Positions 1-32,040 of a stretch of 32,040 nucleotides of DNA are shown piece by piece. The stretch comes from Alphaproteobacteria bacterium (lineage in GTDB: Bacteria; Pseudomonadota; Alphaproteobacteria; Acetobacterales; Acetobacteraceae). The stretch lies in assembly GCA_026400845.1 (NCBI GenBank), contig JAPLOH010000064.1:41574-73613 (forward strand), written 5' to 3'. The notes below the pieces were generated by a model, which did not search any database, was not told where the DNA came from, and worked only from the letters and a program-made list of their open reading frames with translations. Each line of letters opens with the position of its first letter. The first letter of the stretch is position 1. The position numbers and the translations under genes are program-made.

Positions 1-20
1 CCAGCATCGGGGGTTGCATC

Positions 21-1592
21 ATGAGCCAGTCGTTCGGATCCTTTGGCCGTCGCGGCGTTCTCGCCGGCGGTACCGCCCTTTCGCTGTTCGGCGCCTCCGC
101 CGAGGCGGCCGGGCGCACCCGCTACATCACCGCCAACAACAACCCGTACGACATCCTCGATCCGCACCAGGTGTTCGATATCGGCCGCATCGCCATCCGG
201 CTGAACATGTATGACGCCCTGGTGCGCTGGGTGGATAATCCCCCGAAGCTCGAGATGTGGCTGGCCGAGAAGGTGGATATCTCCGCCGACGGGCTCGTCT
301 ACACCTTCACGCTCCGACCCGGCGTGAAGTTCCACGACGGCAGCCCGCTCACCGCGGATGACGTGGTCTATTCCATGGAGCGCATCCTCGGCATCAAGAA
401 GGGCGCCTACGGCCTGTTCGCCGACGTGGTGAAGCCCGGCACCACCAAGGCGGTCGACCCGCGGACGGTGCGCTTCACCCTCAACAAGCCCTTCGCGGTG
501 TTCCAGGCCGTGTTGTCTGAGCTGTGGGTGGTCAATTCCAAGGTGGTGAAGGCCCAGGAGAAGAACGGCGATTGGGGTGCCGAGTGGCTCACCCGCAACG
601 AGGCCGGCTCCGGCGGCTATCGCCTGCGCCGGTTTGACCCGGCGATCGGCTTCCAGGCCGAGCGCTTCGAGGGCCACTTCATGCCCTTCGGCAAGGGCGC
701 GGTGGATGACGCCGATTTCCGCGTCTCGATGGAAACCGCCACCCGCGTGCTCGGCATGATCAAGGGCGAGTTCACCACCACCGACGGCTATATGCCGGCC
801 GAGCAGGTGCAGCGGATGAAGGAGAGCGGCAACGTCTGGTTCAAGGAGGCGGAGAGCATCCGCACCTTCTATTTCATCATGAACCACGCCAAGGCGCCGA
901 TGAACGACGTCAATCTCCGGCGCGCCATCTCCTGCATGTTCGACTACGAGGGCTTCAACAACAACATCCTGGGCGGCACCGTCGTCCGCAATCCCGGCAT
1001 CATCCCCAACCCGATGTGGGGCGCGCCGAAGGACCTCAAGGGCTACAGCTACGATATCGACAAGGCGAAGTGGTATCTCTCCCAGGTGAAGGAGAAGCTG
1101 CGCACCATCCAGATCGGCGCCATGGCCGGCTATCCGCAATCCGAGCAGGCCGCCCAGATGCTGCAGGCCGGCGCCGCCAAGGCGGGGCTCGACATCAAGG
1201 TGGTCGCCGAGCCCTACACCACCATCGCCCCCAAACTCGACGACCCCGAGCGCGCGCATGACCTGATCCCGCTGTGGCGCAGCGCCTATTTCGCCGATCC
1301 GCATAACTGGACCGGATTCCTGTTCAATTCGCGGAACTTCAAATCGGGCAATGCCTCCTTCTACAAGAATCCACGCGTCGACGAACTGACCGACCAGGCC
1401 CTCGTCATCACCGACCAGGAGAAGCGCCGGCCGCTCTACGAGGAGGTCTCGCGCATCCTGGTCGAGGATGCGGTGGGGCTGTTCGTCAACAACACCAAGT
1501 TCTACGGCCCCTACGCCAAATCGGTGAAATCGGTCCGCTTCTGCCCGATCGGGGATACCCAGGACCTCCGGTGGATCGAAATGAACACCTGA
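21..1592 (+). CDS. ABC transporter substrate-binding protein, peptide/nickel (SBP_bac_5) family
   Basis: This is a periplasmic solute-binding protein of the DppA/OppA type, 523 aa, the usual length for the family. The N-terminus has a twin-arginine-like signal (GRRGVLAGGTALSLFG) ending near residue 30 at an AEA/AG site. The segment around residues 70-120 (LRPGVKFHDGSPLTADDVVYS) is the classic family-5 signature. It is the first visible gene of an operon with two permeases, two ATPases and an SDR, so it should deliver the ligand to that importer. Only 20 bases lie upstream, so the promoter is not visible, and the ribosome site (a run of G at 9-13) is weak. The ligand cannot be read from sequence: peptides are the family default, but many homologues bind sugars, opines or other small molecules. 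Confidence 0.93.
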   Translation: MSQSFGSFGRRGVLAGGTALSLFGASAEAAGRTRYITANNNPYDILDPHQVFDIGRIAIRLNMYDALVRWVDNPPKLEMWLAEKVDISADGLVYTFTLRPGVKFHDGSPLTADDVVYSMERILGIKKGAYGLFADVVKPGTTKAVDPRTVRFTLNKPFAVFQAVLSELWVVNSKVVKAQEKNGDWGAEWLTRNEAGSGGYRLRRFDPAIGFQAERFEGHFMPFGKGAVDDADFRVSMETATRVLGMIKGEFTTTDGYMPAEQVQRMKESGNVWFKEAESIRTFYFIMNHAKAPMNDVNLRRAISCMFDYEGFNNNILGGTVVRNPGIIPNPMWGAPKDLKGYSYDIDKAKWYLSQVKEKLRTIQIGAMAGYPQSEQAAQMLQAGAAKAGLDIKVVAEPYTTIAPKLDDPERAHDLIPLWRSAYFADPHNWTGFLFNSRNFKSGNASFYKNPRVDELTDQALVITDQEKRRPLYEEVSRILVEDAVGLFVNNTKFYGPYAKSVKSVRFCPIGDTQDLRWIEMNT

Positions 1593-1598
1593 TCGTCG

Positions 1599-2600
1599 AT
1601 GCGCCTGCTCGCGTTGGCATTGCGGCGGTTCCTCTGGATGCCGCCGACTTTGCTTGGCCTGACACTGATCGTCTTCTCGGTCTCGCATATCATCCCGGCC
1701 GACCCCGCGCGGGTATTGGCCGGGGAGAACGCGCCGGTCGAGCAGGTCGAAGCGCTCCGGCGCAAATATGGGCTCGACAAACCGCTGCCCGAGCAATTCG
1801 TCCGCTACGTTACTGACGTCGTCGGCGGCAACATGGGCCAGAGCCTCTACACCCAGCGGCAAGTGGCGAGCGATCTGGTCGAACGGCTTCCGGCGACGTT
1901 CGAACTCGCGCTGTTCGCCATCACGCTGGCCGTGCTGGTCGGCCTCCCGCTCGGGGTGGTCTCGGCACTCTACCGCAACACCTGGCTTGATCACGCCGTC
2001 CGCCTCGTCACCATCGCGGGACTCGCGATGGCGGCGTTCTGGCTCGCGATCCTGCTGCAACTGCTGTTCTCGATGCAGTGGAACCTCACCCCGGTGCAGG
2101 GCCGCATCGATGGCTGGGGGCCGGACCCGATCACCGGGTTCTACACCGTGGACGCCCTCATCCGCGGCGATTTCGCAACGCTTGCGACCTCCTTGCGCTA
2201 CCTTTTTTTGCCGATGATCACGCTCGCCATCCCCGCCATGGCGACCATCGTGCGCTTCACCCGCGCCGGGGTGCTGAACGTGATGAACAGCAATTTCGTG
2301 TTCTACCAGGCCGCCATGGGGCTGCCCCGGCGGGTGGTGATCTGGAAATACATTTTGCGCGCCGCCCTTATCGGCACCCTCACCCAGATCGGCCTGGTGT
2401 TCGGCAACCTGCTCGCCGGCGCGGTGGTGGTGGAAACGGTGTTCTCCTGGCCGGGCCTCGGCACCTATGCCTACAACTCCATCCTGCAATCCGACTACAA
2501 CGCCATCATGGGGTTCACCTTGTTCACCGGCGCGGTCTTCATCGGCATGAACCTCCTGGTCGATATAGCCCAGGCCGTGCTGGACCCGCGTAGCCGATGA
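1599..2600 (+). CDS. ABC transporter permease, DppB/OppB type
   Basis: Inner-membrane permease of 333 aa, normal for the DppB family. An N-terminal membrane helix (residues about 8-30) is followed by the periplasmic segment typical of DppB. About five further hydrophobic helices carry the cytoplasmic EAA-like coupling loop near residues 240-265 (YQAAMGLPRRVVIWKYILR), which docks on the ATPases. It starts 6 bases after the binding-protein stop and overlaps the next permease by four bases (ATGA), so co-translation is likely. It should pair with the downstream DppC-type protein to form the translocation channel. Confidence 0.93.
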   Translation: MRLLALALRRFLWMPPTLLGLTLIVFSVSHIIPADPARVLAGENAPVEQVEALRRKYGLDKPLPEQFVRYVTDVVGGNMGQSLYTQRQVASDLVERLPATFELALFAITLAVLVGLPLGVVSALYRNTWLDHAVRLVTIAGLAMAAFWLAILLQLLFSMQWNLTPVQGRIDGWGPDPITGFYTVDALIRGDFATLATSLRYLFLPMITLAIPAMATIVRFTRAGVLNVMNSNFVFYQAAMGLPRRVVIWKYILRAALIGTLTQIGLVFGNLLAGAVVVETVFSWPGLGTYAYNSILQSDYNAIMGFTLFTGAVFIGMNLLVDIAQAVLDPRSR

Positions 2601-3436
2601 AGACGCTCCGCCGCCTCGCCCGCGACCGCGCTTTGGTCACCGGCATGGTGATCGTTTCGCTTCTGGTGCTCGCCGCCATCTTCGCCACCCCCTTGTCCAA
2701 CTTCCCCGGCCACGTCACCGGGTTCGACCCCGCCTTTCGCCTCAAGCCGCCCGGCGAGGTGTTCTGGCTCGGCACCGACCGCATGGGGGCGGACCTCTAT
2801 TCCCGCCTGCTGTTCGGCGCGAGGCTGACCATCCTGATCTCCATCAGCGCCACCGCCGTCGCCGTGCTGATCGGCGTGCCGATGGGGCTGGTGGCCGGGT
2901 ATTTCGACCGCTGGTACAGCGACCTCCTGATGCGCGTCTCCGACGTGTTCCTTGCCGTTCCCCAAATCGTGCTGGCGATTGCGATTGCGCAGACCCTGGG
3001 GCCGGCGATCCAGAACGTCATCCTCGCCCTCTCCGCCACCTATTGGCCGTTCTGGGCACGCATCGTCTACGCCGAGACCCGCTCGCTCCGGAACGAGGTG
3101 TTCATCGAGGCCGCCATCGCCATGGGCGCCTCGCCGCTGCGGGTGATGGTGCTTCACGTGCTGCCCTCCATCGCCTCGTCGATCATCGTGCGCACCACCA
3201 TCGGCATGGGCGCCACCATCCTCGCCGCCGCGTCGCTCGGCTTCCTCGGCCTCGGCGCCCCGCCGCCGACCCCGGAATGGGGCCGGATGATCGCCGAAAG
3301 CCGCGAATTCCTGCCCCAGGCCTGGTGGTATGCCACCGCGCCGGGTATCGCCATTCTCCTCGTCGTCATGGGCTTCAACCTCCTCGGCGACGGGCTGCGC
3401 GACGCGATCGACCCCAGGATCCGCCGTGGCTCCTGA
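2597..3436 (+). CDS. ABC transporter permease, DppC/OppC type
   Basis: Second inner-membrane permease of the importer, 279 aa, as expected for DppC. The first helix (residues about 13-32) is followed by the short periplasmic stretch containing FWLGTDRMGADLYSRLL, a hallmark of the DppC family. The EAA loop EAAIAMGASPLRVMVLHVLP lies near residues 175-195. The start overlaps the previous stop (ATGA), and its own 3' end is overlapped by the GTG start of the first ATPase. It heterodimerises with the upstream permease. Confidence 0.93.
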   Translation: MKTLRRLARDRALVTGMVIVSLLVLAAIFATPLSNFPGHVTGFDPAFRLKPPGEVFWLGTDRMGADLYSRLLFGARLTILISISATAVAVLIGVPMGLVAGYFDRWYSDLLMRVSDVFLAVPQIVLAIAIAQTLGPAIQNVILALSATYWPFWARIVYAETRSLRNEVFIEAAIAMGASPLRVMVLHVLPSIASSIIVRTTIGMGATILAAASLGFLGLGAPPPTPEWGRMIAESREFLPQAWWYATAPGIAILLVVMGFNLLGDGLRDAIDPRIRRGS

Positions 3437-4417
3437 CCTCCTCTCCGTCCGCGACCTCACCGTCGGCTTCGCCACCGAAAACGGCATCGCCCGCGTGCTT
3501 GACCATGTCAGCTTCGCCATGCGGCCGGGCGAAATCATGGGCCTGGTCGGCGAAAGCGGCTGCGGCAAAACCACCCTTGCTCGCGCTATCCTCGGCGTGC
3601 TGCCCGAAAGCGCGGGCATCGACAGCGGAGCCATCACCTTCGGCACCACCAACCTGCTCGGCGCCGACACGCAAGCCATCCGCGGGCGGGACATCACCTT
3701 CATCCCGCAGGACCCTTTCGGCTCCTTCAGCCCGCTGTTCACCGTCGGTGACCAGATGGCGGAGTTGATGCGTTGGAAATCCCCCGAGCGCGCTGCCGGC
3801 GAACGCGGCTACAAGCGCGAACGCCGGCGCAATGATGCCGCCCGAATTATCGCGGCGCTGAAAGCGGTGCAACTGCCGGATGCCGAGCGCCTTCTCCGCA
3901 AATATCCCCACGAACTCTCCGGCGGCCAGCGCCAGCGGGTGATGATCGCCATGGCCCTGCTGCCGGAACCCCGCCTCGTCATCGCCGACGAACCCACCAC
4001 GGCGCTTGACGTCACCATCCAGGCGCAGATCCTCAAGCTGCTGCGCGAACTCGCCACCGAGCGCGGCGCCTCGGTGCTGTTCACCACCCATGATCTCGGC
4101 ACCGCCTGGGAAATCTGCGACCGCATCACCGTGATGTATGCCGGCCAGGAGGCCGAAACCGCCGAGGTCGCCGACTTCTTCAGCCGCCCCCGCCACCCCT
4201 ATACCGCGATGCTGCTGGCGAGCTTGCCCACCCAGGGCTCGGCGCTGAAGGGCATCCCCGGCGACGTGCCGAGCCCCTTCACCCCGCCGCCCGGCTGCCG
4301 TTTCCACCCCCGCTGCCCCCGCGCCAGCGAGATCTGCCGGGCCAGCCATAACGAGACCGCCGAACCGGCGCCGGGCCATCACGTGCGCTGCCATCATCCG
4401 CATCTCTGGCCCGCCGC

Positions 4418-4421
<4 letters not shown>
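3426..4421 (+). CDS. ABC transporter ATP-binding protein, DppD/OppD type
   Basis: Cytoplasmic ATPase subunit of 331 aa if started at the GTG at 3426, where homology begins ([15 protein letters not shown]). An in-frame ATG at 3330 would add 32 residues that lie wholly inside the permease gene and do not look like ABC sequence, so I prefer the GTG. The Walker A (GESGCGKTT, residues 42-50), signature LSGGQRQ (about 164-170), Walker B (LVIADEP, near 188) and switch His (TTHD) are all present. The C-terminal oligopeptide-transporter extension contains GCRFHPRCP, whose cysteines are typical of DppD-type subunits. The 3' end overlaps the second ATPase by ATGA. Confidence 0.92.
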
Positions 4422-5385
<964 letters not shown>

Positions 5386-5389
<4 letters not shown>

Positions 5390-6144
5390 ATAAAGTTGCC
5401 CCCCAGAAAGTCGCCATCGTCACCGGCGGCGCCCGGGGCATCGGCCGCGGCTGCGCCCATGCCCTGGCGGAGAAGGGCCTCGATATCGCCATCGTCGACC
5501 TGCTCCCCGCCGAAGCCGAACGCACCATCGGCGAACTCACCGCCATGGGCCGCGTCGCCCGCTTCTATGAAGCCGATGTCGCCGATCACGCCCGCGCCCG
5601 CACGGTGGTGCAGCAAATCGCCGCCGATTTCGGGCGCATCGACGTGCTGGTGAACAATGCCGGCCGCGGCAACCCCAAGGGCATCCTGGACATCACCGAG
5701 GAGGAATTCGATCGCACCATCGATGTGAACCTCAAATCCTGCTTCAACTTCATCCAGCCCACCGTCCCCGTGATGCGCGCCGGCGGCGGCGGCCGCATCG
5801 TCTCGATGTCCTCCCTCAACGCCCATTCCGGCGGCGTCACCGCGGCGGTGTCGAAATTCTCCTACGCCGCCGCCAAGGCCGGCATCATCGGCCTCACCCG
5901 CGCTTTGGCGAAGGAACTCGGCCCCGACATCGCCATCAACTGCGTCTGCCCCGGCGTGATCGAGACCGAGCTCGGCAACTCCCTCACCAAGGCGCGCGGC
6001 CCGGAACTGATGACCGGCATCGCCCTCGGCCGCCTCGGCACCCCCAAGGATGTCGCGGGCCTGGTCGCCTTCCTCGCCACCGTCGAGCCCAACTTCATCA
6101 CCGGGCAGGATTTCATCATCGACGGTTTCCAGTTCAAGGTGTGA
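5386..6144 (+). CDS. SDR family NAD(P)-dependent oxidoreductase
   Basis: Classical short-chain dehydrogenase of 252 aa. The dinucleotide motif TGGARGIG is at residues 13-20, NNAG at 90-93, the serine region MSSLNAHSG at 141-149, and the YxxxK pair is Y160/K164. An acidic residue after the second strand (IVDLLP) suggests preference for NAD(H). Substrate unknown; FabG-like annotations are common for such proteins but are not supported here. The start overlaps the stop of the DppF-type ATPase by ATGA, so it is translationally coupled to the importer and probably oxidises or reduces the imported compound or a breakdown product. It is the last gene of the operon. Confidence 0.9.
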
Positions 6145-6928
6145 ATTTTCCCGGAAATCCGATAATATTTTGATATCGTAACTAATATAACGCACGTCCG
6201 CGCCGCCATATGGCCGCCCAAAGCGAGGGCATCTGGCGGGCGCGAGCAGCGCCACAGCCATGGGGCGCGCCCATAGACCGGCCGCGGGGCCGCAAGGCGG
6301 AACCGGCTGAAGCGCAGCGACCAGGGGGCAGCGACCATCACGAAGACAAACTCCGAGTCTTCATCATCCGAGACCACATCCGCCGCTGCGGTGGTGCGCC
6401 GCCGCGTACACGCCTTGGCCGCGAAGGGGACAGACGCCCACGCGGCATCACCAGCCTCGCGTCCGGCAAGCAGGTGGAGCAACCAGGCAAGCATCCGCAT
6501 CGCCCCCCGCACCATCTCGGGTGCAAGGGCCTCCAGGCCAATTGGGAGGGTCGCGACTTTCATGGTTCCGTATATAGGACTGACGGAGCACATTTCCAAC
6601 TTATTTTTCCTCATTAAGAGAAAAATATCTTTAACCATAGCCCGAGACACGCGCCTGAAGGTCGGTTGAAATGCGACCCATCGCCGAACCCGACCTCGAA
6701 GGCGATCCAGGCGAAGTTTCGGCCGATCAGGCACCAACCGGCTATTCAGCACGAAGGCGGAACAGGAGCCGGTCGTGGCTTCGTACTGCTTGCGGATGTA
6801 GCTGCGCGATACTCCCTGGCGGTGGGCGGACACTCAACGTCCTGCAGGATGGAACAGTGGGGTCGCGAGCCATAGTGCGCCGGGTCGTTCGCGGCCAGAA
6901 GACCGAGTCCGATATGAGCGCGGCGTGC
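6145..6928. other. gene-poor stretch with AT-rich patches
   Basis: No gene could be supported here. Right after the SDR stop is an AT-rich tract (6150-6192). Bases 6193-6540 are high GC with overlapping open frames on both strands but no recognisable protein. Bases 6545-6660 are again AT-rich and contain an imperfect hairpin. Bases 6661-6928 lead into an IS256 remnant without recognisable family sequence. A minus-strand frame beginning MKVATLPIGLEALAPEMVRG (ATG near 6563) is open but runs antisense into the SDR gene, so I do not call it. Confidence 0.5.
6602..6627. repeat. imperfect AT-rich hairpin
   Basis: The arms tattttt-c-ctc (6602-6612) and gagaaaaata (6618-6627) are complementary apart from one bulged C, with loop ATTAA. 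The T-rich and A-rich outer arms make it terminator-like in both directions, but no gene clearly ends here. It may belong to a mobile-element end or a decayed intergenic region. Confidence 0.35.
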
Positions 6929-7120
6929 AAGCGACGCGCCGATGTGGTCGGCATCTTCCCCAACGAGGGCTCCATCATCCGCCTGATTGGCGCCGTGCTG
7001 CTCGAGGCCAACGACGAATGGCAGCTCCAGCACCGCTACATGCAGACCGAACCGATGGCAGAAATCATGGCACCCACCATCCACGCCGCGCCAAAACAGA
7101 TTGCCACCATGGCCGCATGA
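6929..7120 (+). pseudogene. IS256-family transposase, C-terminal fragment
   Basis: From AAG at 6929 the plus strand encodes about 63 residues that match the C-terminus of IS256 (mutator-type) transposases: KRRADVVGIFPNEGSIIRLI, then GAVLLEANDEWQLQHRYM, ending ATMAA and TGA at 7118-7120. The catalytic DDE residues and everything upstream of the KRR motif are missing. The frame extends upstream to 6671, but that part does not look like transposase. This is the 3' stub of a lost element and is followed by a probable right terminal repeat at 7151-7174. Confidence 0.85.
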
Positions 7121-7150
7121 TCCATGGCCACTACAAAAGACACCCAAATT

Positions 7151-7174
7151 TCCACCACGTTGACGGGCGCGACC
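7151..7174. repeat. probable right terminal inverted repeat of the IS256 remnant
   Basis: Read on the minus strand from 7174 the sequence is ggtcgcgcccgtcaacgtgg (then tgga). The first ten bases match ggtcgtgccc at 13909-13918, upstream of the other IS256 fragment, at nine of ten positions, and both are followed within a few bases by GTGGTGG. It lies about 30 bases beyond the transposase stop, where an IS256 right end is expected. Confidence 0.55.
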
Positions 7175-7276
7175 CCTCTCTTTGGTGGCAAATCAAAATG
7201 GTCAGCGCTACCCGAATGTCGCATCGGTACGTCAGCGTACGCCTCTGCACGCGCCGCCAGTGGCGCGCCCGACCCC

Positions 7277-8005
7277 CTACTGGGCCAGCCACCCCCCATC
7301 GATCACCAACTCAGACCCGGTGACAAACGACGCCTCATCGGACGCCAGATACAAGACCCCATAAGCGACATCGATCGGCACACCAATCCGCCGCATCGGT
7401 GTCTGCGCAACCGCAAGCGCTCGAGTATTGCCATTGGTGCCATTCAGCATCGGCGGCAAATACCCCGGCTGCACGGAATTCACCCGCACCCCGTGCGGCC
7501 CATAGCGCACCGCGGCGGCCTTGGAATAGATCCGTACCGCTCCCTTGGATGCGTGGTAACCGGGATGCCCACCATCGCTGCCGACAAAGCCGTTGATCGA
7601 CGAGATGTTGATGATCGACCCTCCACCGGTTTTCATCATCTCAGCCGCCGCCAGCTTGGTGCCCAGGAACACCGAGGTCTGGTTGACCGCGATCAGTCGG
7701 TTCCAGCCTTCGATGCTGTCGGGGTCACCGACTGCGCTGCCGGAGATACCCGCATTATTCACCAGCACGTCGATCCGGCCGTATGCCGCCAGCGTCGCGG
7801 CGATCAGGGCCTGCGAAACGTCGATCTTTTGGAACATTGCCGTTCCGCCGGTGGTGCAGATATCGGCTACCACCGCCGCGCCGAGTTCGGGCAGGATATC
7901 GGCCACCACGACCTTCGCCCCCTCGCGCGCGAACAATCGCACCTCGGCCTCACCCATCCCATGGGCACCACCAGTGACAATCGCCACCTTTCCGTGCAGG
8001 CGCAT
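7277..8005 (-). CDS. SDR family oxidoreductase
   Basis: Short-chain dehydrogenase of 242 aa. I start it at the ATG at 8003-8005 (MRLHGKVAIVTGG), which has a GAAGGG-type ribosome site just upstream; a longer frame to 8143 adds 46 residues with no SDR character. The motifs are TGGAHGMG (residues 11-18), NNAG (83-86), the serine region ISSINGF (134-140) and YHASK with Y150/K154. An acidic residue at the end of the second strand (VVADIL) suggests NAD. Compared with relatives the region after DVSQ (about residue 62) looks some eight residues short, in the helix before GRIDVLVNNAG. It stands alone, divergent from the DinB-like gene; substrate unknown. Confidence 0.88.
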   Translation of the reverse strand: MRLHGKVAIVTGGAHGMGEAEVRLFAREGAKVVVADILPELGAAVVADICTTGGTAMFQKIDVSQALIAATLAAYGRIDVLVNNAGISGSAVGDPDSIEGWNRLIAVNQTSVFLGTKLAAAEMMKTGGGSIINISSINGFVGSDGGHPGYHASKGAVRIYSKAAAVRYGPHGVRVNSVQPGYLPPMLNGTNGNTRALAVAQTPMRRIGVPIDVAYGVLYLASDEASFVTGSELVIDGGWLAQ

Positions 8006-8259
8006 TCTACGTATCCCTTCTGAAGGTCGCCGGGTTTCCCCGGATGTAAGGCCGTCGTGACCGCGACGAAGGTACGATAGCCATCTATCCAGAGCCGGGG
8101 CAACGGGGCCGTCGCGTGTGAGCGACGGAGGTACAAGTCGCAAAGAGTACGGGCCGGCATCGATTCCGCTGCAAGGCCTGTGGTAGGCTTGCTTGAATGG
8201 GGCCGGAATGTCGTGCCGGCCCTCATGTTGTCCGTTCGCGCATGGTAGAGGTAAGTGTC

Positions 8260-9072
8260 ATGACCCAGCAGATCAAGGATTTCAGCGACGAGGTCGAGGA
8301 GCTTGCCTCGTGCCTCATGACCATGCCGGCGAATGCTTGGACAGCGGCGACCGGGTTCAAGGATTGGACGCCAGAGGACGTGGTGCAGCACCTGCACCAT
8401 AGCGATCTGATGGCAATGGCTTCGGCCGATGGCGTCGAGGCCTTCGCAGCCTTTCGCGCCGACATGCAGGCGATGCGTGATCGCGGAATGACCAACGTGG
8501 AGGCGACCCGCGTGCGGCTGGGCAATCCACAGGGGCTTCAATTGCTGGAACTGTGGCGGCGCACTGCGCTGGTTCTGTGCGAGCGGTTGTCGTTGCTTGC
8601 GCCCGAGACGCGGATGCCCTGGGCTGGACCCGGGATGGGGCTGCGCATGTTTGCCACCGCCCGGCAGATGGAAACCTGGTCGCATGGACAGGCGATCTAT
8701 GACCTGCTTGGCATGGAGCGGCCTGCTGCCTCACCACGGCTGCGCAACATCGCCGAAATCGGCGTTCGCACATTTGGTTGGACGTTCAAGAACCGGACGC
8801 AGGAGCCGCCGGGGCCGCAGCCCGAGGTGCGGCTGGAGACGCCGTTTGGAGAACCCTGGGTCTGGATCGGCGAAGGTGGGTTCGTGGTGGGCGGAGTCAT
8901 CCAGTTCTGCCAGGTGGTAACGCAAACCCGGAATGTCGCCGACACCCAGCTGCGGGTGGAAGGTGAAGCGGCCCGGGAATGGATGGCGCTGGCGCAGTGC
9001 TTTGCCGGGCCTCCGGAGATGCCGCCGAAGCCTGGCGCACGCGTCCAGTCCGTGCGACGTTGGGGCGGCTGA
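8260..9072 (+). CDS. TIGR03084-type DinB/maleylpyruvate-isomerase-fold protein
   Basis: A 270-aa protein resembling the TIGR03084 family, whose N-terminal half adopts the DinB/MDMPI four-helix fold. The family's metal-binding residues appear conserved: histidines in VVQHLHHSD (residues 42-49) and E138/H142 in METWSHGQAIYDLLG. A beta-rich C-terminal domain carries LETPFGEPWVWIGEG. The fold is used by mycothiol-, glutathione- and other thiol-dependent enzymes, but the reaction of this family is not established. I chose the ATG at 8260 because it is preceded by GAGGTAAG at good spacing and starts the conserved helix (MTQQIKDF). ATGs at 8197 and 8242 are possible but less likely. It is divergent from the SDR gene, with a 254-base region between them. 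Confidence 0.85.
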   Translation: MTQQIKDFSDEVEELASCLMTMPANAWTAATGFKDWTPEDVVQHLHHSDLMAMASADGVEAFAAFRADMQAMRDRGMTNVEATRVRLGNPQGLQLLELWRRTALVLCERLSLLAPETRMPWAGPGMGLRMFATARQMETWSHGQAIYDLLGMERPAASPRLRNIAEIGVRTFGWTFKNRTQEPPGPQPEVRLETPFGEPWVWIGEGGFVVGGVIQFCQVVTQTRNVADTQLRVEGEAAREWMALAQCFAGPPEMPPKPGARVQSVRRWGG

Positions 9073-9355
9073 TCCGGCTGTCGATCTCCCTGCTACGGCT
9101 CGCCTCGACGACCAGTATGGCGCCGCCACACGAGCGGGACCGAGGCGTCCAGCATTTGTGGATGCCTCAACATCTGATGCAGTGGGGCGATGACGAGTGC
9201 GATATCTGCAAGATTGAAGGTTATCTTCAGGAACTGCGAGCGCGCTATCGCTGCACCCGCTGTCATGCAAAATCAGCCCGCTGTCCTGCCGGTCGCCACA
9301 CCCCGAACCGCCTTGAATATCGCCCGCACCTATGCCGACGAAGGCCGGGGTGGCC

Positions 9356-10993
9356 TCAGTAACGGCGGGCGCGGCGGGTTGCATCGCCTCGCCCTCGCAC
9401 AAGATCCGCCCCCTTTTCGCCTATCATCATCGTTGCGGCATTCAGGTTCGCTGAAAGCATCGTCGGCATGATCGAGGCATCGATCACCCGCAGTCGATCG
9501 ATGCCGTGTACACGCAGCTGGTCGTCGACAACGGCCTGGGGGTTCGTTGCCGGCCCCATCTTGCAAGTCCCCATCGGGTGGAACGTTGTTGTGCCGCGCT
9601 GCTTCGCGACAGCCAGGAGTTCGTCGTCGGACTGCACATGAGAGCCCGGGACATCCTCGCGCGCGTAGTAGGGCATCAGCGGATCGGAGGCGAGTAGCTT
9701 GCGCGCCAGCTTCATGGCCGCCAGAAGAACCCGGCGGTCATGCTCGGCAGCCAGATAGTTGGGCTGGATGATCGGCTGCTCGAACGGATTGCCCGATCGG
9801 ATACGAACGTATCCAGTGCTTTCCGGCCGCTGCTGCCAAGCTGCCACCGTCATTCCGGGCTCACGCTCGAGCTCACCCTGCACGCCGTCGTTGTAGCTCG
9901 CCGGCGTGAACGTCATCTGGATGTCCGAGCCCTCCGCACTTTCGCCCGAATGCCAGAAGCAGTAGACCAGCGTCGGGTTGAGCGACAGGATGCCCTTTCG
10001 GGTCGCCACCCATTTCAGGATTTCCCAGGCAAGGCGAGGGCCGCGCGACTTCTCATTGATTGTCTCGATGTTCTTCACCCGTGCGACCAGGCGCGGCGCA
10101 TAGTGATCCCGCAGATTCTCACCGACGCCAGGCAGGACATGACGGACTTCGATACCAAGTGATTGCAGCAAATCCGCGGGGCCGATGCCCGAGAGCTGCA
10201 GCAGTTGCGGGGAGTTGTAGGTCCCGCCGGATAAAATGACTTCGCGGGCGGCGCGTACTTCCTTGTCGGCGCCGTTGCTGCCGCCGTGCCGGTAGCGGAT
10301 GCCGACCGCCGTCTTGCCATCAAGAATGATGCTCGAAGCATGCGCCTGTGTGATCACGCGCAGATTCGGCCGCTTCATGGCGGGGCGGAGATAGGCCCCC
10401 GCGGTGCTCACGCGCCGGCCGTTGAAGGTCGTCCGCTGAACATAGGATACGCCTTCCTGCTTCTCGCCGTTGTAGTCTGGGTTTCGCGGAATACCGGCCT
10501 GTATGCAGCCCTCAATGAAGGCGTCGCAGAGCGGATCGCGCCATTCGAGATCGGTAACCCGTACAGGGCCTTCGCGTCCTCGGTAGGCTTCGTCACCCGG
10601 CCCGATCCGCCGTTCGGTCCGCTGGAAGTAGGGCAGGACATCGGAGTATCCCCAGCCACGGTTGCCGAATTGCGCCCAGGTGTCGAAGTCGAGGCGCTGG
10701 CCGCGGTTGTAGACATGGCCATTGATCGAGCTGGATCCACCGAGCGTCTTGCCGCGCGGGGCATAGATACGCCGCCCGCCGGTCCAGGGGCCTTCCTCCA
10801 TCTCGTATTTCCAGTTCACCCGGGCGTCGTAGAAGGTCTTCATGAAGCCGGCGGGGATGTGGATGAAGGGGTTCCAATCATAACCACCTGCCTCCAGGAC
10901 GGCGACGGTGACGTTGGGATCCTCGCTCAATCTGTTCGCCACGATACTGCCAGCGGAGCCGGCACCAACGATGACATAGTCGAAGGTTTCCAA
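9356..10993 (-). CDS. GMC family FAD-dependent oxidoreductase (choline/alcohol dehydrogenase-like)
   Basis: Flavoprotein of 545 aa, the normal size for glucose-methanol-choline oxidoreductases. The N-terminal FAD-binding motif is GAGSAG (residues 10-15) with the ribose-binding acid in VLEAGG (around 34). The GMC signature 1 region is GKTLGGSSSINGHVYNRG (81-98), and signature 2 lies near 255 (SGGTYNSPQLLQLSGIGP). The catalytic His is in TTTFHPMGTCKMG, and the C-terminal NLNAATMMIGEKGADL has the conserved Asn and FAD contacts. It probably oxidises an alcohol; the substrate cannot be determined. It is transcribed alone on the minus strand, divergent from the epimerase homologue over 285 bases. 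Confidence 0.93.
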   Translation of the reverse strand: METFDYVIVGAGSAGSIVANRLSEDPNVTVAVLEAGGYDWNPFIHIPAGFMKTFYDARVNWKYEMEEGPWTGGRRIYAPRGKTLGGSSSINGHVYNRGQRLDFDTWAQFGNRGWGYSDVLPYFQRTERRIGPGDEAYRGREGPVRVTDLEWRDPLCDAFIEGCIQAGIPRNPDYNGEKQEGVSYVQRTTFNGRRVSTAGAYLRPAMKRPNLRVITQAHASSIILDGKTAVGIRYRHGGSNGADKEVRAAREVILSGGTYNSPQLLQLSGIGPADLLQSLGIEVRHVLPGVGENLRDHYAPRLVARVKNIETINEKSRGPRLAWEILKWVATRKGILSLNPTLVYCFWHSGESAEGSDIQMTFTPASYNDGVQGELEREPGMTVAAWQQRPESTGYVRIRSGNPFEQPIIQPNYLAAEHDRRVLLAAMKLARKLLASDPLMPYYAREDVPGSHVQSDDELLAVAKQRGTTTFHPMGTCKMGPATNPQAVVDDQLRVHGIDRLRVIDASIMPTMLSANLNAATMMIGEKGADLVRGRGDATRRARRY

Positions 10994-11278
10994 GCCCGTC
11001 TCCTCATTTCGCTCGTCCGCTGCGGCGTCACAATTTCATGGGCCACCCGAGCGGACGGCGCCGCGGCGAAGTTAGGGTGCCTCTCGCCGTGATGCCAGCA
11101 CTGTTGTGGCCAGCATGTTCCCACGGCAGCTGCTGTGCGTATGCACACACTGGCGCGAACGTTGCCGCATATCTAAAGTTGGCGAATCTCCCGTCAACAG
11201 CAGATTGCGGACATATGTTGCCGGTGAGTGCGATGAGATCGCACCACGCTGACAACGGCCGAAGGAGTTGCAACAGAT
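10994..11278. other. divergent intergenic region, GMC oxidoreductase / epimerase homologue
   Basis: This 285-base spacer must hold the promoters of both flanking genes, which point away from each other. I see no convincing -35/-10 pair. A GAAGGAG ribosome site lies about 11 bases before the ATG at 11279. Several short TGCGTATGCACACA-like, partly palindromic stretches occur near 11135-11150. Confidence 0.4.
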
Positions 11279-12280
11279 ATGGCGCCACGTCCCCAGAGAC
11301 TGACAATCTCCCACCGCGCGTGGGCGCTCGCGCGGCCCTTGAGGACAGCGCAGGGTGTCTCGACCACGACCGACGTCATCATCGCTGAAATCTCCGACGG
11401 CGACGTAACCGGCCGCGGCGAATGTATCCCGATCGGGCGTAACGGCGAATGTGCCGAAAGCGTCATGGCTGCACTCGCCGCAATGAAAGGTCCCATTTCC
11501 TCGGGCCTCAACCGGGACACGCTGCAACATGCGCTCCCACCGGGCGCGGCGCGGAATGCGCTCGATTGCGCTTTCTGGCACCTGGATGCGAACCGCCTCT
11601 ATCGAAGCGTCCCGGAACTGGCGGGACTCGGTGCCGTGAAGCCGATCACGACGGCATTCACGCTTGCATTCGACACGCCGGAGAAAATGGCTGAGCAGGC
11701 TGCCGCAAATGCCGCCCGGCCGATCATGAGGCTGGAACTGTATGGCGTCGGCGATATCGAACGGGTGCGAGCAGTACGGGACATGGCGCCGGCGTCTCGG
11801 ATCGTTATTGATGCCAATGAGAGTTGGAGTGAAACCCAGCTTGACGAGTTCATGCCGGCATTGCTCGATCTGAGAGTCGAACTGGTGGAGCAGCCGCTGC
11901 CGGCTGATGCCGATGATGCGCTGACGCGGTTGGAATATCCGATCCTGGTTTGCGCCGACGAATCCTGTCGATCGCGCGCCGATTTGGACCGGCTCGCTGG
12001 AAAGTATGCGGCCGTCAATATAAAACTGGACAAGGTCGGCGGGCTGACCGAGGCGCTCGCGCTGGCGGAGGAAGCCACGCGGCGCGGCTTGCAGATCATG
12101 GTCGGGAGCATGATCGGTACCTCGCTTGGGGTTGCACCGGCGCTGGTCGTTGCACAGCAGGCCAAGATCGTCCATCTGGACGGACCGTTGCATATTGCAT
12201 TCGATCGCGGCTCGGCGCTCCGCTACGATGGGAGCATCATCCAGCCGGCCATTCCGAACCTCTGGGGTGGACCTTGTTGA
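11279..12280 (+). CDS. enolase-superfamily dipeptide epimerase / N-acyl-Glu racemase-like protein with altered active site
   Basis: A 333-aa protein of the muconate-lactonizing subgroup, closest by sequence style to DgcA-type N-acetyl-D-glutamate racemases and L-Ala-D/L-Glu epimerases. The capping domain has GRGECIP (45-51) and LPPGAARNALDCAFWHLDA (86-104). Metal ligands are conserved: D178 (VIDANES), E204 (VEQPLP) and D227 (CADES). The second catalytic lysine is present (K252 in NIKLDKVGG). The first catalytic lysine pair, normally KxK, is replaced: residues 149-154 read IMRLEL, giving R151 and E153. The barrel is otherwise full length. Epimerisation needs two opposed lysines, so the reaction may be changed or lost. 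It stands alone, convergent with the MFS gene. Confidence 0.85.
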   Translation: MAPRPQRLTISHRAWALARPLRTAQGVSTTTDVIIAEISDGDVTGRGECIPIGRNGECAESVMAALAAMKGPISSGLNRDTLQHALPPGAARNALDCAFWHLDANRLYRSVPELAGLGAVKPITTAFTLAFDTPEKMAEQAAANAARPIMRLELYGVGDIERVRAVRDMAPASRIVIDANESWSETQLDEFMPALLDLRVELVEQPLPADADDALTRLEYPILVCADESCRSRADLDRLAGKYAAVNIKLDKVGGLTEALALAEEATRRGLQIMVGSMIGTSLGVAPALVVAQQAKIVHLDGPLHIAFDRGSALRYDGSIIQPAIPNLWGGPC

Positions 12281-12330
12281 CGGACTCCACGGCTCTCGAT
12301 CGACGGCGAGTGACCTTGCAGGTGTAGCGG

Positions 12331-12370
12331 CTCGGGCGCGAATATCGATGCGGGCTGGGTCGCGCCCGAG
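12331..12370. terminator. inverted repeat between convergent genes
   Basis: The arms ctcgggcgcga (12331-12341) and tcgcgcccgag (12360-12370) are perfectly complementary over 11 bases with an 18-base loop. It lies 50 bases after the epimerase stop and 118 bases from the stop of the convergent MFS gene. There is no U-tract directly after the stem, though a T6 run occurs at about 12424-12429, so intrinsic termination is possible but not proven. Confidence 0.5.
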
Positions 12371-12487
12371 GACCTTAGATCATATCAACACGTATGCGAT
12401 GTCGAAACCTTGAGTCGGTATATTTTTTAACGATTACGTCTGTAATTTGCCCTGCCTGGCGACCGGTTTCGTACCCGGCAATACGCT

Positions 12488-13687
12488 CTACGCTTGGCGC
12501 AGACGTGGCAGGAACCAAGCGAGCAGGCCAATGGCCGGCAGGAACGCGCAGATGCGATACATTGTCTCGATCCCATACTGGTCGGCCAGCCCGCCAAGCA
12601 GGGCTGCCGCAATTCCACCAAGCCCAAACGTCAGGCCGTAGAAGAACCCACCCACCAGGCCAACCCGTCCGGGTAACAACTCCATGGCATAGAGCATGAT
12701 CGCGGCGAATGAGCTGGCCATGATCAGGTTGATCACGATGGTAAGCACGCCGGTCCAGAACAGGTCGGCGAACGGCAGGATGAGGGTGAACGGCAGGGCG
12801 CCAAGGATCGAGAACCACAGGATGCGGGTGCGGCCGATCCGATCGCCCAAGATACCGCCGCCGAGGGCGCCGACTGCAGAGGATGCCAGGAACAGGAACA
12901 GCATAAGCTGCGATGTTTGGACGGACACATCGAACTTACCGATGAGGAAGAAGGTATAGAACGAGGTGAAACTGGCCGAGTAGGCATTCTTCGAGAAAAG
13001 CAACACGATCAGTATGATGAAGGGGATGACGACATTGGCCGCCGGACGTGCGGCCCTTGCTGACGTTGCGTCCGCCGCGGCGGGGGCCTTGCGAAGGGGT
13101 GTGATATCGGCAGCACGTGCGGCGATCCATACCATCAGCATCATCGCCAGCAGCGCCGCGATTGAGAACCAGCCGAGGCTGCGCTGCCCCAGCGGAACGA
13201 TGATGAAGGCTGCCAGCAGCGGCCCCAAGGCCCCGCCGGTTTGGCCGCCAACCTGGAAGATGCCCTGTGCCAGGCCTTGACGTCCGCCAGACGCATTGCG
13301 TGCCATGCGCGTCGCTTCGGGATGGAAGATCGACGAACCGAGCCCGACCCCGGCAGCGGCGATCAGCAGCAACCCGTAGCTGCTGGCAAAAGCCAGCCCG
13401 ATCAAGCCGACCAGCGTGCAGCCCATCCCGACGATCATTGAGTAGGGCATGGGGTGCTTGTCGGTGTAGAAGCCGACGGCTGGTTGGAGCAGCGAGGCGG
13501 ACATCTGGAAGGCGAGGGTGATCAGCCCGATCTGCCCATAATCGAGGTGGTAGGCCGCCTTGATGATTGGGTAGATGGCGGGAATCAGCGACTGGATCAT
13601 GTCGTTGAGCAGATGTGTGACGCTGAGTGCCACAAGTACGGAGAATGCGGCCTGCCTGGGTATGACTGCCGCGACAGTGTTGCTCAT
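12488..13687 (-). CDS. MFS transporter, fosmidomycin resistance (Fsr) type
   Basis: Inner-membrane major facilitator protein of 399 aa with about 12 hydrophobic segments. It closely follows the Fsr pattern: LSVTHLLNDMIQSLIPAIYP near the N-terminus, then LLQPAVGFYTDKHPMPYSM, and FHPEATRMARNASGGRQGLA with IFQVGGQTGGALGPLLAAFI. Fsr proteins are proton-driven exporters that give fosmidomycin resistance in E. coli; the native substrate here is unknown. I use the ATG at 13685-13687, preceded by AAAGGGA; an upstream extension to 13846 reads through an IS256 fragment and is not part of the gene. The gene stands alone, convergent with the epimerase homologue. Confidence 0.9.
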   Translation of the reverse strand: MSNTVAAVIPRQAAFSVLVALSVTHLLNDMIQSLIPAIYPIIKAAYHLDYGQIGLITLAFQMSASLLQPAVGFYTDKHPMPYSMIVGMGCTLVGLIGLAFASSYGLLLIAAAGVGLGSSIFHPEATRMARNASGGRQGLAQGIFQVGGQTGGALGPLLAAFIIVPLGQRSLGWFSIAALLAMMLMVWIAARAADITPLRKAPAAADATSARAARPAANVVIPFIILIVLLFSKNAYSASFTSFYTFFLIGKFDVSVQTSQLMLFLFLASSAVGALGGGILGDRIGRTRILWFSILGALPFTLILPFADLFWTGVLTIVINLIMASSFAAIMLYAMELLPGRVGLVGGFFYGLTFGLGGIAAALLGGLADQYGIETMYRICAFLPAIGLLAWFLPRLRQA

Positions 13688-13797
13688 CACAATGAATCCC
13701 TTTGCTTGACCAGCCGCCGTTCCGCAGCTTGCGGCGTCGCCGAGCCGAACATCGTCCGGCGACCCGCTTTTAGCCGCCGACAACTGCGCACACCAGC

Positions 13798-13858
13798 GCA
13801 GGTCGGCCGAGTGGATCTTGGCGCGATGCCGGGCAGGGAACTGCATGTATCCGGCCGG
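13798..13858 (-). pseudogene. IS256 transposase internal fragment (minus strand)
   Basis: On the minus strand these bases encode GYMQFPARHRAKIHS, which matches the well-conserved IS256 segment of the form AYM-FPA-HRAKLHSTNP. A stop codon lies a few codons upstream, and the match ends at ADLRW. Only about 16 residues are left. It points opposite to the neighbouring IS256 remnant at 13909-14262, so the locus was rearranged after insertion. Confidence 0.6.
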
Positions 13859-13908
13859 TTACCCGGGCGCTACAATCTGAATTTAGGGCGTGTCGTCTGA
13901 CCCGAGAT

Positions 13909-13933
13909 GGTCGTGCCCCTGTGGTGGTGTAGG
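13909..13933. repeat. probable left terminal inverted repeat of an IS256 remnant
   Basis: The sequence ggtcgtgcccctgtggtggt begins a segment related to the reverse complement of 7151-7174: nine of the first ten bases agree and GTGGTGG follows. It sits about 100 bases before the transposase start at 14014, as expected for an IS256 left end. Confidence 0.5.
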
Positions 13934-14013
13934 CAGTCAGTGTTCATCGTGATGGTGGTGGGTAGGGTTGGGTTGCGACACGCAACTCTAACCGAGGACC
14001 ACCACGATGGGCG

Positions 14014-14262
14014 ATGTCAAGATTACCCTTCGCGCTTGTGGAGAAGGGGTCGGATACGACATTCCTACGCAACATGGCAGCGCTGACGCGCTCATTTCAT
14101 GCGCAATGCCTTGGTCTATGCCGGCAAGACGCAGCGCCGCATCGTCTCGGCCTGGGTCGGCACCGCCTTCGCCCAGGACGATGCCGCCGCCGCCAGGAAG
14201 CAATGGCGCGAGGTCGCCGACCAGGCCCGCGCCCGCGTGCCCAGGCTGGCATGGCAGGCCGT
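14014..14262 (+). pseudogene. IS256-family transposase, internally deleted
   Basis: Two IS256 transposase pieces are joined out of frame. From ATG 14014 the N-terminal piece contains ALVEKGSDTTFLRNMA, the usual N-terminal motif. From about 14094 a second frame encodes HFMRNALVYAGKTQRRIVSA followed by WVGTAFAQDDAAAARKQWRE and VADQARARVPRLA, which normally lies past the middle of the protein. The region between, including the first two catalytic aspartates, is deleted. The remnant lies only about 115 bases upstream of the amino-acid permease gene. Confidence 0.75.
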
Positions 14263-14376
14263 GAGGACAATGCAACGGGGTAGTTTCAGAAACCTCGGAG
14301 AGGGTGGCCAGTGCCGGTTGGCACGGGCGCAATGGCCCCCTGGCGCGTGTCGGGCGCGGCCTGCTAGAACCGGGCC

Positions 14377-15063
14377 ATGGGCGGCTATGTCTTCCAGTTC
14401 GGCGTGGTGTTCGACGCGTGGCGGGAACTGCTGCGTGGCGCGGCGCTGACCGTGCAACTGTCGGCCGCGGCGATCGTGCTGGGTCTGCTGGTGGCGATGC
14501 TGGGGGCCTGGGTGAAGACGGCGCAGGGCGGGAGGTGGCTGCGCCCCGTCGTCGACGGCTACATCGAGATGATCCGCAATACTCCGTTCCTGCTGCAACT
14601 GTTCTTCTTCTTCTTCGGCCTGCCTGCGCTGGGCGTGCGGTTGTCGCCGAACCAGGCGGCGCTGCTGACGATGGTGGTCAATCTCGGAGCCTACGCCACG
14701 GAGATCCTGCGGGCGGGCATCGAGGCGATTCCACGTGGGCAGATCGAGGCGGCGCTGTCCCTCGGCCTGCGGCCGGCGCAGGTGTTCCGCCTGATCGTGC
14801 TCATGCCGGCACTGAAGATCGTCTATCCACCGCTGGCGGCCCAGTTCACCATGGCCATGCTGGGCTCCTCGGTGGTCTCGGCGATCTCGGCAGACGAGTT
14901 GACGTCGGTGGCCAACCTGCTGCAGTCCGTCACCTTCCGCGCCTTCGAGATCTATGCGGTGGTGACGCTCATGTATCTGGCGATCGCCTTCGCCTTCCGC
15001 GGCTTGCTGACGGGCATCTACCATGTCGTGTTCGGTCGGGCCGCGGCGGCAGGGGCGCGATGA
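14377..15063 (+). CDS. polar amino-acid ABC transporter permease
   Basis: Inner-membrane permease of 228 aa, HisM/GlnP-like. The early motif VDGYIEMIRNTPFLLQLFFF and the EAA coupling loop IEAALSLGLRPAQVFRLIVL (near residues 125-145) are typical of the His/Glu/Gln/Arg/opine family. About five membrane segments are visible. The stop overlaps the start of a second permease by ATGA, so the two form a heterodimer and are translationally coupled. No ATPase gene is nearby. The only element directly upstream is an IS256 remnant. Confidence 0.92.
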   Translation: MGGYVFQFGVVFDAWRELLRGAALTVQLSAAAIVLGLLVAMLGAWVKTAQGGRWLRPVVDGYIEMIRNTPFLLQLFFFFFGLPALGVRLSPNQAALLTMVVNLGAYATEILRAGIEAIPRGQIEAALSLGLRPAQVFRLIVLMPALKIVYPPLAAQFTMAMLGSSVVSAISADELTSVANLLQSVTFRAFEIYAVVTLMYLAIAFAFRGLLTGIYHVVFGRAAAAGAR

Positions 15064-15728
15064 TCCGCGACATCAACACCAACGATTTCCTATTCATCCT
15101 GGCGGCACTGCGCTGGACGGTGCTGCTGTCGGTACTTGCCTGCCTGTTCGGCGTCCCGCTCGGCCTCGTCGTCGCGGTCGGGCGGCTGTCGGGCCATTTC
15201 GCGCTGCGCTGGGCCACCGCGGGCTACATCCAGTTCCTGCAGGGCACGCCGCTGCTGATGCAGCTGTTCCTGGTGTTCTTCGGTGCCAACCTGATGGGAT
15301 GGCGGATCGATCCCTGGCCGGCGGCGATCGTCGCCTTCACCCTCTACACCGGCGCCTTCCTCGGCGACATCTGGCGCGGCTGCATCGAGGCCATACCGCA
15401 TGGCCAGTGGGAGGCGGCGCGGTCTCTGGCGCTGCCTTGGGCGGTGACGCTGTATCGCGTCATCCTGCCGCAGGCCGCCCGCATCGCCACGCCGCCGACG
15501 GTGGGGTTCCTGGTGCAGGTAATCAAGGGCACGTCGCTGACGGCGATCATCGGGCTGACCGAGTTGGTGCGGGCGGGGCAGATGATCAACAACGCGACCT
15601 TCCAGCCGCTGGCCGTCTATGGCGCGGTCGCCGGCCTGTATTTCGCGGTCTGCTGGCCGCTGTCGCGGTACAGCCAGCGCCTGGAACGGCGTCTCGGCCG
15701 TGGCTTCCAGGGCTCGGCGCTGCTGTGA
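15060..15728 (+). CDS. polar amino-acid ABC transporter permease (second subunit)
   Basis: Permease of 222 aa, HisQ-type partner of the preceding gene. GYIQFLQGTPLLMQLFLVFF (near residues 57-76) is the characteristic segment, and the EAA loop is WEAARSLALPWAVTLYRVIL. I start at the ATG at 15060, which overlaps the stop of the first permease (ATGA); the same frame is open further upstream but lies inside that gene. The stop at 15726-15728 directly abuts the stop of the convergent binding-protein gene, forming the palindrome TGATCA. Confidence 0.92.
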   Translation: MIRDINTNDFLFILAALRWTVLLSVLACLFGVPLGLVVAVGRLSGHFALRWATAGYIQFLQGTPLLMQLFLVFFGANLMGWRIDPWPAAIVAFTLYTGAFLGDIWRGCIEAIPHGQWEAARSLALPWAVTLYRVILPQAARIATPPTVGFLVQVIKGTSLTAIIGLTELVRAGQMINNATFQPLAVYGAVAGLYFAVCWPLSRYSQRLERRLGRGFQGSALL

Positions 15729-16517
15729 TCAGAAGGTCGGCAGCGGCCCCATCGGCAGGCCGAGGGCCTCGCGGTGGATCTGCTCGAGGGCGCCTTCCTC
15801 GCGGGCGGTGAAGACGAAGATGTTGATCCAGCGCAGCAGGTCGTCGGCGCCCTTGCGCACGCCGATGCCGAAATAGAATGTCTGCAGCTTGTATTTGTTT
15901 TCGTAGTCCTGGCCTGGCTTCATGCGGTTGAGCACCTGCGGCACCAAGGCGCCGGCGCCCATGGCGTCGGACTGCCCGGTGACCAGTGCCTGCTGGGCGG
16001 AGGTGTCGTCGTCGAAGCGCATGATGGTGGTGCTGCTGGGCACGGTGCGCGTCAGGATAATGTCTTGCGGGCTGCCTCGCGGGACGGAGATGCGCAAACC
16101 GGCGAGGTCGGCAGGGCCTTCGAGCTTGCGCGCCTTGGGGGCGATGACGGTCAGCCAGGTCGGCGCGTAGGGGGTGGAATACATCACCTGCTTGGCGCGC
16201 TCGGTGGTGATGGACAGCTGGGAGACGATGACGTCGACGCGATTGCTGAGCAGGAAGGGAATCCGGTTGGGTCCGGTGGTGTGGACGAATTCCGGCGTCA
16301 CCCCGAGCTTGGCGGCGAGCAGCTTGGCGACCCGGACGTCGAAGCCGTCCTCCTTCTGGTTGCCATCGAGAAAGCCGTAGGGCGGGTTGTTGACGTCCAC
16401 GGCGATGACGATCTTGCCACGCTTGATGATGTCGTCGATCGTCTGGGCCGCGGCACCGGAGGACAGGGCCAGGGCGGACATCGCCACGGCCGCCAGAAAT
16501 GCCAGAATCCTGGGCAT
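15729..16517 (-). CDS. amino-acid ABC transporter substrate-binding protein
   Basis: Family-3 periplasmic binding protein of 262 aa. The Sec signal peptide (MPRILAFLAAVAMSALALSS) ends near residue 24 at GAAA/Q. The mature start DDIIKRGKIVIAVDVNNPPY and the following GFDVRVAKLLAAKLG are the classic SBP_bac_3 signatures, with the ligand-binding arginine segment at RAKQVMYSTPY. It almost certainly serves the two permeases at 14377-15728, although it is encoded on the opposite strand with abutting stops. Its own promoter probably lies in the region shared with the divergent LLM gene. Confidence 0.92.
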   Translation of the reverse strand: MPRILAFLAAVAMSALALSSGAAAQTIDDIIKRGKIVIAVDVNNPPYGFLDGNQKEDGFDVRVAKLLAAKLGVTPEFVHTTGPNRIPFLLSNRVDVIVSQLSITTERAKQVMYSTPYAPTWLTVIAPKARKLEGPADLAGLRISVPRGSPQDIILTRTVPSSTTIMRFDDDTSAQQALVTGQSDAMGAGALVPQVLNRMKPGQDYENKYKLQTFYFGIGVRKGADDLLRWINIFVFTAREEGALEQIHREALGLPMGPLPTF

Positions 16518-16600
16518 CGAATCGATCCTTCCCCTGTCGCGGCCGATGGCCGGATGCTTATTGTTGGGCCCGCGTCCACTGCGCGCGGTTCATCTGCATC

Positions 16601-16627
16601 ATTATAATACCATATTGTCAGGGTCAA
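16601..16627 (-). promoter_or_regulatory. candidate sigma-70 promoter for the amino-acid binding protein
   Basis: On the minus strand TTGACC (16627-16622) and TATAAT (16606-16601) are separated by 15 bases, slightly short of the ideal. The pair lies in an AT-rich patch unusual for this region and about 84 bases upstream of the ATG at 16517. A plus-strand TATAAT (16603-16608) overlaps it and could serve the divergent LLM gene, but it lacks a clear -35. Confidence 0.4.
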
Positions 16628-16687
16628 GGATTTGCGCCACCGTCGAGACCAAGGCGCCGATATCCAGGCGCTCCGGAAGGCTCAGCC

Positions 16688-17773
16688 ATGAAGCTCGGGT
16701 TATTCATGATGCCCATGCACCCGGTCGGGCGGGACCTCACGGAGGCGCTCGACGAGGACATGCGGACCGTGGTGCATGCCGACAGGGTCGGTTTCGACGA
16801 GGTCTGGGTCGGCCAGCACTATGCCTGTTCCAGCGAGCCGATCTCATCGCCGCTGATCTTCATGGCCGGCGCCATCGCGCAGACCAAGCGGATCATGTTC
16901 GGCACCGGGGTGATGAACCTGCCGCAGAACCACCCCGCCCAGGTCGCCTGCGACGTCGCGCTGTTCGACCACATGAGCCGCGGCCGGCTGCTGTTCGGCA
17001 TCGGCCCAGGCGGGCTGATCAGCGACTTCGAGCTGTTCAAGGTGGAGGACGGGCCTGAGCGCGTCGCGATGATGCAGGAGTCCATCGCCACCATCCTCAA
17101 CATCTGGCGCAGCGACCCACCCTACCGCATTCCGGGCCGCTTCTGGGACATCAGCGTTGTCAACAGCGTCATCCCCGAGCTCGGCATCGGCCCGATGGCC
17201 AAGCCGTTCCAACAACCCCACCCTCCGATCGTCATGTCAGCCATGAGCCCGTCCTCGAGCAGCGCGCGCACCGCGGCGGAACACGGCTGGGGCCTGCTGT
17301 CCGCCCCCTTCATCCCCCGCCGCACCTTAGCCAATCACTGGGCCGCCTACCGCGAATCCGCCGCCGCCGCCGGGCGCCCGGCGCAGGGCGCAGACTGGCG
17401 GGTCGGCCGCTCGATCTACGTCGCCCCCACCGACGCCGAGGCCCGCGATCACGTCTTCGATCCAGCGCACGGCGTATACTATTACTACAAGTATCTGCTG
17501 AACCTCATGAAACGTGCCCAGATGACGCAAATCATGAGCGGTGACGCCGCCGTCCCCGCCGACAGCATGACGGTCGAATCCGTGCTCACCGACCTGGTGA
17601 TCCACGGCAGCCCGGCCAGCGTCGCCGAGCAGCTCGTGGCCCTGCGCGATGAGGTCGGCCCCTTCGAGACCATCGTGCTCGCCCAGCATGACTGGTGCGG
17701 CACCGATCGCGAACTCCGCTCCATGCGCCTGATGGCCGAGCAGGTTATCCCCAAACTCCAGCGAGCAGGATAG
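16688..17773 (+). CDS. LLM class flavin-dependent oxidoreductase
   Basis: Bacterial-luciferase-like TIM-barrel flavoprotein of 361 aa. It begins MKLGLFMMPMHPVGRD, a typical LLM start, preceded by GGAAGG. Conserved stretches include DEVWVGQHYACSSEPISSPL, RIMFGTGVMNLPQNHP and GRLLFGIGPGGLISDFELF. The family uses reduced FMN (or F420 in some lineages) for monooxygenation or desulfonation; related proteins are often named limonene 1,2-monooxygenase without proof. The next gene, a 2-hydroxyacid dehydrogenase homologue, starts four bases after the stop, suggesting one transcript and a shared pathway. The substrate is unknown. Confidence 0.9.
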   Translation: MKLGLFMMPMHPVGRDLTEALDEDMRTVVHADRVGFDEVWVGQHYACSSEPISSPLIFMAGAIAQTKRIMFGTGVMNLPQNHPAQVACDVALFDHMSRGRLLFGIGPGGLISDFELFKVEDGPERVAMMQESIATILNIWRSDPPYRIPGRFWDISVVNSVIPELGIGPMAKPFQQPHPPIVMSAMSPSSSSARTAAEHGWGLLSAPFIPRRTLANHWAAYRESAAAAGRPAQGADWRVGRSIYVAPTDAEARDHVFDPAHGVYYYYKYLLNLMKRAQMTQIMSGDAAVPADSMTVESVLTDLVIHGSPASVAEQLVALRDEVGPFETIVLAQHDWCGTDRELRSMRLMAEQVIPKLQRAG

Positions 17774-17777
17774 CACG

Positions 17778-18770
17778 ATGGGCAACCGCGGCCGGATCGT
17801 CTTATGCGTCAACCACCTCGCCAGCCGCGAGGCGCCCTATCTCAAGCGCCTCGAAGAGGCCGGCTTCACCCTCGACTATAACCGCCTCGGCCGGCTCTAC
17901 ACGGAGGAGGAGCTGCTCCAGGTCCTGCCCGGCGCCTATGCCACCATTGCCGGCGGCGAGCCCTACACCGAGCGGGTCTTCCAGGCCGCTCCGTCGCTGA
18001 AAGTGGTCGCCCGCTTCGGCGTCGGCTTCGACAAGGTCGACGTCGCCGCCGCCACAAGCCACGGCGTCGCCGTCGCCATGGCCTTCGGCGCCAACCACGA
18101 GTCGGTCGCCGACGGTGCCTTCGCCCTCATGGCCGCCATCGCCGGTGACCTACGTCGCCGCGACTGCATGGTGCGCGAGGGTGGTTGGGGCGCCGCGTTT
18201 CATCCCGGCCTGTGGCGCGCCACCGTCGGCGTGGTCGGCCTCGGCCGCATCGGCCGCGCCTTCGTCCGCCGTTGCCGCGGCTTCGACATGAAAATCCTGG
18301 GTTACGACCCGATGCCCAACCAGGCCTATGCTGAGGAGGCCGGCATCGAGCTGGTCGGCTACGATGACCTGCTGCGCCGCAGCGACATCGTCAGCCTGCA
18401 CGCCCCTCACATCCCCGAAACCGAGGACATGATCAACGCCCGAGCGCTGGCGTTGATGAAGCCCACCGCCTTCCTCATCAACACCGCCCGCGGCGCCCTG
18501 ATCGACGAGAACGCCCTGGCCGACGCGCTACGCCACGGCCGTCTCGCCGGCGCCGGGATCGACGTCTACAAGCGCACCCCCCCAGTTGGCTCGCCCCTGC
18601 TCGGGCTCGACAACGTGATCCTCACGCCGCACTCCTCCGGAATGGACCTCCATGCCGAACAGGCGATGTGTAACCGTTGCATCGATTCCATCCTCGCCAT
18701 CGCCGCGGGGCGCGACCCGGGGGCAGAATTTGTTCTTAACCCTTCGGTGCTCAGTGGTTCCGCGATGTGA
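17778..18770 (+). CDS. D-2-hydroxyacid dehydrogenase family protein (SerA-like fold), catalytic Glu replaced
   Basis: NAD-dependent D-isomer 2-hydroxyacid dehydrogenase homologue of 330 aa without a C-terminal ACT domain. The nucleotide motif GLGRIG is at residues 154-159, with D177 in GYDP indicating NAD. The catalytic Arg is R238 (INTARG) and the catalytic His is H285 (LTPHSSG). The catalytic Glu that pairs with His falls at T267: the segment reads IDVYKRTPP, where most members have Glu in the position corresponding to E269 of E. coli SerA. A run of seven C at this codon is a possible sequencing trouble spot, but the frame stays open on both sides. It is coupled to the LLM gene and is probably not a serine-pathway enzyme. 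Confidence 0.88.
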   Translation: MGNRGRIVLCVNHLASREAPYLKRLEEAGFTLDYNRLGRLYTEEELLQVLPGAYATIAGGEPYTERVFQAAPSLKVVARFGVGFDKVDVAAATSHGVAVAMAFGANHESVADGAFALMAAIAGDLRRRDCMVREGGWGAAFHPGLWRATVGVVGLGRIGRAFVRRCRGFDMKILGYDPMPNQAYAEEAGIELVGYDDLLRRSDIVSLHAPHIPETEDMINARALALMKPTAFLINTARGALIDENALADALRHGRLAGAGIDVYKRTPPVGSPLLGLDNVILTPHSSGMDLHAEQAMCNRCIDSILAIAAGRDPGAEFVLNPSVLSGSAM

Positions 18771-18893
18771 TCTGCCGGCTCCTGGGAGCCTATTGATACC
18801 AGCCGCCCGAATGGCTGGAGGTGCAAGCATTCGAGCAGGGGATGTCCCGATCTCTGTTGAAATTGTCCGATCGAGCGCCGCTGGTTGCAGACG

Positions 18894-19720
18894 TTAGGCT
18901 GCGGCGCTCTGCCGTTCAAGAACTGGTTCGATGGTGTGCCTGGCGCCATGAGCGGCCAGTGCGACCTTGAGGATCGGCAGTTGGCGATGGGCCTTGAGAC
19001 GACGAAAGCCTTTGGCGGCCTCCAGCATGGCGGCTCCCGTCCAGCGCAGGGCCATTGCGGCATCGCGCCAGTGCTTCACGTTGCGGCAGACGCGCCTGAC
19101 CGTGCCGTTCATGTTCTCGATGATGTTGGTGCAAGCCAGCGAGCGCCGCAGTTCGGCGGGAAGGCCGAGGCGGTTGACGGTGAGGATTTCGTCCAGGCCC
19201 TCCAGAATGCTGTCGCGCTCGCCGGGGGCGTCGTGTTCCAACCGCCGGGCTAGATTTCTGATGAGCTTCTCCGCTTTGTCCGCGTCGTCCAGCTCCCAGG
19301 CCTGACGCAACGTCCGGCGAACGGATGCCTGCATGCCCCGGGGCAAGCGCTCGGTGATGTTGCGTGCCTTGTGCACCTGGCAGCGCTGGATCGGCGTATG
19401 GCCACCGAACGTCCGCCGGATCGCCTTGGTCAGCGCCTTGGCGCCGTCGACGATGAACAGGCGGTAGATCGACGGGTCCAGGCCGCGCCCAACCAGATTG
19501 TCGAGCAGCGCCTGCACGGTGGCGGCACTTTCGGTGGCGCCCTCGATCGCGCCAACGGATGCTTGCTCCCCTGCGCGTCGATCCCGACCGCCGCCACCAG
19601 CAGCAATTCCTCCTTTGTTTGGATACCGTCAATCTGGATCGCCAGCAGGTCCAGCGACGAGATGTCCGAGGCCATCCACTCCGCCATGTGGTCAGCCGAC
19701 GGGCGCCGACGGTCGTGTAG
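18894..19720 (-). pseudogene. IS256-family transposase, N-terminally truncated and frameshifted
   Basis: The minus strand encodes most of an IS256/mutator transposase. The catalytic residues appear in LLAIQIDGIQTKEELLL (first Asp), LFIVDGAKALTKAIRRTFGG (second Asp) and CTNIIENMNGTVRRVCRN (Glu). The C-terminus ends at the TAA at 18894-18896. The N-terminal part (through GIDAQGSKHPL) is in a different frame from the rest (from AIEGATESAATVQALLDNL). A single base appears missing near 19551-19552, where TTG-GC-GCG should read TTG-GGC-GCG or similar. Family similarity disappears upstream of about 19700, so roughly the first third is gone. Its sequence differs from the fragments at 6929 and 14014, so it is a separate element. 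Confidence 0.88.
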
Positions 19721-20084
19721 GTCAGGGAACGGGGGACGAACTGTCTCTTGGGGGCGCGGAGGGGATGACCGCGCCGGGGAGCTTCCGCTCCTCAGCGATA
19801 ATGCCGGGTGATGCGTCGCGTGGAACGGAATGCTTGGCACGCATCTTCCCATGGGCCAGGGCGTACTTCTGACCGAGTCCGGTACCGGGTCCTTGGACGT
19901 TCGAAAGCATCGCACTGGGGTCGTGAATAGGGAAACGGGTAGGGCGTGTACTGAGGCTGATCTGTCGCTGACTCCCTGGAGCGCCGATCCGTGGAGGGCA
20001 GTGAGCTTGAACGCTGAGTATTGCCGGGCGGGATTCCACGGGGTCGGAAAGACATATAATATGATTTAATATTGACGCTCAGCT
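19721..20084. other. unassigned stretch between IS256 remnant and sugar operon
   Basis: Open frames on both strands here have no recognisable domains or convincing ribosome sites. The composition is lower in GC than the flanking operons, and the segment may be debris from the transposon insertion. The final 35 bases become AT-rich and contain a likely promoter or operator for the operon at 20155. Confidence 0.4.
20051..20077 (+). promoter_or_regulatory. AT-rich candidate promoter/operator of the sugar operon
   Basis: The stretch gacatataatatgatttaat continues into attgacg. It contains a perfect TATAAT (20055-20060) and a small inverted repeat AATAT-N6-ATATT, about 80-100 bases before the first gene. 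No good -35 box lies 17 bases upstream. The inverted repeat is a candidate site for the FadR-type regulator encoded in the operon, but that link is inference. Confidence 0.4.
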
Positions 20085-20141
20085 GGTGGTCTGGAATTAT
20101 CGGCGCCATCAGCCGGTCGTACGAAGCCGGCGAAACACCAT

Positions 20142-20147
20142 AGGAGG
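20142..20147 (+). promoter_or_regulatory. strong ribosome binding site AGGAGG
   Basis: A perfect Shine-Dalgarno sequence seven bases before the ATG at 20155. It fixes the start of the binding-protein gene at 20155 rather than at the upstream in-frame ATG at 20086, and it predicts high translation, as is usual for binding proteins. Confidence 0.85.
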
Positions 20148-20154
20148 ATCGCCG

Positions 20155-21120
20155 ATGCGTCGTACTTTGCTTGCCGTTGCCCTGCTGGCCGCTCCAGCGG
20201 TTGCCCAGGCACAACCCTATCAATTCACGTACATCACTCACGGCACCGCGGGTGCACCGTTCTGGCAAACGGTGAAGAACGGGATGGACGAGGCGTGCGC
20301 TGCACTGGCGGTGAAGTGCCAGATCACGTTTCTCCAGAAGACTGGCAACCTTGCAGAGGAATTGAACGCGCTTAACGCCGCGATCGCGCAGCATCCCGAC
20401 GGGATCGTCATGACCCTGCCGAGTGACACCATCTTCACGCAGGCACTACAGGATGCGGTTAAAGATGGAATCCCGATCGTCGTCACGAATACGAACCCCA
20501 AGAAGGAACTGCCCGGGGTCGGCGTGCTTCCCTACATCGGGCAGGACCTCGAGCAGGCTGGCTACGAGTTGGCGCGCGGCCTGTCGGCGCAGTTTCCGAA
20601 GACGGGTCCGATCCACGTTCTGATCGGCGTTTCGATTCCGGGGCAAAACTGGGCCGAGCAGCGAGCCGCGGGCGTCGAGCGGTTCGTCAAGGAATATGCT
20701 GCGAGCAACTCCGGCCGCGACATCACCTTCAAGCGCCTTGATTCCGGGACCGACCTCGCGATTACCGGCAGTCGCGTGTCGGCCTACCTGCAGGGCAATC
20801 CGCAGACAACGGCGTATATCGACATGGGTTACTGGCACGCTGGCGTCGCTGCCGTCCTGCGTCAGGACAATGTGCCGCCGGGCAAGCTGTTGATGGCCGG
20901 CTTTGACATGGTGCCTGCTGCTCTCAATGAGATGAAGCGCGGCTACATCCAGGTGCAAGTTGATCAGCAGCCCTTCCTGCAGGGCTACCTGCCGATCGTT
21001 CAGCTCTATCTTCGCGCGAAGTACAAACTCGGGGCCTGGGATGTTAATACCGGCAAGGCTCTCGTCGGGCCGGCGGATGTCGACACGCTTCTGAAGTTGT
21101 CCGCTGAGGGTAAGCGATGA
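20155..21120 (+). CDS. sugar ABC transporter substrate-binding protein (RbsB/periplasmic type I family)
   Basis: Periplasmic sugar-binding protein of 321 aa. The signal peptide MRRTLLAVALLAAPAVAQAQ is cleaved near residue 19. The mature N-terminus has ITHGTAGAPFWQTVKNGMDE, the usual start of ribose/galactose-type binding proteins, and the hinge-side segments GIVMTLPSD and GIPIVVTNTNP follow. The domain recurs with GFDMVPAALNEMKRGYIQVQVDQQPFLQGY, the C-terminal ligand-site motif, here split across residues 260-290. It heads the operon, and its stop overlaps the permease start by ATGA. The sugar is unknown. Confidence 0.92.
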   Translation: MRRTLLAVALLAAPAVAQAQPYQFTYITHGTAGAPFWQTVKNGMDEACAALAVKCQITFLQKTGNLAEELNALNAAIAQHPDGIVMTLPSDTIFTQALQDAVKDGIPIVVTNTNPKKELPGVGVLPYIGQDLEQAGYELARGLSAQFPKTGPIHVLIGVSIPGQNWAEQRAAGVERFVKEYAASNSGRDITFKRLDSGTDLAITGSRVSAYLQGNPQTTAYIDMGYWHAGVAAVLRQDNVPPGKLLMAGFDMVPAALNEMKRGYIQVQVDQQPFLQGYLPIVQLYLRAKYKLGAWDVNTGKALVGPADVDTLLKLSAEGKR

Positions 21121-22127
21121 ACCAGCCGACGCCCGGCGGAGCAGTGACAAGTCCCGGCGGCCAACGCCGCCGGGCACTCACCAAGCGCCTCCTGTTGCTC
21201 CCGGAAATCAGCGGCATCGTGCTGCTGGTCCTGGTCACGGTCGGCTTCGCGATCGTCGCACCTGCGTTCCTGTCGATGCGCAGTGTAGTGAATATTCTCA
21301 ACATCATGCCGGAGCTTGGTCTGGTCGCGCTCGGGACGACTATTTTGATCATCGCCGGGGAGTTCGATCTCTCGGTGGGTTCAGTCTTCGCACTGGTGCC
21401 GATGGTGATGCTTTGGCTCGTTAATCTTGGCGTGCCGCCGGCCGCTGCGATGGCGCTGTCACTGATGGTCGGCATGGCGATCGGCGCAGCCAACGGCTAC
21501 ATCACCCTTCACTTTGCAATACCGTCGTTCATCACCACGCTGGGCATGCTCTTCATTGCGCGGAGCCTCGCGGTGATCTTGTCAAATCTTGCGCCGCCGG
21601 CTTTCCCGCCGGGTATGCCGGTTGATTTTCTGGTAGCGCGGATCGACCGGGTTCAGGTGTCGGTGATCTGGCTATTGGTGATCTGCGCCATCGCCGCGGT
21701 GATCCTGCATCGCACCAAAATCGGCAACTGGATCTATGCGACCGGGGGTGCTCAGCAGGCCGCGCGCGACATGGGCATCAATACGCGCGCGGTTAAGCTC
21801 TCCTGCTTCGCGGCCTGCTCGCTGCTGGCCGGCTTCGCGGGCATGATCCAAACCTTCCGCATGCAGGCGCCGATGGCCAGCGCCGGAGACGGCATCGAAT
21901 TGCAGGCAATCGCTGGTGCGGTCATTGGCGGGACGGCCCTGACGGGCGGCGTCGGCTCGGTGCTTGGCGCCTTGCTTGGCACGATCCTGCTGCGGGTGAT
22001 CGATACCGGCATGACGACGTCGCGAGTCGACGCCAACTGGTTCCAACTGGCCATCGGCGTGCTCACGGTGTTGTCCGTGGTGGTGAACGTTGTCATTCGC
22101 GGCCGCGCCGCAAGGATGCGGGCGTGA
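21117..22127 (+). CDS. sugar ABC transporter permease (RbsC type)
   Basis: Inner-membrane permease of 336 aa with 8-10 hydrophobic helices. LGTTILIIAGEFDLSVGSVF (near residues 72-91) and IGGTALTGGVGSVLGALLGT (near 270-290) are RbsC/BPD_transp_2 signatures, and GANGYI-like AANGYITLHFAIPSFITTLG is also present. It starts within the stop of the binding-protein gene and ends within the GTG start of the ATPase gene, so the three transporter genes are coupled. RbsC-type permeases usually act as homodimers. Confidence 0.93.
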   Translation: MNQPTPGGAVTSPGGQRRRALTKRLLLLPEISGIVLLVLVTVGFAIVAPAFLSMRSVVNILNIMPELGLVALGTTILIIAGEFDLSVGSVFALVPMVMLWLVNLGVPPAAAMALSLMVGMAIGAANGYITLHFAIPSFITTLGMLFIARSLAVILSNLAPPAFPPGMPVDFLVARIDRVQVSVIWLLVICAIAAVILHRTKIGNWIYATGGAQQAARDMGINTRAVKLSCFAACSLLAGFAGMIQTFRMQAPMASAGDGIELQAIAGAVIGGTALTGGVGSVLGALLGTILLRVIDTGMTTSRVDANWFQLAIGVLTVLSVVVNVVIRGRAARMRA

Positions 22128-22867
22128 GCGATCTTCCATTTCTCCGCTGCGAGAACCTGCAAAAATGGTACGGTGGTGTCCATGCGCTGAAGGATGTGAC
22201 GCTGGAGTTCGGTCGCGGCGCCGAGGTCGTCGGCCTTCTCGGTGACAATGGCGCTGGAAAATCAACCCTCATCAAGATTCTCTCTGGCGCCCATCGGCCG
22301 GACACCGGCCGTATCCTGATTGACGGCACCCCGGCCCGGATCAGATCGCCGCGTGACTCAATGAACTTGGGCATCGAGACTATCTATCAGTACACCGCGA
22401 TGGCGCCGCAGATGAGTATCGCCCGAAACATCTTCATCGGCCGCGAACCGATGCGGTTCAACTGGCTAGGCCCGCTCGGACTGCTCGACCGTAAGATGAT
22501 GAACCGCGTTGCCCTTCAGGCTCTGCGCGACGTCGATTTGCATCTGCGCTCCGCTGACACGCCGGTCGAGGAGTTGTCGGGCGGCGAGCGACAGGGCGTG
22601 GCCATCGCACGGGCCATGCATTTCAGGTCGAAAATGCTGATTCTTGACGAGCCGACGAATCATCTTTCGCTCAAGGAGACGACAAAGGTGCTCGACTATG
22701 TCTCGGCGCTCCGCACCCAGGGGGTGAGCAGCATCTTTATCTCGCACAACCTGCATCACATATATCCGATCGCCGACCGCATGATCGTCATGGCACGGGG
22801 TGCCGTGGTTGCCGAACTCAATCGTGGCGACCTGTCGATTGAGGAAGTCGCGAGGTTGATCGTCTGA
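22124..22867 (+). CDS. sugar ABC transporter ATP-binding protein, single-domain
   Basis: ATPase of 247 aa starting at the GTG at 22124, inside the permease stop (GTGA). Walker A is GDNGAGKST (residues 40-48), the Q-loop Gln is Q89, the signature is LSGGERQ (151-157), Walker B is MLILDE (171-176) and the switch His is H208 (ISHNLHHI). Ribose-type ATPases such as RbsA are usually double-domain, near 500 aa. This one has a single cassette, as in FrcA-type fructose importers of rhizobia, and should homodimerise. The stop shares a base with the next start (TGATG). Confidence 0.92.
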   Translation: MSDLPFLRCENLQKWYGGVHALKDVTLEFGRGAEVVGLLGDNGAGKSTLIKILSGAHRPDTGRILIDGTPARIRSPRDSMNLGIETIYQYTAMAPQMSIARNIFIGREPMRFNWLGPLGLLDRKMMNRVALQALRDVDLHLRSADTPVEELSGGERQGVAIARAMHFRSKMLILDEPTNHLSLKETTKVLDYVSALRTQGVSSIFISHNLHHIYPIADRMIVMARGAVVAELNRGDLSIEEVARLIV

Positions 22868-23604
22868 TGGCCAGGATGCTGGATGGCCGCAAGGCCCTGA
22901 TCACCGGCGGCGCGGGCGGTCTTGGCGAGGCGCAGGCGGCGGCGTTGATCTCCGATGGCGCTGACGTCCTGCTGCTGGACAACCGGGCCGATGGTCTTGC
23001 CGAAGTCGCCGCGCGCCTGGGTACGGATTATCTCGTCGCCGATCTCGCCGATCCCGCGGGCTGTGTCGTCGCGCTCGGTCAGAAGGCAGACGAACTCGAC
23101 ATCCTGGTCAACAACGCTGCCATCAACCCGCTCAAGCCGATCGAAGCCTATGACCTGGCAGAATTCACACGGGTACAGACGGTCAACGCGACGGCGGCTT
23201 TTGCGCTTGTCCAGGCAGTGATCCCGGGCATGAAGCGGCGCGGCCGTGGCGCCATCCTCAACATCTGCAGCGTGACGCTGAGCGGCTGGTGGGAAGATAT
23301 GGTGCCCTATATTGCCTCGAAGGGGACCTTGCTGGGCATGACGCGCGCGATGGCACGCGAACTCGGTCCGGCAGGCATTCGGGTCAATGCGATCAGCCCG
23401 GGTGCCATTCCCACCCCGCTTGAACGTGAGGTTTGGGCGGCCAAGCTGGCCGAGTATGAGGCCTACCTGCTCGACCGCCAGGCCTTGAAATTCAGGGGGA
23501 GTGCCGAGGACATCGCTCAGGCCGCGCTGTTCCTCGCGTCTGACCGCGGGCGCTTCATCACCGGCCAGAACCTTGTCGTTGATGGCGGATGGTGGATGCA
23601 ATGA
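22867..23604 (+). CDS. SDR family oxidoreductase (sugar dehydrogenase candidate)
   Basis: Short-chain dehydrogenase of 245 aa. The dinucleotide motif is TGGAGGLG (residues 13-20), with an acidic residue in LLLDNR (D38) indicating NAD. The active-site tetrad is complete: N in VNNAA (81-85), S135, Y148 and K152. It is embedded in the sugar operon by overlapping start and stop codons, so oxidation of the imported aldose to its lactone, or of a later intermediate, is the best-supported role. The reaction is inferred from context alone. Confidence 0.9.
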   Translation: MARMLDGRKALITGGAGGLGEAQAAALISDGADVLLLDNRADGLAEVAARLGTDYLVADLADPAGCVVALGQKADELDILVNNAAINPLKPIEAYDLAEFTRVQTVNATAAFALVQAVIPGMKRRGRGAILNICSVTLSGWWEDMVPYIASKGTLLGMTRAMARELGPAGIRVNAISPGAIPTPLEREVWAAKLAEYEAYLLDRQALKFRGSAEDIAQAALFLASDRGRFITGQNLVVDGGWWMQ

Positions 23605-24335
23605 GGCGCGATGCCGATCGCGGCTTGCGAGGCATGCACGGGCATATCGTCGAGCAGCTCGGCCGCAGCATCGTCAACGGTGAGATTGCCGTTGGCGAAG
23701 TGTTGCCGCCCGAAGCGGAGATGCTTGAGCGCTTTGCTGTCAGTCGGACTGTGTTGCGAGAGGCTCTGCGGGTGCTGGGCTCGAAAGGCCTAGTTGAAAG
23801 CCGGCAGAAGGTTGGCACCCGGGTCCGCAATATCGCGGCCTGGAGCCTGCTCGACCCTGACGTGATGTCGTGGTTGGAGACGCGGTCGCTTACTCCGGAC
23901 CTGCGTGACCGCCTGCTAGAGTTCCGCCGCATCTTCGAGCCAGCCGCGGCTGCCCTGGCTGCGCAGCGTGCGACGCCGGCCGACCGCGCCGCCCTCGCGG
24001 CTGCTGTCGCCGGCATGAAAAATGCCATCAACGACCCGGCCGACTATTTCAATGCCGACCTTGCCTTCCACAAGCATCTGTTCGCTGCTACCGGCAACCC
24101 ATTCCTAGTTTCGCTTGGCCACGCGGTGCTGGGGTTGCTGAGTTTTGCCTTCAAGCTCCAGCAACATTCGCTGATCACCTGGAAGATCGGTTTGAAGATG
24201 CACACGGCATTGCTCTTCGCGATTCAAACCGGTGACGCCGCCGCTGCCGGCGCAGCCATGCTCGACATCATCAACCGAGCTGGTGCCGAACTCGATGAAT
24301 TCATGCACTGCGCAGGAGCACAGGCCGACCAATGA
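23601..24335 (+). CDS. FadR/GntR family transcriptional regulator (FCD domain)
   Basis: DNA-binding regulator of 244 aa. The N-terminal winged helix-turn-helix (residues about 12-78) includes LPPEAEMLERFAVSRTVLRE and VLGSKGLVESRQKVGTRV. The C-terminal FCD effector domain (about 95-230) has the metal-ligand pattern D-x3-H in NADLAFHKHLFAATGN plus a later His (KMHTAL). FCD regulators typically bind acid or sugar-acid effectors and repress catabolic genes. I start at the ATG at 23601, overlapping the SDR stop (ATGA), rather than at the in-frame ATG at 23589. It lies inside the operon it probably controls. Confidence 0.92.
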   Translation: MRRDADRGLRGMHGHIVEQLGRSIVNGEIAVGEVLPPEAEMLERFAVSRTVLREALRVLGSKGLVESRQKVGTRVRNIAAWSLLDPDVMSWLETRSLTPDLRDRLLEFRRIFEPAAAALAAQRATPADRAALAAAVAGMKNAINDPADYFNADLAFHKHLFAATGNPFLVSLGHAVLGLLSFAFKLQQHSLITWKIGLKMHTALLFAIQTGDAAAAGAAMLDIINRAGAELDEFMHCAGAQADQ

Positions 24336-25537
24336 AGATCGAAGCGATCGAGACACTGCGGCTGTCGGAGTTCGGCAACCTGCTGTGGGTGCACCTGCAT
24401 ACCGACACCGGCATCGTCGGCCTGGGGGAAACGTTCTTCGGGCCGCAGGCGGTCGAGGCGCATATTCACGAAACGGTAGCGCCGCTCTTGCTCGGCCGCG
24501 ATCCCCTTGAGATTGAGCGGATCAGCCGTCAACTCCAGCGGGGATATCTCGGGTTCACGGGCACGGGCGTGGAGATGCGCGCGGCGTCGGCTATCGACCT
24601 GGCTCTATGGGACATATTCGGCAAATCGACCGGACTCCCGGTCTGGCAGCTTCTCGGCGGGCTCGCCCGACCCTCAGTGCGGATCTACAACACCTGCGCC
24701 GGCTATAAATATATTCGCAGCAATGACGGCCAGCGCAGCGATAACTGGGGATTGCCGCAGAAATCCGACACTGGCCCCTATGAAGACCTCGACGCCTTCC
24801 TCAATCGTGCCGACGAGTTGGCGCGCTCGCTGCTCGACCAGGGCATCACGGCAATGAAGATCTGGCCATTCGATCCAGCTGCCGAGGCGTCGGATGGGCG
24901 GTTCATTTCGGACGACGACCTTGAGATCGCACTGGAGCCGTTCCGCAAGATCCGCGCCGCGGTGGGCGGCAAGATGGAAATCATGTGCGAACTGCATTCG
25001 CTGTGGGACCCAGGCACCGCTGAGCGGATCATGACCGCGCTTGCGCCCCTGCGCCCGTACTGGATCGAAGATCCGATCAAGATGACCAGCGCGAAGGATC
25101 TGGCTTGCCTACGCCAACGCACCCGTCTCCCGGTCTGCGGCAGCGAGACCCTGGCCACGCGCAGTGCTTTCCGGGAGTTCCTCGAGGCCGATGCGCTTGA
25201 TTTTGTGATGCTTGACCTCGCCTGGTGCGGAGGCTTGTCGGAAGCCAAGAAGATCGCAACCCTCGCCGAGACCTGGAACAAGCCAGTTGCACCACACGAT
25301 TGCACGGGCCCCGTTGTTTTGACCGCTTCGTGCCACCTGTCCCTGAATGCGACTAATGGCCTCATTCAGGAGACCGTCCGTGCCTTCACCACGGGGTGGT
25401 ACACCGAAGTTGTCGACACGCTGCCGAAAATCGAACGAGGCCGTGTGTATCCCTCGCGCGTGCCTGGGCTCGGTCTGGCGCTCAAGCCGGAGCGGTTCGC
25501 CATGCCCGACTGTCACCGCCGCCTCAGCGCTGCCTAG
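24332..25537 (+). CDS. mandelate racemase-type enolase-superfamily protein, probable acid-sugar dehydratase
   Basis: A 401-aa enolase-superfamily enzyme. The capping domain is at 1-120 (GLGETFFGPQAVEAHIHE). In the barrel the first catalytic position is K176 in MKIWPFD. Metal ligands are likely E220 (MCELHSLWD), E246 (WIEDPI) and E272 (CGSETLATR), and a His is present at H322 (APHDCTGP). This pattern matches D-galactonate/gluconate-type dehydratases, which convert aldonates to 2-keto-3-deoxy acids, more than racemases. It overlaps the regulator stop by ATGA, and the lactonase gene follows seven bases after its stop. The exact stereochemistry of the substrate cannot be read. Confidence 0.9.
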   Translation: MKIEAIETLRLSEFGNLLWVHLHTDTGIVGLGETFFGPQAVEAHIHETVAPLLLGRDPLEIERISRQLQRGYLGFTGTGVEMRAASAIDLALWDIFGKSTGLPVWQLLGGLARPSVRIYNTCAGYKYIRSNDGQRSDNWGLPQKSDTGPYEDLDAFLNRADELARSLLDQGITAMKIWPFDPAAEASDGRFISDDDLEIALEPFRKIRAAVGGKMEIMCELHSLWDPGTAERIMTALAPLRPYWIEDPIKMTSAKDLACLRQRTRLPVCGSETLATRSAFREFLEADALDFVMLDLAWCGGLSEAKKIATLAETWNKPVAPHDCTGPVVLTASCHLSLNATNGLIQETVRAFTTGWYTEVVDTLPKIERGRVYPSRVPGLGLALKPERFAMPDCHRRLSAA

Positions 25538-25544
25538 GCCCGTC

Positions 25545-26432
25545 ATGCGCACCCAAATCCTGTCGATCCATGATGTGGCCAATGGCGTTGGCGAAAGTCC
25601 GGTGTGGGACGCCGGTATCTTGCGCTGGGTCGATATCACTGGGCGTGCCGTTCATGCGCTACGGCCGGATGGCACCATCGACAGTCAAGCGATGCCCGAC
25701 TTCCCATGTTTTCTTGCGTTGCGACGCGGAGGTGGCGCGATCGTCGGGCTGCGCAACCGGCTGTGCCACCTGGACCTCAGCACCGGGGCAACCACCACAT
25801 TTCATATGGTCGAACCGGATCGCTCGGACAACCGCTGCAACGAGGGTGGCGTGGACCCTGCCGGGCGTCTTTGGTTCGGCACCATGCAGGACAACCTCAC
25901 GCCGACCGCGGAACCGAAGCCGATCGCCGCGGCCACCGGTGCACTCTACCGCTTCGATCCCGGTGGGGTCTGCACCCGCATGCTCGACGGCGTTGGCCTT
26001 TCGAATACTCTCGCCTGGTCGCCTGACGGAGGACTCATGTACTTCGGCGACACGCTCGAGAACCGGATCCGCACCTACCGCCTCGATCCGGATGGCGGCA
26101 TTGTGGACAGTGCTGATTTTCATGTCGCGGGGCTGGCTGGCGCCTGCGACGGGTCAACACTCGATGCCGAAGGGTATCTGTGGAACGCCCGCTTCGGCGC
26201 GGGATGTCTTATCCGCTTCGCCCCTGACGGCTCGGTCGATGCCAGGATCGATCTGCCAGTCACCAACCCAACTTCCTGTTGCTTCGGCGGTTCTGATCTG
26301 CGGACGCTGTATGTGACCTCCGCACGCTTCGGGCTGTCGGATGCCGCCCTGGCCGCCAACCCCCAGGAGGGCGCCCTCGTCGTGCTCTCAACCGATATCC
26401 AAGGCCTCCCGGCAAATCGATTTGCTGGCTGA
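25545..26432 (+). CDS. SMP-30/gluconolactonase family protein
   Basis: Six-bladed beta-propeller lactonase of 295 aa. The divalent-metal ligands of the SMP-30 fold are all visible: E17 (GESPVWD), N154 (GLSNTLAWSPDG) and D202 (ACDGSTLDAEGYLW). Substrate-side residues N96/R97 and N99 lie in DNRCNEGGVDPAGRLWFGTM. The role would be hydrolysis of a sugar lactone to the aldonic acid, exactly the step between the SDR and the dehydratase of the same operon. I start at the ATG at 25545, seven bases after the dehydratase stop, since earlier in-frame codons lie within that gene. Confidence 0.9.
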   Translation: MRTQILSIHDVANGVGESPVWDAGILRWVDITGRAVHALRPDGTIDSQAMPDFPCFLALRRGGGAIVGLRNRLCHLDLSTGATTTFHMVEPDRSDNRCNEGGVDPAGRLWFGTMQDNLTPTAEPKPIAAATGALYRFDPGGVCTRMLDGVGLSNTLAWSPDGGLMYFGDTLENRIRTYRLDPDGGIVDSADFHVAGLAGACDGSTLDAEGYLWNARFGAGCLIRFAPDGSVDARIDLPVTNPTSCCFGGSDLRTLYVTSARFGLSDAALAANPQEGALVVLSTDIQGLPANRFAG

Positions 26433-26455
26433 CATCTTCAGAAAGGATCACCGAC

Positions 26456-27507
26456 ATGCGTTTGACCGCGACCAAGGCGCCACGCGCCATAACGATGTGG
26501 GATTTTTCGTGGTTGGAGCGGCGTTGGCCAGGAGCCGGGTTTGAGGACTGGGACGCCGCTCTGTCCGCGCTCGTGGAACGCGGTTACGATAGCGTCCGGA
26601 TTGATCCCTATCCTCACCTGTTGGCGATCGACCCGCATGCCGAATATCGTTTGATCCCGGTCTGGACGCAGCACGATTGGGGCGCACCGTACGCCATGAA
26701 TGTACGGATTCATGATCCCCTGATGGATTTCCTGCGCGCATGCCGGCGTCACGGGGTCGGCGTTGGATTGTCGACGTGGTTCCGTCAGGATTCGATGAAC
26801 TATCGCCTGCGGATCAAGACCCCCGAAGACCATGCCGCCATCTGGGCACGCACCCTGGAACTGATCGACAAGGCAGGCCTTTCGGACACCCTGATCTATG
26901 TCGATTTTTGCAACGAGTGGCCGATCCCGACCTGGGCGCCCTTCTTTGCCAATACGCCGGGTAGCAGGGTCGGCGACTGGCACAGCGCAGCCTCGATGCA
27001 ATGGATGGAGCGCTCGATCAAGGCGCTGCGCCCGTCGGCGCCCGACCTCGACCTCACGTATTCCTTTACGCGCGACCTCCTCAATCCAGAGAAGCTGAAG
27101 GCCGATATCGGCTTTCTCGACTTTCTCGAGCCCCATATCTGGATGAGCTACACGACCGATTTTGATTCTCAGATCGGCTACGCTCTGCAGAATTTCGATC
27201 CTGTCGGCTACGAACTCCTTGCTGCCCGAGGACCGCGCCACTATCGCGCCGATCCGGCGAAATGGCAGCGCGGGCTGACGGATGCGATTGACATTATGGC
27301 CGACTGGTCGGCCCGCACTGGCAAGCCGATGGCGAGCACGGAGTGCTGGGCGACAGTTAACTACAAGGATGGCCCTGGGCTCGATTGGGACTGGGCGGAA
27401 CCTCAAATTTCTGTGCGCCGCAGTTCAACGGCATGTGGCGTGACATTGAATGGCATCAGAAATTGACAGCGCATATTCATGCAGGGCGCGTTCCCAACCG
27501 TCAGTAG
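26456..27507 (+). pseudogene. cellulase-like (clan GH-A) glycoside hydrolase with out-of-frame internal deletion near the 3' end
   Basis: A (beta/alpha)8-type hydrolase resembling the cellulase-like family PF12876. It has no signal peptide, so it would act in the cytoplasm. Acid/base E154 (VDFCNEWP) and nucleophile E296 (ASTECW) are in place. An AGAAAGGA ribosome site precedes ATG 26456, 23 bases after the lactonase. The frame follows the family through GLDWDWAEP (residue 316), then reads 20 unrelated residues to a stop at 27464-27466. The adjacent frame from 27403 encodes the expected C-terminus (SNFCAPQFNGMWRDIEWHQK) to a TAG at 27505-27507. About 25 codons seem deleted at the junction near 27402. 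The product may be unstable, though both catalytic residues remain. Confidence 0.8.
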
Positions 27508-27525
27508 AGTAGGCGCCTGGTCCCC

Positions 27526-27561
27526 CACGAAGGTCACCTACCTCGCTTGGTGACCTTCGTG
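27526..27561. terminator. perfect 13-bp hairpin at the operon/prophage border
   Basis: The arms cacgaaggtcacc (27526-27538) and ggtgaccttcgtg (27549-27561) are perfectly complementary with a 10-base loop. It lies 19 bases after the ancestral end of the hydrolase gene and 40 bases before the last prophage gene, which ends here from the other strand. No long U-tract follows on either strand. It is probably a shared terminator between convergent units, but a recombination border is also possible. Confidence 0.55.
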
Positions 27562-27600
27562 TTGGGTTGAGCCATCCAATTCGAGATTGTCTGTTCACAC

Positions 27601-27780
27601 TCATCCCAATAGCCGCTTCAGCACATCGATTACCGACCCCTCTCCCACGAGCAGTAGGAGGACGATGACGCCCAGGACGATCTCGATCCGCGACAGGCGC
27701 GTGTTGGTCTGTTTCCAGCGTTCGGCGCAAACGGCCTCGTGCACGGCGATCTGCCGTGCAACTTCCTCGGCGTTGGGCAT
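27601..27780 (-). CDS. small phage protein with one membrane segment (XhlA/holin-like candidate)
   Basis: A 59-aa protein on the minus strand from ATG at 27780 to TGA at 27603-27601, with an AGGAGA ribosome site directly upstream. Residues 1-32 form a charged, probably helical region (EEVARQIAVHEAVCAERWKQ). Residues about 33-45 are strongly hydrophobic (IEIVLGVIVLLLLVG), followed by a short amphipathic tail. This layout resembles XhlA/holin-associated membrane proteins found near the end of phage tail and lysis modules, but similarity is by architecture only. It is nine bases downstream of the tape-measure ORF stop and is probably co-transcribed with the tail genes. Confidence 0.65.
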   Translation of the reverse strand: MPNAEEVARQIAVHEAVCAERWKQTNTRLSRIEIVLGVIVLLLLVGEGSVIDVLKRLLG

Positions 27781-27789
27781 GGGGTTCTC

Positions 27790-28425
27790 CTAGAAGCGTT
27801 CGACGATGCGGAAGCTGCGGCTGTTGGTGGCGGGGTGGTCGCGCACCGCCACGGCCTCGTCGCCCAAAGCAGCAATGGCGCCCCACAGACAGCGGACATT
27901 GAGCTCGTTCAGTGCCAAGCCGGTGTCCGGGATCCACAGCGCGTCGCCGCCGGCGCCTAGTGCGGTCACCATGGCCCGGTGCTGGGCGCGGATTTCGGCG
28001 TTGGTGAGCAGCGGCAGGGTGAAGCGGGTGATCCGAGGGTTGGCCAGGGCCGGTACCTGGAACTCGGCGCCGGTCAGCAGGTTGCGGTCGCGACGGTCGA
28101 GCATCAGGCGCCCTTCGGTCACGCCATAGGCCATGGCCCGGCTGACCCGCCACAACGGGCCGGCGACCAGCCGTCCGAGATCAATGGCACCGGCATAGGG
28201 TGCCGCGGCGTCGACTTGCATGTAGCGGCCGGTCGCGGCTGACGAGCGCAGCAGGACGACATTGCCGTTGGCGGCGTCGCTGGTTGCTGCGGCCTGGGTT
28301 CCGCTGTCGTGGGTCAGTACGGTGGCATCGAGCGAACTGCCGGTGGACGCGAGGGCCTTGGCCTGGCCGGTGGTCAACTGCCGGCCATAGATGGCGATGC
28401 GGCGAATATAGCTCCTCCCTGACGC
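27790..28425 (-). other. C-terminal module of a second phage tail protein, fused to the tape measure
   Basis: From about 28425 downstream the sequence stops resembling a tape measure. GRSYIRRIAIYGRQLTTGQA looks like the last strand and closing helix of a LamG/concanavalin-like domain. It is followed by a module with AIDLGRLVAGPLWRVSRAMA and LWIPDTGLALNELNVRCLWG, seen in separate phage tail or host-contact proteins. The reading frame is continuous across the junction, so a deletion probably joined two tail genes in frame. Confidence 0.55.
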
Positions 28426-31400
28426 GGTACCCGGCCCGCCGAGCCCACCGCCGGCGGCGCCACCGATGAGGCCGCCGATCAGAGTGCCGATACCGGGGAT
28501 GATGGAGCCGATCGCGGCCCCGGCCATTGCGCCCACCCCGGAGCCGATGGTGCCGCCCAGCTGATTGCCGCCGACCAGGCTGTTGAGCAGCATGCCGGCG
28601 CCAAACCCGGCGCCGACGCCACCGAACATCGCCCCCAGGGTCGGGGCGCCACTGGCGGTGATGCCACCGGCGGTGACCGGCCCGGCCACGTCGGCGCCCC
28701 AGAGCGGCGTGGCCATGAAGCCCGAGGCTGAACCGGAACCACCGAACAGGCTGCCGAGGCCAGAGAACAAGCCGCTGCCGCCGATGCTGCCGCCCCCACC
28801 GGACAGACCCGACGGCGACGCCGCTGGCATGGAGGTGCCGAGCACCGAATTCAGCACCGGGTTGATCACCGCTAGCTTGAGCACCTGCTGCAACACCGCG
28901 GAGATGATGCTGCTGGCTACGTTGCCCCAGTTGATCGCCGCGCGCTGGCCGCTGACGAAGGCATTGGCGATGGCGCTGCCGACCTGGTCGAAGGCCTGGC
29001 TCGCCGCATTGGCGATGCCGTCATAGAGCGATTGCTGCTGCTTCAGCGCGTAGTTGGCGCTGGCGATCTGCTTGGACTGCTCCACCAGGGCCTGCTGGGT
29101 CTCGGTCAGGCTCTCGGCATCGGGCGCCTTGCCTGAGGTGATCAGGCCGCGGATGGTCCGCAACGCCGCCAGTTCCCGTTCCCGCTGCTCGGCGGACTGG
29201 CCGATGAGGGCGGCCTCGGCGCGCAGATCGTCCAACTGGCCCTGGCCGGCCCGCAGGGCACGTTCGGCGTCGAGGTCGTTGTTCAACTTCTCCTGCAACT
29301 CCACCTTCTGACCCATGAGCACGATGAGGGCGGTCATGGCCGCCTTCACCGCCGGATCGGTGGCGGCATCGCGATATGCGCGGGCGGACAGCGTGACCTG
29401 CCGGACCTTGTCGTCGATCTTGGCGTAATAAGCGGCACGGTCGCCGGATTGCTCGGCGGCAATCAGCGCCTTGGTGGCACCGATCTGCTCGTTGAGTTCG
29501 ACGACGGTCTGCGCCCCCTTGGCCGCCTCCTGCGCCGCGTTGCGATTGAGGATGGCGGCGGCGAGTGCTGTCTCTGATACGCCGGTCTTGGTGGCGGCCT
29601 GCTCATGCGCCTCGGCTGCGGCGGTGGCGCGCAGCATGGCGGCGCGGCCTTCCTCGGCGGCACGCACCATGGCCATCTGCGCCGTCTCCGCGCGCATGAT
29701 GCCGGCGAGTTCCTGGCCACGGGCGTCGGTCTCGCTCGCCAGCGCCAGGGTGACGGCCTTGCGACGGTATTCCTCGGCGGCGAGGCCGGTGAGGGCGTGC
29801 TCGCGGATATAGCCCTCGGCCTCGATCTCGGCCTTGACCCGAACCCGATCGGGCAACCCAGCGGCAAGAATACGCTGCTGATCCGCCAGCGCCTTGTTGA
29901 TGTCCTCCAACTGCTTCTTCTGCCGTTCGGCCTCGGCAGCGCCGATGGCGGCGGCCGGTGGCGCGGGCGGCTCGGGTGCGGCGGCGGCACCGCCCTGCAC
30001 CTGTCCCCCCGCCAGCATGCGCATGGCAAGCAGATCGGCACGCTGCTGGCGCAGGATGCGCTCGGCGTCGCCGGTGACGACGGGGGCGCCGTAGCTGTCG
30101 CGTTCGGCCAGTTTGGTGTCGATCTGGCCGACACGGCGATCGATGGTCGCGACAGGTGGTTCCGCCTCGAGCAGCTTGTTGGCGGCAGCACCGACCGCGG
30201 TCAGCACGACCAAGGCGGCCTGGATCGGGCCGGACTGGGCGATGCGGTCCATCAAAGTGGACCATTCATTGCCCAGCGCCCGCACTGCCTTGGCCGCCGG
30301 TGACAGCGCGTCCTGGTCGAGCCCGTGCACGCGGAGCCGCAAGGCCTCCATCGCCTTGGCCACGGCCTCGGTGCGCTCGCCATGTTCGAGCATGACGCGG
30401 ATGGCGGCGCGCTGGTCGGCGGTGAGCAGGTTCAACTCATCGTCAAGCGACTTCAACGCCGTATACGAGCCGGAGGCGATCTCACCCAGGCGCTTGGCCA
30501 CCGCGGCCTGATCGGTCCCACCCAACGCCACCGTGGTATCGGCAGTGAGGCCGACGACCTGCTGGATCTGCGCATTGCCCAACGCCGGAACCCGGGCCAG
30601 GCCCTGAACGATGGCGGCGGCGGCATCGCGGGCGACGCCGGCGTGCTGCAGCGTTACAATGTAGCCCTGCAGCGAGGCCGTCGCGAGATCGCCGTCGCGG
30701 CCCAGTCTCCAGCGCCGCGGCGTGCGCCATGGCCAAGGCGAAAGCACCGCCCACCGCCACGGCGGCGCCGATCGGTGACAGCAAGGCGCCGGCCACCATG
30801 CGGGCGGCGGTGCCGAGCACGCCGAAGCCGGTGCCGGTGGACATGGCGACGTCCGCGACCTGATGACCCTGTTGGATCATCGTCATCATCACCGGCTGCC
30901 CGGCGGCGATGGACGATACCGCCTGCATGGTCTGCACGCCCAACTGGCGCAGGGCGAACGCGTTGGCCCCGGCCGAGACGCCGAGTGCCTCCTGTTGCTT
31001 CGCAGCCTCGACCGTCTTGCCGGCCAGCACTGCCGTGGCGGAGGCGGCCACGCCGGTCGGCGCTGTGGCGTCGGCGAATGCCTTGGTGGCGGCCTCGCGG
31101 GCCCGGGCGGCGACGGTGGCGGAGATCGCCCCAACCCGCTCAGCCTGGGCGATCTCGGCGAGGGTCGTTTCATAGGTCCGGGAGACCGCAAACAGGGGAT
31201 CGAACTTCGCGCGGAGGCGATCGAGTTCGGCACCATAGGCCGCGACATCGGCCCCACGGGCGGCGAGGGCGTCGCCCGCAAGCGGTGCCGCGACGCCGGC
31301 CCCGCGATTGGCGGCCTGCTGGACGTCGACCAGACGGATCATGGCAATGCCGAGTTGGCTGTAACTCTCGGCCAGGCCCGCATTGGCGCTGATCTGCTGC

Positions 31401-31768
31401 TCGTAGCTGGCGAAGGCGCGCTGCCGGGCGACGACAGCTTCCCCGCTGGCGATCGCGCCGACGCGCTCGGCCTGCGCGATATCGGCGAGCGTCGTCTCGT
31501 GGCGGCGCATCGTGCCGAACAGCGGGTTGAACGAGGCCTGCAGCCGGTCGAGCCCGGCCCCATAGGCGGCAATGTCGGCCGCCCGGCGCGCGAAGGCGTC
31601 GTCGGGGCCGGCAATGCCCGACATGGCCGCGGACGCCCGCTGGCCGGCCTGGGTGATGCGGTCCAGCACCTGATCACCGAGACTGCCGAGCGCCTCGAAC
31701 TTGCCACGCGCGGCATCGAGGTCCTCGGTCGACAGCCGGATCGCGGCGACGCGTGTTGAACCGCTCAT
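27790..31768 (-). pseudogene. prophage tail tape-measure protein, frameshifted, 3' part fused to another tail protein
   Basis: Long minus-strand gene for the tail-length ruler of a siphophage-like prophage. It starts at ATG 31768 (MSGSTRVAAIRLSTEDLDAA), overlapping the upstream gene (ATGA). Residues 265-345 match the tape-measure N-terminal domain, with LRQLGVQTMQAVSSIAAGQP and a hydrophobic stretch. After residue 356 the frame breaks at a GGG (plus-strand ccc, 30701-30703). Dropping one base joins ALETG to RDGDLATASLQGYIVTLQ and continues about 970 codons to TAG at 27790. The remainder is helical and coiled-coil rich, then Gly-rich with a glycine zipper (GAAIGSIIPGIGTLIGGLIG). The last ~210 codons belong to a different tail protein. 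A frameshift error in the sequence is possible. Confidence 0.8.
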
Positions 31769-32040
31769 GATGGAGTCAACTCCGCGAGAACGTTGGCCAG
31801 CAGCAGCGGCACGGCCCGGTCGCGCACGGCGTCCACATCGAGGCGCTTGCGCAGCACGACCTGGCGCACCAGCACGAACATCGGCACGAAGCCGCGGTCG
31901 AGCACTTCGCGCGCCATGGCTTGTTGGCCCTTGCGATGCCCGGTCAGCACCTCGGTGGCGTCGCCCACGAACAGGCGGATACGATTGCGCCCGCGCTGCT
32001 TCATGCCGCGCGCCTCGTTGACCCGCAGGCACCACAGGAA
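31765..32040 (-). CDS. phage tail assembly chaperone-like gene, partial
   Basis: This frame is open from the right edge of the window to TGA at 31767-31765, at least 91 codons. An internal ATG at 32004 could start a 79-aa version, but coding upstream of it (FLWCLRVNEARG) suggests a longer gene that begins outside the window. The stop overlaps the tape-measure start by ATGA. In tailed phages the gene immediately before the tape measure usually encodes a tail assembly chaperone, so I infer that role from position. No diagnostic motif is visible. Confidence 0.6.
   Translation of the reverse strand, partial: FLWCLRVNEARGMKQRGRNRIRLFVGDATEVLTGHRKGQQAMAREVLDRGFVPMFVLVRQVVLRKRLDVDAVRDRAVPLLLANVLAELTPS

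Follow-up and report, generated by a model that had tools for sequence, protein, structure and literature searches.

The enolase superfamily is a model of how one active site can yield many reactions. We know of few descriptions of lineages in this superfamily that have given up catalysis and kept the fold. The window, by which we mean the whole stretch of 32,040 nucleotides that was analysed, carries a gene that looks like the racemase DgcA and lacks the lysine pair on which the subgroup is built. We asked whether its product is still a racemase, an enzyme with a new reaction, the product of a decaying gene or a protein kept for another role.

The window gene probably derives from DgcA

The gene was analysed as one open reading frame:

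11279–12280, plus strand: DgcA-like reading frame of the enolase superfamily, ATG start, 333 amino acids; orphan and racemase-dead by sequence

A profile search found the Pfam domains MR_MLE_N and MR_MLE_C in the protein. The NCBIfam model NF042940 (DgcA) matched over profile positions 1–323 of 323 with 417 bits, above its cut-off of 400; the model NF011708 for L-Ala-D/L-Glu epimerase gave 278.5 bits, below its cut-off of 343. The nearest solved relatives by sequence (phmmer) were 4gfi and the E. coli L-Ala-D/L-Glu epimerase 1jpd. An AlphaFold model, computed with an input alignment of 7 sequences, had a pLDDT of 83.2. Its best structure matches were 4gfi (Z 37.2, 43% identity) and then 1jpd (Z 36.6).

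Capping domain, barrel and the D-E-D metal ligands are those of the muconate-lactonizing subgroup, whereas the KxK that ends strand 2 in this subgroup reads RxE in the window protein (strand 149–153). Two acid/base lysines, at 153 and 249, are typical of DgcA; the window protein has E153 and K249. With DgcA, for which 4gfi is the nearest solved structure, it has length, domain order, metal ligands and K249 in common, but K151 and K153 are replaced and R25, Y52, Y55, C277 and D299 have become Q, I, N, S and H. The epimerases YcjG (1jpd) and YkfB (1jpm, Z 32.5) have the same fold, metal ligands and opposite lysine; the window protein differs from both in lacking the strand-2 lysine pair and in scoring under the NCBIfam epimerase cut-off. 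On the best reading, the window gene belongs to a lineage that descends from the N-acetyl-D-glutamate racemase DgcA, a member of the muconate-lactonizing subgroup.

The catalytic lysine pair is replaced and the metal ligands are kept

The following positions were compared with the canonical proteins and with a clade of 26 genes that includes the window gene (see below).

11351–11353, plus strand: Q25; R in 41 of the 41 canonical rows that have the position; non-synonymous rate in the clade 9th highest of 333 sites
11729–11737, plus strand: R151-L152-E153 (codons AGG CTG GAA) where barrel strand 2 ends, a site taken by the catalytic K-x-K in canonical proteins
11810–11812, plus strand: D178, metal ligand, present in 26 of 26 clade members
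11888–11890, plus strand: E204, metal ligand, present in 24 of 26
11957–11959, plus strand: D227, metal ligand, present in 24 of 26
12023–12025, plus strand: K249, opposite catalytic lysine, in NIK after strand 6; kept here, lost in 8 of 26
12032–12034, plus strand: K252, kept in 25 of 26; not the catalytic position
12173–12175, plus strand: H299; D in 43 of 43 canonical rows

The first-pass annotation had described an RLE motif without KxK at 11720–11745, and this was borne out. R151-L152-E153 aligns without gaps with K-I-K of 4gfi and K-V-K of 1jpd (phmmer). The same annotation was also right that all three metal ligands and a lysine on the opposite face are kept, but it had named K252 as this lysine. 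The alignment with 1jpd puts K249 there, at chain position 250 (residue 247 once the numbering offset is taken into account), and E153 at residue 151. We take K151 and K247 to be the catalytic pair of E. coli YcjG. In the AlphaFold model E153 is the last residue of strand 149–153, and K249 follows strand 245–248. The equivalent pair of YkfB is K162 and K268, and mutation of either lysine reduces its activity according to the accessible part of PMC5808125.

Two simple causes of the RxE motif were rejected. Sequence error is excluded because RxE occurs in 7 and E153 in 15 of the 26 clade members, in several assemblies; among the RxE genes are an orthologue that is 83% identical (L031, the same gene as L003) and L034. 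A shifted lysine pair was not found, the alignments A1 (7 rows) and A2 (26 rows) being ungapped across 145–156.

Racemase residues are eroded in one clade

Homologues were collected from the genus, two sister genera, samples of the family (397 genomes), class (385) and order (395) and a scan of named genomes. The loci were the best 30 matches per search, and for the class the best 30 of the matches in 138 of 385 genomes. Other rows outside the clade were drawn from further searches including the family sample and the named genomes. Before the tree was built, the duplicates L001 and L031–L035 (equal to the window, L003, L095, L089, L096 and L061) and a 99-residue fragment in L034 were dropped. 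This fragment (L034, 10834–11130) is a degraded second copy that lies about 1.9 kb downstream of the intact gene, with its pieces in different frames.

In the resulting tree of 76 rows, 26 genes including that of the window form a clade with a support of 100/100. Among the matches listed they come from 25 genomes of one family; four of these assemblies have public names, all of them uncultured Acetobacteraceae or Rhodospirillales. The gene is present in 5 of 5 genomes of the genus and in 19 of 33 and 1 of 2 genomes of the two sister genera. L099 has a short masked stretch close to the gene start.

The full set K151, K153, K249, D178, E204 and D227 was found in all 50 rows outside the clade, compared with a single member inside it (L095). 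The motif at 151–153 reads KxE in 8 members, RxE in 7, TxK in 2, KxM in 2, and KxK, KxQ, IxN, KxA, KxH, RxQ and RxA in one each, and position 153 is taken by E, K, Q, M, A, N or H. At position 249, K is found in 18 members, T in 3 (among them L044, the IxN member), G in 2, and R, S and A in one each. K153 is lost in 23 members and K249 in 8; both are kept in 3 and neither in 8, while E153 and K249 occur together in 13, window included. All losses of K249 fall in members without K153 (8 of 8), though 23 of the 26 lack K153 anyway. At least 11 changes at position 153 and at least 7 at position 249 are needed over the 76-row tree. The order of the losses is tentative, since most deep branches inside the clade are poorly resolved.

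The metal trio D178, E204 and D227 is intact in 23 members; L093, L094 and L098 have lost at least one ligand as well. L093 keeps K151 and only one of the three ligands, with H153, G249, Q204 and G227. Positions 21, 25, 52, 55, 278 and 299 also vary within the clade. They are presumed to line the substrate pocket, a reading based on where they sit in the family and on the specificity residues named in the accessible part of PMC3965090. One bacterial family thus holds a graded series: L095 has a complete site, other members show single losses, and L093 is nearly stripped; canonical relatives are there to compare them with.

The curated DgcA model does not separate these proteins. When NF042940 was run on 10 of the 25 other clade members, 6 passed (L095, L093, L091, L041, L006 and L003) and L094, L098, L044 and L099 were just short at 383–393 bits. 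Among the degraded members scored, 5 of 9 lie above the cut-off. Since members without the acid/base lysines pass, records of this lineage may be called racemase, which makes the model's acceptance of such proteins an annotation hazard. No report of this DgcA-derived lineage was found in the titles and abstract openings of the literature covered, mostly non-subscription papers.

The partner gene dgcN is missing from the clade genomes

The partner gene was traced with the DUF1611 family (PF07755), which we take to be DgcN. A profile search found full-length DUF1611 in none of the 25 clade genomes, and the window genome (G000) had no match of any length. Partial matches of about 44 model positions, away from the gene, occurred in G386 (25.1 bits, just over the cut-off) and in G373 (below it). 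In 27 canonical genomes, which we chose from earlier matches, DUF1611 was present in 25 and absent from G032 and G037. It lay at most 0.2 kb from dgcA in 23 of these 25, at 0.7 kb in G543 and on another contig in G325. DgcA works together with DgcN according to the accessible parts of PMC10845958 and PMC12363236.

The difference in dgcN presence between clade and canonical genomes has a p of 7e-13 with the genomes counted as independent of kinship. As the 25 genomes form one clade, the absence may be a single loss. The absence of dgcN and the loss of the lysines are tied by their co-occurrence within this one clade and are possibly one event. A second intact DgcA that covers the job was looked for in the window genome (97.8% complete) and rejected; the sole other match is 30% identical.

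The gene is under purifying selection, with relaxed catalytic positions

Constraint was measured with a home-made, FUBAR-like codon-grid likelihood. Over the whole gene, omega was 0.187 in the clade, compared with 0.154 in the 43 canonical genes. P(purifying) exceeded 0.9 at 302 of 333 sites in the clade, and only site 189 had a P(beta>alpha) above 0.7. The 43-row canonical outgroup, used for variability and codon rates, omits seven distant rows that are included in the 50-row residue count. Four outgroup rows (L050, L051, L071 and L087) were aligned through the end stop; this codon was skipped in the codon-grid analysis, and their pairwise omega is possibly off by one codon at the end.

For pairs of at least 78% identity, omega was 0.13–0.37 in 25 clade pairs and 0.08–0.22 in canonical pairs; the window gene and its 83% identical orthologue gave 0.21. 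Since pairwise omega is higher in the clade than in canonical genes at like identity, constraint is somewhat weaker and some relaxation is real. The reading frame is open in all 26 clade genes, with no internal stop at identities down to 58%, and 74 of 323 scored positions are invariant.

The variable sites include those of the former active site. Positions 21, 25, 52, 55, 151, 153, 249, 278 and 299 lie in the 76th–100th percentile of variability in the clade, and outside it all nine are nearly or wholly invariant. The non-synonymous rate beta at the three lysine positions was 0.28–0.54, whereas the other 58 sites that are invariant outside the clade had a median of 0.02 (one-sided p = 0.0015). 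At the metal ligands beta was 0.02–0.10 within the clade. The lysine and presumed pocket positions are relaxed, not diversifying. Diversifying selection on the pocket had been considered, with positions 25 and 278 at the 99th–100th percentile of variability, but was rejected, the codon-grid analysis giving no support.

A conserved leader precedes the gene

Two elements were noted upstream of the start codon:

11232–11242, plus strand: promoter −10-like element GATGAGATCGC, 47 bases upstream of the ATG, 9 of 11 matches
11261–11267, plus strand: ribosome-binding-like sequence GAAGGAG; the same block occurs in L101

The best form of the −10-like element in the clade is TATAAGATCGC, a consensus picked post hoc with the sequences already in view. 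With at least 8 of 11 matches and at 42–48 bases upstream of the start, it was found in 16 of 26 loci, window included; the other 10 have no good match in this interval. Shuffled sequences gave a mean of 0.14 loci and a maximum of 2, and the control windows at −90, −70 and −30 gave 0, 1 and 2. The 64 bases directly upstream of the start codon carry 2 differences between the window and its nearest orthologue, whereas the spacer farther upstream is far more divergent. The protein is probably made from its own promoter, as this pattern suggests. The window gene has a −10-like element of its own and a genome without dgcN, which sets it apart from canonical dgcA.

Neighbouring genes vary between loci

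No neighbour common to all 26 loci was found, and several loci end early at contig ends. A fixed operon partner was rejected: the most frequent neighbour, an SDR, is found on the fetched stretch of only 8 of 26 loci and is the immediate neighbour in 5. The SDR copies are 83–95% identical to the query copy of G386. Of 25 genomes with the gene, 17 carry such an SDR, compared with 3 of 15 related genomes that lack the gene (p = 0.008, without correction for kinship or for the lower completeness of several of these 15). The window neighbours include a GMC oxidoreductase and an MFS transporter (Pfam). The GMC oxidoreductase, 91–94% identical, adjoins the gene in three loci (window, L101 and L116), and the orientation of the gene differs in L116. 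Near other clade copies, SDR, HpcH/HpaI aldolase and amidohydrolase genes were found.

Possible roles of the protein

The racemase residues and the partner gene are lost and the protein is preserved, so a different, perhaps non-catalytic, job is probable. We favour, with reasonable though limited confidence, an orphaned, racemase-dead DgcA lineage that is kept for another role, most likely as a non-catalytic metal-binding barrel. On the simplest account, a DgcA lineage would have lost dgcN and the pathway along with its racemase machinery: most members would have given up the strand-2 lysine pair, and some also K249 or even metal ligands. The role for which the protein was retained would depend on the fold and for the most part on the metal site, whereas neither the lysines nor an unchanging pocket would be required. 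In the window protein, the K153E change would set an acid opposite K249 across the barrel mouth, and a salt bridge could form at the place where two lysines once flanked the substrate alpha-carbon. With E153 facing K249 and possibly bound to it, a two-base 1,1-proton transfer is not expected. The protein would most likely be a pseudoenzyme that acts via ligand or partner binding.

Loss of catalytic residues together with purifying selection on the sequence, the mark of a pseudoenzyme, was found here. As in pseudoenzymes in general, going by the accessible part of the review PMC10415035, the fold is preserved and catalytic residues are missing. The lineage differs from them in that its case is built on sequence. 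Some observations fit less easily: the metal trio in 23 and K249 in 18 of 26 members would seem to exceed the needs of a purely structural role, the recurrence of E153 in 15 could reflect a catalytic task of this residue, and the 3 members with K153 and K249 may still be racemases.

These observations lead to the most serious alternative, a new enzyme. The 13 members with E153 and K249, window included, would run a one-base, metal-assisted reaction such as a dehydration or a one-sided enolization, with K249 or E153 as the base, and the other members would be later losses. The retention of the metal trio, K249 and E153 speaks for it, as do the SDR association and the neighbours that are catabolic by family (GMC oxidoreductase, MFS, SDR, HpcH/HpaI aldolase and amidohydrolase). 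However, the 26 loci, several of them ending early at contig ends, have no neighbour cluster in common, and even the 13 members differ in their residues at position 25 (Q, H, V, R, D or Y), position 278 (G, M, A or V) and position 52 (L, V, I or M), which is unlike a family with one substrate. We regard a new enzyme as unlikely. The first-pass annotation had left the choice between one-base chemistry and a dead enzyme retained for another role. The dead enzyme fits better, because one new reaction should have fixed a new residue set, and the new chemistry fits less well.

Relaxation raises the question of whether the gene is on its way out, its activity having become needless after the loss of dgcN and its remaining conservation being inertia. 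The catalytic and presumed pocket sites are relaxed, the clade omega is somewhat above the canonical one, the gene is patchily present in the sister genus (19 of 33 genomes, several of them incomplete), and L034 has the degraded fragment beside its gene. A decaying gene would nevertheless hardly show an omega of 0.187 with purifying selection at 302 of 333 sites, 26 of 26 open frames down to 58% identity, 74 of 323 invariant positions and a conserved leader element in 16 of 26 loci, and we consider this improbable. A racemase or dipeptide epimerase in which another residue replaces the lysines seems very improbable indeed. It would explain the NCBIfam equivalog score of 417 over the cut-off of 400, and L095 keeps every residue while two more members keep K153 and K249. 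But no substitute lysine is found in the ungapped stretch 145–156, dgcN is absent from the clade genomes, and in YkfB the mutation of either lysine lowers the activity according to the accessible part of PMC5808125.

Positions 153 and 249 were also compared as a pair. K or R stands at 249 in 14 of 15 members with E153, compared with 2 of 8 other members without K153 (p = 0.0017). This link does not survive correction for relatedness, as the supported branches yield 2–3 independent pairs (sign test p = 1); by corrected mutual information the two columns stand at rank 312 of 15753. Charge compensation between the two positions is suggestive only; a salt bridge that replaces the catalytic pair would explain it. 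We tentatively picture a conserved pseudoenzyme family in the muconate-lactonizing subgroup, a possibility to which we give a little less than even weight. Its two-base centre would have become an E153-K249 salt bridge and, in some lines, a neutral pair, and the metal-binding barrel with its free pocket would serve binding or regulation in Acetobacteraceae.

Other features of the window

A second enolase-superfamily gene lies at 24332–25537 on the plus strand. Its nearest model is galactonate dehydratase, with 189 bits against a cut-off of 311. In the same row are a GntR/FCD regulator, an SMP-30 lactonase-like gene and a sugar-type ABC transporter, and this part of the window looks like a sugar-acid catabolic operon. 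At 27790–32035 (minus strand) there are very long frames that by eye resemble a phage tail tape-measure region; a Pfam search with the 985-residue frame among them gave no match. A C-terminal piece of a Mutator-family transposase (profile positions 213–376 of 379), apparently a remnant, is found at 18894–19517 (minus strand). The frame at 8242–9072 (plus strand) encodes a protein with a mycothiol-maleylpyruvate-isomerase N-terminal domain.
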